DNA of 52,531 nucleotides from Nanobdellota archaeon (GTDB lineage Archaea > Nanobdellota > Nanobdellia > Woesearchaeales > GW2011-AR4). The DNA lies in assembly GCA_022564635.1 (NCBI GenBank), contig JADFLA010000004.1, forward strand, positions 1 through 52,531. The letters run 5' to 3'. A program made the translations under genes and the position numbers. Numbering within the stretch: the first letter of the stretch is position 1; each line of letters opens with the position of its first letter. Positions 1 to 52,531 of this stretch are shown piece after piece. The notes beneath the pieces were generated by a model that saw only the letters and a list, made by a program, of their open reading frames with translations, was not told the DNA's origin and searched no databases.

Positions 1-1977
1 TAAAAAACTGCCAATAAAGAAAGCACTCATTCCCAATAAAGTAAATACAATGCTTAAACCTAAAAAGAAAGCTATGGTCATTCCCTTAATGTTCTGTTTA
101 GAGGCTCTAAAGGAATAAGCAATATAGGCTGGAAGTATTGGCAAGGTACAAGGAGAAGCAAAAGAAACAAACCCTGCTATCAGGGCAATAATAATCAACA
201 GTAAAATCGGCCCTTGTAGTTTCTCAAGACCTTCTTCCGAGACATTAAAAGCTTGAGATGTAATTTGATTTTTTACTAATTCATCAACCCAAAAATTTTC
301 CTGTTTATCTTTCTCAAATTCCACAATTTTAATTTTGTTAATTTCATATTCTGATAATAAATTGTTTTCTATAATAAATTGTGCAGCTTTAATGAAATAA
401 TATGCACTATCAAGACCACCAATTTCCCTAATCTTATGACCAATAGTTTTAATTCCGGCATTTAAATACAAAGGCTCATTAGTCTGATCATATAATTTAA
501 GCAACGCAAATGCAATGATCCCATTTTCCTGCATAGGTTTTGATAATAATATGTTATCTCCGAGTGCATATAATTCTGTATCTGGACTATTCCTCTCAAA
601 AAATCCACCACCGTTCCAGTCATATAAATTCTCTAAACTAAAATCCGCAATTTTCCTTGCAACTTCTAAATACTCATCTTTACCCAAAACTTCATAACCC
701 TCAACAAATGCCAATAACAAATAAGAATTATCTAAAAGATTGCCTCTAACTCCTTTCTCCTTATTTTCTTTAAAGTAATGATATGCTCCATTATCACTTA
801 CCATATTTTTAGAAAAAAATTCTAATGATTTTTCTGCTATTAATTTATACTTTTTATTGCTAGTTGTCTGCCATAAATAAAGATACGTTAATATTGCATC
901 TGTGTTCCAATCAGAGTATTTTGTTTTTTCTACCCTTGGCTTGTCTGCTGGTCTTGGATATTTTCCATAGTATTCATCCTCTCCATGCACATCACTATTC
1001 CCATAAAAGCCTCCATTTAAGCTGTCATACCAATTTTTCTCAATAAAATCCAATGTTTTCTCAATTACTTCTTTAGTCAGTTCATCATTAGGTTTAATCT
1101 GCAACAAATGAAAATAAGCTTTCAACAATCTAGCATTATCATAAAGCATCTTTTCATAATGAGGTGGCGTCCATTCCCTCGTTGTACCATATCTATGAAA
1201 TCCACCATCAACAGGATCAAATAAATTATAATTTTCCTCTAACTCATCAACTTTTGTATATTGATTTTTTAATGTATTTTCAACAATTTTCAGAAACTGA
1301 TTATTTCCAGTTAATTCGTATAATTCCAAAGAAAAATCCAAAGTTCTGCCTTGTGGAAACTTCCGCCCTGTACCAAAACCACCATGCTCATTATCATAAG
1401 AGCCTAAAATAGATCCTGCAAGATTATTAATTAAATTATTAAGTTGATTTTGAGTTGGGATTATTGGATTTGATTTCTGATAGTTATACAAAACCTGGCT
1501 AGAAAAACTTTTGGAATTTACAAAATTAACCGCTTGCTGCAGATTAGCGACCATATTTGCAACAGGTCGTGGTCCAGAGTAACCAAACAGTCGTTCTCTA
1601 CTTGGTGCTATAACTGTTGTTGATGGCCAGCCACCTTCTAAGTATTGTCTTGTTAAATCCTGTCTCTTATCTGCATCAACATAAATTGGAATAAATTTTT
1701 CATTAATAATATCAACAACTTGTGGATTAAAAAGAAAATCCTCGCTTTCATATACTTGGCACCAATAACACCAAGATGGTGCTGTCAACAATAAGAAGAT
1801 TGGTTTATTTTCTTCTATAGCATCACTAAAAGCCTCAGGTCCGTAATCATACCAATTAATTAAAGGCTTAAGCTCTTCTGCATGTTCGTATGTATAATGT
1901 GATGTTGCATTAGCTATTCCAGGAAAGAATAATAAAACAAACAATACTAAAACAATATATTTGAGGTAAAGATTCAT
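1..1977 (-). CDS. YyaL/DUF255 thioredoxin-like protein fused to a CcdA-type membrane domain (partial, C-terminus off the window)
   Basis: This frame is absent from the ORF track because it runs off the left edge with no stop; I translated it from the ATG at 1977. A signal peptide (residues 1-24, ending GIANA) is followed by a thioredoxin-like domain with WCYWC at about 69-73 and a GGWP motif. Next come YyaL/SPATA20-family hallmarks: GGFG, GGFHRYGTTREW, PHYEKMLYDNARLL and GGFYG. From about residue 605 the sequence becomes a membrane protein with SPCTLPILPAY, the reactive-cysteine segment of CcdA/DsbD. Known: CcdA passes electrons from cytoplasmic thioredoxin to external thioredoxin-fold proteins. 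Inferred: the external YyaL domain receives electrons from its own CcdA domain. It is the last gene of the redox cluster inside the window. The signal peptide makes this an exported form, unlike typical cytoplasmic YyaL. Family assignments are firm; the function of the fusion is unknown. Confidence 0.9.
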   Translation of the reverse strand, partial: MNLYLKYIVLVLFVLLFFPGIANATSHYTYEHAEELKPLINWYDYGPEAFSDAIEENKPIFLLLTAPSWCYWCQVYESEDFLFNPQVVDIINEKFIPIYVDADKRQDLTRQYLEGGWPSTTVIAPSRERLFGYSGPRPVANMVANLQQAVNFVNSKSFSSQVLYNYQKSNPIIPTQNQLNNLINNLAGSILGSYDNEHGGFGTGRKFPQGRTLDFSLELYELTGNNQFLKIVENTLKNQYTKVDELEENYNLFDPVDGGFHRYGTTREWTPPHYEKMLYDNARLLKAYFHLLQIKPNDELTKEVIEKTLDFIEKNWYDSLNGGFYGNSDVHGEDEYYGKYPRPADKPRVEKTKYSDWNTDAILTYLYLWQTTSNKKYKLIAEKSLEFFSKNMVSDNGAYHYFKENKEKGVRGNLLDNSYLLLAFVEGYEVLGKDEYLEVARKIADFSLENLYDWNGGGFFERNSPDTELYALGDNILLSKPMQENGIIAFALLKLYDQTNEPLYLNAGIKTIGHKIREIGGLDSAYYFIKAAQFIIENNLLSEYEINKIKIVEFEKDKQENFWVDELVKNQITSQAFNVSEEGLEKLQGPILLLIIIALIAGFVSFASPCTLPILPAYIAYSFRASKQNIKGMTIAFFLGLSIVFTLLGMSAFFIGSFL

Positions 1978-2023
1978 TTTACTTACTTTATTGTTATCCC
2001 CACAACCTTTTTTTGCTTTTATC

Positions 2024-2515
2024 TCAACATCCATCATTAGCTTTGCATATTAAATTTTCCAAATCTTTTTTATAAACAAAAGATGGATGTATTATTTCAT
2101 CAAAGCCATTGACCTTAAGTATCAATGTTGGAACTCTTATTGCCCCATATTGAATAAATTCCTTCTCACAATTGTCAATATTAAAAAACTCCAGAGAAAA
2201 CAAATTTCCTTTCTCTTTCAACAATTGTTTTAGTATAGGATCTTGTTTTTTGCACCATGCACAAAAATCAGAATAAAAGTATTTTATATTAAAAACCGAT
2301 TCTTTGTTGCCTGCTATTGCATCAGGACACCCTTTTTCTTCTAATTTATTTATTTCGCTGAAATCAAAGCTCACTTCATTACTATTCTGGGTTATTAAAT
2401 TATTTAACTCTGCCTTATATTGATAGATAATAACTGCAATTGATATGTTTACGAATATTGCTATTATTAATATTATAGTTAAAGATGTAGTTCTTTTATT
2501 GCTTTTCTTTGACAT
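2024..2515 (-). CDS. Membrane-anchored thioredoxin-like protein
   Basis: The track ORF begins at a TTG at 2533. I prefer the ATG at 2515 (MSKKSNKR), which starts one base after the stop of the upstream CcdA gene (tagaATG) and suggests translational coupling. The protein then has about 163 residues: a basic N-terminus, one membrane anchor, and an external thioredoxin-like domain with FCAWCKKQ as the CxxC site and RVPTL as the cis-proline loop. CxxC and cis-proline are both present, so it looks like a working thiol oxidoreductase, probably the electron acceptor of the adjacent CcdA protein. A further Cys pair near the C-terminus (CKANDGC) is unusual and could form a second disulfide. The exact substrate cannot be told from sequence. 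Confidence 0.85.
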   Translation of the reverse strand: MSKKSNKRTTSLTIILIIAIFVNISIAVIIYQYKAELNNLITQNSNEVSFDFSEINKLEEKGCPDAIAGNKESVFNIKYFYSDFCAWCKKQDPILKQLLKEKGNLFSLEFFNIDNCEKEFIQYGAIRVPTLILKVNGFDEIIHPSFVYKKDLENLICKANDGC

Positions 2516-2516
2516 T

Positions 2517-3221
2517 CTAAACAAAAATCGCAAATGCCCTATTTACAGCGATTTGATAATATATAATATAGCTGCCGGCAATTATTATTACAACAGCAGT
2601 TATAACCCTTACATATGGAAATATCCTAGAGAATTTTTTCATAATAGTAACTTTTGACATAGCAGTTATTACAGAGATGCCAACTACTCCAACAGCAGCT
2701 GCAACTGAATATATTAGGAAGATAAATATTCCATCGATAACACTACCTGTACTTAAAGCGCTTATTATTATAGCCAAAAAAACAGGTAGCGTGCAACTCA
2801 TTACTGCTAAACCATACCCTATCCCAAAAGTGTAAAAACGCAAAAAGCCGTTGTTTATTTTTTTCTTGGGTTGCAAATGAAACGGAAGCGCAAAAGAAAA
2901 ATTCTTATTAAATAACATGAAGAAACCAATAATTATCAAGACAAGCCCAACAACCAGGGTAAAGATTGGAATATAAAATTTTATAAAATTGCCAATATAA
3001 ACTATAATAGCTCCTATAATCATAAAGATGGATATTAGACCAAAAGAAACAAACAAACCATTTTTTAAGCCATTAAATAAATCCTTTTTTACATTTTTTT
3101 CACTTTTTTCCCTTCCAATGTAATAAGAAACATAGGCTGGAAGCATAGCTATGCCACATGGGCTTATGAATGTTACAAACCCTGCTGCTATTGCCACAGA
3201 TATTAAAGCCAGACTAATCAT
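2517..3221 (-). CDS. CcdA/DsbD-like thiol electron-transfer membrane protein
   Basis: A 234-residue polytopic membrane protein with about six hydrophobic segments. The first reactive cysteine is in SPCGIAMLPAYVSYY near residue 22 and the second in MSCTLPVF near residue 142, matching the two membrane-embedded cysteines of CcdA proteins, which carry reducing equivalents across the membrane. Length is typical of a stand-alone CcdA. It lies 11 bases after a TlpA-like lipoprotein gene and directly before a thioredoxin-like gene, the usual CcdA-TlpA arrangement. No cytochrome c maturation genes are visible, so the usual role in c-type cytochrome assembly is not supported here. Confidence 0.93.
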   Translation of the reverse strand: MISLALISVAIAAGFVTFISPCGIAMLPAYVSYYIGREKSEKNVKKDLFNGLKNGLFVSFGLISIFMIIGAIIVYIGNFIKFYIPIFTLVVGLVLIIIGFFMLFNKNFSFALPFHLQPKKKINNGFLRFYTFGIGYGLAVMSCTLPVFLAIIISALSTGSVIDGIFIFLIYSVAAAVGVVGISVITAMSKVTIMKKFSRIFPYVRVITAVVIIIAGSYIIYYQIAVNRAFAIFV

Positions 3222-3232
3222 TTTTAAAATTT

Positions 3233-3805
3233 TTAAGCTGTTAAACCTCTAAATATTGTTTCCCATTGCTCGTCATTTAAAACCCCATAGCCGGAGTAAA
3301 GAATAATACCTTCTCTGCTTACTGCAAATTTAGCTGTTGTTCCCCTAATTCCATAATCCGTTAATACTTCCGGATAACCCGGAGCAAAAATAAAGTCATG
3401 ATTTCTACTAGTTTTATATTGGCTTAATATTTGAGCATTTTCAGTCAAATCAAGATCAATTGCTATAAACTCTACTTGGTCCTTATATTTTGGATAAACT
3501 CTATCTACAACAGCCAAATCCTGTGTACAGTAAGGACACCATGTTGCCATAAAATAAACCAAGACAGGCTTGTTTTGCGCAGTTATCTCGCTTAATTTTA
3601 TTGTATTGCCTTCTGTTGTTGTAACTATAAAGTCTGGTGCTCTAAAGTCTTTACTATTACCAACGGGTATATCCCCTATAGCACTTTGTCCTTGCTGCAC
3701 AGCACTGCTGCTTATATTAACGTTTTTAGCACAACCTGCTATAAATATCAATAAAATAACTGAAATTCCTAATAAATATTTAACAAAAATTGCTTTTAGC
3801 TTCAT
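3233..3805 (-). CDS. TlpA-like thiol-disulfide lipoprotein (CPYC)
   Basis: A 190-residue TlpA/ResA-like protein. The N-terminus is a lipoprotein signal with lipobox IAGC, so it should be lipid-anchored on the outer face of the membrane. The thioredoxin fold shows FMATWCPYCTQD, an intact CxxC. The position that normally carries the cis-proline (consensus PTTF) reads TAKF after GIRGT, so the cis-proline appears to be threonine. It sits immediately upstream of a CcdA gene, which fits a CcdA-to-TlpA reducing pair. Likely role: a disulfide reductase or metal-handling thiol protein outside the cell. Start chosen at the ATG encoding a good signal sequence. Confidence 0.9.
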   Translation of the reverse strand: MKLKAIFVKYLLGISVILLIFIAGCAKNVNISSSAVQQGQSAIGDIPVGNSKDFRAPDFIVTTTEGNTIKLSEITAQNKPVLVYFMATWCPYCTQDLAVVDRVYPKYKDQVEFIAIDLDLTENAQILSQYKTSRNHDFIFAPGYPEVLTDYGIRGTTAKFAVSREGIILYSGYGVLNDEQWETIFRGLTA

Positions 3806-3819
3806 TTTTAATCAATCCA

Positions 3820-4449
3820 TTATTTTTTAGTTATAGTATATCCTAATATTTTGCTTAGTTCACTTTCTAAAGTTTCCAATGATGTTATCCAATTATCTTT
3901 ATATGTAATAAAACCATTTTTGTCTATCATAAATGTAGTTACTGTTTGCTTTACACCATACATTGAAGCAATTTTTGTGTCTTTATCCACTAGATGAATC
4001 CAATTTCCTCCATAAATTTTTACATACTTCTTAAAATCTTCATTGGAATCAAGTTGATAGGTATCGATTGATATAATTATTAAGCTATCTTTGTACTTTT
4101 CTTTTAGTTGCTCAAAAGCGTCTCTTTCATCAAAGGTCATTCCACACCAGGTAGCTGTAAAATCTAAGATAACTACTTTACCATTGAAATCGCTCAAGCT
4201 ATATGAATTACCCTTTATGTCCTCAAAAGAAAAATCAGGTGCTTTTTCTTCAACCTCTAGTACTGGTAAATCCTTATCATAAAGTTCTGGTATTGGCATT
4301 CCTCTAGACTTTACTTTAGCCGCATCTTTTATCAGATTTGAAATAAGTATGTTATCATCTTTACTTTGAGTTTGACAGCCAACAATAAAGAGTAACATAC
4401 CTGCCCCTACTAACAAACATGTTTTACTTAGTAATTTATTAAATGACAT
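3820..4449 (-). CDS. TlpA-like lipoprotein with CxxT active site
   Basis: A 209-residue TlpA/AhpC-TSA-like lipoprotein. The signal ends in the lipobox FIVGC. The domain begins with APDFSFEDIKGNSYSLSDF, typical of TlpA, and continues FTATWCGMTFDE at the active site. The usual WCGPC is therefore WCGMT: the resolving cysteine is threonine. The cis-proline loop reads QTVTTFMIDKNG, with valine where proline is expected. Both were checked on the nucleotide sequence. With one cysteine it cannot form the usual internal disulfide, so it may work through mixed disulfides, bind metal, or act as a chaperone. It lies 14 bases before the CPYC-type TlpA gene, and the two may have diverged from a duplication. 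Confidence 0.88.
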   Translation of the reverse strand: MSFNKLLSKTCLLVGAGMLLFIVGCQTQSKDDNILISNLIKDAAKVKSRGMPIPELYDKDLPVLEVEEKAPDFSFEDIKGNSYSLSDFNGKVVILDFTATWCGMTFDERDAFEQLKEKYKDSLIIISIDTYQLDSNEDFKKYVKIYGGNWIHLVDKDTKIASMYGVKQTVTTFMIDKNGFITYKDNWITSLETLESELSKILGYTITKK

Positions 4450-4484
4450 TTTATTTTCCTGATTATTTTTTTATATTGATATTT

Positions 4485-5423
4485 TTAATGCTCATGCTCA
4501 TCTCCAAAACCTGCTATTGCATCTTCTATAATATGCTCATAATACAAAGACATTCTTTTAATACTTTCTACCTTTCCATTAACGAAAAATGAAGAAGCGT
4601 TGATACCAATTTTTTCAGCAGTTTTTAAGTTATTAACAATTTCAAAAACATATTCTCTGTTTATTATGCAATTTTCAAATTTTTCAATATCAATGCCAAT
4701 CTCATCAGCATAGCTAACTAAATTTTCCTTACTACCAAAATTTTCTTTATCTTGATTTTTAAATAATAATTTGTGATATTCCCAGAACTTATTTTGCTGT
4801 TGAGCACATCTTGCAGCTAAAGCTAAATTTATAGAGTCAGGATTTGGCGCAAAATCCTTAAAAACATACCTCAATTTCCCATTATCTACAAATTCCTTAA
4901 TTATTTTCGGCTTTATTTTTTCATTAAATTCTTTGCATTCTTTACAATTAAAATCCTCAAAAACAATTAAGGTTGTAGCATCTTTGCTTCCTAATATAGG
5001 ATCTGAACTATCTACAAAATCCTCAGCTTTGAAAACTGGTTTTATTTGAAATTTGTTAAACTCTTCTTCTAATAATATCTCTGCATCATAGTAGCTTGTA
5101 AATATTTTTAAACTAATTATATCTTCTGGATTAATTAAACCAGAAATGTATTTTACTTCAGCGGTTTCAGCTTCAAGGTTGATATTAATTTCTTTAATAC
5201 CTTCTTCCGATAATAATGCTTTTTTTATTGTTGTTACACATGTAGGACAAGTCATTCCCCTTACCTTTAAATATGAAGTTTCAATTGAACCATCAAGGAC
5301 ATCATTAGAAGGTTTAGATTTTATATTATTAAAACTAAGAATAGCATAACTCCCGCCTATCATTAACAAAAGTACGAATATAAGTAAATATGTTTTGGAT
5401 TTAATTTCATTCAATTTAAACAC
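4485..5423 (-). CDS. Membrane-anchored HMA domain fused to a DsbA-like thioredoxin domain
   Basis: 312 residues. An N-terminal anchor (about 13-33) precedes a heavy-metal-associated domain with MTCPTCVTTIKKA, the CxxC metal site of MerP/CopZ-type proteins, and then a DsbA-like domain (from about residue 125) with FEDFNCKECKEFNEKI as its CxxC. The loop before the last strand reads INASSFFVNGK; the cis-proline of DsbA proteins (TPTFFVNG) is serine. A linker FTSYYDAEILLEEEF after the HMA domain resembles linkers in two other HMA proteins of this cluster. The gene abuts the upstream CcdA gene (stop 5424). An HMA-DsbA fusion suggests thiol chemistry coupled to a soft metal such as copper or mercury, but the metal is not determined. 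The C-terminus GDEHEH adds possible ligands. Confidence 0.9.
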   Translation of the reverse strand: MFKLNEIKSKTYLLIFVLLLMIGGSYAILSFNNIKSKPSNDVLDGSIETSYLKVRGMTCPTCVTTIKKALLSEEGIKEININLEAETAEVKYISGLINPEDIISLKIFTSYYDAEILLEEEFNKFQIKPVFKAEDFVDSSDPILGSKDATTLIVFEDFNCKECKEFNEKIKPKIIKEFVDNGKLRYVFKDFAPNPDSINLALAARCAQQQNKFWEYHKLLFKNQDKENFGSKENLVSYADEIGIDIEKFENCIINREYVFEIVNNLKTAEKIGINASSFFVNGKVESIKRMSLYYEHIIEDAIAGFGDEHEH

Positions 5424-6314
5424 CTATCTTACCTGCCAAAAATAAACATACATAAGATAAATCCCAACAACAATTAAAAGAGCGCTGCTTATCTTCTTGA
5501 TAGTGTTGCCAGCTATGCTAAGCTTGTTTAATAATAAATCTTTATATGAAGCGGTCATTGTTGTTACAATAACCATTGATAATCCATTTCCAATCAAAAA
5601 CGCTAAAAATCCAAATAAGCCAATTGCAAATTTTCCCAATATGAACGGTGACAAGATAACAATCAAGAAAATTGGTAATGTACATGCAGTTGAGCCAGCA
5701 GCATAAGCCATGCCAAAAAGATAAATCTTAACCTTGGGGCTCTTGATCTTGCTGGAATTTATTTTTCCCACCATACCTGATGATAATCTCTCAAATCCGA
5801 ACTTAAAATCTTTCTTCAGAAAATAACTTACACCCATAATAATAAAAACAATTCCAACTACTAATATTAAGGAATTAGTTATTGATTGTAATGATGTAGC
5901 TGCTCCAATTAAGAATAAAGGTATAGCAATTAAGACAAAGAAAGTTGACATGCCTAATGCTGCTATGAGACCTTTTCCAGCAGCTTTTCCAAAAGTTTCT
6001 TCTTTATCACCAGTTGTTATATAATATGCCATATAACTTGGGAGTATTGCTATTGAGCAAGGACACGGTGCTGAGAAAACTACTGTTCCAGCCAAAAAAC
6101 TAAATGCTAATGTAAGAATTAAAATTGAGTTATCTATATTATTTATATTGGGCAGTATAAACTTATAGTAACTGAAAATTCCTAGTCCAACTATTCCCAG
6201 AAAGATTAATGTAAGTACTAAAATAGATAGTTTGTCTTTACCAGAGCTTTTGGGCATTTTGTTATTTGCATTAGATGTATTCTTTGCTTTATTTGATTTT
6301 TTTATAATTATCAC
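5424..6314 (-). CDS. CcdA/DsbD-like thiol electron-transfer membrane protein
   Basis: 296 residues. A Lys/Asn/Ser-rich cytoplasmic tail of about 27 residues is followed by an extra anchor and then the CcdA domain with SAPCPCSIAILPSYMAYY and, near residue 210, STACTLPIFLIVIL. These are the two reactive-cysteine helices of the family; here the first carries two cysteines (PCPC), unlike the usual SPC. It is directly followed by the HMA-DsbA gene with no spacer and preceded by the His-motif lipoprotein gene with one base between, so the three are probably cotranslated. Likely role: electron supply across the membrane to the thiol/HMA proteins of this cluster. Confidence 0.92.
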   Translation of the reverse strand: MIIIKKSNKAKNTSNANNKMPKSSGKDKLSILVLTLIFLGIVGLGIFSYYKFILPNINNIDNSILILTLAFSFLAGTVVFSAPCPCSIAILPSYMAYYITTGDKEETFGKAAGKGLIAALGMSTFFVLIAIPLFLIGAATSLQSITNSLILVVGIVFIIMGVSYFLKKDFKFGFERLSSGMVGKINSSKIKSPKVKIYLFGMAYAAGSTACTLPIFLIVILSPFILGKFAIGLFGFLAFLIGNGLSMVIVTTMTASYKDLLLNKLSIAGNTIKKISSALLIVVGIYLMYVYFWQVR

Positions 6315-6315
6315 C

Positions 6316-6855
6316 TTAAGGACCTATTTTAATGCTATTCAGAAAGTTAAGCTGCCCATTAACATCGTCCTCATTCCCGTAGCTTATCAATAATCTGTCA
6401 TTATCTTTAATAATATAATTATCGAAATCATTATTCAACTTTTCATTGACGTAAAACTTTAAATTTTTATCATCATTATTGCAATAACTATTTCCTTTGT
6501 CATCTACGAAACAATTTTCATCAAAACCCATTCCTAAAGTCTCTAAAAAATGTCCTATAGTAATTCCGGTGGCATGCTTATGGATAATTATGCCATCCAA
6601 TCCCTCAATATGTACACGTCTCGCTCTAACCATGTATTCAGGCTTTGAAAGATCAAGTACATTACCATTTATGAATATTAAAAATGCAGTATGCTCATGG
6701 GTAGAATCCCAAGGTCCTATTGATGGATCTTTCAACACATATAAAGGCCTATCAATCGGTCCTCCATGAGGGGTGGGTTGAGGTGCTCTGCAACTGGCTA
6801 AGAAAATTAAACTCAATAAAAATAACATTGATAATAACAATTTTTTATTTTTCAT
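6316..6855 (-). CDS. Secreted lipoprotein with HxH motifs, family unnamed
   Basis: 179 residues with a lipoprotein signal ending LASC. The mature part has STHEHTAFLIFINGNVLDL, VHIEGLDGIIIHKHATGITI, FLETLGMGFDENCFVDDKG and a final FYVNEKLN...DRLLISYG block. I recognise this as a recurring archaeal/bacterial extracellular family of unknown function with two conserved HxH motifs, which could bind a metal such as copper or zinc. It carries a Cys pair (CFVDDKGNSYC). Its place between HMA and CcdA genes supports a metal-related role, but that is an inference. Start chosen at the ATG giving a complete signal peptide. Confidence 0.85.
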   Translation of the reverse strand: MKNKKLLLSMLFLLSLIFLASCRAPQPTPHGGPIDRPLYVLKDPSIGPWDSTHEHTAFLIFINGNVLDLSKPEYMVRARRVHIEGLDGIIIHKHATGITIGHFLETLGMGFDENCFVDDKGNSYCNNDDKNLKFYVNEKLNNDFDNYIIKDNDRLLISYGNEDDVNGQLNFLNSIKIGP

Positions 6856-6880
6856 TTTCTATTTTATAATATTATTATTT

Positions 6881-7891
6881 TTATGGTGCCATAGATTGCA
6901 ACTCATCTAAACTATCTCTTATATCAATAGGAATATCTTTACCATATATTTTTTCTAATACTTCTTTGTGTCTAGGCAAATTCTCATTTACCTCTTTTAA
7001 GACCAAATCAGAAAACAACAAAAGCTGCTTTTTCTCCTTACCTTTTTCCTTGGCAGTTTTTACGAATTTTAAAGTGTTGCTGAGAGAAGCTGTATAAGCA
7101 TCTGACAGAGCTTCTTTATTTTCTTCTATCTTATTAATATTTATTAAAAAGTTCATTTCCTTTATTCTATTGTTAGCCATTAAAAACTGATTTTTGGCTT
7201 TGTAAATGACGGTGGGGGATAAAGAAAATCTAACTTGCTCAGTTTTAATTTTTGCAGGATATATGTAGGTTCCAGGAGTATAAGAAGTACCTAAATTTTC
7301 AATTAAAGATGATAATCTTAACATTAATTTTATTCTCTTTTCATTATTTTCTGGAGTTCCTTCTTTAATTTCTTTGCCTCTGCTTTCAACTTCATCCAAT
7401 AAAGAAATAATTTCATCCATCCCTTCCTTGCTCCTTATTGCAGTTAATATTTTAGCTTCTGCCTTTTGTAATGGCTCTATAGCGTACCTATAATCATAAT
7501 CTAAAACCGGGCTGCTTTCAAATTTAAAATCATCAGCTTCTCCTACTATTTTTTCTTCAACAAATTTAGCAGTATAATATCCAGAAAAAATGTCATGGTT
7601 TAAGATTTCATCTTTGCTTATTACAAAATCATTATAGTTTAAAATTGTATTTCCGGTTTCCAATTCTATAGTAGTATTAATTATACCCGGAGTACCTTCC
7701 AATGAACTTTTTACAACATTTGCGCATGCCTGGCAAACAAGACCTTTAACCTCTAATCTTAATTCTTTTATTTTTCCTTGTGTAGCTTTTTCCTCAGGAG
7801 AATTATATAGTAATAATGAAAATAGAAATATCCCCATAATAAAAACAATTCCAAATCCAATAATAAAATTAGTTATTTTTTTACCTTCCAT
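6881..7891 (-). CDS. Membrane-anchored HMA-domain protein with a long helical C-terminal region
   Basis: 336 residues. A membrane anchor (about 9-30) is followed by an HMA domain in which VKGLVCQACANVVKSSL supplies the CxxC metal site, then a segment IFSGYYTAKFVEEKI that recurs in related form in the other two HMA proteins of the cluster. Residues from about 125 to the end are mostly charged and helical, with no further cysteine, and I do not recognise the fold. The protein may present an external HMA domain on a helical scaffold. It lies 12 bases downstream of the TlpA-HMA gene and 25 upstream of the HxH lipoprotein gene, clearly in the same operon. Confidence 0.85.
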   Translation of the reverse strand: MEGKKITNFIIGFGIVFIMGIFLFSLLLYNSPEEKATQGKIKELRLEVKGLVCQACANVVKSSLEGTPGIINTTIELETGNTILNYNDFVISKDEILNHDIFSGYYTAKFVEEKIVGEADDFKFESSPVLDYDYRYAIEPLQKAEAKILTAIRSKEGMDEIISLLDEVESRGKEIKEGTPENNEKRIKLMLRLSSLIENLGTSYTPGTYIYPAKIKTEQVRFSLSPTVIYKAKNQFLMANNRIKEMNFLININKIEENKEALSDAYTASLSNTLKFVKTAKEKGKEKKQLLLFSDLVLKEVNENLPRHKEVLEKIYGKDIPIDIRDSLDELQSMAP

Positions 7892-7903
7892 TTTTAATCA
7901 TAT

Positions 7904-8881
7904 TTATATCTTTTTGTCTTCCAAAAGTTTTGCAGTGTAGCTCCATTCATATTTGGTATTTTCAGAAAAAATATCATTATTTAGAATGTCATTTTCTATT
8001 GAAGTCAAAGTAGAATCATAAACTATAGCCCCTTTACTATTTTCAAGACTTAAAATAACATCAACCACACCGGGAATATCTTTTATGTTATCTTTAATTA
8101 TTTTAATGCACGCTGGACATGTCATTCCTTTTATTTCGAGAACAGCTAAATTGTACCTTTGATTATCAAATATTTCCTCCATTCTTGAGACTTCCTCCTC
8201 AAAATTAATTTGCTTTACTTTACCATAGACATCATCACTTGTTGCAGAGGCATCTAAACTTAGAGATTTTAAACCTAATTTACTTAATTCCTTAACAAGG
8301 GTTTCATACTCTGTAGAATAAGAATCTCTGTAAGCAATTTTTCCATTTTTATCAATTAAAATTGTTGTGCCTGTAAAAGGGCTTCCATATTTTACGACAA
8401 CATTATCGGTATCGCGGGCATAAATCCAATTATCATAACCTTCTGAATATGCCCTAATAAATCTTTTTATGTCTTCGTTTGTTTCTGTAGGATCTATGTC
8501 TACAGATATAATGCTTACTTTTGGAAAATTATTCAATAATTTTCTAAAGTCATCAGTTTCAGAAATGCAAACACCGCACCATGTAGAAAATATCTCAACA
8601 ATCGCTGGATTTCCTCTAAAATCAGACAGTTTAAAGCTTTTTCCATTTACATCCGTAAGTGCGAAATCAGGAGCTTCTTTTCCAGGAGCGCTTTTAATAC
8701 CACCAGCTGCCTTTGCACTTTCTGCTAAAATAAAAGCTATAGGATCAGATTTTTTAATGTCTGGTTTATTAATATTCGTTATAGTAAAATAAATACCTAT
8801 AATAACAACTAACAAAATAAAACCTGCTGACATTCCTAACAAAAAAGTATTTTTTTCCTTTTTTTCCATCTTTAGTTCCAT
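7904..8881 (-). CDS. Membrane-anchored TlpA-like domain fused to a C-terminal HMA domain
   Basis: 325 residues. Anchor about 13-33; TlpA domain from APDFALTDVNGKSFKLSDF with FSTWCGVCISE as an intact CxxC; then a linker and an HMA domain with IKGMTCPACIKIIKDNI, ending near the C-terminus in NDIFSENTKYEWSYTAKLL. In the cis-proline loop the sequence is SPFTGTTILIDKNG, with glycine directly before TTILID where proline is expected. The order is the reverse of the HMA-DsbA protein, so thioredoxin-fold and HMA modules have been joined at least twice independently in this cluster. The first seven residues (MELKMEK) match those of the next gene upstream; a start at the second ATG (8866) is possible. 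Confidence 0.9.
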   Translation of the reverse strand: MELKMEKKEKNTFLLGMSAGFILLVVIIGIYFTITNINKPDIKKSDPIAFILAESAKAAGGIKSAPGKEAPDFALTDVNGKSFKLSDFRGNPAIVEIFSTWCGVCISETDDFRKLLNNFPKVSIISVDIDPTETNEDIKRFIRAYSEGYDNWIYARDTDNVVVKYGSPFTGTTILIDKNGKIAYRDSYSTEYETLVKELSKLGLKSLSLDASATSDDVYGKVKQINFEEEVSRMEEIFDNQRYNLAVLEIKGMTCPACIKIIKDNIKDIPGVVDVILSLENSKGAIVYDSTLTSIENDILNNDIFSENTKYEWSYTAKLLEDKKI

Positions 8882-8916
8882 ATCTACTAAAAATCAATTT
8901 ACTCCATTTCTCTTAA

Positions 8917-9141
8917 TCAGAAACAACCGCCTACTTGGTCTGGTATCTCTGCTTGTATATCAATTACACTTTTTGAGGGACTTGGGCTGCCAGTAGTAAT
9001 TTTTGTCGAGGCACTTCCTATTGAAAAGCCTCCTTCATTAAGACTATTTTTGACATTAATTAACTGTATTGCCTGCACTGTTGCTATAAGCAAAGTCACT
9101 ACAACTAAAATTAAAAGTATTTTCTCCATTTTTAACTCCAT
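8917..9141 (-). CDS. Small membrane-anchored protein ending PDQVGGCF
   Basis: A 74-residue protein with one N-terminal membrane segment (about 8-25), a Ser/Thr/Gly-rich linker, and the C-terminus IPDQVGGCF. The last eight residues are identical to those of the next gene upstream, although four of the eight codons differ at synonymous positions. The only cysteine lies one residue from the end. The start is supported by a strong ribosome binding site GGAGGTG five bases before the ATG at 9141. Expected topology places the GGCF tail outside the membrane. I do not recognise a family. The tail may be a mobile thiol, a metal ligand or a processing signal; see findings. Confidence 0.82.
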   Translation of the reverse strand: MELKMEKILLILVVVTLLIATVQAIQLINVKNSLNEGGFSIGSASTKITTGSPSPSKSVIDIQAEIPDQVGGCF

Positions 9142-9159
9142 TTTTGCACCTCCATGAAT

Positions 9160-10029
9160 TTAAAAACATCCACCTACCTGGTCTGGGACAACACTTGATA
9201 TATCCTGTCCTCCTAGAGCTGCTTCTACTCTCAGTTTTCCATTTCTTGAGAAAGTCTGGACATCTATTGGTATTGTTGATGGGTCCAAGCCCTGATCTAA
9301 ATAATACTTTGCCCATTTAACTGCCATACCAGGGAAAAAGTAGGCCATCCATACTCTTAACTCATCTTCTATCTGGTCTTTCGTATAACCTTGTTTTAAC
9401 AATAAGGTTGTTAAACCTCTAATTGTTCCTTTTTTAAAGCAACCACCTGCACCACCCGGGGCATTGCAAAACAAGCAACCACCTACCGCATCTTTAAAAT
9501 TATTTTCTTGAGTTCCATACATTAAATCAGCGTAAATCTTTTGTTGCTCAGAGGTTAAGTCCTTAGGTACATCTTGTCTGCCTCTGCCACCATTAGGCGG
9601 AAAGGGATCAAACTTCATAAGAATATTTCTTTTATCTAAAGTTAATTCAATTGGCTGCCCATTAACTGAAAAAGGTCTTATCTTATCTTCTTCACTTGGT
9701 AAAACCGCTGCAGCAATTTCTTGAATCGAAGCGTCACTTCCTAGATTTATGGTTCTACTAGAAATCCCAATAGAACTGCCAGTAACAGATATTGGTAAGC
9801 TAAATATCATATACTGATTAAAAGCCAGCACAAGAAACACTAAAAACATTATAATCATATACGGTTTATAGTTTACCTCCTCTTTTTTTTCATCCTCTGC
9901 ATGATGTAAAATATTATATGGTTTATGGCTAATTTTTCCCTTTTTTTTATGAAGAACATGGTATATAACCTTATTATACTCAGAACCTAATTCTTCACTT
10001 TTCTCATGATCTTTTTGGGATCCTTCCAT
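9160..10029 (-). CDS. Membrane-anchored GGC-rich protein ending PDQVGGCF
   Basis: 289 residues. A charged cytoplasmic N-terminus of about 55 residues precedes one membrane segment (about 57-78) and an external region. The middle holds AVGGCLFCNAPGGAGGCF, three cysteines in glycine-rich context including a CxxC, followed by a helical segment with LLLKQGYTKDQIEDELRVWM. The C-terminus is VVPDQVGGCF. The internal GGCF and terminal GGCF suggest one motif used twice. The helical segment after the cysteine motif is loosely reminiscent of CcmH-type proteins, but I cannot claim homology. The start has a good ribosome binding site (GGAGGT, 11 bases upstream). No known family recognised. Confidence 0.82.
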   Translation of the reverse strand: MEGSQKDHEKSEELGSEYNKVIYHVLHKKKGKISHKPYNILHHAEDEKKEEVNYKPYMIIMFLVFLVLAFNQYMIFSLPISVTGSSIGISSRTINLGSDASIQEIAAAVLPSEEDKIRPFSVNGQPIELTLDKRNILMKFDPFPPNGGRGRQDVPKDLTSEQQKIYADLMYGTQENNFKDAVGGCLFCNAPGGAGGCFKKGTIRGLTTLLLKQGYTKDQIEDELRVWMAYFFPGMAVKWAKYYLDQGLDPSTIPIDVQTFSRNGKLRVEAALGGQDISSVVPDQVGGCF

Positions 10030-10067
10030 TTTAATTAACCTCCAAATTGAAATTGTTTATCTAGCAA

Positions 10068-11345
10068 TTAAACTTCAATAATATCATTAACCTTATTATT
10101 CGAACTACTATCATAACTCAAATCTTTATAAACAATATTCTTACCCATTGCTTCAAGACTTCTAAAAACATAGCTACCATCATCTTCCACTGTAAAAAAG
10201 TTTCCAAAACTTTTTGCAGAAGGATAATCAGAAAAATCACTTGATAATATTATAGTAGGAACTTTAGTAATAGAATATTTCTCAACTAATTCCTTGCCTT
10301 CGTCATCTGAAATATCGATCTTTTTTTCGCTATTAATATTTATGTTAATCCCTCTAGGATTTGACAAAATTTGCCTATGAATTTCTACATCATAGCAATC
10401 TAAACAACTTTTGTCTGATAGGTAAGTAACATCAACTAATCCCACCACTTTATTTTTATTTAAATCAAAATATGGCGGACTTATTGTTCTAAAAATATAG
10501 CTCCCATCATTTTCAACAGTACCTACTTGCTGCCAATCTTTAGTTATATCTTCATAAGCAGATAAATCTGAAGAAATTATTAAGGAAGGCACTTTGTCTA
10601 AGCTATACTTGGAAATAAGTGAATCTGCATTTTTTATATCAACCACTTTTTCATCTGTAATTGCAACACCTAGTTGCTTTAATTGTCGTACAAAGATTGA
10701 CAAGTCTGTGCAATTTCCACAAGTTGCATCATTTATATAAGTTAAAGAAACTCTTCCCATAATTTCATTAGAAGATGTATCAAAATATGGTGCCTTAATT
10801 CCTGTAAATATCAACGCATCGCTCTCTTTTTTTAAACCAAGATTACCTGATTTTTCTATCTCGCCAAAAACTAAAACTGTAGGAATCCTTTTAATATTGT
10901 ATTTGTTAATTAAATCCTTTGCTTTTGCAGAATTCAAATCTAAAGATTCTTCATTTGTAATTTTTACTTTATTATTTTTTATGGAATTTAGGATTTGGCT
11001 GAGATCAAAACAGTCGGTACATGCAGTGTTCTCTATTACTGTGAGCTGAATCTCTGCAGGTCTTGTTAACTCCTCAGCTTCTTCAATTTTTGCCTTAGCT
11101 GTATTTTTTAAGCCAAATGCCAAAAATAGATTTAATATTAGCAATAGGCTTAAAGCAACTACAAGCAAGTTAATTAATTTAATTCCTTTTAAATTCTCAA
11201 AAAAATTAATTTTTATTTTTTTATCATCTGGAATTTTCTCATGAACACTTTTATTATGGTGTTCATGAACATTATGATGCTTTTCCATCCCATCATGCCT
11301 ATTAGTTTGGTGATGCCCTTTTTCTGTATGGTGTTCTTTTTCCAT
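10068..11345 (-). CDS. His-rich membrane protein with three thioredoxin-like CxxC repeats
   Basis: 425 residues. The first 42 residues are rich in histidine (HHTEKGHHQTNRHDGMEKHH and onward) and should lie in the cytoplasm before the membrane segment at about 53-75. Three repeats of about 100 residues follow outside, with CTDC, CGNC and CLDC near the start of each and proline loops RIPTVLVF, KVPSLIIS and KVPTIILS. Repeats 1-2 and 2-3 are joined by similar linkers (APYFD, PPYFD), and the last two share DGSYIFR/DGSYVFR. Each repeat looks like a complete small thioredoxin/glutaredoxin-like domain, so the protein carries up to three external redox or metal sites plus a His-rich inner tail. The His tail may bind nickel, zinc or copper. 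No named family is known to me. Confidence 0.85.
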   Translation of the reverse strand: MEKEHHTEKGHHQTNRHDGMEKHHNVHEHHNKSVHEKIPDDKKIKINFFENLKGIKLINLLVVALSLLLILNLFLAFGLKNTAKAKIEEAEELTRPAEIQLTVIENTACTDCFDLSQILNSIKNNKVKITNEESLDLNSAKAKDLINKYNIKRIPTVLVFGEIEKSGNLGLKKESDALIFTGIKAPYFDTSSNEIMGRVSLTYINDATCGNCTDLSIFVRQLKQLGVAITDEKVVDIKNADSLISKYSLDKVPSLIISSDLSAYEDITKDWQQVGTVENDGSYIFRTISPPYFDLNKNKVVGLVDVTYLSDKSCLDCYDVEIHRQILSNPRGINININSEKKIDISDDEGKELVEKYSITKVPTIILSSDFSDYPSAKSFGNFFTVEDDGSYVFRSLEAMGKNIVYKDLSYDSSSNNKVNDIIEV

Positions 11346-11373
11346 TTTATATTTTTATTTTCTCACACTTAAA

Positions 11374-11808
11374 TTAAATTTTACAACCTGTTAGATCTGC
11401 CAACCTGTTAAATGTCTGTACATTTTCATAATACTTGCCGTTAATTAACCAAGTAGGTGTTATCTTGATATTAGGATCCTCAGTAAAATCCCTGGAGTCA
11501 ATAAACCTCATAGAATTTCCAAACATTCCCTTTTGTGCATGAGTATATTGACATGCAGATGCACCATACATAATAACACCCTTCTCAGTTAAGCATTGTG
11601 CAAAACCATCCAAGGGCGCTGGCTTCAAAGTATTTAAATAACCAAAACCAATACCCACGAAAATCAAAATAATAGCAACTGAAATACTAGAAACAATTAG
11701 AATTTTTTTGTAATTTTTTGGCTTTTCTATTGTACTTTTGTCTATGTTTTGCTCTGTTTTTTGACTTTCATCCCTAATGCTTTCAATTTCATCCTTGCTT
11801 AAAGCCAT
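11374..11808 (-). CDS. Membrane-anchored thioredoxin-like protein with CxxT site (VKOR-partner type)
   Basis: 144 residues: cytoplasmic N-terminus, membrane segment at about 37-55, and a short external thioredoxin-like domain. The pattern FAQCLTEKGVIMYGASACQY resembles the thioredoxin domain that is fused to or partners VKOR-type DsbB proteins, where the motif is normally MYGxxWCPHC. Here it is ACQYTHAQK: the second cysteine is threonine and the tryptophan is lost. The cis-proline loop is intact (IKITPTWLINGKYY). The pre-domain cysteine in FAQC and the C-terminal LTGC remain. With the second active-site cysteine absent, the catalytic cycle must differ. It is the second gene of the cluster. 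Confidence 0.83.
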   Translation of the reverse strand: MALSKDEIESIRDESQKTEQNIDKSTIEKPKNYKKILIVSSISVAIILIFVGIGFGYLNTLKPAPLDGFAQCLTEKGVIMYGASACQYTHAQKGMFGNSMRFIDSRDFTEDPNIKITPTWLINGKYYENVQTFNRLADLTGCKI

Positions 11809-11816
11809 TTTTGAAA

Positions 11817-12035
11817 CTATAGATTACTAGGGACTGAGCCTATGCTAGCTGAACTATCACCCAAATTGTCTACAGGTGCTACTCCGCAACCACCACCTAC
11901 ATAAGGTTGTTGCTGTCCACCCTGACCCTGTTGCGCACTATAGGCTGCATACCCAGTAGAGCTGCTTTTGGTACACCCAGCCACTAACACAATCCCTACC
12001 AACAATACCACAAATAAAATTGTTTTGTACTTCAT
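11817..12035 (-). CDS. Small Gln/Gly-rich lipoprotein with GGGC motif
   Basis: 72 residues with a clear lipoprotein signal (lipobox LVAGC, mature Cys at about 21). The mature part is short and low in complexity (QQGQGGQQQPYVGGGCGVAP) with a single further cysteine in VGGGCG, resembling the VGGC context of the two PDQVGGCF proteins in the same cluster. It is the first gene downstream of the probable promoter region and lies 8 bases before the next gene. A ribosome binding site-like GAGGG lies about 14 bases before the ATG. No family recognised. Confidence 0.75.
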   Translation of the reverse strand: MKYKTILFVVLLVGIVLVAGCTKSSSTGYAAYSAQQGQGGQQQPYVGGGCGVAPVDNLGDSSASIGSVPSNL

Positions 12036-12267
12036 TTTACTGCTGGTAATCCCTCTTTTATTTATAATCGTTTCTATATTCTTACTAATAAATCATATAT
12101 TATATATAATTCATTGCGTCTATACTTAGGGAAAAAATACGTTTTTTGTCCAAAATTAGCATTAAAACGCCTTATTACCGTTCATAAAGCATTATTACCT
12201 CTTATTTAACCAAGAATAGTCCAAAAATACCTTTAAAACCTGATTTTTAAGAAGTTCAAAATAATTA
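12036..12267 (-). promoter_or_regulatory. Probable promoter and operator region of the redox/metal cluster
   Basis: This is the 232-base gap before the first cluster gene. An AT-rich segment around 12088-12108 (reading ATTATATATAATATAT on the minus strand) is a TATA-box candidate. Further upstream are two copies of TTATTACC at 12172-12179 and 12192-12199, starts 20 bases apart (two helical turns), and two copies of GTCCAAAA at 12148-12155 and 12219-12226, each followed by ATTAAAAC- or CTTTAAAAC-like sequence. Such spaced repeats are typical of operator sites. The binding protein might be the adjacent membrane winged-helix protein; this is an inference. Confidence 0.45.
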
Positions 12268-12789
12268 TTAAAAATTCTCTGTCAAGAATACCTCATAAGT
12301 TTTCCCTTTTGCTTTTCTTGCTACTAAGTTCTTTTTTTCAAAATCCATAAGAATCTGGCTTACTTTTGCTTTTGATAAATTAGTTCTATACTTTAAAGTG
12401 GATTGTGTTACTCCTTCCTGTTCTTTAACAGACATTAAAACCTTTCTTTCATTCCCATCCAAAGGCCTTAGCAATAAGTTAAACTTATCTTCATCTGTCT
12501 TTTGCATTTTCTCTTCTTGAATTTTCTCTAATGCATCATTATATTTTGACACATCTACCTCACTCTTGTTAAAAAACAATAAATAAAACCCCAATGCAAA
12601 AATAAAAGACAAGACTCCAACTGCTATATGTGAGGTTCCTAATAAAGAATTTACTTGTTGGCATTCCTTGGTTGGATTGCATTGAAGCTGTTGTCCTTGT
12701 AAATTAAGCTGATTCATATAAGAAAACATAATGAAACCTAGAATAATACTCATACCTACAATTAAAAAGCCAAGTTTTTTTGTTTCCAT
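12268..12789 (-). CDS. Two-TM membrane protein with C-terminal winged-helix DNA-binding domain
   Basis: 173 residues. Membrane segments at about 6-24 and 53-73 flank an external loop with a Cys pair at 37 and 43 (CNPTKEC). A helical linker leads to a winged-helix domain from about residue 113 (ERKVLMSVKEQEGVTQSTL, then LSKAKVSQILMDFEKKNL). This architecture matches archaeal membrane-bound transcription regulators of the COG2512 type. The external dithiol directly upstream of a thiol/metal gene cluster suggests that it senses thiol redox state or a thiophilic metal outside the membrane and controls the cluster. Both lie on the minus strand with 232 bases between. Confidence 0.85.
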   Translation of the reverse strand: METKKLGFLIVGMSIILGFIMFSYMNQLNLQGQQLQCNPTKECQQVNSLLGTSHIAVGVLSFIFALGFYLLFFNKSEVDVSKYNDALEKIQEEKMQKTDEDKFNLLLRPLDGNERKVLMSVKEQEGVTQSTLKYRTNLSKAKVSQILMDFEKKNLVARKAKGKTYEVFLTENF

Positions 12790-12850
12790 AATCCTTTTTA
12801 ACCCAATCTACAATAAATTTGCAATCTTACTATAAAAACTTTACTAAAAT

Positions 12851-12939
12851 ATAGTAGCGGACATATGTTATGCATCATAAATATCCGATACTATATATAT
12901 AAAACGACATACAAATTGAAATAAAACCTATGTCGTTTT
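12851..12939. repeat. Two adjacent inverted repeats in the thiE-regulator gap
   Basis: The 253-base gap 12790-13042 contains two hairpin-forming inverted repeats. The first pairs ATAGTAGCGGACAT (12851-12864) with ATATCCGATACTAT (12881-12894), 12 of 14 positions matching, around a 16-base loop that itself contains TTATG-CAT-CATAA. The second pairs AAAACGACATA (12901-12911) perfectly with TATGTCGTTTT (12929-12939) around 17 bases. They lie 62-150 bases before the start of the membrane winged-helix gene and over 100 bases after the thiE stop. They could be operators, or transcript-end structures for thiSGE. The rest of the gap is AT-rich with no ORF. Confidence 0.6.
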
Positions 12940-13042
12940 CTAATAAACCCATAAAAATTATATGTTGTTTAATGATAAACTCCCATATATAAACCTATTA
13001 CTTATAATTCAATAATAATTTTAAATAATTAAATAATACATC

Positions 13043-13678
13043 CTAAACTGTCTTAATCTTCTTAACTAATTCCCTAGCATCTTCTTTAACGTCATCAGCA
13101 CCAACAACAGCACTAATAACAGCTACACTCTTAACTCCTTGATCTAAAACAGAATCAATATTTTTTTTATTTATCCCACCAATTGCTATCAATGGTTTAT
13201 TAATCTTATTTATAATCTGATTAATAATGTTGGTACCTACTGTATAATCCTTTGACCTTGTTTTGAATATTGGACCTATTGTAATGTAATTAGTACCTTC
13301 TTTATCCGCTTTGATAGCCTGCTCACTACTATGCGTAGACAACCCTATTATTAAATTTTTATATTTTTTATTGGAAATTTCTCTTGCACCTTTAATAGAC
13401 ATATCACTTTGTCCCAAATGAACACCATCCGCATTAATTTCCAAAGCAACATCAACATAATCATTCAAAATAAAAAGAACATTATTTTCTCTGCAAATTT
13501 TTAATAGTTTAATTGCTTCTTCTTTTATTCTATTTTTGTCCCAATTCTTTTCCCTTAATTGAATTATCTCTGCACCGCCTTTTATCGCTTCCTTAACAAT
13601 AAATTCATTGCTCCTATTTTTAGAAATAGTACTTTCTGTTATTACATATAATTTATTGTTAAAATCAAAGTTTTTCAT
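13043..13678 (-). CDS. thiE: Thiamine-phosphate synthase
   Basis: 211 residues, normal for ThiE, which joins HMP-PP with the thiazole phosphate to make thiamine phosphate in the cytoplasm. The TIM-barrel signature motifs are present: LYVITES at the start, IIQLREKNWDK, FILNDYVDVALEINADGVHLGQ, SDMSIKGAR, YITIGPIFKTRSKDY and PLIAIGGINKKNI. It ends the thiSGE set, 101 bases downstream of thiG. The archaeal ThiD-ThiN route is more usual in archaea, so the complete bacterial-style thiSGE group may have come by transfer. HMP synthesis (ThiC) is not in the window. Confidence 0.96.
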   Translation of the reverse strand: MKNFDFNNKLYVITESTISKNRSNEFIVKEAIKGGAEIIQLREKNWDKNRIKEEAIKLLKICRENNVLFILNDYVDVALEINADGVHLGQSDMSIKGAREISNKKYKNLIIGLSTHSSEQAIKADKEGTNYITIGPIFKTRSKDYTVGTNIINQIINKINKPLIAIGGINKKNIDSVLDQGVKSVAVISAVVGADDVKEDARELVKKIKTV

Positions 13679-13779
13679 AATAAAAAGAAATTATTTTTAT
13701 TTTTTATTTGATTATTTTTATTGTTATAATTTTTATTTTAATGGAAAAAATTTATTTGAATATCATTGTACCAAAAATT

Positions 13780-14550
13780 CTATTTAATGACACCTTCTAT
13801 CGGACTGGAAGCACTTGCATACAGTTTCTTTTGAATCCTACCAGCCAAAAAAGCGTCTCTTCCAGACTCTATAGCTGATTTCATTGCCCTTGCCATCCTT
13901 ACAGGATCCTTAGCCAATGCAACTCCAGTGTTAAGCAAAACTCCATCCGCACCCAGCTCCATTGCAATTGTAACATCCGAAGCCGTTCCAACACCAGCAT
14001 CAACAATTATTGGAACATTTGCATTCTCTATAATATTTTTTATATTGTTTGGATTCAAAATACCTTGTCCGGACCCGATTGGACTTCCAAGCGGCATAAC
14101 AGATGTTGCTCCAGCTTCCTCAATTTTCTTAGCATATATAATATCATCATTTGTATAAGCTAGAACAGTAAAACCCTCCTTAACCAAAACCTTTGTAGCC
14201 TTAAGTGTTTCCCCATTATCAGGCATTAATGTTTTTTGGTCTCCTATAACCTCTAATTTAACCCAATCTCCCATTCCTAACTCGCGAGCAAGCCTTGCAG
14301 TTCTGATTGCATCTTCCGCAGTATAACAACCAGCAGTATTCGGCAATATAGTAAGTTTATCTTTATTAATATAATTCAACAAATTTTCTTTTTCATCATC
14401 AAAATTAACCCTTCTTATTGCAACAGTAACAACTTCTGCACCACAAGCCTCATGCGCCTTTTTCATTACCTCAAAATTCTCATACTTCCCAGTACCAATA
14501 ATCAATCTGGAATTAAATTCAAACTTTCCAATTTTTAATTTGTCATCCAT
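13780..14550 (-). CDS. thiG: Thiazole synthase
   Basis: 256 residues, typical for ThiG, which builds the thiazole phosphate of thiamine from deoxyxylulose phosphate, dehydroglycine and the sulfur carried on ThiS thiocarboxylate. Recognisable blocks are [93 protein letters not shown] and [16 protein letters not shown]. It starts 3 bases after thiS ends. The sulfur donor and glycine/tyrosine oxidase (ThiO/ThiH) and ThiF are not in the window. Confidence 0.97.
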
Positions 14551-14553
14551 ATA

Positions 14554-14751
14554 TTAACCACCACCTACAATAGTAACTATTTCTAATTTGTCATCATTTT
14601 TTAATATTGTATTATTAAAATTTTGTCTATGAACAATGTTTTTATTTAACTCAATAGCAACGGTATCCATTTTAAGGTTAAGAGAATTTAACAAATCTGA
14701 AATTTTTTCACATTCTAAATTCTTTTCTTCTCCATTGATTATTAATTTCAT
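14554..14751 (-). CDS. thiS: Sulfur carrier protein ThiS
   Basis: 65 residues with ubiquitin-like fold features: MKLIINGEEKNLE at the start, an IAxELNKNIVHR-like segment (VAIELNKNIVHRQNF), and the terminus IVTIVGGG. ThiS is adenylated and thiocarboxylated at its C-terminal Gly-Gly and passes sulfur to ThiG. The family ends in GG; here there are three glycines, which keeps a terminal Gly-Gly. A GGGG-containing ribosome binding site lies just before the ATG. First gene of the thiSGE set. Confidence 0.93.
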   Translation of the reverse strand: MKLIINGEEKNLECEKISDLLNSLNLKMDTVAIELNKNIVHRQNFNNTILKNDDKLEIVTIVGGG

Positions 14752-14828
14752 TTCTACCCCTTGGAATATAAGAAGTACTGTTAATTTAAAAAGATTTTTA
14801 TTGTTAAGAAAAAAGTTAGGTCGGAGTA

Positions 14829-15011
14829 GAAGCTATGCTTCGTTACGTAGCCGTATAAAGCTGATGCTTTATGCGATGAAATGGGACTTAAGTTCTCGGT
14901 TTAACTGTTGTTATGTTTGTTTTTGTGAACTAAAATCTCGAAGAGATTAAATTGTGAGCAAAAACCGAAAAATTTAACTCAATTTATTGAGATTAAATTT
15001 TTTGAGTTAAA
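14829..15011 (+). other. Hairpin-rich gene-free segment, possible structured RNA
   Basis: Between thiS and the next gene I see no ORF but many inverted repeats. CGTATAAAGC (14852-14861) and GCTTTATGCG (14866-14875) form a 10-bp helix around TGAT with one G-U pair if read on the plus strand. GCTATG/CGTAGC (14832-14837, 14846-14851), alternatively GAAGC/GCTTC, lies just before. TCGGTTT (14896-14902) pairs with AAACCGA (14962-14968) and encloses AATCTC-GAA-GAGATT. TTTAACTCAA (14973-14982) pairs with TTGAGTTAAA (15002-15011), but CTCAA could instead pair with TTGAG at 14987-14991. The G-U pairs favour a plus-strand RNA. No thi-box (TPP riboswitch) consensus was found on either strand. Confidence 0.4.
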
Positions 15012-15027
15012 AGAAAGACCCGTCTAT

Positions 15028-15303
15028 TTAACTAGAGCTCTGTTTTTTCCGATTCTTCCATATCGTAAGATAAATAATAATTCCACTAAGTAATGGCAGT
15101 AATACATACAGTAAAATACCTGGATTTGTTAAATCATCACAATAAATTAACCACTTCGATTTAAAAACAGAGGTAGGAATTATTGTTTTTCCTATTTTTC
15201 CACAGAATAGAAAAACTGAAATAAGATATTCAACTACGATTAGAATCAAAAATATTACTGGAGATAAAATAATTCTTATTGTAATATCGACAGATTTTTT
15301 CAT
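15028..15303 (-). CDS. Small membrane protein, unknown
   Basis: The track ORF starts at a TTG (15366). I prefer the ATG at 15303 (MKKSVDITIRI), giving 91 residues; an upstream in-frame TTG start cannot be excluded. Two long hydrophobic segments are visible, one from about residue 9 to 32 and one from about 58 to 82, with a short soluble loop (KTIIPTSVFKSKW) holding a Cys before the second. The C-terminus is basic and Ser-rich. It stands alone between two hairpin-rich stretches. I do not recognise a family, and coding status is moderately certain because the hydrophobic pattern is clear. Confidence 0.5.
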   Translation of the reverse strand: MKKSVDITIRIILSPVIFLILIVVEYLISVFLFCGKIGKTIIPTSVFKSKWLIYCDDLTNPGILLYVLLPLLSGIIIYLTIWKNRKKQSSS

Positions 15304-15429
15304 TTTTATTTTATTGTATTCCTTACCATATAAATATTTTTGTATTTTATTGGGTCTTTCTTTCAATTAAACATAACACAGTTAAACCCTTGTTTCTTGA
15401 AGAGCACCTAATATTATTAGGCAAAAATA

Positions 15430-15546
15430 CCAACAACAAGGATGAGAACTGACTGGAGAGGGAAAATCCATACGCAAGTGTGGATTTTTCCTTTCGGAAT
15501 AGGGCGTGCGAAGCACGACCGTGTTCGAATCCATTGTTGTTGTTGG
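15430..15546 (+). ncRNA. Candidate structured non-coding RNA with long helix, GNRA loop and tandem G-A
   Basis: The gene-free stretch 15304-15760 contains a compact foldable element. An outer helix pairs CCAACAACAA (15430-15439) with the TTG repeat ending at 15546, then GGAT with ATCC, then a symmetric GA/GA step, then GAAC with GTTC (15446-15449, 15523-15526). Inside, GAGAGGGAAAATCCATAC (15456-15473) pairs over 18 positions with 15478-15495 around the GNRA tetraloop GCAA. A second hairpin is CGTGC-GAA-GCACG (15505-15517). The long helix needs three G-U pairs in the plus sense, which would be A-C mismatches in the minus sense, so the RNA is probably plus-strand. A T-rich run follows (ATTTTTGTTTCTGTTTTC). 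It does not match tRNA, RNase P or SRP RNA consensus as far as I can see. Confidence 0.6.
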
Positions 15547-15760
15547 GATTTTTGTTTCTGTTTTCTTTGTATGGAAATGGAAATGCTCATCAAGAAACTT
15601 TGAGTTAACGAAAAGGGTTGTAAAAAAAACGTCACATAATGGGAAATTAGACGAACTCTCATCTTTTAATTTTATACCACCACTTCTTTTCCATATAGAA
15701 AATAATTTTAAATATAATTTTAGTTAAATTTTTAAACACCAAATAATAAACTAATGATAC
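15547..15760 (+). promoter_or_regulatory. T-rich probable terminator and upstream region of the acyl-CoA synthetase gene
   Basis: Directly after the candidate RNA, bases 15547-15570 are T-rich (GATTTTTGTTTCTGTTTTCT), which fits archaeal transcription termination for the plus strand. Near 15707-15722 the sequence TTTAAATATAATTTTA is a TATA-box candidate about 40-50 bases before the ATG at 15761. No convincing ORF lies in this part; the ORFs listed by the track here overlap the RNA structure. Confidence 0.4.
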
Positions 15761-17269
15761 ATGACTTTAGTCTCTAGCTTTAACAAAACATTCCAAACTT
15801 ATAAAAATAAGGTTGCAATAGAATTTAATGATAAAGAGGTTACTTTTGACAACATAAATAAAACCTCAAACAAAATAGCAAATGCTTTAAGAAATATTTC
15901 TGTAAATAAAGGGGATAGAGTTGCTTTATTTCATGCCAACAGCTTAGAATTAATTAATTTCTTTAATGGTACCATCAAAAATGGTTCCATTGTAGTTCCA
16001 ATGAACACCTATTTTAAGGAAATTGAAGCAAAACATATGCTCAATGATTCTGGAGCAAAAGTAATTTTAACAGATAAGGAAAGACTACCAATAATAAAAA
16101 AAATATTATCAGAACTTAACTTTTTAAAGCATGTCATTACAGTAGACAGCAACGAATTCATCGATTTTAATGATTTTATTAAAGATGCATCTGATAAAAA
16201 TCCTGATGTAGAAATTAATGATGATGATGGTTCTATAATATTTTATACTTCCGGAACAACAGGAAGATGCAAGGGAGCATTATTAAGCCATAAAAACATG
16301 GAATCTGATTTAGAAGCTCTAAAACAAACATGGCATCTAACAGATAAAGATAAATTACTCTTAACACTGCCGCTATACCATATTCATGGCTTAGGTGTAG
16401 CATTATGCAGCTCTTTTTATAACGGTTATAGCTCTCTTTTAAGAAAAAGGTTTGATCCAGAAGAAGTTTTAAAGTTAATAGAAGATAAAAAAACTACTTT
16501 ATTTATGGGAGTTCCTACAATGTATATTAAAATCTTGGAAGTAAAAGATAAAGAAAAGTATGATATTAGCAGCATGAGATTATTTATTTCTGGCTCAGCA
16601 GCTTTATCAGCAGAGACATTTAAGGAATTTAAAGATGTTTTTGGACATGAGGTTTTAGAACGGGCAGGAATGTCAGAAACAAACATGAATTTTTCCAATC
16701 CTTATAATGGAAAAAGAAAGCCAGGCACAGTAGGATTACCATTGCCATGTGTTCAAGTAAAAATTGTTGACAAAAACTTTAATGAAGTTTCGCAAGGAAA
16801 AGAAGGTGAAATTTTACTTAAAGGTCCTAATGTCTTCAAAGGTTATTGGAATTGTGAGGAAAAAACTAAAGCATCCTTCCATGATGGATGGTTTATAACT
16901 GGAGACATAGGAAAATTTGACGAAGATGGTTATATAACCTTCTTGGGCAGAAGCAAAGACCTAATAATTTCTGGTGGTTTAAATATTTATCCTGTAGAGG
17001 TTGAAGAGGTTATTAATTCACATCCTGAAGTTCAAGAAAGTGCCGTTGTTGGTGTACCAGACAAATGTTTCGGAGAAGCAGTTAAAGCCTTTGTCGTTCT
17101 AAAAGATGGTATTAAGATAAATGACAATGAAATAATTGCATACTGCAAACAAAAGGTAGCAAGCTATAAAAAGCCCAAATATGTCGAATTTATTGATGCC
17201 TTGCCAAGAAACACAATGGGAAAAGTCCAGAAAAATATTTTGAGAGAAAGATTAAATTTAGTATCTTAA
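15761..17269 (+). CDS. Acyl-CoA synthetase, MatB/malonyl-CoA synthetase-like
   Basis: 502 residues, a complete ANL-superfamily enzyme that activates an acid with ATP and joins it to CoA in the cytoplasm. Motifs: FYTSGTTGRCKGALLSHKNM (ATP site), LPLYHIHGLG, ERAGMSETNMNFSNPYNGKR, GWFITGDIGKFDEDGYITFL, GRSKDLIISGGLNIYPVEVE and the catalytic lysine in PRNTMGKVQKNIL. The SETNMNFSNPY stretch resembles malonyl-CoA synthetase (MatB), but the acid substrate is not proven. It is a single gene with no cotranscribed neighbour, unusual in this window. Archaea without fatty acid synthesis often keep such enzymes of unknown substrate. Confidence 0.93.
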   Translation: MTLVSSFNKTFQTYKNKVAIEFNDKEVTFDNINKTSNKIANALRNISVNKGDRVALFHANSLELINFFNGTIKNGSIVVPMNTYFKEIEAKHMLNDSGAKVILTDKERLPIIKKILSELNFLKHVITVDSNEFIDFNDFIKDASDKNPDVEINDDDGSIIFYTSGTTGRCKGALLSHKNMESDLEALKQTWHLTDKDKLLLTLPLYHIHGLGVALCSSFYNGYSSLLRKRFDPEEVLKLIEDKKTTLFMGVPTMYIKILEVKDKEKYDISSMRLFISGSAALSAETFKEFKDVFGHEVLERAGMSETNMNFSNPYNGKRKPGTVGLPLPCVQVKIVDKNFNEVSQGKEGEILLKGPNVFKGYWNCEEKTKASFHDGWFITGDIGKFDEDGYITFLGRSKDLIISGGLNIYPVEVEEVINSHPEVQESAVVGVPDKCFGEAVKAFVVLKDGIKINDNEIIAYCKQKVASYKKPKYVEFIDALPRNTMGKVQKNILRERLNLVS

Positions 17270-17305
17270 ATAATTCTAATGGTTCTAAAAGTAATGATAT
17301 CTAAT

Positions 17306-17372
17306 CTCGCAATTATTGCCTGCGAGTCCTTAACGTTGTATATAGCAATAGATGGCGAGCGTATTGGCGAGC
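17306..17372. repeat. Small inverted and direct repeats after the acyl-CoA synthetase gene
   Basis: In the 195-base gap between converging genes, CTCGCA (17306-17311) and TGCGAG (17321-17326) form a 6-bp inverted repeat, and GGCGAGC occurs twice (17354-17360 and 17366-17372). The GC-rich islands stand out from the AT-rich surroundings. They could be transcript-end hairpins for either neighbour; I see no gene. Confidence 0.35.
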
Positions 17373-17464
17373 CCTAGAATTCCAAGGAATAATTATAATA
17401 TAAAAAAGTAAAAATAATGAATTTAGAAATTTCAATAATATCAATTTAAATAATAATATCCTTT

Positions 17465-18676
17465 TTATTCATATCTTAACGCATCCACAGGCTTTAATTT
17501 AGAAGCCCTATAAGCAGGCAAAGATCCAGATGCAGCTCCTACAAAAAATGCGAATAGAATACTCCCGATAGTGAGCCAAATAGGGAAAGAAGGTTGTAAA
17601 AATGAAAAGCCGGCTTGTGCGGCAATTTTGCCGCCTGTACTTGAAATAAGGAAACCAAGAATTACCCCAATAAGGCCGCCAATTGCTCCTAAGATTCCTG
17701 ATTCTATTACAAAAATTGACAAGATATCTCTATTCCTAGCGCCAACAGCCTTCATTATTCCTATCTCTTTTGTCCTTTCCACAACAGCAGTGTACATTGT
17801 GTTCATTGTGTTTACAGAAGCAACAATTAAAGAAACTAAAGCAATTAAAACTAAAATTCCACTCAAAATCAATATAATATTATTGAAAGTTTGTAATGCA
17901 TCCTCAAACGTCTGCACAAAAAAATCCTCTTTACCTTCTTCTTGACCCTTATGCTTTCTTAACTTGTCTGTTATCCTTTCAGCAAGCAAAGAAGGATCAA
18001 CATTTCTGTTAGCCTTAACCATTACAAACCCAAACTGATCCTTATCATCAGGAAACAACGATTCAAAAGTATCATATGTAAAAAAAACATTAGAATCATC
18101 TTGAGGATTCCCAATTTTTTCATAAAAGCCAATAACCTCGAATACTTCATCATTAATCTCTATTTTTTCCCCTAAAGCTACAGATTTTTTGAAAATTTTA
18201 TCCTCAAGCTGATAATTATGTCCCAATACAACTTTATCAAAATCCCCTTTTTTCAGCTGCCTACCTTTTTCAACACCTACAGTAAATGCTTCCTCAACAA
18301 AGTCTATTTTACTGGGATCAATGCCAGATCCAAATACAAATTTAAGTTGTCTGTTCTTTTTAACTTCAACAGTTTTAAAGTAAATTCCAGAAATCTCTTG
18401 AATGCCATTGATTTTTTCCACAAAATCAATATCATCTCTTAAAATCCTAAAGTTTTCATCTGTGCCTGGAGCGCCTATACCTCTGCTTTGTATGAACAGC
18501 TTGTCAATACCAGCTTGCTCAGCAATAACATTGACATAATTCTGCAGCCCAACACCAAAACTTATTAGAGCATAAATAGCAGTTACTCCTATTAGGATGG
18601 ACAGTATTGTTAGACCACTCCTTAGCTTTCTTTTTTTCACATTTAGGAATGCATATTTAATTAATTCTAGGTTCAT
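17465..18676 (-). CDS. MacB/FtsX-type ABC transporter permease
   Basis: 403 residues with the MacB/FtsX layout: one N-terminal membrane segment after a basic start (KKRKLRSGLTILSILIGVTA), a long external domain (about 45-260), and three C-terminal membrane segments containing NTMNTMYTAVVERTKEIGIMKAVGARN and a terminal PAYRASKLKPVDALRYE. Members work with a cytoplasmic ATPase to move or release lipophilic or protein substrates, or to act as mechanotransmitters. The gene overlaps the start of the upstream permease by 4 bases, so the pair is cotranslated and probably a heterodimer. Substrate unknown. Confidence 0.95.
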   Translation of the reverse strand: MNLELIKYAFLNVKKRKLRSGLTILSILIGVTAIYALISFGVGLQNYVNVIAEQAGIDKLFIQSRGIGAPGTDENFRILRDDIDFVEKINGIQEISGIYFKTVEVKKNRQLKFVFGSGIDPSKIDFVEEAFTVGVEKGRQLKKGDFDKVVLGHNYQLEDKIFKKSVALGEKIEINDEVFEVIGFYEKIGNPQDDSNVFFTYDTFESLFPDDKDQFGFVMVKANRNVDPSLLAERITDKLRKHKGQEEGKEDFFVQTFEDALQTFNNIILILSGILVLIALVSLIVASVNTMNTMYTAVVERTKEIGIMKAVGARNRDILSIFVIESGILGAIGGLIGVILGFLISSTGGKIAAQAGFSFLQPSFPIWLTIGSILFAFFVGAASGSLPAYRASKLKPVDALRYE

Positions 18677-19896
18677 TTTGTAAACCGCAAGGAATCAACT
18701 GGATTTTTCTTAGAGGCTTGATAAGCAGGAACAGTACCTGCAATTAACCCAACTAAAAAGGAAAAGAGTAAAGCACCTAGTACTAGCTCAATACTAATAT
18801 CTGCCCTAATTAGTTCAGATCCAAGAGCCAGCCTTCCCATAAAAGCAAGTCCATGTGAAAGTACAAATCCAAATATTATTCCAACAACCCCACCAACAAT
18901 ACCCAACAAACCAGATTCAATGAAGAATAATGTGAATATAGTTTGATTAGTTGCACCTATTGATTTCATAATACCAATTTCTTTAGTTCTTTCTAAAACA
19001 GCTGTATACATAGTATTTGTAATTCCAATGCCACCAACTATTATAGAAATAAAGGCAATTATTGAAATAAATAATTGTACACCAAATAAAGTTTGATCAA
19101 GACTTTGCAAAGCATTTTGTGGACTTTGAACAGTAAAGTCTTCTTCTCCTTCCTTTACATTTCGTTCTTTTCTTAGGAGCTGCTCAATATCTCTTTGCAC
19201 ATTACCTATAGTTTTCAAATCTTTAACTTTGACAGCTATGACGTTTACTGAATTATCATCACGAAATTCATTCACTAGAACATCTTCATTCATAATAACT
19301 GCTGTATCGAAAATAAAACTTCCCTTTTTTTCTAAAATTCCAACAACATCAAATAGTTGTCCATTGAATAACACTTTATTACCAACTTTAATTTCCTTTC
19401 CAAACCTATCTTCATCAGTGAAGCTATCACCAAGAACAACCTTAAACTTGTCTCCATCTTTTAATAAGCGCCCTTCCCTAACTTTTAGATTAATCATATC
19501 CTCAAATATATTGCGATCTTTTCCTTCTGGTACATTCCATGCAAAAACAATATCTTGCTTGTCATTAAATTCAAATGTTCCAGACTCGATGAACCTGTTG
19601 ATAGCAGCATCAACCCCAGGAATTCTTTCAATTTTATCTGCTAAATCATCTGTTAGAGGATTTACAACAGCTTGTCCAGGAGGCCCAGCAAAATTTATCC
19701 CAGATGCTTGTACACCCAAAACATCTGGTCCAAGAAAACCAAACTGGCCTGTTATAGCGCCTCTTAAACCCTCTCCTAGGCCCATTAAAGCAACTACAGC
19801 TGCAATCCCGATAAAAATGCCAATCATAGTCAGCCAAGAACGAAGCTTTCGCTGCGTGAGACTTTTCAAAGCAATGATAATATAATCAATTCGCAT
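18673..19896 (-). CDS. MacB/FtsX-type ABC transporter permease
   Basis: 407 residues, paralogue of the next gene: basic N-terminus (SLTQRKLRSWLTMIGIFIGI), membrane segment, MacB-like periplasmic domain with SGTFEFNDKQDIVFAWNV, and the three-helix C-terminal core GGIGITNTMYTAVLERTKEIG plus AYQASKKNPVDSLRF. It ends with a 4-base overlap into the second permease and begins one base after the CARDB-like gene ends. Two different permeases suggest a heterodimeric exporter with the ATPase at 21214. Confidence 0.95.
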   Translation of the reverse strand: MRIDYIIIALKSLTQRKLRSWLTMIGIFIGIAAVVALMGLGEGLRGAITGQFGFLGPDVLGVQASGINFAGPPGQAVVNPLTDDLADKIERIPGVDAAINRFIESGTFEFNDKQDIVFAWNVPEGKDRNIFEDMINLKVREGRLLKDGDKFKVVLGDSFTDEDRFGKEIKVGNKVLFNGQLFDVVGILEKKGSFIFDTAVIMNEDVLVNEFRDDNSVNVIAVKVKDLKTIGNVQRDIEQLLRKERNVKEGEEDFTVQSPQNALQSLDQTLFGVQLFISIIAFISIIVGGIGITNTMYTAVLERTKEIGIMKSIGATNQTIFTLFFIESGLLGIVGGVVGIIFGFVLSHGLAFMGRLALGSELIRADISIELVLGALLFSFLVGLIAGTVPAYQASKKNPVDSLRFTK

Positions 19897-19897
19897 C

Positions 19898-21217
19898 CTA
19901 AGATTTTTTTCTCATCTTTCTTCTTTTCCTATAGTACCAAAGCCCTGCAACTACAATTACGATAATTATAAGTGCCCCCATAAATCTATTACCTTGCTTT
20001 AAGCCTAGTTTTTTTGCTTCAGAAGCCGTATACAGATTAAGTTTTAGCTCAATTTTGTCACTAAAATCATTATTATTAGCGTCCTTGTACTCGAGTACCA
20101 AAGGCAATGTTATTTGCTTGCTTCTTGTTTTATCAACAAACAATTTAAATTCAGCAGTCTCGAAATCATCAGATTCTATATTGCCCAAATATTTATCTTC
20201 ATTTGACAGTATTCTATAATCTTCGCTTGACAACAATTTCATATTAACAAACTTGATGTTTATTACCCCTTTATTTACAACTTTGATAACAATTTCTCCA
20301 GATTTCCCAGCCTCATATATATCTGAATCGTCTAAGGTGACGCTTAAATCAGGTATCGCTCCTATTACAATGCCTATAGTGCCATTAGTAACATAACCCT
20401 TTCCCAATTCATCTGAATATGCAATTTTCAACGGAACCTGGTAAACTCCGCTTTCAGCTTCCGGATTTGCTAAGATCTTAAAGTTAAATTCATAGTCTTC
20501 TTTCGCATCTATCTGATAAATACTTTTTTCATTAGTAGAGCCTAAAGGAACAAATAGTGACTTGTCTATGTCAAGTGTTACTTTTATATCCTTCAAAACC
20601 GAATCGGCTTTATTTGAAAGCATTATTTTTATATTTCCGCTTGATCCAGGTTCCAATGTTTTTTTATCTAAAGAAACAGAATCAACTGCTAGAATTGCAT
20701 CATGTGTTTGTATATCCACAAAAAATTCTTCCAGTTTTATCCAAACACCCTTATCAATCCTGTACCTGACTCTTAACTCATTTTCTCCTTCTACAGCATT
20801 TTTATCTACTCTTAACTTATACTTTACTATGACACCTACATCACCCTTTTGCCTGCTCTGCAGTATGCCTATATTCCTTACCGCATGTCTTCCAGGATCT
20901 AATGATAATGGATATTCCGGCAGTATTTCAACATCAACATCCCTTGCTTCCCCTGTACCGTTATTATCGAACTTGATTCTGACATCAACATACTTTCCTG
21001 GCTCTGCAGGATCTGGTTCCTGGTTAATCAAGGTTACAGCTATGTCTTGTATGTTTGATGGTCTTTGTGTGCTTTGCTTTGTTTGTCCGCCTACATAAAT
21101 AGTAAGCAAAATCATTATTATACTATAAACAATTAACATATTTAATATATTTTTTTTAATTAATTTTTTCATTGGTTTAAATTTATTTAAACCTTGAAAA
21201 TTTCTTTTAATTTTCAT
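19898..21217 (-). CDS. CARDB/COG1361-like extracellular protein with C-terminal anchor
   Basis: 439 residues. N-terminal signal segment (NILNMLIVYSIIMILLTIYV), three to four tandem Ig-like beta domains of the CARDB/COG1361 type (for example VDVRIKFDNNGTGEARDVDV and AGKSGEIVIKVVNKGVINIK), then a C-terminal membrane helix (FMGALIIIVIVVAGLWYY) followed by a basic tail (RKRRKMRKKS). The domains should lie outside the cell. Its place between ATPase and permeases, with a 4-base overlap to the ATPase gene, suggests a subunit of the transporter, perhaps replacing the adaptor protein used with MacB in bacteria. The role is inferred from context. Confidence 0.87.
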   Translation of the reverse strand: MKIKRNFQGLNKFKPMKKLIKKNILNMLIVYSIIMILLTIYVGGQTKQSTQRPSNIQDIAVTLINQEPDPAEPGKYVDVRIKFDNNGTGEARDVDVEILPEYPLSLDPGRHAVRNIGILQSRQKGDVGVIVKYKLRVDKNAVEGENELRVRYRIDKGVWIKLEEFFVDIQTHDAILAVDSVSLDKKTLEPGSSGNIKIMLSNKADSVLKDIKVTLDIDKSLFVPLGSTNEKSIYQIDAKEDYEFNFKILANPEAESGVYQVPLKIAYSDELGKGYVTNGTIGIVIGAIPDLSVTLDDSDIYEAGKSGEIVIKVVNKGVINIKFVNMKLLSSEDYRILSNEDKYLGNIESDDFETAEFKLFVDKTRSKQITLPLVLEYKDANNNDFSDKIELKLNLYTASEAKKLGLKQGNRFMGALIIIVIVVAGLWYYRKRRKMRKKS

Positions 21218-21909
21218 TGAGTACCACCTTTAGTTCTTTTTACTATTTTTCCGTCTTTAAGGAATTCAATTCTATGAGCATGTTTTGCAACATTTGCATC
21301 ATGCGTCACCACTATTATTGTCTTGCCATCCTTGTTAAGATTTTCCAAGAACTTTATGACAACTTCTCCTGTTTTTGAATCTAAATTCCCAGTAGGCTCA
21401 TCTGCTAAAACAACTTCTGGATCATTAGCTAGGCTTCTTGCAATTGCTACACGCTGCTGTTCACCACCACTTAATTCTGTCGGCTTATGGTAAATTCTTT
21501 CTTGTAATCCAACTCTCTCCAAAAGTTTTTTTCCAATTTCTAATCTTTCATCTCTTTCTATACCCTGAAATACCATTGGTAAAGCAACATTTTCCAGCGC
21601 ACTTAACGTGTTTATCAAATTGAATTGCTGGAATATAAATCCAATTTTTTTGCCTCTTATTTGTGCTAAATCAGACTCTGATAGCTTTGAAATGTCATGC
21701 TTCTCAAGATAAACCTTGCCTTTACTTGGAATATCCAATGCACCAACCATATTTACAGCAGTTGATTTTCCTGACCCAGATGGGCCCATTATAGCAACAA
21801 ACTCCCCTTTCTTAATTTCTAAGTCTAATCCTCTGAGAGCATTTACCTTAACCTCTCCCATTTGGTAGGTTTTCCATACATTATCCAGTTTGATTATTGT
21901 GTCTTTCAT
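21214..21909 (-). CDS. ABC transporter ATP-binding protein, MacB/LolD family
   Basis: 231 residues with all ABC ATPase motifs: Walker A GPSGSGKSTAVNMVG, Q-loop FIFQQFNLINTLSALENVAL, signature LSGGEQQRVAIARSLA, Walker B VVLADEPTGNLDSKTG and the switch His in VVTHDANVAKHA. The TLSALENVALPMVF and GNLDSKTG wording is typical of the LolD/MacB/FtsE group. It starts the exporter gene set, just after the small HTH gene, and overlaps the CARDB-like gene by 4 bases. Confidence 0.97.
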   Translation of the reverse strand: MKDTIIKLDNVWKTYQMGEVKVNALRGLDLEIKKGEFVAIMGPSGSGKSTAVNMVGALDIPSKGKVYLEKHDISKLSESDLAQIRGKKIGFIFQQFNLINTLSALENVALPMVFQGIERDERLEIGKKLLERVGLQERIYHKPTELSGGEQQRVAIARSLANDPEVVLADEPTGNLDSKTGEVVIKFLENLNKDGKTIIVVTHDANVAKHAHRIEFLKDGKIVKRTKGGTQ

Positions 21910-21910
21910 C

Positions 21911-22102
21911 TTATTTCAAAACCCATAAGTTAACACCTACTTTTTTTATCCTCCTGAATTTATTATCTAAAGTTAGCTCTAGAAGGTACTTTTCTGCAGT
22001 ATTCCAGGAAATCTCAAATTTATTAGCGATTTCTGTAGTAGTTATAACTCCATCTTCCTTAGCAAAATCCAGAATTTTATCTTTTAAATTATGTGATTTC
22101 AT
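21911..22102 (-). CDS. Small helix-turn-helix DNA-binding protein
   Basis: The track ORF starts at 22183 and includes an unlikely Tyr/Arg-rich leader. The ATG at 22102 (MKSHNLKDKILDF) gives 63 residues that form one winged helix: LKDKILDFAKEDGVITTTEI, then AEKYLLELTLDNKFRRIKKV and GVNLWVLK. It lies one base before the ATPase gene ends of the exporter set begin, so it heads that operon. AGGT ten bases before the ATG may serve as ribosome binding site. Likely an autoregulator of the exporter operon, acting on the 12-bp repeats directly upstream. Confidence 0.75.
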   Translation of the reverse strand: MKSHNLKDKILDFAKEDGVITTTEIANKFEISWNTAEKYLLELTLDNKFRRIKKVGVNLWVLK

Positions 22103-22110
22103 AAGTAAAT

Positions 22111-22146
22111 ACCTATTTTTATACCTATGTATAAACCTATGTAATA
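22111..22146. promoter_or_regulatory. Three 12-bp direct repeats, candidate operator
   Basis: ACCTAT recurs at 22111-22116, 22123-22128 and 22135-22140, exactly 12 bases apart; the second and third units share ACCTATGTA. A degenerate fourth unit (ACATATATTTAA) follows. The array ends 9 bases before the start codon of the small HTH gene and lies between divergent genes, so it may be that protein's binding site and overlap its promoter. Confidence 0.5.
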
Positions 22147-22173
22147 ACATATATTTAAATTTTGTGTTTAGTA

Positions 22174-22191
22174 ATAAAAACATTTATATTA
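22174..22191 (+). promoter_or_regulatory. Promoter (TATA box) of the PaaK-like ligase gene
   Basis: ATAAAAACATTTATATTA with the TATA element starting about 34 bases before the ATG at 22215. That distance implies a very short or absent leader, as is common in archaea. The same 18 bases occur before the lipid gene at 29374. Confidence 0.65.
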
Positions 22192-22214
22192 AATAAAAAC
22201 AAATTCATATTATA

Positions 22215-23636
22215 ATGTTAAATTGGAAAATATTATCACATTTAAACTCAAAAAAAATAAAACTCTTGCAAGAAAAAAAAATAAGATATTTTATACAGCA
22301 TAAAATCCCATTTAGTCCTTATTACAACAAATTGTTCAAAAAAAATAAAATAAAATTCTCCGATATAAAAACATTAGAAGATTTAAGGAGAATTCCTTTT
22401 ACAACAAAAAAAGACATCGTTCCAACAAAAAAAGAGAAAAAACATATTAATTTCATATTAAAACCTGATAAAGAATTAATTAAAAAATATTCTTCAAAAT
22501 TTGACTTATTGAAATACTCTTTAAATAAAAATTCTGCTTTTAAAGAATTTAATCCAACACACATACACTTTACCACAGGTAGAACAGCAAATACAGTTCC
22601 ATTTCTTTATACACCTTATGATTTGGAAAAGTTAAGAGAGGCAGGAAGAAGAATGATGGACATTTTTAATATAGATAAAAGTGATAGACTTGTGAACGCC
22701 TTTCCTTATGCTCCGCATTTAGCTTTCTGGGCCACATTTTTTGCAGCAGAGGCCTCTGGTTTATTTGCAGTACACACAGGAGGTGGAAAAATTTTGGGTA
22801 CAGATAAGATAATAAAAACTATTGAGAACACAAAAGCAAGCTTATTATCCTTTATTCCTGGCTATGCATATCATTTGTTAAGAGAAGCAAAAAACAAGAA
22901 GGCAAATTTTAGTAATGTTAAAAAAATATTTTTTGGTGGTGAAAGAGTCTCTAAAGGATTAAGGTATAAAATAAAAATCATGCTTAAAAGCTTAGGAAGC
23001 AAAAATCCAGAAATATTTGCAACTTACGCTTTTACAGAAGGAAAGGTTGCATGGGCAGAATGCAAAGAAAATTCCGGTTATCATCTTTATCCTGATATGG
23101 AATTTATTGAAATAGTAGATAAGAATAATGAAAATGTTGGAGAAAATGAAAAAGGAGAAATTGTTTACACAGCACTAGATTTTAGAGGAACTATTGTCTT
23201 AAGATACAAAACAGGTGATATTGGAAGCATAACAAATGAAAAATGCAGCTGTGGAAGAACAGTACCAAGAATAAGCTCTAAAATAGAAAGAAGTTCCGAA
23301 ATTAAAGAATTTAATCTGACAAAGGTAAAAGGTACATTGGTTAATTTAAATACATTTTTTGAAATATTAAACATAAAGGAAATAGAGGAATGGCAAGTTG
23401 AGATAAGGAAAAAGAATAATGATCCTTACGATTTGGATGAATTAATAGTTTATATCTCACCCAAAAAAAATATTGATTTTATTAAACTAAAATCTAAACT
23501 GAAAAATATATTGAAAGATCAATTGGAAATCACTCCTCAAATCATTAAAATAGACTTAAATAAATTATTAGACAAATTAGGAATGGAAACGGAGTTAAAG
23601 GAAAAGAGAATTATTGATAAAAGGACTAAAATTTGA
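22215..23636 (+). CDS. Phenylacetate-CoA ligase-like AMP-binding protein
   Basis: 473 residues with the PaaK-like layout: an N-terminal FSPYYNKLFKKNKIKFSDIK and TLEDLRRIPFTTKKDI, typical of PaaK proteins, then HFTTGRTANTVPFLYTPYDL, FGGERVSKGLRYKI, TYAFTEGKVAWAECKENSGY, YKTGDIGSITNEKCSCGRTV, and a C-terminal domain ending RIIDKRTKI. The usual SSGTTGxP phosphate loop reads TTGRTANTVP, so ATP binding may be altered. The CSCG motif is often present in the group. The aromatic or other acid substrate is unknown. The 3' end overlaps the convergent cyclase-family gene by 11 bases. Confidence 0.85.
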   Translation: MLNWKILSHLNSKKIKLLQEKKIRYFIQHKIPFSPYYNKLFKKNKIKFSDIKTLEDLRRIPFTTKKDIVPTKKEKKHINFILKPDKELIKKYSSKFDLLKYSLNKNSAFKEFNPTHIHFTTGRTANTVPFLYTPYDLEKLREAGRRMMDIFNIDKSDRLVNAFPYAPHLAFWATFFAAEASGLFAVHTGGGKILGTDKIIKTIENTKASLLSFIPGYAYHLLREAKNKKANFSNVKKIFFGGERVSKGLRYKIKIMLKSLGSKNPEIFATYAFTEGKVAWAECKENSGYHLYPDMEFIEIVDKNNENVGENEKGEIVYTALDFRGTIVLRYKTGDIGSITNEKCSCGRTVPRISSKIERSSEIKEFNLTKVKGTLVNLNTFFEILNIKEIEEWQVEIRKKNNDPYDLDELIVYISPKKNIDFIKLKSKLKNILKDQLEITPQIIKIDLNKLLDKLGMETELKEKRIIDKRTKI

Positions 23637-24249
23637 CTAATACCGCCCTAATAGGGCTTGCATCACCATCTTTAACTTTTAATGGTAACCCAATAAAGAA
23701 ATATCTTCCCGACTTTATCTTGGACAATTCAAGACCTTCAAATATAATTATGCCCTTACCAAGCAGAGACTTGTGTGTGTCATAGCTAGGTTGGCTCCTT
23801 TCTATGCCCAATGCATTAATTCCAACACTTTTGATTTTTTTTGACGCAAGAAATTTTGCGCCAGATGCAGCTAAATAAACAAAGTTAAAATCAAATGTTT
23901 TTTTGTACTCATTTGAAGTCTTCAAAATAACAATATCATCTTTCCTTATTTTAGCTTTAATAAGGTCTACTTTTTCTATACCGCGATTTTTTATATCAGT
24001 TAAATCAATAACAACACATTCTCCTAAAAATTTTTCAGCTGAAACCTTATCAATCTTTTTCCCATTCTGAAGAAAATGAAATGGAGCATCGACATGAGTT
24101 CCTGTATGCGCATCAAGATGAAACCTGGATTCATTGGCATTACCTGTTCTGGTTGTAGAAGTGATCTCTATCTTAGGTCTTTTATCATCCTTGTCTTTCC
24201 AGACTCCCATGCCCTCATTTATCTCCATAGAAATATCAAAGATTTTCAT
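23626..24249 (-). CDS. Cyclase-family metal-dependent hydrolase (kynurenine formamidase-like)
   Basis: 207 residues, the usual length for this family. The metal-site signature HLDAHTGTHVDAPFHF is clear, preceded by FDISMEINEGMGVW and followed by VVIDLTDI and GINALGIERSQP. Known members hydrolyse N-formylkynurenine or other amides and bind zinc or manganese; the substrate here cannot be named. The 3' end overlaps the convergent PaaK-like gene by 11 bases. The ATG at 24249 opens directly into the first strand. Confidence 0.92.
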   Translation of the reverse strand: MKIFDISMEINEGMGVWKDKDDKRPKIEITSTTRTGNANESRFHLDAHTGTHVDAPFHFLQNGKKIDKVSAEKFLGECVVIDLTDIKNRGIEKVDLIKAKIRKDDIVILKTSNEYKKTFDFNFVYLAASGAKFLASKKIKSVGINALGIERSQPSYDTHKSLLGKGIIIFEGLELSKIKSGRYFFIGLPLKVKDGDASPIRAVLVKF

Positions 24250-24323
24250 TTTTCCAATTTTTAAATTAATAATTATTTTATTAAAAAATATTTCATTGAA
24301 TTTGATTATTATTGTATTTATTT

Positions 24324-25847
24324 TTATTGTGTTGTTGAGTTTTGTAGTAATGTCGAATAAATAGATTTTTGGGGCTTATACCATTTCCTTTTGTCTTTCT
24401 CAATCAAAACATCTGCTTCCTTAGGTCCCCAGCTTCCTGCATTATAACTAGTAACCTTTCCATTCTTCCACGCTTTTGATATCTTATCAACAATCTTCCA
24501 AGAATGTTCCACCATATCCCAGCTTGTAAATAAAGTTTGATCACCAATCATTACATCATAAAGCAATCTTTCATAAGCATCTGGAGTATTAGGGCCAAAC
24601 TTACATTCATGGCAGAAATCCATCCTTACATTATCAACTATCATTTTTTTGCCAGGAATCTTTGCAGAAAATTGTAAGGAAATTCCTTCTTCTGGCTGTA
24701 TCCTGACAATTAACATATTTGGTTCTATGTTTTTGACATGCTCATTGAACAAAATTCCTGGATTTTGCTTAAAAACAATATTTATCTCAGCAACCCTTTC
24801 CTTTAGCCTTTTTCCTGTTCTTAAATAAAAGGGAACATTTAACCATCTCCAATTATCGATATTAAGTTTTAATGCAGCAAAAGTCTCAGTATTTGAATTT
24901 TTTTCAATTTTATCCTCCTCCCTGTAAGCCTTTACTCTTTTGTTATTTATTGTTCCAGATCCATACTGACCGCGTACTGCTATTTTACTAACCTCTTTTA
25001 ACGTAAATGCTCTTATCGATCTTAAAACTTTTACTTTTTCCTCTCTTACATCATCTGCATCTAAACTAACTGGAGGTTCCATCGCTGTCAGCACAATAAG
25101 TTGCATCATATGGTTCTGTATAATATCCTTTAGAGCTCCAGACTTATCATAATAATTCCCTCTAGTTTCAACACCTAGATCTTCTGCAACAGTAATCTGT
25201 ACATGATCTATATATTTCTTGTTCCATATAGGATCAAAAATACTGTTTGCAAATCTAAGAACCAGCAAATTTTGCACAAGCTCTTTTCCTAAGTAATGAT
25301 CAATTCTGTATATTTCATTTTCCTTGAAAGCCTTTTTTATTGCCTTGTTAAGTTTTTTTGCTGACTTTAAGTCGTGACCAAATGGTTTTTCAAAAACAAC
25401 TCTGCTCCATGATTTTTCACTTATAGCAAGGCCGCTTTTCTTCAAATTATTTATTATCACCTCAAAGAAAGATGGGGGCGCTGCAAGGTAAAAGATTCTG
25501 TTGCATTTTCCGGAAGATTTTGAGCATATTTTTTTTATCAAATTCTTAAGTTTATTATAACCTTTAATATCTTGAAACTCGGACTGATGGTAAACAATTT
25601 TATTTGATAACCTCTTCCAAACTTCGTTATTTACTTTAAATTTTGAAAAATTTTTTATCGCTTTTAATGATTCTTTTCTAAACTGTTCATTATCTTTTGA
25701 TTTCCTTGCAAATGCAATTATTTTAGATTCCTTATGCAGAAGACTCTCAAATTCAAGCTTATACAGAGCTGGCAACAATTTCCTATTTGTTAAGTCCCCG
25801 GTTGCCCCAAAAATAATTATTATACAAGGATCAATATTTTTTTCCAT
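24324..25847 (-). CDS. zwf: Glucose-6-phosphate dehydrogenase
   Basis: 507 residues, close to bacterial Zwf. The NADP-binding site is GATGDLTNRKLLPALYKL; the active site is YRIDHYLGKELVQNLLVLRF; further blocks are FEKPFGHDLKSAKKLN, LQNHMMQLI-like IIQNHMMQLIVLTAMEPP, and YERLLYDVMIGDQTLF. It oxidises glucose 6-phosphate to 6-phosphogluconolactone and makes NADPH. It lies 68 bases after the gnd-like gene, on the same strand. Most archaea lack the oxidative pentose phosphate pathway, so this pair is notable. No 6-phosphogluconolactonase is in the window. Confidence 0.97.
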   Translation of the reverse strand: MEKNIDPCIIIIFGATGDLTNRKLLPALYKLEFESLLHKESKIIAFARKSKDNEQFRKESLKAIKNFSKFKVNNEVWKRLSNKIVYHQSEFQDIKGYNKLKNLIKKICSKSSGKCNRIFYLAAPPSFFEVIINNLKKSGLAISEKSWSRVVFEKPFGHDLKSAKKLNKAIKKAFKENEIYRIDHYLGKELVQNLLVLRFANSIFDPIWNKKYIDHVQITVAEDLGVETRGNYYDKSGALKDIIQNHMMQLIVLTAMEPPVSLDADDVREEKVKVLRSIRAFTLKEVSKIAVRGQYGSGTINNKRVKAYREEDKIEKNSNTETFAALKLNIDNWRWLNVPFYLRTGKRLKERVAEINIVFKQNPGILFNEHVKNIEPNMLIVRIQPEEGISLQFSAKIPGKKMIVDNVRMDFCHECKFGPNTPDAYERLLYDVMIGDQTLFTSWDMVEHSWKIVDKISKAWKNGKVTSYNAGSWGPKEADVLIEKDKRKWYKPQKSIYSTLLQNSTTQ

Positions 25848-25915
25848 TTTTTATATTATTATTTAAGTTTTTATTATTATTGAGTTTTATTTTATATTGG
25901 AATTTTTAAATGTGC

Positions 25916-26809
25916 TTAATTTTTCTTCTTTACAGCATGCCCCCCAAACTCTCTCCTTGTAGCAGCTATTACCTTTTTTCCCAAAATAAACTTCTTACTT
26001 TTATCCTGCCTTATTTTTGTAGCAATTTCAAAAGCAGGAGCATACCCTTTAATCGATTTTGCTGTTTTCTTGAGCTCGTCAATTGTAACACTACCAATTT
26101 TTGGACTAATATTATTAAAATCTGGTCTTTTAAGTGCTATATTTGTAAGGTCAAGTAACCAACTATTTACCACACTTGCTGGCCTCCACACAGAAGTTGC
26201 TTTAACAATATCTATCGGCTGTTTAAACTTACTGAGTAACTCTACACCTTCTGCTAAACCTTGCAAATATACATACTCAACTATGTTATGCACACTTTTG
26301 ACAAAATGTCCTGCTCCGGCATTTCCAAAATAACCATAACCTCCTTTAGCAGAAAGAGCTCTGCAAATAGGTTCTATATACCTAAATTTTTTCTTAGGTC
26401 CACCAATCATTAAAGTGTATCCATTTTTTAGGCCCCAAATACCTCCTGATACACCGCAATCAAAAAAATAAATGCCATATTTTTTACACCATTTGTCATG
26501 TTTTTCTGCATTTTTATAGAAATCATTTGCCCCATCTATTATAATATCCCCTTTCTTTAATAACCGTAGTATTTTTTTCATCATATGATCAGTAGCTTTG
26601 CCTGCCGGTAACATCAACCAAACAATTTTCTTCCCAGGCAGCTTCTCAATTAACTCCTCAACACTGTAAGCAGGAATAGCACCTTTCCTAGCAATTTTCG
26701 TGACTTTTTCAGGGCTTCTATTATATGCAACAACATTAATTTTATACTTAAGAAGTCTCTCAACCATATGAAAACCCATTCTCCCTAAACCAATAAAACC
26801 CAGTTTCAT
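25916..26809 (-). CDS. gnd: 6-phosphogluconate dehydrogenase, short form
   Basis: 297 residues, the short (YqeC/GndA-like) form. NAD(P) site KLGFIGLGRMGFHMVERLLK followed by YNRSPEKV; CGVSGGIWGLKNGYTLMIGG is the substrate loop; GNAGAGHFVKSVHNIVEYVY holds the catalytic Lys and following His/Asn. It decarboxylates 6-phosphogluconate to ribulose 5-phosphate with reduction of NAD(P). It precedes zwf in the direction of transcription, so the two steps of the oxidative pathway are paired. Cofactor preference cannot be read with confidence. Confidence 0.95.
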   Translation of the reverse strand: MKLGFIGLGRMGFHMVERLLKYKINVVAYNRSPEKVTKIARKGAIPAYSVEELIEKLPGKKIVWLMLPAGKATDHMMKKILRLLKKGDIIIDGANDFYKNAEKHDKWCKKYGIYFFDCGVSGGIWGLKNGYTLMIGGPKKKFRYIEPICRALSAKGGYGYFGNAGAGHFVKSVHNIVEYVYLQGLAEGVELLSKFKQPIDIVKATSVWRPASVVNSWLLDLTNIALKRPDFNNISPKIGSVTIDELKKTAKSIKGYAPAFEIATKIRQDKSKKFILGKKVIAATRREFGGHAVKKKN

Positions 26810-27032
26810 ATTAAAATCACCAATTTTTTATTTTGATTGTTATTTTTTATTGCAATATTCATATTTTTTATATTATTAATTATTTTATTTTTAATTATTA
26901 TTATTAATTTATTGAAATTTTATTGTATTCTTTATTATTGCACCTTTTTTATTATTGAAGTTAATTTTTATTTAATAATTGAATTGAATAAGTAGTATTT
27001 AAATAATATGCCTTTAACCCTATAAAAATATA
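26810..27032 (+). promoter_or_regulatory. AT-rich divergent gap with promoter of the FKBP gene
   Basis: This gap is almost only A and T with no ORF. Near 26994-27009 TAGTATTTAAATAATATG is a TATA-box candidate centred about 30 bases before the ATG at 27033, implying a nearly leaderless mRNA. The minus-strand gnd promoter must also lie here, but I cannot single it out in the low-complexity sequence. Confidence 0.5.
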
Positions 27033-27584
27033 ATGAAATCTATAATATTATTGCTATTAACCATTATTATATTGCTTCTAGTTTCAGCATGTAAAACAAT
27101 AGAAGAACCTAAAGAAAAAGTTGTAGAATTCGGAAAAACTATTACATTTGACTATGCAGCAGGGTTTGACAATGGAACTTTGTTCGATACTTCTTTTGAA
27201 GTAGCTGCAAGAGAAGCAGGTATTTACGATCCCGACAGAATTTATGAACCAGTTACTATCGTGTATGGTCAAGGCACATTTTTTCCTGGCTTAGAGCAGG
27301 CATTACTTGGGATGAAAGAAGAAGAAACAAAAAATATAAGAATCCCTCCTGATAAAGCTTATGGCACAAAAATAGAAAACTCTACAAGAGTTTTGCCAAA
27401 AACTACAATTGATAATTACGAAAATCTAAAAATTGATGATGTAGTCACAATAGTCGATCGCGATGGAAATAAAATTAATACTTATGTAAAAGAAATAGAA
27501 GAGGAAAACATTATTGTTGATTTGAATCATCCTCTTGCTGGACAATATATTCAATTTGCGATAATATTAAGGAGCATAGAATAA
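27033..27584 (+). CDS. FKBP-type peptidyl-prolyl isomerase lipoprotein, SlyD-like
   Basis: 183 residues. A lipoprotein signal with lipobox VSAC is followed by an FKBP domain (GKTITFDYAAGFDNGTLFDT, then YGQGTFFPGLEQALLGMKEE) interrupted by an insert typical of SlyD-type enzymes with their chaperone flap (NIRIPPDKAYG and the following strands). It should assist folding of exported proteins by proline isomerisation outside the membrane. The insert FEVAAREAGIYDPDRIYEP is characteristic of archaeal members. The gene is monocistronic. Confidence 0.93.
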   Translation: MKSIILLLLTIIILLLVSACKTIEEPKEKVVEFGKTITFDYAAGFDNGTLFDTSFEVAAREAGIYDPDRIYEPVTIVYGQGTFFPGLEQALLGMKEEETKNIRIPPDKAYGTKIENSTRVLPKTTIDNYENLKIDDVVTIVDRDGNKINTYVKEIEEENIIVDLNHPLAGQYIQFAIILRSIE

Positions 27585-27597
27585 ATTTTAATTATTA

Positions 27598-27645
27598 TTT
27601 CTTTATACCCTTTCTAAATTTTTATTTTTTTAATTTAACAATTTT
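27598..27645 (+). terminator. T-rich probable terminator of the FKBP gene
   Basis: Downstream of the stop at 27584 the plus strand has several T tracts (TTTCTTTATACC, AAATTTTTATTTTTTT), as expected for archaeal intrinsic termination. No hairpin is needed in archaea. Judged by composition only. Confidence 0.35.
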
Positions 27646-27689
27646 AATATTTTTTATTATTGATTTATTGTATTGAATTTTGTCAATGT

Positions 27690-27776
27690 ATAGTGGCGGA
27701 ACTAAATAATTGAGCAATATTATTCCGCCACTATGTTAGAGAACACAAACTATTTTGCTCAATTATTTGTGTTCTC
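27690..27776. repeat. Interlocked double inverted repeat with complementary loops
   Basis: Arms ATAGTGGCGGAA (27690-27701) and TTCCGCCACTAT (27723-27734) are perfectly complementary over 12 bp. Arms GAGAACACAAA (27739-27749) and TTTGTGTTCTC (27766-27776) are perfect over 11 bp. The first loop contains AAATAATTGAGCAA (27704-27717), and TTGCTCAATTATTT (27755-27768) in the second loop region is its exact reverse complement. The order is therefore A-B-A'-C-B'-C'. It lies between two convergent genes and ends 3 bases before the stop codon of the radical SAM gene. Kissing hairpins, a bidirectional terminator or a mobile-element remnant are all possible. Confidence 0.85.
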
Positions 27777-27778
27777 CG

Positions 27779-29272
27779 TTATACATATGTTTTAATAGGA
27801 TCTAATTCCTTAACCTCAACTTTACCAACCAAACTCCTCAACATATGACCAGATATTTCCAAATCATAAAATTTCTTCAACTCTAATCTTCCTTTTACTC
27901 CGACAATTAATGGATAAGTTCCAAATTGTCTGCAAAATGTAGTATTGCCGTCATAGATCTCTGCATAACAATTCCTAAGTACAGTACCTTTTGGAATGAT
28001 TCTTTGTAACATTGGCCAATCAATCTTCTGTCTTATCTCATTTCTCCATTTCCAATAATATTTTTTATTTTTCTTCAAAAATTTATCTTTGCCTTCATCA
28101 AATAAAGAAGTTCCTTCAAATATAGCAACCTGCCTTATATTAATTCTTCTTAACATTAAACCATCATTATATATTTTCTTAAGCCATTTCATATTTTCTT
28201 CATGAGTTTTTTTACTTTCCCCCCTTAACCCAAAAATTATGTTGATGCCTGGCAAGAACCTTGGCATTCCATCTTCCCCCCTTTCTGCTCCATATTTATT
28301 TAGAATCTTTACAGCTTCATAAGCAATATTAGGAGAACTATTAAGAGTGTTTTCCTTGCAAACTTCTTTATCAAAACTCTCTACTCCAAAAGCAGCTATA
28401 TTACCTGAAGTGCAATACTTAACAATAGCCTTTGTTATTTCATGGTTTTTGTCCATAATAACCTTAACTGGATTTACATTATCAAGATGTAAAACCCTAA
28501 TATCCTTACAATTTTCCCTTATTTCCTTTAACAATTCAATAGCATAAGGTAATGTGTAAAAACAAGTTTGCTTTCCCAATCTAAAATATTTACAACCAAG
28601 TTTATAAAACTCAACAACCTCTTTTAAAACATCTTCCTTATCTCTAAATTCAACTTTATTTTTTATTGGTTCTGTGCAAAAACTGCATTTTCCTATATCA
28701 CAACCATGTCCCGTCTCAATTTCTATCATTCTGTAATCCGGAATCTGTTTAATAATTTTTACACCACCAATTGCATAATCCTTAACCTTATCATATTTAA
28801 AATTAAACATAGAATAATCAACCTTATCAAATATTGATTTGTCATATTTCTCAAAGAATTTTCCCCCATAAAGCTGGGTTCCAAATACTGCCGGACCTGT
28901 AAGTATTTTTTTGCATTTAAGATCCCTAATTAATGGAATAACCTCATTTAAAGTCCCAGGCACTGCAGAAAGATATTTCCCAGGAACATGAACACCTAAA
29001 ACAATAATTAATACATCAGTTTCTTCCAATATTTTATTAATATTTTTATAATTAATTGTTAAATTGTAAGTTGTAATGTTTGTTTTTTGAGATGGTTTAG
29101 GATGTCGTACTTCTGAATTATTTTTCTTGTATAGTCTTAAATCATCTATTGTCAAATAATTTACATCTTCATTCAAATAACCTGCTATATACCTTGGATA
29201 TGTCCCCAGATAAGGTGGAACACCTAATCCTGCTGGCTCATCAGTATAGCAATCCAAAATTGTATATGTCAT
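27779..29272 (-). CDS. Radical SAM protein, COG1031-like
   Basis: 497 residues. The N-terminal part (TILDCYTDEPAGLGVPPYLG, TIDDLRLYKK) resembles B12-binding-like domains of archaeal radical SAM proteins. The cluster motif is ETGHGCDIGKCSFCTEPIKN, with CX4CX2C spacing rather than the usual CX3CX2C; variants of this kind occur in the COG1031 group. Later blocks GVESFDKEVCKENTLNSSPN and FLPGINIIFGLRGESKKTHE fit a radical SAM barrel. The C-terminus may be a short helix-hairpin-helix remnant. It should bind a 4Fe-4S cluster and cleave SAM; the substrate is unknown. Single gene, convergent with the FKBP gene. Confidence 0.87.
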   Translation of the reverse strand: MTYTILDCYTDEPAGLGVPPYLGTYPRYIAGYLNEDVNYLTIDDLRLYKKNNSEVRHPKPSQKTNITTYNLTINYKNINKILEETDVLIIVLGVHVPGKYLSAVPGTLNEVIPLIRDLKCKKILTGPAVFGTQLYGGKFFEKYDKSIFDKVDYSMFNFKYDKVKDYAIGGVKIIKQIPDYRMIEIETGHGCDIGKCSFCTEPIKNKVEFRDKEDVLKEVVEFYKLGCKYFRLGKQTCFYTLPYAIELLKEIRENCKDIRVLHLDNVNPVKVIMDKNHEITKAIVKYCTSGNIAAFGVESFDKEVCKENTLNSSPNIAYEAVKILNKYGAERGEDGMPRFLPGINIIFGLRGESKKTHEENMKWLKKIYNDGLMLRRINIRQVAIFEGTSLFDEGKDKFLKKNKKYYWKWRNEIRQKIDWPMLQRIIPKGTVLRNCYAEIYDGNTTFCRQFGTYPLIVGVKGRLELKKFYDLEISGHMLRSLVGKVEVKELDPIKTYV

Positions 29273-29333
29273 AGATATTAGTAATTTTTATGCTATTAAA
29301 AAGGTTTTTATTTAAATAAACATATAATAAAAC

Positions 29334-29351
29334 ATAAAAACATTTATATTA
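29334..29351 (+). promoter_or_regulatory. Promoter (TATA box) of the lipid gene island
   Basis: ATAAAAACATTTATATTA, identical over 18 bases to the promoter at 22174-22191. The TATA element starts 33 bases before the ATG at 29374, implying a leaderless or nearly leaderless message. Confidence 0.65.
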
Positions 29352-29373
29352 CCTAAATTGAACATAAATTATT

Positions 29374-29988
29374 ATGGGGGCACTATTAATATCAATAATC
29401 GTTGTAGTTTTGATTATTGTTTTGTTCTTATTAAATTTCTACAGAGATCCTGAAAGAAAAATACCAATAGGCAACAATATAGTAAGCCCTGCAGATGGTC
29501 GCGTTTTAAAAATTTTAAAAACTAATAATAACAAAATAAAGATAAATAAAGGCTCTCTTGGAAAAATAGAAACCCTTACAAGGGATATAGCAAAAGAGTG
29601 CTATGTTATCTCGATTTTTATGTCTCCTTTTGATGTCCATGTTAACAGAGCTCCAATAGAAGGCGAAATAGGTTCTATAAAGTATAAAAAAGGAAAGTAT
29701 TTTGCTGCATATAATCTAAAAAAATCTTTAATGAACGAGAAAAATGAGATAATAATAAAAAATAAAATTATAGGAAAAATAAAGATGATACAGATTGCTG
29801 GTTTTCTTGCTAGAAGAATTATTTGCTCAGTAAATATTAATGATAAAGTTAATAAAGGACAGAGGATAGGCAAGATTGTACTTGGTTCACAAGTTACCTT
29901 AATATTACCATCAAAGAAAATAAAGCTTAAGATTAAAAAAAATCAAAAAGTGGTTGGGGGTGAAACAGTAGTTGCTATTTTAAGATGA
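29374..29988 (+). CDS. Phosphatidylserine decarboxylase-like enzyme (archaetidylserine decarboxylase type)
   Basis: 204 residues, the short form of the family, with one N-terminal membrane segment. Motifs: FYRDPERKIP, VSPADGRVLKI, FMSPFDVHVNRAPIEGEI, IQIAGFLARRIICSV and LGSQVTLILPSKK. The Gly-Ser in LGSQV is the expected self-cleavage site that creates the pyruvoyl cofactor on the new small subunit. The enzyme converts a phosphatidylserine-type lipid to the ethanolamine form. It overlaps the next gene by 4 bases and stands with an N-methyltransferase and a PssA-like synthase, so serine-, ethanolamine- and methylated headgroups form a consistent pathway. Confidence 0.93.
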   Translation: MGALLISIIVVVLIIVLFLLNFYRDPERKIPIGNNIVSPADGRVLKILKTNNNKIKINKGSLGKIETLTRDIAKECYVISIFMSPFDVHVNRAPIEGEIGSIKYKKGKYFAAYNLKKSLMNEKNEIIIKNKIIGKIKMIQIAGFLARRIICSVNINDKVNKGQRIGKIVLGSQVTLILPSKKIKLKIKKNQKVVGGETVVAILR

Positions 29989-30548
29989 ATTCCAAACTAG
30001 TATTTTTTTCTAATTTTCTTAAAAAACCAAAAGAAGTTGCAGCTGTTACTCCTAGTTCGAAATATGTAATCAATAAAATAACCAAAAATATTGATTTTAA
30101 CAAATCAAAATGCATTATTGAATATGGTCCGGGTGTTGGAACAATAACAAAAGAGATATTAAAGAACCTAAATCAAGATGCAAAATTAATCTGTTTTGAG
30201 TCAAACAAAAAATTTTGTAAATTCCTTAATCAAGATCTAGAAGATCCACGTTTAATAATTATAAATGATTCAGCTGAAAAACTCAATTTTTATCTTGAAA
30301 AACTTAATATAAATAATATTGATTACATATTATCCGGAATACCTTTTTCTTTGATTAAAAAGGAAATCAAAAAAGAAATTATAAAAAAAACAAGAGACAA
30401 CTTAAGAATAGGTGGAAAATTTATTATTTATCAACAATATAACTGGCATTTAAAAAAATATCTTGATATTTATTTCAAAAAAATTTCAACAAAAGTAGAG
30501 CTTAGAAATATACCTCCTACCTTGTTATATATATGTGAAAGAACATGA
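29985..30548 (+). CDS. Phospholipid N-methyltransferase-like SAM enzyme (PmtA/COG3963 type)
   Basis: 187 residues. The start FFSNFLKKPKEVAAVTPSSK and IEYGPGVGTITKEILKNL (SAM site) match the PmtA/COG3963 group, also related to KsgA-like methyltransferases; FESNKKFCKFLNQDL and ILSGIPFSLIKKEIKKEI follow the family order, ending LRIGGKFIIYQQYNW. PmtA enzymes methylate phosphatidylethanolamine to phosphatidylcholine. Here the neighbours (decarboxylase before with 4-base overlap, CDP-alcohol transferase after with 4-base overlap) suggest a methylated ethanolamine headgroup on an archaeal lipid. An rRNA dimethyltransferase role is less likely: the lengths and the SGIPFS motif fit PmtA better. Confidence 0.8.
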   Translation: MNSKLVFFSNFLKKPKEVAAVTPSSKYVINKITKNIDFNKSKCIIEYGPGVGTITKEILKNLNQDAKLICFESNKKFCKFLNQDLEDPRLIIINDSAEKLNFYLEKLNINNIDYILSGIPFSLIKKEIKKEIIKKTRDNLRIGGKFIIYQQYNWHLKKYLDIYFKKISTKVELRNIPPTLLYICERT

Positions 30549-31579
30549 AAATAAGAATCAAGGAAAAAAAAATTTCTATAACAATAAGCTTATTTAGATT
30601 ATTCTCGGCATTTATATTATTTTTTATTATTGTTTCTGGAAAACAAGACATAGCTGTTTTTCTTTTTATTGTAACAGCATTTTGGTCTTTCTTTGAGCAT
30701 TTTATATACAAAAAACAGAAATCACAGTTGAGGTCTATAGTCGATTTATTGGCTGATAAACTGTTGGTAAACCTTACTGGAGTAGCTTTGGTAATAACAG
30801 ATTTACTTCCACTTTGGGCCATGTTAGTTTTTCTAGGCCGTGACCTACTAACAATAATAGGTGGCTCTTATTTATTTTATAAAGATATTAGGAGAGAATT
30901 TAAAGCTACTTTTATAGGAAAAATAACATTATTCTTCCAGATAATAGCATTGGTCCCTGCCATCCTAGGAGAGATAGACTGGGTTTTGATGTGGACAGCA
31001 ATAACATTAACAGTAATATCGGCAATAGAGTTATTCTTTAAATCAGAATTTAGATTAACAAGAAGAACAGATATAAGTGAATTTAGAATATCGAAGTTAT
31101 TGAAAATTTCGGATATTTTTACTTTGGCAAACATTATTTTTGGCTTAACCGCAATATTTTTTGCAATAAATAGGAACTATAATTATATGATAATTTCACT
31201 TTTCTTGGCTGTCTTAGCCGATTATACAGACGGAAAATTAGCAAAAAAACTTAAACAGCAAAATATTTTTGGAAAAGAACTGGATTCTTTAGCAGATACA
31301 GTATCTTTTGGTGTAGCTCCGGCAATTTTTGGTTTTTCTTTAATCCAAACACCTTTGGCAATAGTTTCCTTCACAATTTTTTTATTTTGCGGCGTCTTGA
31401 GATTAGCCCGGTATAATATCATGGACATGCAAGACAGCTATGCAGGAATGCCTATAACCCTAAATGGAATTATTATTCCAATAGTTTACCTTGCTAAAGT
31501 ACCTTTTGATTATTATCCATATATATACATTTTACTAGGTATTCTTATGGTGTCATCTTTAGGAATTAGAAAATTATAA
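30545..31579 (+). CDS. Double CDP-alcohol phosphatidyltransferase; C-terminal half PssA-like
   Basis: 344 residues, two fused membrane domains. The C-terminal half has the complete signature in LADYTDGKLAKKLKQQNIFG followed by KELDSLADTVSFGVAPAIF, which is typical of phosphatidylserine/archaetidylserine synthases. The N-terminal half retains SIVDLLADKLLV but lacks the first DxxDG part of the signature, so it is probably catalytically dead or structural. The enzyme joins serine to a CDP-activated lipid. It lies last in the decarboxylase-methyltransferase operon (4-base overlap), fitting synthesis, decarboxylation and methylation of one headgroup. Confidence 0.92.
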   Translation: MKIRIKEKKISITISLFRLFSAFILFFIIVSGKQDIAVFLFIVTAFWSFFEHFIYKKQKSQLRSIVDLLADKLLVNLTGVALVITDLLPLWAMLVFLGRDLLTIIGGSYLFYKDIRREFKATFIGKITLFFQIIALVPAILGEIDWVLMWTAITLTVISAIELFFKSEFRLTRRTDISEFRISKLLKISDIFTLANIIFGLTAIFFAINRNYNYMIISLFLAVLADYTDGKLAKKLKQQNIFGKELDSLADTVSFGVAPAIFGFSLIQTPLAIVSFTIFLFCGVLRLARYNIMDMQDSYAGMPITLNGIIIPIVYLAKVPFDYYPYIYILLGILMVSSLGIRKL

Positions 31580-31586
31580 CTTAAAA

Positions 31587-32090
31587 TCAAGAAACAATAT
31601 AACTAAAAATCGCAGAAATAAAACCTATAATCAAACCAACAAGCACTTGCATAGGGGTGTGACCTAAAGAATAATGAAATTTACTTATTTTTATATTTTC
31701 ATATTTAACAATTTTTTCAATTATTTTTCCTTCCTCACCAACACTTCTTCTTACACCCATTGCATCCCTTAGAACAATCAAAGAAAAAGTAAAAACTACA
31801 AAAAATAGCGGGCTTAGACCTTGATTTAACCATATTATAGTTGTAAGCGAACTTACTAAAGCAGAGTGTGTACTTGGCATTCCTCCTGTTATAATCAAAT
31901 CCTTAAAATGAAATTTTTGTTTGTGTTTTAACGTAATGATTAATATTTTTGCTAATTGAGCTATAACCCCTGCTAATAAGATAGATAGAAAAATATTATT
32001 TGCGAATAAATCAGCTATAATGGGCATATTAAAAAAGCTTAAATAATAGTTTATAAATATTTCTAAAGTCAAATGAAACAAAAGCACCAT
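31587..32090 (-). CDS. Divergent PAP2 family (DUF212) membrane protein
   Basis: 167 residues, four or more membrane segments. Signature blocks are GGMPSTHSALVSSLTTIIWL, LIVLRDAMGVRRSVGEEGKI and FHYSLGHTPMQVLVGLIIGF, which mark the DUF212/acid phosphatase-like family related to PAP2 lipid phosphatases. Role likely removal of phosphate from lipid pyrophosphates or phosphatidyl intermediates; not demonstrated. It overlaps the divergent VTT-domain gene at its 5' end by 18 bases; the true start may be the internal Met before PIIADLFANN. Convergent with the double CDP-alcohol transferase. Confidence 0.92.
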   Translation of the reverse strand: MVLLFHLTLEIFINYYLSFFNMPIIADLFANNIFLSILLAGVIAQLAKILIITLKHKQKFHFKDLIITGGMPSTHSALVSSLTTIIWLNQGLSPLFFVVFTFSLIVLRDAMGVRRSVGEEGKIIEKIVKYENIKISKFHYSLGHTPMQVLVGLIIGFISAIFSYIVS

Positions 32091-32783
32091 ACTACATTTT
32101 ATATATTAACTGTAATAATAATTGTAATTTTTTTCTTATCCTTGAAATTCGGATATATAGACAAATTAGACCTAAGTCCATCTAAAATAAAAGATGAACT
32201 ATTGGAATTTGGGATATTTGCGCCACTAATATTAATTGCAATTCAATTTTTGTTAGCGATTATATCTATTTTACCAAGTGCATTATTTGTTATAGCAGGA
32301 GGTTACTTATTTGGACCGTTCTTTGGCACCTTATACAGCCTAATAGGCATGTTAATAGGATCTTTAGTAGTCTTCTCAATTGCAAAGAGATTTGGAAGAA
32401 ATTTTGTTGAAAGATTTGTAGATAAAAGGGAGTTACACCATTTTGATTTATTCTTTAAAAAGAAAGGGAAATTGGTTTTTATTTTTGCAAGTTACCTATC
32501 AATTTTTCCTAGAGATACTATAAGTCTCTGTGCTGGATTAACAAAGATTAAAAAATTGGAATTCATTATGATTTCAATAATGGCATTTATTCCTCACCTA
32601 TTAATACTTACTTATTTTGGCTCTCAATTATCCAAAAATATTTTTGACTATAGGATAATATTAGCTGGAATAATTATAATTGTCTCGCTAATTTTATATT
32701 ATTTTAGACACAAAATTAAAGGTTTAATAGTAAAAGAAATAAAAATATTTGAAGAAGAGTATAAAAAGAAAAAGTTTTTTTAA
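32073..32783 (+). CDS. VTT/TVP38-TMEM64 (DedA-like) membrane protein
   Basis: 236 residues with the VTT pattern: ILPSALFVIAGGYLFGPFFG, TLYSLIGMLIGSLVVFSIAK RFGR-like core, and YLSIFPRDTISLCAGLTKIK. About six membrane segments. The family is thought to scramble or move polyprenyl or phospholipids across membranes. Its 5' end overlaps the divergent DUF212 gene. Its place in a lipid gene island fits that role. Confidence 0.92.
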   Translation: MKQKHHTTFYILTVIIIVIFFLSLKFGYIDKLDLSPSKIKDELLEFGIFAPLILIAIQFLLAIISILPSALFVIAGGYLFGPFFGTLYSLIGMLIGSLVVFSIAKRFGRNFVERFVDKRELHHFDLFFKKKGKLVFIFASYLSIFPRDTISLCAGLTKIKKLEFIMISIMAFIPHLLILTYFGSQLSKNIFDYRIILAGIIIIVSLILYYFRHKIKGLIVKEIKIFEEEYKKKKFF

Positions 32784-32804
32784 AAAAGAGGAGTTAATTA
32801 TAGC

Positions 32805-32882
32805 ATGGTAAGACTAATTGTTTATAATATAGAATATTGTGAGGGTATGACAGGTTTATGGTGGGAATATTTTAAAATTTGA
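32805..32882 (+). pseudogene. Remnant of an endonuclease/exonuclease/phosphatase-like gene start
   Basis: A 25-codon frame, MVRLIVYNIEYCEGMTGLWW plus five residues, ends in TGA. It begins 22 bases after the VTT gene, with GGAG about ten bases before the ATG. The words VYNIEYCEG match the opening of endonuclease/exonuclease/phosphatase (EEP) proteins, including the conserved Asn of the metal site. After TGA I find no continuing EEP sequence before the next gene. I read it as a truncated remnant rather than a working peptide; the match rests on the short N-terminal motif. Confidence 0.5.
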
Positions 32883-32929
32883 TTTGCGTAAATAAAACCA
32901 ATATAGAAATGATCTTGAGTGATGCATAG

Positions 32930-33490
32930 CTAGATATTTGATAATATTTCCTTTCTATGCCAGAGTAAGAAATTTAATGCGTAACCAAGGGATATAATTG
33001 TCATAATCAAAGTTAAATAAAAAACTAAAGTATTATTGAAAAGAAATATTATTTTATCTGAATATGTAAGGTATAAAAAAATCTGTATATAGAGTACTAC
33101 AATTGTTTGCATAAAAAGTTTACTTTTTCCCATCCAATTTGCACCAACAACTTTCTTTGGAGTAGAGCAAAACTGTCTAATTCCAGTAACTAGCAATTCT
33201 CTAAATAAAATTAACAGTGCCATCCATAATGGAATCAGATCTAAATCTACAAAAATAAAAAACATTGTAAGAATTAGCATTTTGTCAATAAGGGGGTCAA
33301 AGAATGTACCAAATGCAGATTTTTGGTTGTGATGCCTTGCAATAAACCCATCAGCCCAATCAGTCAAAGAAGCAATAATAAAAAATATTGTGCTTAACAA
33401 TATATAATTTGGATTATCTGAGTAGAGAAGAAATGCTATAGTTGGAATTAAGAAAAATCTAATGAGTGTTAACAGATTTGGTATTTTCAT
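32930..33490 (-). CDS. CDP-alcohol phosphatidyltransferase, PgsA-like
   Basis: The track ORF starts at a TTG (33568). The ATG at 33490 gives MKIPNLLTLIRFFLIPT, the standard PgsA opening, and 186 residues. The signature is complete: TDWADGFIARHHNQKSAFGT then FFDPLIDKMLIL. PgsA makes phosphatidylglycerol phosphate from a CDP-lipid and glycerol phosphate; headgroup preference is not certain in archaea. It is divergent from the iron-type dehydrogenase gene, with 77 bases between start codons. Confidence 0.93.
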   Translation of the reverse strand: MKIPNLLTLIRFFLIPTIAFLLYSDNPNYILLSTIFFIIASLTDWADGFIARHHNQKSAFGTFFDPLIDKMLILTMFFIFVDLDLIPLWMALLILFRELLVTGIRQFCSTPKKVVGANWMGKSKLFMQTIVVLYIQIFLYLTYSDKIIFLFNNTLVFYLTLIMTIISLGYALNFLLWHRKEILSNI

Positions 33491-33567
33491 ATAAGATGAA
33501 GAATTAAAGTCTTTGCTTTTTATATCTTTCGTAAAATTTATTAACACATTATAAATATCTCCCGTCA

Positions 33568-34782
33568 ATGAATTTTCATAAGGAAAATAAGGAATTGCAA
33601 AGTTTATTGGATAATAGCTCGTCAGAGAGTACTTATCTGAATAATTTAAATATTCATGTAGGGAATAATGAACATGAAAATATAGTCAAGGCTATGAGAA
33701 AATTTGGAGAAAGAGTTCTTTTTTGCACTGGAAATAGGGCAATGAGGCATTATGGATTCTTAGACATCTATTTAAAATTGTTTAGCAAATTTAATTTTAG
33801 AGTAGTGTATTATGATAATATTTCAGTAAACCCAACCTTAAAACAGATGGAAGAAGGTCTTACTGTAGCAAAAGAGTTTAATCCTGATTTTATTTTTGCA
33901 TTAGGCGGCGGCTCAGTTATTGATACAGCAAAAGTAATAAGTGTTGGATTATTTGGAGATATTTGGGACTTTGTTGAAAAAAAGCAGGAGATTAAAAAAG
34001 CAATTCCAATCGTAGCAAGCGCAACTACGTCAGGAACTGGTAGTCATGTAACCCCTTATGCAGTTATTACTAATACAGATACATTACAAAAAAAAACATT
34101 AAAGCACGATCTACTGTTGCCTAAGATGTCGATTAATGACTTAGATATAATAAAATATATGCCAAAGTACATTATAGCAACAACTGGTTTTGATGTTTTA
34201 TGTCATGCGACTGAAGTATTTACCCGAAATGAATGTACAAACATAGCAGAAAATTTTTGTATCAAATCATGTAAGTCGATAAGAGAGAATCTCGTTAGCT
34301 CTTATAATCAGGATTCTGTTAAGAACAAATTGGGTATGATTTATGCTGACATATATGCAGGAATTGCTTTAGCATTAATTGGTACACATGTTCCTCATGC
34401 TATATCACATCCAATATCAGCAAGATTCCAAAATATTAATCATGGGCATTCATTGGCTTATATTACAGCTGAAACTGCAAAAAAACTTATAGAGAAAAAG
34501 AATTCCAATTTAAATAACAAATTTAGGTTTTTATCAGATATATTGGGTGGTAGTTCTGATTTTGTTAGAGCAGTTAATAATTATAAACAATTATTAGGGT
34601 TAAATAGCATCCACACTTTTAATGATATGGATTGTCAATTAATATACGAAGACACTCTAGGTTACAGGAGGGATAGTGTTGATAGAAGTCCTGTTGTATT
34701 ATTGGATGAAGATATAAAAGATATTATTTTTCATTCCCTAAAAAATGATAATGCTAAAATTAATAAAGGTCATCATTTATAA
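33568..34782 (+). CDS. Iron-containing-type alcohol dehydrogenase
   Basis: 404 residues. NAD site: FALGGGSVIDTAKVISVGLF; then PIVASATTSGTGSHVTPYAV and the metal site TTGFDVLCHATEVFTRNE (Asp and His four apart), TFVPHAISHP-like GTHVPHAISHPISARF and NHGHSLAYI. These match group III iron-dependent dehydrogenases, which oxidise or reduce short alcohols and aldehydes, including phosphonoacetaldehyde. Position between two CDP-alcohol transferase genes suggests that the product may supply a headgroup alcohol, but the substrate is unknown. It is not a close match to glycerol-1-phosphate dehydrogenase. The 3' end overlaps the convergent double transferase gene by 6 bases. Confidence 0.87.
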   Translation: MNFHKENKELQSLLDNSSSESTYLNNLNIHVGNNEHENIVKAMRKFGERVLFCTGNRAMRHYGFLDIYLKLFSKFNFRVVYYDNISVNPTLKQMEEGLTVAKEFNPDFIFALGGGSVIDTAKVISVGLFGDIWDFVEKKQEIKKAIPIVASATTSGTGSHVTPYAVITNTDTLQKKTLKHDLLLPKMSINDLDIIKYMPKYIIATTGFDVLCHATEVFTRNECTNIAENFCIKSCKSIRENLVSSYNQDSVKNKLGMIYADIYAGIALALIGTHVPHAISHPISARFQNINHGHSLAYITAETAKKLIEKKNSNLNNKFRFLSDILGGSSDFVRAVNNYKQLLGLNSIHTFNDMDCQLIYEDTLGYRRDSVDRSPVVLLDEDIKDIIFHSLKNDNAKINKGHHL

Positions 34783-35811
34783 TTTCACAGATTTAAACGA
34801 CCCACTTGATAAAATTATATACCTAAACATAGACAAATATAATAAAATAAATGTTATAATTAATATTTGTTCTTTGTAAATAAAATTTATTAATATTGCA
34901 ATGATTGCAAAATAAATAATACCTACAGAAATTTTTGCAATAGGTGTTACAAGCATTTTTCTATATTTTTTTAGAAGAACAATTTTTGACAGTGGAATAA
35001 ATATAGCTGGCAAAATTAATAACAGTATCCAGATTAAATCTATATGACCCTTGATAGTTAAAAGAAGAAAGCTTGTTAATATTAATAATCCGTCTGTAAA
35101 AGAATCAAATATCCTTCCGAATTCAGTCGTTTGATTCATAATTCTAGCTGAAATTCCATCAAGCTTATCACTTATTACGATTATGGCAAAAATGAGTAAG
35201 GAATAATTTAATTTTGAATTAATTATTGTAACTGCAAATAAAGGTAATAGCCCAAAACGCATAAAAGTAATAATATTTGGTATATTTAGAATTTTTATAT
35301 CTAATATATTCCTTATTTTAATTATATACCCAAGTCCAGAAACAACTGTAAAAATAACCGCTACTAACATGAAATACCAATTGAATGGAAAATTTACGAT
35401 AACAGCTAATATTGCTATTGTTTGGGTAATTGTTTTGATTTTTCCTAATCTTCCAGCTGGAATAATCTGTCTGTGTACAACAATGAGTCTTAGAAACGTA
35501 ATAACCCACTCCCTTGCTATTATTACAATTGCCATCCATGCTGGCACACCTTTACCAATTAAGAAAATAAGAGCTGCAGAAATAAGAAGTTTATCTGCAA
35601 TAGGGTCTATTATCTTCCCTATCCCAGTTATCTGCTGTTTTTTTCTTGCAATATATCCGTCAAGAGCATCAGATAAAGACAATACAATAAAAATAAAAGC
35701 TGCAATATAATCTCTATAAGGTATATCCATTAAAAGAAAAATTATAAATACTGGAATTAGAAGAATCCTAATGTAAGTTATCTGGTTTGGAATTGATAAA
35801 AGATCTTTCAT
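34777..35811 (-). CDS. Double-domain CDP-alcohol phosphatidyltransferase, both domains intact
   Basis: 344 residues, two PgsA-like domains in tandem. The first has SIPNQITYIRILLIPVF, SDALDGYIARKKQQITGIGK and IIDPIADKLLI. The second has NIPNIITFMRFGLLPLF, SDKLDGISARIMNQTTEFGR and IFDSFTDGLLIL. Both carry the complete DxxDGxxARxxxxxxxxGxxxDxxxD signature, so each could be catalytic, unlike the half-degenerate fusion at 30545. Such fusions are uncommon; the two domains may make different headgroups or act as an obligate dimer. Divergent from the PlsC-like gene. Confidence 0.92.
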   Translation of the reverse strand: MKDLLSIPNQITYIRILLIPVFIIFLLMDIPYRDYIAAFIFIVLSLSDALDGYIARKKQQITGIGKIIDPIADKLLISAALIFLIGKGVPAWMAIVIIAREWVITFLRLIVVHRQIIPAGRLGKIKTITQTIAILAVIVNFPFNWYFMLVAVIFTVVSGLGYIIKIRNILDIKILNIPNIITFMRFGLLPLFAVTIINSKLNYSLLIFAIIVISDKLDGISARIMNQTTEFGRIFDSFTDGLLILTSFLLLTIKGHIDLIWILLLILPAIFIPLSKIVLLKKYRKMLVTPIAKISVGIIYFAIIAILINFIYKEQILIITFILLYLSMFRYIILSSGSFKSVKL

Positions 35812-35896
35812 TTTGCTATATAATATTAAAAATCATAAAATTTATAACCCTTATATATTTTTCCTTTTACTTTAAGAACTTTAATTTATACGCAAA
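35812..35896. promoter_or_regulatory. Divergent promoter region
   Basis: Between the divergent starts 35811 and 35897, ATAAAATTTATAA (about 35834-35846) gives a TATA-like element for the minus gene at about 25-35 bases, and CTTATATATTTTT (about 35849-35861) one for the plus gene at about 40-48 bases. Confidence 0.45.
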
Positions 35897-36523
35897 ATGG
35901 TTTATCCTATTTTCAAAAGAGCAGTTTTGTTGCCTTTAAGATTATTCTTAAAAAAGATTAGAGGTATACAAAACATACCAAAAAATGGACCTTTTATTAT
36001 AACTTCTAACTACGAAAGCTATGTAGATCCATGGTTAATAGCATCAGTGATAATACCTCTAAAAAATAAAAAAATACATTATCTTGCAAAGAAAGGTCGT
36101 TTTTGGGATTTTTTTGGTGACACTATATCGGGAAAATGGATGGGGTGTGTTTGTGCAGATCAAGCAAAGGAAAAGGTCTTTGAAGAACTTTTGTCTTTAT
36201 TAAAAAGAAATGATATTGTGGGAATTATGATAGAGGGCCAAAGAACCTCAGGTGGAAAACTAAACAGAGGGAAAATAGGTGTTGTGAAATTGGCTCTTAA
36301 AGCCCATGTACCTATCCTTCCAATAGGACTTATTGGAACATACAACATAGCTCCAGGAAAAAAATTAATACCAAAACCAAGAAGAGCAAAATTGCATATA
36401 GGTAAACCAATATACCTGGATAAATACTACAAAAATAATATAAATGGGAAGCTATTAAGAAAATTAACCGATGATGTAATGCATGTTATATCAGAACTTA
36501 CAGGAAAGCCTTACAACTATTGA
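35897..36523 (+). CDS. PlsC-like acyltransferase homologue lacking the catalytic histidine
   Basis: 208 residues with the 1-acylglycerol-phosphate acyltransferase fold: GIQNIPKNGPFIITSNYESY, then VDPW; KKIHYLAKKGRFWDFFG; MIEGQRTSGGKLNRGKIGVV; and KLALKAHVPILPIGLIGTYN. The family motif is NHxxxxD; here it reads NYESYVD, and I confirmed TAC (Tyr) on the nucleotides. The EGxR motif is kept. Without the His it may not catalyse acyl transfer in the usual way, or it may use another base or serve another function. Bacterial-type acyltransferases are odd in an archaeon with ether lipids; related proteins are known in DPANN genomes. Confidence 0.85.
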   Translation: MVYPIFKRAVLLPLRLFLKKIRGIQNIPKNGPFIITSNYESYVDPWLIASVIIPLKNKKIHYLAKKGRFWDFFGDTISGKWMGCVCADQAKEKVFEELLSLLKRNDIVGIMIEGQRTSGGKLNRGKIGVVKLALKAHVPILPIGLIGTYNIAPGKKLIPKPRRAKLHIGKPIYLDKYYKNNINGKLLRKLTDDVMHVISELTGKPYNY

Positions 36524-36545
36524 ATATCATAAAAATTAATTTAAA

Positions 36546-37223
36546 ATGAAATACGACTTACACAATCATACGTATTATTCTTCATGTAGCAATTTAAAAC
36601 CCGAAATACTCCTCAAGCTTATAAAAAAGAAAGGCATGAAAGGCATAGCTGTTACGGACCATAATACCATAAAAGGTGCACTTAAAGTAAAAAAACTAAA
36701 CAAAGATAAAGATTTTGAGGTTATTATAGGAGAAGAAGTGGACACAAATTATGGGGATGTTCTTACTTACTATTTGAAAAAAGAAATAAAAACTCATGAT
36801 TTTTTTTCTGTTGTTGATGAAGTAAAAAAACAAAATGGCTTAATCGTAATTCCCCATCCTTTTAGATTATCCATAAATCCAAAGCATAAATTCAAATATC
36901 CAATAAAGAAGTTAAAAAACAAAATTGATGCTATCGAGTGTTTTAATTCTAGAATGCTTCCAGGTAATAATGAAAAAGCGCAGGAACTGGCAAAAAAGCT
37001 TAAAATTCCTGGAATTGGAGGTTCAGATGCACATTTTAGATTTGACATAGGCAGAGCATATACAATTTTTGACGATAATCTAAACTTAAGAAAAGCCATA
37101 AAACAGAACAAAACAAGCTATGAAGGCACAATCATCTACGGCTCTCTTAGCGGATTGTCAAGTTTTCTGAGAAAAAGAATTTACAATAAGATCCCTGGAC
37201 TAAACACCGTTCCTATGAAATAA
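36546..37223 (+). CDS. PHP-domain metal-dependent phosphoesterase
   Basis: 225 residues. Metal-site motifs of PHP phosphoesterases: YDLHNHTYYSSCSNL at the start, KGIAVTDHNTIKGALKV, VIIGEEVDTNYGDVLTYYLK, IVIPHPFR and GGSDAHFRFDIGRAYTIF. The protein should cleave a phosphate ester or nucleotide in the cytoplasm using two or three metal ions. It follows the PlsC-like gene on the same strand by 22 bases and its end overlaps the convergent NAD kinase gene by 11 bases. Substrate unknown. Confidence 0.93.
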   Translation: MKYDLHNHTYYSSCSNLKPEILLKLIKKKGMKGIAVTDHNTIKGALKVKKLNKDKDFEVIIGEEVDTNYGDVLTYYLKKEIKTHDFFSVVDEVKKQNGLIVIPHPFRLSINPKHKFKYPIKKLKNKIDAIECFNSRMLPGNNEKAQELAKKLKIPGIGGSDAHFRFDIGRAYTIFDDNLNLRKAIKQNKTSYEGTIIYGSLSGLSSFLRKRIYNKIPGLNTVPMK

Positions 37224-38001
37224 AATATATGGGGTTTTTTGATATTTTAACTGTAACTTTCTGCCCTGCTTTGAATTTATGCTCTTTGCTCAAAGAATCA
37301 GCTATCAAAATACCATTTCCAACCTCAAAAATAATCTCTATTTTCTCATTTTTGTTTAAAACATTATTGACTAGAGTACATTTTGCGGAAATTTTTCCGC
37401 AGTAAGGCTCTCTAACAAGATATTCAAATTTATAAGAATTTAAAGACAAAATTTTTCCACCAGCACTTTTTATCCATGCATTGCTGCCTGCAGGAGTTGC
37501 AATTAAAACACCGCTGCTCTTCTGCCTTTCCTTCTTGCCCCTTACATTAAGAAAATACCTTGCTGTATGGTACTCCTTTTCCGATGCTATATAGAATTCG
37601 TTCAATGCCAGCTCTTTAACCCTTTTATTATTTATATAAGCCTCTAACCTTTGAAATTTTTTTATTTTATAATTTCCTCTTAAAAGTTCTTTAAATTTTT
37701 GTTCAAAGTTTTTTTTGTCAGCTACCATAAAAAAGCCTTCCTTGTATTTTGGATCAGAATTAACACCTAGAACTGGAGTTTTGTCAAAAATAAAATGAGA
37801 AGTACGCAAGAAAGTACCATCCCCACCAACAGCAATTATCAAATCCTTATTTTGAAATAATTTTTTGTTTAACTTTCTCCTATGAGATATTTTATAATTA
37901 ATATTGTATTTTTTCAATATATTTTTGACTATTCCTAATGTTGATTTTTCTACTTTACTTGTTGGTTTGGCATAGACTATTAAGATATTATTTAATTTCA
38001 T
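37213..38001 (-). CDS. nadK: NAD kinase
   Basis: 262 residues, typical of archaeal/bacterial NAD kinase, which phosphorylates NAD to NADP in the cytoplasm. The GGDG motif is in LIIAVGGDGTFLRTSHFI; GVNSDPKYKEGFF follows; and the substrate loop is SSGVLIATPAGSNAWIKSAG. Ends with KISKNPIYFIS. The NADP product would be used by the nearby G6PDH pathway and other reductases. Overlaps the convergent PHP gene by 11 bases. Confidence 0.95.
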   Translation of the reverse strand: MKLNNILIVYAKPTSKVEKSTLGIVKNILKKYNINYKISHRRKLNKKLFQNKDLIIAVGGDGTFLRTSHFIFDKTPVLGVNSDPKYKEGFFMVADKKNFEQKFKELLRGNYKIKKFQRLEAYINNKRVKELALNEFYIASEKEYHTARYFLNVRGKKERQKSSGVLIATPAGSNAWIKSAGGKILSLNSYKFEYLVREPYCGKISAKCTLVNNVLNKNEKIEIIFEVGNGILIADSLSKEHKFKAGQKVTVKISKNPIYFIS

Positions 38002-38049
38002 AGTTAATTTAAAATTTAATATTGTTTATATGTTTTATTGTTTTCAGAA

Positions 38050-38946
38050 TTATTTCTTATTTAAATTCAAATTCTCCATCCCCTTAATAATCATAACTAA
38101 ACCTTCATTAACAGGACACTTAATTCCATATTTCTTTCCTAACTCAACAACGGCCCCATTTAAATAATCAATTTCTGTTTTTTTGCCTTTAATTATGTCC
38201 TGGTACATTGAAGATAAGTTTTTAGAACCTTTATATCCAAATATCATTTTTTTAATAAAATCATCTTCAATCTGAATACCCTCCTTTTCTGCTACTTTAA
38301 TGCATTCATCTACAATTAGTTTTTTTAAAGGATTGAGCCTTTCATCAGCAATTCCTTTATTCTCAATTCTTAATATTGCGGTAATAGGATTAATCATGCA
38401 ATTCAATATTAATTTTTTCCACATATCAATCTTAATGTTTTCAGAAACATAAGCTTGTAATCCACATTTATCAAAATTCTCAGCTAAATTCTTGCTTATT
38501 TTATTATTCTCAATCGCAGTATAGCTTAAATTGTTATATTGAACTATTCCTGGCTCCAAGAAAGTAGTGCCGCAAGCAGTAACTCCACGCAAAACAAGGC
38601 ATTTGTCCCTAATAATTTCTTTTACAATATTTTCATTATAAAGACCATTCTGTAAACATAATATTATAGTATTTTTTTTAATTAAGTTTTTAATATTATT
38701 TATTGATTTTTCATTATCATAAACTTTTGTTGTAAGCAATATTAGTGTATCATCTTCAATTTTTTTAATTTCTGTTATCGCCTTTAATTTATATGTCTTA
38801 TTTTCCTCACCAGTAATCTTTAACCCATCCTTATTTATCTTATCAACATGCTCTTGCCTACCAACTAATGTAACATCATTTAGCTTTGATAATTTTGCTC
38901 CATAAAGACTTCCAATTGCCCCTGCTCCCAATACAACAATTTTCAT
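38050..38946 (-). CDS. panE: 2-dehydropantoate 2-reductase
   Basis: 298 residues. NADP site KIVVLGAGAIGSLYGAKLSK; then LILLTTKVYDNEKSI, ILCLQNGLYNENIVKEII, VLRGVTACGTTFLEPGIVQY, MWKKLILNCMINPITAILRI and MYQDIIKGKKTEIDYLNGAV. These are the standard blocks of PanE/ApbA, which reduces ketopantoate to pantoate on the way to coenzyme A. Some ApbA-family members act on other ketoacids, so the assignment is likely but not certain. It lies 48 bases upstream of NAD kinase in transcription order. Confidence 0.92.
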   Translation of the reverse strand: MKIVVLGAGAIGSLYGAKLSKLNDVTLVGRQEHVDKINKDGLKITGEENKTYKLKAITEIKKIEDDTLILLTTKVYDNEKSINNIKNLIKKNTIILCLQNGLYNENIVKEIIRDKCLVLRGVTACGTTFLEPGIVQYNNLSYTAIENNKISKNLAENFDKCGLQAYVSENIKIDMWKKLILNCMINPITAILRIENKGIADERLNPLKKLIVDECIKVAEKEGIQIEDDFIKKMIFGYKGSKNLSSMYQDIIKGKKTEIDYLNGAVVELGKKYGIKCPVNEGLVMIIKGMENLNLNKK

Positions 38947-39098
38947 TTTTATTAATTATAATTATTTTTTATATTGTCATGGAAATTTTTTCTAGGACAC
39001 CAAAAATTGCAATACAATTTTTGCGTGTATTTTCATTAATTTATAATTTTTTTTATTTTTGTTTATTAATTATTGAAATATTATTTATTGTAAGAAAA

Positions 39099-41786
39099 CT
39101 ATTCAATCAAAATAGCAACTTTGCCGGGCATTGCCTGTTTTGCTTTTGGCTCTTCACTTTTCCCATCAATAATCTCAACATCACAATCAAATTCTTGTTT
39201 AAAAACGTCTAATGAATTTTTTAAGTAATCTATTTCTTTGTTTCTACCAACAACTACTTTTGGCATTTTAGTTTCATCCTTAACAAGTTTAGGAACCATT
39301 TTTGAAATTTCCTTAATATAAATATCCAAATCACTTTTAGCAAAACTCTTTATTATTTCTCCAACATTCCTTGTTTTTTCTATCTTTTTCTTTAATTTTC
39401 TAATAAAATCATATTTCCATGCTTCAGCAACAAATATTCTTATTTTACTTGGCTTATCTATTTTTGCAAGTTCTATAACAGAATAAATATCCTTTTTTGT
39501 TCTATCCAAACTATCCTCAAGAGCCTCTGCTTCTTCATCAATCTTGCTTTCATCATAGCTAGGCCATTTTTGCAAAGAAGCAAATCCTTTTAATTTCAGT
39601 TTATTCCATAATTCTTCAGAAATATGCGGTGTAAAAGGACTCAGCAACAATATAAGATTTTTGATACATTCTCCAAAAACCTTCTTATTTTTTTCATTAT
39701 ATTTTTGAAGTGCATTTACAAATTCCATTATACTGCCTATTGCAATATTATACTTAAAGTTATTAATATTCTCTGTAACATTCTTTATGGTAATATGCAT
39801 TTTATTCAAAATAAATTTGTCTTTTTCGTTCAAACTTTTATATTTGGAATCTATTTTAATATCTTTAAGATTTTCATTAACCAGATTGTAAACTCTATTC
39901 AAGAACCTGAAAGCACCACTTACACCTTTATCGTTCCAATCCAGTTCCTTTTCAGGCATAGCAGCAAATAAAATAAATAATCTTCCAGTATCAGGTCCAT
40001 ATTTTCCTGTTATTTCTGTAGGATCAACTACATTGCCAATACTTTTGCTCATTTTTGCTCCATCCTTAATGACCATGCCTTGCGTCATAAGTCTAGTAAA
40101 AGGTTCATCAACATCCACTAAACCCAAATCCCTCAACGCTTTTGTAAAGAATCTGGCATAAAGTAAGTGCAAAATAGCATGTTCTATGCCGCCAATATAT
40201 TGGTTAACAGGCATCCAATAATTCGCAATTTTTTTGTCAAAAGGACCTTTGTTATATTTTGGACTGCAATACCTTATGAAATACCATGAACTGTCAACAA
40301 AAGTATCCATTGTATCTGTTTCCCTTCTTGCTTTGCTTTTACATTCAGGACATTTTGCTTCAACAAATTTCTTAGAGGTCTCTAAAGGATTTCCAGAACC
40401 TGTGAACTTAACATTCTTTGGGAGTTTAACTGGTAATCTCTCATATGGCACAGGAACAACACCACATTTATCACAATAAATCATTGGAATAGGTGTTCCC
40501 CAATATCTTTGTCTAGAAATTAACCAATCTCTTAATTTATATTGCACTGTTCTTTTTCCATAATTATTTTTCTCCATCCATTTTGATATTGGTTCAATAG
40601 CTTCTCTATTGTTCATACCAGAAAATCTTCCAGAATCAAATAGTATTCCGTCCTCTGTATAAGCTCGGCTTGCCTTATCCGCATCTATTTTGCTTCCGTC
40701 TTCAGAAATCACAAATTTTAATGGAATTTTATATTTTCTCGCAAATTCAAAATCCCTTTGGTCATGAGCATCAGCCATTACTATTCCAGTCCCATATTCC
40801 ATTATGACAAAATTCGCAAGATATATGGGAATTTCTTCTCCATTAACAGGATTTATTGTATATTTGCCAACAAAACATCCTATCTTATCCTTTCCTTCTG
40901 GAGTAGTCCTTTCCGCTAATGATTGCTTTTTGATTTTTTTTATTGTCTCTAAGACTTCTTTTTCATATTTCGTTCCTTTAACCCATTCCAAAACCAATGG
41001 ATGCTCGGGTGAAATAACAATAAATGTTACACTATAAATTGTATCTGGTCTTGTTGTAAAAGTTGGAATTACTTGTCCACTATCTTTTAATTTAAAGAAA
41101 ATGTCAACACCATAACTTTTCCCAATCCAATTCCGCTGCATTACTTTAACTCTTTCTGGCCAGTGCTCCAACTTATCCAAATCCTCTAAAAGCTGGTCAG
41201 CATATTTTGTTATCTTAAAAAACCATTGCTCAAGCTCTTTTTCTCCAACATCATTTTTGCATCTCCAGCATTTACCATCCTCAACCTGCTCGTTTGCCAG
41301 CACTGTAGTGCAGGAATTACACCAGTTCACAACTGCATTCTTTCTGTAAGCAAGTCCTTTTTCATAAAATTTTAAGAAAATCCATTGGTTCCACTTGTAA
41401 TAATCTTCTGTGCAGCTCTGTATCTGTCTGCTCCAGTCATAACTAAAACCTAGGCTTTGTTGCTGTTTTTTTATCTGATTAATATTATCCCAAGTCCACT
41501 TTTCCGGATCAACTTTATTTTTTATTGCAGCGTTTTCCGCTGGTAATCCAAAAGCATCATAACCCATTGGATAAAGAACATTATAACCATTCATTCTTTT
41601 AAATCTTGCAAGAGCATCACCTAAAGAATAATTTCGCAAATGACCCATATGTAATGTATTGCTTGGGTAGGGATACATTTCTAAACAATAGAACTTCTTC
41701 TTTTTCTTATCCTCTTTAACCTTAAATATATTCTTATCTTCCCACTTCTTCTGCCATTTCTTAGCTATTTTGTTGAAGTCTACCAT
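39099..41786 (-). CDS. leuS: Leucyl-tRNA synthetase, bacterial type
   Basis: 895 residues. HIGH-type motif [20 protein letters not shown] at residues 46-65 and [20 protein letters not shown] are characteristic of bacterial LeuRS (archaeal enzymes have a different HxGH region). Zinc ligands are [20 protein letters not shown]. The editing domain is recognised by [25 protein letters not shown] motif is in [20 protein letters not shown]-terminal domain is present. It attaches leucine to tRNA-Leu. It follows the archaeal ribosomal operon where the archaeal gene would not be expected to be bacterial; see findings. Confidence 0.97.
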
Positions 41787-41825
41787 AGTAAGAAAAAATA
41801 AGAATTAGTTTAAATTGTTTATGGT

Positions 41826-42023
41826 TTAAAACTTCTTGAACTGCGCTGTAGTATCTATTAAATCTACATGCCCCATGAATATTGCTCTGCAACAGTATCT
41901 TTCCAAGCCTAGTTCATCTAGTGCTTTCTTGCGGTCTTCGCCTTTCTCTAGTCTAGCATTAAAATCTTCCCACAAATGTCCTATTGGCTTACCACATGAC
42001 CAACACCTTATCGGAATAATCAT
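41826..42023 (-). CDS. rpoN: RNA polymerase subunit N (Rpb10)
   Basis: 65 residues: MIIPIRCWSCGKPIGHLWED holds the first zinc Cys pair and GLERYCCRAIFMGHVDLID the second CC pair, the standard Rpb10 pattern. It binds zinc and helps assemble RNA polymerase subunits D, L and P. It lies 24 bases downstream of the S9 gene at the end of the ribosomal operon and before leuS. Confidence 0.97.
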   Translation of the reverse strand: MIIPIRCWSCGKPIGHLWEDFNARLEKGEDRKKALDELGLERYCCRAIFMGHVDLIDTTAQFKKF

Positions 42024-42047
42024 TTTTGTTCACCTTGTTTAATATTT

Positions 42048-42449
42048 TTATCGGTACGACTTTTGTCTTTTAGCTCTAGCCTGTCCATGCCTATTTGGCT
42101 TAGATGATTCTTTAAACCTTGAATCTGCAACCAAAAGATTTCTATCATAATTCAAAAAATCCTCTTTTAGCTTATCGCTTTTCGAAAACTCAACCAAACC
42201 TTTTGCGATAGCTAGCCTTGATGCATCTGCCTGGCTGGAAATTCCGCCACCAAAAACATTTACATTAATATTTACCTTATTTATTAGGTCTCCTGCAATA
42301 ATTAAAGGTTCCTTTATCTTTAATCTAGAGAGCTTTGGCTCATAAAAATCCAGAATTAAATTGTTTACTTTTACAATGCCCTTTCCCTGCCTTATTGTGG
42401 CTCTTGCAATGGCACTCTTTCTCTTTCCAGCAGCAGTTACGATTTTCAT
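42048..42449 (-). CDS. rps9: Ribosomal protein S9 (uS9)
   Basis: 133 residues, archaeal/eukaryal-type uS9: AAGKRKSAIARATIRQGKGI, INVNVFGGGISSQADASRLA, and the terminus PNRHGQARAKRQKSYR, whose basic tail contacts the tRNA in the P site. Its start overlaps the L13 stop by 4 bases, showing translational coupling. Confidence 0.97.
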   Translation of the reverse strand: MKIVTAAGKRKSAIARATIRQGKGIVKVNNLILDFYEPKLSRLKIKEPLIIAGDLINKVNINVNVFGGGISSQADASRLAIAKGLVEFSKSDKLKEDFLNYDRNLLVADSRFKESSKPNRHGQARAKRQKSYR

Positions 42450-42862
42450 ATTTTAGCTCCTATATGCTTACAAACTTCCTTTACTGTAATATATTTAAGG
42501 TTTGGAACCTTTTCAACATTCGCTTCTTTTAAAACATCAAATTTTTGATTTTTAAAATTTTCAGGAATACCCATATGGCACTTTATGTTTTTGAAAGCTA
42601 TCCTTCCTCTTTCTTTTTTATATGGTAGCATCCCCCTTATAGCCCTCTTAACAAACCTGTCAGGCATTCTTCTGATAAAAGGTCCCTTAGCCGGTATGCC
42701 TCTTTTCAAAAAATTATCATAATCTTTAAAAATATTAGCCCTATCGCCTGTAATAACAGAGTTTTCACAATTAACAATATCTATTTTTTCCCCTAACAAC
42801 GCTTTCTTTGCTACATATGTTCCAAGCCTTCCTAATATTAAATTATTTGCATCAATTATCAT
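42446..42862 (-). CDS. rpl13: Ribosomal protein L13 (uL13)
   Basis: 138 residues: MIIDANNLILGRLGTYVAKK, DIVNCENSVITGDR, KGPFIRRMPDRFVKRAIRGM and LPYKKERGRIAF match archaeal uL13 of the large subunit. It lies 74 bases after L18e and overlaps S9. Standard operon order for archaea. Confidence 0.97.
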   Translation of the reverse strand: MIIDANNLILGRLGTYVAKKALLGEKIDIVNCENSVITGDRANIFKDYDNFLKRGIPAKGPFIRRMPDRFVKRAIRGMLPYKKERGRIAFKNIKCHMGIPENFKNQKFDVLKEANVEKVPNLKYITVKEVCKHIGAKI

Positions 42863-42936
42863 TTTGCCATTATTTGATTTTTAATTATTGTTTTATTTTT
42901 TATTGAATTTTTGATTATTGAATTATTTAATTGTCT

Positions 42937-43299
42937 TTAACCAATTATCCTTATCTTTTTACCATTAGGTTTATCTTTACTTAATTCTAATAAAGGAATT
43001 ATTTTTGCATTGGCTTTCTCTATCTTATCCTTTGCCTGCTCTGAAAATTGATATGCACTTATTGTCAATTTATGATTTAACATCCCAGAACCTAAAACCT
43101 TGCCCGGAACAACTATAATTTCATTCTCTTTTGTATGCCTATTTATTCTGGACAAATTTACAGCTCTTCTATTCCTAGTAGGCCTTTCTAAATCCGAAGC
43201 AATTCTTTTCCATAAATTTACAGACTGCTCATTACTTCTTTTCTTCAATTCCCCAATTAAATCTTGCAACAATGGATTTGTTGGTCCTGTTCGTTTCAT
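42937..43299 (-). CDS. rpl18e: Ribosomal protein L18e (eL18)
   Basis: 120 residues: RTGPTNPLLQDLIGELKKRS, NRRAVNLSRINRHTKENEII and VVPGKVLGSGMLNHKLTISA are the typical blocks of archaeal eL18, a large-subunit protein absent from bacteria. Preceded by an AT-rich gap (43300-43455) and followed by L13. Confidence 0.97.
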   Translation of the reverse strand: MKRTGPTNPLLQDLIGELKKRSNEQSVNLWKRIASDLERPTRNRRAVNLSRINRHTKENEIIVVPGKVLGSGMLNHKLTISAYQFSEQAKDKIEKANAKIIPLLELSKDKPNGKKIRIIG

Positions 43300-43455
43300 T
43301 TTTATAATTATTATTTTAATTTGATTTTTTAATTCATTATTTTTAATTTTAATTATTTTTTATTGAATTTTTATTATTGTATAAAAAGTATGAAATACTT
43401 TTTATGCTTGAAAAAATTCTTATTTTTTCATTGTAATTAATTTTTAATCATGGTA

Positions 43456-44250
43456 TCATTTTGCCTTCTTTACTGCCTCATTAAACTCATCAAAAGTTTC
43501 ATCAAAAATTTTCAAAGCCTGATTCAAAATTTCCTTGCAGCTTAATTGTCCCCATGATTCCATGTAAAAAATAATATCCTTGTCATACTTTACCTTGACT
43601 TCTCCATTTGATACTTCTTCAACTATACCTGCAAGATCATACTTAAACAAATTGTCTTTTATAACCTCGAGCTTTCCATTCTTTATCTCAAAAATATTTC
43701 CATGTGTTTTCTCCACAACTTCTTCTGGATTTTTTACATTTCCTATTTCTATGATTGGTTTGTGTTTGTAAAAAGCAAGACAAGGACTCCATTTAGTGTG
43801 TTCTTTTCCCTTACCCAAAACAGCAGTTGCTTCTAACTCCAAAGACTGGCCTTTTAACAGCTTTACAATAGGCATTTTTGGATATACGGGCTTTACAGCA
43901 GAATCTTTACTTTTAAGCTCAGAAGCATAAATAATGCCAGAACCTTTTGATGCTTTCAAGGTAAGCTTAAGCTGGCATCTTGCACAACCTTCTCCCTTAC
44001 ACTTGCATTTCTCTGGTAAATTATACGATTTTAGATCTGTTGTTAATGGTATCAAACCAATCCTATGTGCAACAATCTCATCATACAAAATTGAATTATT
44101 TTTCCTGAATTCTATATCCTCAATAGCCATTGTGGGAACTTCATCTACCATAATCCTCCTTAATGTATTTGCAAAAGCCGGAGTTGTATCTTTCATAATA
44201 AATGAAAGCTTCCTTTCATCTTTGTTGTTTGACAATACTCTTATTTCCAT
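43456..44250 (-). CDS. rpoD: RNA polymerase subunit D (Rpb3-like) with Fe-S ligands
   Basis: 264 residues. The alpha-like assembly core shows FIMKDTTPAFANTLRRIMVD and SILYDEIVAHRIGLIPLTTD. A four-cysteine cluster, KCKCKGEGCARCQ, lies at about residues 81-93 and matches the ferredoxin-like Fe-S insert known in subunit D of Sulfolobus and some other archaea. The protein initiates assembly of the polymerase with subunit L. It lies 14 bases after the S11 gene. Confidence 0.96.
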   Translation of the reverse strand: MEIRVLSNNKDERKLSFIMKDTTPAFANTLRRIMVDEVPTMAIEDIEFRKNNSILYDEIVAHRIGLIPLTTDLKSYNLPEKCKCKGEGCARCQLKLTLKASKGSGIIYASELKSKDSAVKPVYPKMPIVKLLKGQSLELEATAVLGKGKEHTKWSPCLAFYKHKPIIEIGNVKNPEEVVEKTHGNIFEIKNGKLEVIKDNLFKYDLAGIVEEVSNGEVKVKYDKDIIFYMESWGQLSCKEILNQALKIFDETFDEFNEAVKKAK

Positions 44251-44264
44251 TTTTCACACCCCAT

Positions 44265-44660
44265 CTAAACTCTTCTACCCCTCCTACCGCCCTTCTTTCT
44301 GCAACCATCATGTGGCAAAGGAGTAACATCTTCTATTAAACCTATCCTCAAACCCATTCTTGATAATGCCCTTATAGCAGCTTGCGCTCCTGGTCCAGGG
44401 CCTACAGGATCATTATGGCCTCCAGGTGCCCTTATCTTAACATGAATTGCATTTATTCCCTTTTCTATAGCTCCTTCAGCAGCTCTTTTAGCTGCAACCA
44501 TTGCAGCCGTGGGACTAGATTCCATTCTGTCACTCTTAACAACCATGCCTCCAGATGCCTTGCTTATTGTTTCTGTTCCAGTAATATCTGTTATATGTAT
44601 TATTGTATTATTATAGGATGCGTAAATGTGTGCAATCCCCCATCTTTCTTGTCTTGCCAT
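44265..44660 (-). CDS. rps11: Ribosomal protein S11 (uS11)
   Basis: 131 residues: [60 protein letters not shown] and [20 protein letters not shown]. Standard archaeal uS11 of the small-subunit platform. Two bases after the S4 stop. Confidence 0.97.
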
Positions 44661-44662
44661 TT

Positions 44663-45481
44663 TTATTTTTCCTTAGTTTTTTTATCTTCTTGTTTTTCTT
44701 CAACACCAGTTTTATTTTTTTTTCTTTTTGTTTTTTTCAAATCATGAGCAGTTGGAACTTCTTTTTTCTTTCCAACGGAGTTGGTGCCGGAAACCACATC
44801 AGTGGTACCGGAAGCTTTGCTTCCATGTATCTCTGATTCCCCAGTATCTTTGGATCTTTCTTCTACTTTTATTTCTTTTTCCACTTTCTTTTCTTCTGCC
44901 CTAACTTCTTTATCTGGTTCTTTTTTTTCAGCTTTCTCTTTAGTCTTTTTCTGCATTTTCATGTCCTTAATTACCGTTCTAATTGGATGACTTGTATTAG
45001 TAAGAATAGAACCTTGAGCAAATTGTATGCTATTTTCATCATCTAATGGAACAATATATGATGGCGCTGTAATCGTTTTGTTTCCTAAAGAAACATGCTC
45101 ATGAACAATAAACTGCCTTGCTTGCTTAATGCTGCTAGCTAAATCTTTCCTGTAAACCAAAGTTTGCAATCTCCTTTCCATAACATCTTTTAATGTTAAG
45201 GACAATACATCCTCTATCTTTGCATCCTTGCCTGTTAAACCCAGGGAAAAAAGCTTTGTCAAGAGCTGGTTTCTTTCTTTTTCTACCTGAGGATTTCCAG
45301 TAGTAATGAGATTTTTTGCTTGTCTGGTGAAGTTCTTTAGAATAGAGTTCATCTTCCATATTTCATATTTCCTGTTCAATCCATATGCTTTAAGCAGTTC
45401 TTTCTCTGCCAAAATCCTTTCCTTTTGCCATGGATGTGATGGCTTTGAGAATTTTTTTCTTTGCCTTTTTGGACTTCCCAT
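44663..45481 (-). CDS. rps4: Ribosomal protein S4 (uS4) with long charged C-terminal extension
   Basis: 272 residues. The core is normal: [20 protein letters not shown], then [28 protein letters not shown]-type S4 RNA-binding domain. From about residue 170 to the end there are about 100 extra residues, mostly Lys and Glu ([20 protein letters not shown] and similar), predicted disordered, interrupted by [17 protein letters not shown]. Archaeal S4 is usually 160-190 residues. VSGTNSVGK recurs as VSGTNSIGK in S13. Such tails are seen in several DPANN ribosomal proteins. Confidence 0.95.
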
Positions 45482-45545
45482 TTTTATTAATTTTTCCCAA
45501 TTATTATTTTTAATTTTTTCATTGAATTTTGAATTATGGACGCAC

Positions 45546-46085
45546 TCAAACTCTACCCGCTTTTGCTTCTGTTTTTTTTGCCACTCCTAATGATACTTTA
45601 CCTTTGTTTTTCCTGAAATTTGATTTTGTTCTTTGACCCCTGACAGGTAAACCAATACCATGTCTTACTCCCCTGTAGGATCTGATTTTTTTCATTCTCT
45701 TAACATCATTTTCCTCTGCAAAAGATAAGTTTCCTGTAACAAGATGATAGTCTTTTCCGTCTTCATAATTTCTTCTTCTATTTAGCATCCAAGTAGGAAC
45801 ATTATAATTTGATAAATTATTCAAAACATCATCAAGTTTTTTAACCTGCTCATCACTCAAGTAGCCAGTTTTTGTTGCTTTATCTACACCTGCAAGGTGG
45901 CATATCATACTAGAGAACATAAAACTAACACCTTTAATTTTTCTAAAAGCATTGGCTATCTGCTTATTCCCATCTAAATCCGTATTTGCAATTCTAACAA
46001 AATACTTGAAATCTTTACCTATGGAATTGGTGCCGGAAACTTGTTTCCGAGCATCTTCTGCAGCTTGAGCTTTTTGTTCTACCAT
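45546..46085 (-). CDS. rps13: Ribosomal protein S13 (uS13)
   Basis: 179 residues: FKYFVRIANTDLDGNKQIAN, SFMFSSMICHLAGVDKATKT, VPTWMLNRRRNYEDGKDYHL and SYRGVRHGIGLPVRGQRTKS are uS13 hallmarks. The first 27 residues form a charged leader (VEQKAQAAEDARKQVSGTNS) not found in most archaeal S13; VSGTNSIGK there matches a peptide in S4. First gene of the operon. Confidence 0.96.
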   Translation of the reverse strand: MVEQKAQAAEDARKQVSGTNSIGKDFKYFVRIANTDLDGNKQIANAFRKIKGVSFMFSSMICHLAGVDKATKTGYLSDEQVKKLDDVLNNLSNYNVPTWMLNRRRNYEDGKDYHLVTGNLSFAEENDVKRMKKIRSYRGVRHGIGLPVRGQRTKSNFRKNKGKVSLGVAKKTEAKAGRV

Positions 46086-46360
46086 TCTAAAAACATACTC
46101 ACTTCACTTCGTTTCGTTCGTAGCATCAAACAAACAAATTAATACTATTTCATATACTGTTTATTTGATATATAACCGAGAATATAGCACTTTATATAAC
46201 CCTAAAAGCGCTCTATATGAACTCGGGCATAGGAGAAGGGAAATAAGGTTGGTTTATAAATATTACGCTTGTCGGTAGTGTTGCGAGAACGGTTGGTTTA
46301 GGGTAAAATTAGTAGTTTGTTGCGTTATGGTTGGTATTCAGAATTTTGGCTATAAAGTGG
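46086..46360 (-). promoter_or_regulatory. Leader and promoter region of the ribosomal operon, with repeats
   Basis: No gene in this 275-base gap. TTATATAAAG-like sequence at about 46190-46199 and TTATATATCA at about 46167-46175 (minus sense) are TATA candidates for the S13 operon. CCGAG-A-ATATAG (46176-46187) pairs with CTATAT-GAA-CTCGG (46213-46226). Further upstream GGTTGGTTTA occurs at 46247-46256 and 46291-46300, GGTTGGT again at 46329-46335, and GTTGCG at 46280-46285 and 46319-46324, an irregular repeat of about 40 bases. The GT-rich composition of 46262-46340 differs from other gaps. Confidence 0.45.
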
Positions 46361-46588
46361 CTACCCAATCCAGAAAGTATTGATAGCCCAAATTACATAA
46401 ATACTTACTGCAACCACTAAAACCCAACTCCATTTTTCTGCTTTTAAAAACTTAGAAATGATTGCACATATTAGCGTAATTGTGCCCAGTACAAGATGGT
46501 ACTGAAATATTCCAATTAGTCCAACTATTGCTCCAATCAAAACAAAGGTATCTTTTTTCTCAAATCTAAATATTCCAAATTGTATCAT
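46361..46588 (-). CDS. Small membrane protein, unknown
   Basis: 75 residues with two or three hydrophobic segments (FVLIGAIVGLIGIFQYHLVL, GTITLICAIISKFL and SWVLVVAVSIYVIWAINTFW). No family recognised. It lies 34 bases downstream of a larger membrane protein gene on the same strand; the two may be cotranscribed with the GNAT gene. Coding is supported by the strong hydrophobic pattern and compact spacing. Confidence 0.65.
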   Translation of the reverse strand: MIQFGIFRFEKKDTFVLIGAIVGLIGIFQYHLVLGTITLICAIISKFLKAEKWSWVLVVAVSIYVIWAINTFWIG

Positions 46589-46622
46589 TTCCCCTTCACC
46601 TTCCCAATGATAAGTCCGATTT

Positions 46623-47468
46623 TCATTTTTTCTTGGTTCTTGTTACTATATAACCCATTTTTTTGAATAGCCAAGACACTAATAGTCCCAACAAAACTGC
46701 ATAGACAATCACTGAGATTATTAAGGTACTTGTCTTAAAATTATTCAATACTTCATGATTTTCGTATAAAATTAACACAGGAAGTGCAATTATGAGCAAT
46801 ATAATCCATCTACCTACTTTCCACAAATCTTTATCTGTAGCTTTTGCGAAATATTTCCTGTACATTGGTCTTCCTAATAACCCAAGAATTATAATTATAG
46901 ATAAATAGAAAGCAATTTCTCCAAGTACGTATCCAACGTAAAGAGCAATTGGAGTAATAAAACTAAATGAAAATATTATAAACACAAGAATTTTAACACT
47001 TTTTTTTGCTTCAACTCCTTTAACTATTTTTAGAGTGTAATAGTTACTCTTCTTTTTCTTTCCTTTTGATTTCTCCCATTCTCGTTCTCTTATTACACTC
47101 AATCTATAATAATGTATTAATATGAAAAATGGGGGTGAAAACATACCGAGAAAATATACTATTAGTAAAAATATAACCATAAATTTAGTATGGTCAAAAT
47201 TATCTAAATGTAACTCCACTAAAGCCCTTAACAAAATATAAAATACAAGCCACGTGAAAAATGATGCTAAAATACCCATCTTTCCTTTCTGCATTAATCG
47301 AACTGAGAAATATTGTAGAAATAAAGTAATAATGGTTAATATAATCATGCCTGTATGACTCAACAACCAAAGCTTACCCGGATAAAACAATAAGAGTATA
47401 GCTAAAATTGGAATAACAATATTTAATGGCTTATTTTTTAACCCTTGCCACCAAGTTTTGAGTATCAT
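46623..47468 (-). CDS. Polytopic membrane protein, unknown
   Basis: 281 residues with about seven to eight hydrophobic segments, and a basic cytoplasmic loop (REREWEKSKGKKKKSNYYTL) in the middle. No motif that I can place. It overlaps the upstream GNAT gene by 4 bases, so the two are cotranslated, and its neighbour downstream is a small membrane protein. It is not similar to the transporter permeases in this window. Confidence 0.8.
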   Translation of the reverse strand: MILKTWWQGLKNKPLNIVIPILAILLLFYPGKLWLLSHTGMIILTIITLFLQYFSVRLMQKGKMGILASFFTWLVFYILLRALVELHLDNFDHTKFMVIFLLIVYFLGMFSPPFFILIHYYRLSVIREREWEKSKGKKKKSNYYTLKIVKGVEAKKSVKILVFIIFSFSFITPIALYVGYVLGEIAFYLSIIIILGLLGRPMYRKYFAKATDKDLWKVGRWIILLIIALPVLILYENHEVLNNFKTSTLIISVIVYAVLLGLLVSWLFKKMGYIVTRTKKK

Positions 47469-47800
47469 ATTTTTCTTATAAAATCTACTCCACCTTTTGT
47501 CTGATTTATAGCTGTAAATCCCCTTCTTTTCAATGCAGGAAAGAGTTCTTCATTTGACCATCTAAATAATATTTCTTGACATCCTTTAGGCTTTGCCAAT
47601 TTTTCTATTAACAAGTTTAGAAAGCCCTCCCCATACCCTTTTCTACGCATTTTTAAATCATATATTTCCATCTCAAAAATCTCAAATATTTTTTCTCCGC
47701 AACTTATTTCTGCCCAGCCTATAGGTTCAGAATGATTTGTAAAAAACAACCCATATCTTTTTCTAAACTTATTTATTAATTTAATTTCTAAATTTTTCAT
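47465..47800 (-). CDS. GNAT-family acetyltransferase-like protein
   Basis: 111 residues, short for the family. The acetyl-CoA loop is recognisable as KMRRKGYGEGFLNLLIEKLA after MEIYDLK, and ALKRRGFTAINQTKGGVDFI is the usual GNAT end. The N-terminal strands are abbreviated. Overlaps the membrane protein gene downstream by 4 bases. The acetylated substrate is unknown. Confidence 0.75.
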   Translation of the reverse strand: MKNLEIKLINKFRKRYGLFFTNHSEPIGWAEISCGEKIFEIFEMEIYDLKMRRKGYGEGFLNLLIEKLAKPKGCQEILFRWSNEELFPALKRRGFTAINQTKGGVDFIRKI

Positions 47801-47887
47801 ATATCCAATAAGAATTAGAGGAATTTAAAAGCTTTTCTTCAACAAAGCCATCCACCTATTGCCTTCCATCTCAACACCAATTCTTTC

Positions 47888-48142
47888 TCAATAAGCCTTG
47901 GGTCTTTTTTCAATATCAGAAATAAATACTGAATTTCCTTCATAATGGACGGTGTATTATATCCTGTAATCACCAACCCTTAATCTGAATATCTTTTCCT
48001 TTCTGTTTACTACTCTCTTAACATCGCTTGGAAACGGTTCTATGTTTAATTTTTCTATTTTGTCAATTATCCTCTTTGCAAGTTCTTTGCCGGCTTTCTT
48101 GAGAAATCTTTTAGCATGAGAAGAAAACTCAATATTAAACAT
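47888..48142 (-). pseudogene. RelE/ParE-family toxin interrupted by an in-frame stop
   Basis: The ORF track shows a 61-residue frame ending VGDYRI at TAA (47957-47959). Reading on in the same frame gives YTVHYEGNSVFISDIEKRPK, then AY and TGA (47888-47890). Joined, the sequence FRLRVGDYRI-stop-YTVHYEGNSVFISDIEKR is a normal RelE end, where the stopped position is usually leucine. One base change (TTA to TAA) explains it. The start FNIEFSSHAKRFLKKAGKEL is typical. The toxin is thus probably inactive, or truncated but maintained. The antitoxin gene directly upstream is intact. Confidence 0.85.
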
Positions 48143-48143
48143 T

Positions 48144-48347
48144 TTACAATCCCAATTCTTTTTTAAGTTCAGAAAGTGGTGTTGTTTTTCCTTCTTTAAA
48201 CTCTTTCATGCTTTCTTCAAATCTCTTGCTTTCTTCTGTAGTCATTATAGTATCAGGATCAAACATGTGCTTTTTGATGAATGTAACATCTTTTTTTAGT
48301 CCTTTAAGTTCATCATAAATTTTTTGTATTGTAGTTGTTTCTGCCAT
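48144..48347 (-). CDS. RelB-like antitoxin
   Basis: 67 residues, charged and mostly helical: IQKIYDELKGLKKDVTFIKK, then MTTEESKRFEESMKEFKEGK and TTPLSELKKELGL. The DELKGLKKDVxFIKKHM pattern and final LSELKKELG are common in archaeal RelE-partner antitoxins. It lies one base before the RelE-like frame, the normal antitoxin-toxin order. A Met-rich N-terminal start MAETTTIQ is used. Confidence 0.8.
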   Translation of the reverse strand: MAETTTIQKIYDELKGLKKDVTFIKKHMFDPDTIMTTEESKRFEESMKEFKEGKTTPLSELKKELGL

Positions 48348-48407
48348 AGTAGAGTATATAGCATATTAGAATATTTAAATCTTATGGAATATATCAGAAT
48401 TCAATCC

Positions 48408-50309
48408 CTAATAATTAACCAAAATCTCAACATCCTTACCAAATATACTCTTCAAATCCTCAAATATTGGCTCTTTAATGAAAACTTTGGGAGGTATCTT
48501 AACTTTTGCTAGTGCTTTTTCCAGCTCTTCTAAAGAACTTTTCTGCGTAGTTCCTAAACTGCCATCTTCTTTTATCTTTGCTTTGCTTAATTCCTTTTCT
48601 TCATGATCTATGTCATGTATTATAAAAGCCTCTTTTCCCAACAAAATAACTTCTCCATACCTGTTACCATGTTTAACCCTTATCTTTGCCCTTTCTATTT
48701 CTCTTCCTCTTTTTCTTTGAATATACTCAACTAAAAATTTTATGAATTCATTAGAATCCTTCTTTACCTTTTCCACTTCGATTCTTGTTAACTTTTTATC
48801 ATCATAATCTTTCTTAGCCTTTATTATCTCATTTAAGATCCTCAGAAATTTTACAGGTAATTTTCCCTGGCTTATTAGCTTGTCCTCAAATAATTTAACG
48901 ATTTCCTCATCTTCCACTTTCTCTATACCTTCAATCCTCAGCACGTCCCTAATGATTGTAACAATTGTTTCATAAACCTTTAACATATCCTCTTCTTCCT
49001 TAATTTTCTCTATCTGGGTAAACAATCTTTTTATTCTTTTGAGGTATTTATCGCTTTCTCCTAATAACTCATCAATCTCTTTTCCGGTTATTTCTTTCTT
49101 TTCCCCATGCTCAATTGACTTTCTTGTGTCTATTATCTTTTCCAGGATTTTTATGTACTTTTCCTCTAACAATTTTTCCTTTTGAACAAAAATTTCTCTC
49201 ATTAAAGTAGCAGTTTCCTTTGGAGCAGGAGGTGGAATTCCATGCAGCATCAATGCGGCTTGTGAAGGGGTTAAAATCGCATAATAAATATCTTCCATTC
49301 CTATATCCTTAAGCTTTAACGCTACGCGTTTAAGCATCTGCTCACCAGAGCCCATAAACATGTCAATGGCTTCTGCGCTTGGCTTTATTTTTCCCATCTT
49401 AAGCAGCTGCTTCCATGCCATAAATATACCCCGGTCATAGAAAGGAACACCATCCCTAAGCAAAGTAAATATTATTGGGTTTGCTTCCCTTAGGCTGTCC
49501 CAGAAATCCGTCAAAATATAAACCTGAATATTCAATTTATTCTTAATTCCAGTTAACTCCCCTGCTTCAATACCCATTCCAATTATTATAGCCCTTAACT
49601 TGTCTTTCAGCTCTGCCCTAGTCATTTTTTTAACATCAGTGTCATCAATCACAATCCAGACATCAATATCTGATGTAGGTGTTGCTCTGCCCTGAACCAA
49701 GCTTCCTGCAAGGACGTAGCTAACAATATACTTCTCAAACTTTTTAAGAACCATAGTCTTGTGAACTTCAGCTATTTTAATTGCTGCCAACATTCCCCTG
49801 TCAAAAATCGGGGCAGATAAAGATATTAACTGCAGCATCTCGCTTTTGCCATCATAGCAGTTCTGCCATAGCTCGGATAAAATTAGAGCTTGCGGTGTAA
49901 GATTCTTATCAATTTCCCGCGCAATATTCTTCATTATAGAAGTTAATTTATCCTTTAACTCAAACTTGGACATCTTCCTGCTGTCAGAATCATCAACTAG
50001 AACAAGGACATTTATCTTGTCCTTATCTACAGGTTGCTTTTGAACTTCTGTATGTTGCTGAACTGCTGGTTGCTTTTGATCAGGTTTTGGTGGCGGTAAT
50101 AAAGTCATCCCCATGATATATTTATCAAATTTTTCCAAAACTCTTTTCTGGAATTTATCCAGCTTTGTCTTTATGCTCTTTAATTTCTCCTGCACATCTT
50201 TGGGAAGTTTTTCCAAAGCTACTTTTTCCCTTAAAGCTGCAGAACTTTCCTTCATATCAGGTTTTTCCACAGGACCTTTCTTATCATATTTTTTAGTTTT
50301 TTTAGCCAT
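48408..50309 (-). CDS. Large protein with duplicated nucleotidyltransferase-like domain
   Basis: 633 residues. A canonical nucleotidyltransferase core is LAGSLVQGRATPTSDIDVWI, at about residues 202-221, followed by VIDDTDVKKMTRAELKDKLR. An earlier region has the related INVLVLVDDSDSRKMSKFELKDKL after FDKYIMGMTLLPPPKP, where the GSxxxGxxxxSD site is replaced by a Pro/Gln linker. So the protein holds a degenerate copy and an active-looking copy. A helical region follows, rich in Lys/Glu, with a HEPN-like or coiled-coil look (KYIKILEKIIDTRKSIEHGE). I recognise it as a DPANN-type protein of unknown role. It starts with a Lys-rich stretch (AKKTKKYDKKG). Confidence 0.85.
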   Translation of the reverse strand: MAKKTKKYDKKGPVEKPDMKESSAALREKVALEKLPKDVQEKLKSIKTKLDKFQKRVLEKFDKYIMGMTLLPPPKPDQKQPAVQQHTEVQKQPVDKDKINVLVLVDDSDSRKMSKFELKDKLTSIMKNIAREIDKNLTPQALILSELWQNCYDGKSEMLQLISLSAPIFDRGMLAAIKIAEVHKTMVLKKFEKYIVSYVLAGSLVQGRATPTSDIDVWIVIDDTDVKKMTRAELKDKLRAIIIGMGIEAGELTGIKNKLNIQVYILTDFWDSLREANPIIFTLLRDGVPFYDRGIFMAWKQLLKMGKIKPSAEAIDMFMGSGEQMLKRVALKLKDIGMEDIYYAILTPSQAALMLHGIPPPAPKETATLMREIFVQKEKLLEEKYIKILEKIIDTRKSIEHGEKKEITGKEIDELLGESDKYLKRIKRLFTQIEKIKEEEDMLKVYETIVTIIRDVLRIEGIEKVEDEEIVKLFEDKLISQGKLPVKFLRILNEIIKAKKDYDDKKLTRIEVEKVKKDSNEFIKFLVEYIQRKRGREIERAKIRVKHGNRYGEVILLGKEAFIIHDIDHEEKELSKAKIKEDGSLGTTQKSSLEELEKALAKVKIPPKVFIKEPIFEDLKSIFGKDVEILVNY

Positions 50310-50431
50310 AATGCAGAACTTTGTGTTTTTTCATCCTATATAAAGGTTTTGATGTCCTAGTAGACGACATTAATTTTAAAACCAAAAATTTAAATATTAT
50401 TAATGAAGATATTAAGAATGAAGAGGTGATT

Positions 50432-50626
50432 ATGTTGGTAACATCATCAGCATACAAAATTACTGGACTTGTTGTTTTAATGGTAGGAGCATTATTCTTT
50501 CTAAGGGATCTGGGGGTTAACTATATAGGCAATACAAGCGGCTGGACAATAATAATTGTTTTAGTTGGTGCTGCATTATTAGCCGGAGATTTTGAATTAA
50601 ACAAGCTTAAACAAAAGAAAAAATAA
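50432..50626 (+). CDS. Small two-TM membrane protein
   Basis: The track ORF begins earlier at a non-ATG. The ATG at 50432 has a strong ribosome binding site (GAGGTGATT, four to five bases upstream), giving 64 residues: VTSSAYKITGLVVLMVGALF, then FLRDLGVNYIGNTSGWTIII and VLVGAALLAGDFELNKLKQK. Two membrane segments and a basic C-terminus. The pattern is like archaeal small membrane proteins with unknown role. Divergent from the nucleotidyltransferase gene and convergent with the ligase gene, 3 bases apart. Confidence 0.8.
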   Translation: MLVTSSAYKITGLVVLMVGALFFLRDLGVNYIGNTSGWTIIIVLVGAALLAGDFELNKLKQKKK

Positions 50627-50629
50627 TTT

Positions 50630-52384
50630 TTACTTTTTTTGCTTTCTATAAGTCTCTTTAATCATATCTAGGGTAGTTGCATCGTCTGGTGGTTTTTCCA
50701 TTGAGCGTAATCGTATAACTCTTGGAAAGCGCAAAGCGAAACCGCTACTATAAGTAGGACTTTTTTGTATCTCTTCGTATCCTACTTCTATTACAATCTT
50801 TGGTCTTAATATAACTTCCTTCCCTTCTTCTTTCTTTATTAAAGGCTTAAGCAAATCTGTCATTTCTGCAAAACTTAAACCCTCTTCTCTTTTTTCCTTA
50901 AGGCCTGTGCTTGCTTTGCCTACCTCAACAAACTTATCCTTGTCTCTGCATGCAAGTGTATAGCTGCTCAACCATCTTGATCGTTTGCCCTCACCCCATT
51001 CTGCTTTTACAACAACCAAATCAAGATTTTCTTTCGTTTCTTTAAGTTTACACATGAAACCAACCCGTGCACCTGGTTTGTATGGTGCATCAAGCTTTTT
51101 GATCATTAAGCCCTCATTTCCGGAATCAACAGCTTCTTTGTGAAAATCCTGAACCTCTTTTTTATTTGAGGTTACAATACTTTTTGCAACCTTGATTTTT
51201 TTTGAAACATTCTTTATTATTTTATCAATAATTTTTTTTCTTTCCTCAAAAGGCTCATTAATAACACTTTTGCCCTTATAGTTTATTATATCAAAGACAT
51301 TTACCTCAACTGGAAACTGCTCAGACATCTTTTCAATATCATATTTTCTTTTTATTCTCCGGGATATGTTCTGGAAAGGAAGATATTTTCCAGTTTTTTT
51401 ATCGAAACCAACAGCCTCCGAATCAAGAATAACCTTGTTTTCCTTAACATACTTTTTTACGCAATCCACAACCTCTGGAAACTGATTAGTAACATTCTCC
51501 AATCTTCTCGTAAATATTTTAATTTCATTATCATTTTTATGTATCTGCATTCTCATACCATCATATTTAAACTCAAATTCTGCTGGTTTTCCACATCTTT
51601 CAAAGCCCTCCTCAATATCATCAACCTTAATGGCAAGCATAACCTTTAAAGGAATGCCTACGCTCATTATCATTTCTCCAAGTCCTTTTAGACCTTGTTT
51701 TTTTGCTGCCTCTGCTACCGTAGCAAAATCATTTGTAATATCATAAGCTCTTTGTAAAGCATCAATATATTGATTATATTTTTCCCTATCTTCTATCTCA
51801 ATATTATTTTCTTCTTTATTGTAATGAACCTTCAATTCTTTGCCAAAAAAAGCCCATACAATCGCATCCCTTATACTTCCTTCTCCAACACCTATACGCA
51901 TATCATTAAGGATTGTCCTGACAATATATTTTGCCTCATTTGGTTTTGCTGATGTTAATAGCTCTGCAACCAAAGATATTTTCTTGTCAACAGAACCTTG
52001 GCCTTCTATTGTAGCAAGCTTCCTTAGATTTTTCAAAACCTTTTTTACAGTAAGCTCATGAGATCCTAATGTATGCTGCTTTTTTTTCTTGATCAAATTA
52101 TATGAGACCGTTCCTAAATCACCTGTTTTTTTCCACTCCTTATTTATCCTTTCTTTTGACTCACCGGAAGCCACACCAATAGCCTTAAGCATCATCTTTG
52201 ATGCCATTCCTATCTCCCTTTCATCCCACCTTGGAAAAATCCTGCCCTCCAATAATAAAATGGTTGTACCTAATTCCTCTACACTTACATTTTTAAGAAA
52301 CTCAGAAATAATGTATACATGATGCAATCTTTTCGTTGTACTTTCTAGTTTTTCATAAATTTCCACAAGCTTTGAGTATTGCAT
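50630..52384 (-). CDS. lig: ATP-dependent DNA ligase
   Basis: 584 residues, archaeal LigI type. N-terminal DNA-binding domain (about 1-240), adenylation domain with the catalytic lysine at 273 in FEFKYDGMRMQIHKND, motif III VILDSEAVGFDKKTGKYLPF, motif IV EGLMIKKLDAPYKPGAR, and motif V LDLVVVKAEWGEGKRSRWLS, followed by an OB-fold with VIEVGYEEIQKSPTYSSGFA. It seals nicks in DNA using ATP during replication and repair. Typical archaeal length. Confidence 0.97.
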   Translation of the reverse strand: MQYSKLVEIYEKLESTTKRLHHVYIISEFLKNVSVEELGTTILLLEGRIFPRWDEREIGMASKMMLKAIGVASGESKERINKEWKKTGDLGTVSYNLIKKKKQHTLGSHELTVKKVLKNLRKLATIEGQGSVDKKISLVAELLTSAKPNEAKYIVRTILNDMRIGVGEGSIRDAIVWAFFGKELKVHYNKEENNIEIEDREKYNQYIDALQRAYDITNDFATVAEAAKKQGLKGLGEMIMSVGIPLKVMLAIKVDDIEEGFERCGKPAEFEFKYDGMRMQIHKNDNEIKIFTRRLENVTNQFPEVVDCVKKYVKENKVILDSEAVGFDKKTGKYLPFQNISRRIKRKYDIEKMSEQFPVEVNVFDIINYKGKSVINEPFEERKKIIDKIIKNVSKKIKVAKSIVTSNKKEVQDFHKEAVDSGNEGLMIKKLDAPYKPGARVGFMCKLKETKENLDLVVVKAEWGEGKRSRWLSSYTLACRDKDKFVEVGKASTGLKEKREEGLSFAEMTDLLKPLIKKEEGKEVILRPKIVIEVGYEEIQKSPTYSSGFALRFPRVIRLRSMEKPPDDATTLDMIKETYRKQKK

Positions 52385-52479
52385 ATCAAAATATAATTGT
52401 AAGAAGTTTAAAAATATATCTATGTAATAGTATAAGACAAAAGAAACGCATATATACTAGTACTTCTTTTATCCCTTTA

Positions 52480-52531
52480 TGTTAACCATAAAAGAACGAA
52501 AATTGATTCTACAATGGAATCATAATGGAAA
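52480..52531 (+). CDS. Possible start of a plus-strand gene at the window edge (partial)
   Basis: From the ATG at 52480 the frame stays open to the edge: MLTIKERKLILQWNHNG. ACGCATATATACTAGT at about 52447-52462 is a TATA-box candidate roughly 25 bases before the ATG, as for other leaderless genes in this window. Seventeen codons are too few to identify a product. Confidence 0.35.

Follow-up and report, generated by a model that had tools for sequence, protein, structure and literature searches.

SoxY, of the SoxYZ complex, carries a cysteine on a glycine-rich C-terminal arm outside the cytoplasm and is linked to the CcdA homologue SoxV and the thioredoxin SoxW. By analogy, it would be the nearest functional counterpart of the C-terminal tail described here, although there is no sequence match and the tail proteins differ in being anchored by a transmembrane (TM) helix, in that several proteins have the same tail, in having the cysteine as last residue, and in their copper setting. 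DsrC and TusE possess a flexible C-terminal arm with a penultimate cysteine, resembling in this the VGGCF end of the two proteins examined here, but they are cytoplasmic, belong to another family and do not have their tail in common with a second protein.

The Sco/TlpA/PCuAC module couples copper delivery outside the cytoplasm to thiol reduction, and CuA-type cupredoxins are found beside some of the tail loci; however, no Sco or PCuAC homologue was recognised among the tail proteins and, to our knowledge, no such tail has been described in these families. Within this group, TlpA reduces ScoI and COX II (PMC6696091). The PCYCGC/CYCXC proteins (PF13798, NF041379) are also small, extracytoplasmic and cysteine-rich, and occur near tail genes in seven loci. 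Lastly, a short conserved C-terminal motif on several proteins is typical of LPxTG, PEP-CTERM, GlyGly-CTERM and Myxo-CTERM proteins, in which the motif is followed by a TM helix and a basic end. A signal of the sortase/PEP-CTERM type was rejected, because nothing follows the motif of our tail and the anchor is N-terminal. We found nothing relevant on MVGGC or VGGC in the literature.

Two adjacent genes with a common C-terminus

The window, i.e. the whole stretch of 52,531 nt that was analysed, derives from a Nanobdellota archaeon, in agreement with the DPANN host assumed in the initial annotation. It contains two ORFs on the minus strand, of 74 and 289 aa, each ending in PDQVGGCF (Table 1). 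The two ends are coded by CCA GAC CAA GTA GGC GGT TGT TTC and CCA GAC CAG GTA GGT GGA TGT TTT, which are identical in 20 of 24 bases, the four differences being synonymous without exception; this, and the internal AVGGCLFC and GGAGGCF motifs of the 289-aa protein, had been noted beforehand and could be verified in the ORFs. In a comparison of all pairs among the 150 window ORFs of at least 50 aa, these two had eight C-terminal residues in common and the runner-up pair had three. Within the 1.43 Mb genome, they are the only genes with a VGGCF C-terminus, and none ends in VGGC; GGCF followed by a stop occurs three times, the third occurrence having been discarded as a C-terminus because it sits within a long open frame. 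Outside this genome, VGGCF-stop appears at background level. The sole cysteine of the 74-aa protein is that of the tail, and a phmmer search related this protein to small proteins ending in MVGGC (best E = 6.4e-14).

Table 1. Position of the tail genes, their motifs and the surrounding genes in the window
Feature	Position	Strand	Remarks
Membrane-anchored thioredoxin, CxxC	2024..2533	-	Pfam Thioredoxin
CcdA/DsbD_2 transmembrane thiol transporter	2517..3221	-	Pfam DsbD_2
Two TlpA-like redoxin lipoproteins (3233-3805 and 3820-4449)	3233..4449	-	Pfam AhpC-TSA/Redoxin for 3233-3805; the other by clustering
HMA + DsbA-type thioredoxin	4485..5423	-	
CcdA-like membrane protein	5424..6314	-	Clusters with CcdA proteins; no Pfam match of its own
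Secreted lipoprotein, family recurring near tail genes	6316..6855	-	No Pfam match; cluster cl9
HMA + DUF5667-like membrane-anchored protein	6881..7891	-	
Membrane-anchored AhpC/TlpA-type redoxin fused to HMA domain	7904..8881	-	
Small tail protein, 74 aa	8917..9141	-	One TM helix, low-complexity linker, tail
PDQVGGCF tail of small protein	8920..8943	-	
Big tail protein, 289 aa	9160..10029	-	Cytosolic N-terminus, one TM helix, extracytoplasmic domain, linker, tail
PDQVGGCF tail of big protein	9163..9186	-	
GGAGGCF, big-protein residues 192-198	9436..9456	-	Cys aligns with family-invariant C142
AVGGCLFC, big-protein residues 181-188	9466..9489	-	Aligns with family-invariant CxxC (C122/C125, L053 numbering)
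Membrane-anchored thioredoxin-like, three CxxC sites, set I partner	10068..11345	-	Pfam Thioredoxin; 56% identical to syntenic L068 protein
Membrane-anchored thioredoxin-like, CxYT replacing CxxC, set I partner	11374..11808	-	Weak Thioredoxin_4 match; conserved beside tail pair
Small lipoprotein, internal VGGGCG as third tethered GGC-type thiol	11817..12035	-	GGGCG small proteins in 12/101 loci
Membrane-bound winged-helix regulator, extracytoplasmic Cys pair between two TM helices	12268..12789	-	MarR/DUF7343; alignment; in 54/62 long loci

Conservation and distribution of the tail

In a protein search, 16 genomes, that of the window included, had relatives of the 289-aa protein. Most of the other relatives, together with one or two adjacent small genes each, end in MVGGC, with the cysteine as the last residue; the penultimate cysteine on which the initial annotation was centred holds for the window genome, whereas elsewhere what is conserved is (M/Q)VGGC, its cysteine being terminal. 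The pattern ATG-GTN-GGN-GGN-TGY-stop was present in 99 of the phylum's 371 genomes, its copies being mostly adjacent, versus 3 for the reversed control pattern. In a bacterial, CPR-like phylum it was found in 9/192 genomes including the seed genome (8 of the 191 others), and the matches inspected were mostly big and small tail genes, that of L205 not being a tail ORF. Independently of the tail, GTDB genomes were scanned with two patterns from the core of the big protein, [IM][SA]CE[YF]CCG and [GA]KWK[TV]LFF, derived from a closer subset of relatives since the first broad alignment was too weakly conserved. This yielded 244 relatives from Woese-, Pace-, Aenigm-, Diaphero-, Micr- and other DPANN archaea, as well as from some bacteria-labelled bins.

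In the best 80 loci of this core-pattern scan, 69 big and 85 small proteins end in VGGC, preceded by methionine in 154/154 ORFs. Upstream of this methionine there is an unconserved linker of Ser, Ala, Gly, Pro and Gln, so that the boundary of conservation is sharp. The third codon positions of the tail are near random (1.70 of 4 in common within a locus versus 1.38 between loci), which indicates, as had been proposed for the window pair, that it is the peptide that is under selection and not copied DNA. Chance or a recent gene conversion between neighbours, to which the 20 identical bases of the window pair might point, is refuted by these values and by the occurrence of the same tail in well over 100 loci, and its probability is negligible.

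The tail is confined to two protein kinds. Among 50 loci chosen by the tail pattern, the 95 ORFs ending in MVGGC comprised 37 big and 58 small proteins, with no third kind, and small proteins lacking a tailed big neighbour had a tail-less big domain nearby, with one exception at a contig edge. The tail genes lie side by side, a big protein with one to three small ones. The tail was absent or unrecognisable in 10 of the 94 big proteins that were fully read, and two more end in VGAC or VGDC; on the tree of the big family, the tail states need four label changes in all. The small neighbours of tail-less big proteins retain MVGGC (QVGSC in L136 and L143), from which we infer that the tail can be supplied, and would act, in trans. 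The cysteine is retained in each variant seen (VGAC, VGDC, QVGSC, QVGGCF), and the replacement of Met by Gln in the window, L136 and L143 speaks against Met being indispensable as a ligand. (M/Q)-V-G-G-C, at the very end of the chain, is thus a single functional element, selected on two co-travelling membrane-anchored protein kinds. Contrary to both refuting conditions posed in the initial annotation, it is present in many related genomes and on the orthologues of both window proteins, and only the big protein's cysteine-rich domain accompanies it constantly.

The five invariant residues, the sharp boundary and the exclusive pairing of big and small proteins would also be expected if MVGGC were a docking peptide similar to a PDZ ligand, assembling both proteins or addressing one enzyme, with no chemistry at the cysteine. 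Indeed, the complete conservation of M and V exceeds the need of a simple thiol arm or Cu ligand, and could reflect a pure recognition tag. Nevertheless, we consider this unlikely given that the cysteine is present in every variant seen and that the gene setting is rich in thiols.

The tail system also occurs in the CPR-like bacterial bins L116, L133, L149, L137, L207, L209 and L210. The big proteins of the first four are nested among archaeal ones in the tree, a topology that suggests transfer of the system between DPANN and CPR. Additionally, a big protein with an MVGGC end is coded at the extreme end of a Bacteroidetes-labelled contig (L105:6941-7699), maybe by contamination, chimerism or transfer.

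Architecture of the tail proteins

In the small proteins, a TM helix is joined to the tail by a linker with a median length of 46 residues, and there is nothing else; 64/85 have no second cysteine. Positive charges precede the TM helix in 115 cases versus 8, so that, by the positive-inside rule, the tail is predicted to face the outside of the cell. The core of the big domain is invariant in 93 of 94 members: R108, C122-[ED]-[YF]-C-C126 ... C140-x-C142-x-H144 ... E171 ... [KR]-W, summarised as the signature RC[ED][YF]CC...CxCxH...[KR]W. None of the 94 members gave a convincing match to Pfam, and homology to the PCYCGC family (PF13798) was also rejected by hhalign (probability 4.3%). The modelled domain is mostly helical, with a mean pLDDT of 90, and a Foldseek search with it against PDB and viral structures (BFVD) retrieved no match with E <= 0.001. 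In the same model, the pLDDT is 84 across the last six residues and 79 across the linker, suggesting that the tail might dock on the big domain. The novelty would lie in the tag and the two protein families, and the chemistry could turn out to be one that is already known.

These features bear on a C-terminal processing or modification of the tail, contemplated in the initial annotation, such as trimming to a GG end, as in sulfur carriers of the QbsE/CysO type, or lipidation of the cysteine. The -GGCF end of the window pair presumably resembles the C-terminus of QbsE. However, the big domain was modelled as mostly helical and not as a beta-grasp, the small protein is a TM helix with a linker, and no Prok-JAB protease was found in the genome, which is 87% complete; a ubiquitin-like carrier with a beta-grasp fold, a GG end and a JAMM protease was rejected on these grounds. 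Furthermore, the C-terminus faces outwards and both proteins are already anchored to the membrane, by an N-terminal segment and with no hydrophobic segment after the motif, which disfavours lipidation or sortase-type processing. Any such modification is therefore very improbable.

The 289-aa protein is probably a divergent representative of the big family. It matched a profile built without it with E = 1.1e-13 in a single comparison, and its core reads ICLFC-GCK where the family has RCEYCCCCH, preserving C122, C125, C142, E171 and W175 and having lost R108, C126, C140 and H144. It is only around 25% identical to its syntenic counterpart from the same genus, L068, and the products of the next two genes upstream of the pair are 56% and 47% identical to theirs; the gene order is the same in both loci, and this synteny supports its orthology to the family. 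In the tree it sits on a very long branch. Among the 94 members, a changed core and a QVGGCF tail are each unique to it, and its small partner carries the same tail; this one event on so long a branch is suggestive of co-evolution of tail and core in the window lineage. With M changed to Q, an extra F and an altered core, the window pair would be a divergent member of the MVGGC-tail system.

Gene neighbourhoods and possible role of the tail

The presence of thiol and metal genes near the pair, already pointed out in the initial annotation, was borne out: single proteins in the window join HMA domains to thioredoxin folds, and there are also CcdA-type membrane proteins. Among the 62 loci that span 12 kb or more, the neighbours included a membrane winged-helix (wHTH) regulator with outward cysteines (54), a CPLC membrane protein (45), a MACCAHH-type membrane protein (29), DUF411 (26) and a CSMGM-type cupredoxin cluster (26), as well as a CopA-type ATPase (18), a triple thioredoxin (14) and CcdA (10); the 20 control windows, drawn from the same genomes or from related ones, had none of these clusters. 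Cu-ATPases, COX2-like cupredoxins, a multicopper oxidase and a metal-sensing repressor of the CsoR family were also seen near tail genes. Across 371 genomes, the tail was present in 53 of the 56 that are DUF411-positive and in 46 of the 315 others (odds ratio 103, p ~1e-32). We know of no proven function for DUF411. In Pseudomonas, a DUF411 protein is reported to respond to copper stress (PMC6444534). Most relatives have a neighbour set of CPLC membrane protein, DUF411, CC-tailed proteins, copper ATPase and cupredoxins, different from that of the window, and hence the partner of the tail is not CcdA/HMA as such: the expected co-occurrence with these genes holds in the window but not in most relatives; the partner that stays constant is the big protein's cysteine-rich domain.

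Several other families recur at these loci. The CPLC family (HCPLC...PFQG) carries an invariant CxxC and has no convincing match among known folds or Pfam families; the model of L083:3041-3574 (pLDDT 92) found no PDB fold with E <= 0.001. A second common C-terminus, of the [DE]CCK type (IIDCCKEW, LIECCKKW), is found on a soluble-looking protein (47 loci) and on an unrelated membrane protein (21 loci), e.g. L118:9034-9537, L059:9336-9782 and their clusters. A third small family contains V/AGGGCG, close to the GGCGG of SoxY, either internally in lipoproteins, as in the window, or at the extreme C-terminus (AGGGCGI) of TM proteins (L098:9096-9239, L124:2419-2562). Small cupredoxins with a CuA-type motif (CxxxCxxxHxxM; L052:10070-10462, L060:4644-5057 and others) resemble the 'nosZ-like' CuA proteins of DPANN (PMC10936187). 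The wHTH protein of the window and its aligned relatives, conserved with the tail system, have two TM helices and an outward loop of the Cys...CPxH type. From this arrangement they are possible one-component sensors of external thiols or metals, that of the window being the likely sensor of its system.

The CcdA and thioredoxin neighbours fit redox as well as copper. One reading is a thiol-redox relay with metals in a secondary role, where a thiol conduit across the membrane, namely CcdA in set I or the HCPLC membrane protein in set II, passes electrons on to the tail cysteine as its extracytoplasmic (disulfide) acceptor. The CcdA, thioredoxin and DsbA-like proteins of the window agree with it, as do the occurrence of CPLC or CcdA/triple thioredoxin in 53 of the 62 long loci and the invariant CxxC of both the big domain and CPLC. 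We regard it as doubtful, because a relay would not usually depend on one cysteine per small protein, CPLC has no match in fold to any known conduit, and the copper ATPases, cupredoxins and DUF411 would be left unexplained.

The copper genes also weigh against a carrier arm similar to that of SoxY, with sulfane sulfur or thiosulfate on the tail cysteine. The cysteine of the C-terminal GGCGG of SoxY binds the sulfur substrate (PMC6067878), SoxV is a CcdA orthologue according to a work cited in PMC10451225, and rhodanese-like proteins were detected by regular expression in 10/101 loci. Conversely, copper genes dominate, neither the window proteins nor the family listings of the 94 members included a SoxY match, and no other Sox protein was recognised in the scanned neighbours, making a sulfur carrier quite unlikely.

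We tentatively favour, with a confidence somewhat short of even, a thiol arm outside the cytoplasm, docking on the cysteine-rich domain to hand off Cu(I) or thiols, the neighbouring genes pointing to Cu(I) as the cargo. The tail would swing outside the cell, its cysteine docking within or next to the Cys/His cluster of that domain and passing on Cu(I), or a reducing equivalent for Cu(I) chemistry, between the big domain, the small proteins on their tethers and the neighbours (HMA, DUF411, cupredoxin, CPLC or CcdA/thioredoxin). The small proteins would provide extra arms in trans, which fits the finding of a tailed small protein beside tail-less big ones, and the membrane wHTH protein, with its outward cysteines, would signal to DNA the state of thiols or metals outside. 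The core and both tails would have been altered together in the lineage of the window. Of the roles listed in the initial annotation, a swinging thiol or metal ligand is still the best reading and finds partial support, with a terminal rather than a penultimate cysteine. A broader proposal, which we hold with more reserve and see as possible, is to see MVGGC as a transferable thiol tag of the C-terminus: identical pentapeptide thiols, tethered to the membrane as a pool, would be the shared ligand or substrate, in trans, of a Cys/His domain of new fold, as an external, protein-bound substitute for low-molecular-weight thiols in the copper handling of DPANN and CPR.

Neither Pfam nor NCBIfam nor PDB was found to contain an annotated member of the tail system. 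Two kinds of membrane protein with an invariant pentapeptide mark a surface thiol/metal system in DPANN and CPR, and the tail is a strictly retained hallmark of a gene system, probably for copper handling, in DPANN archaea and some CPR bacteria. MVGGC-stop adjoining CE[YF]CC...CGCxH provides a genomic signature to locate this system. It makes testable both the management of copper and thiols outside the membrane in reduced, mostly uncultured cells, and the idea that free thiol peptides might be provided in the form of tethered tails.
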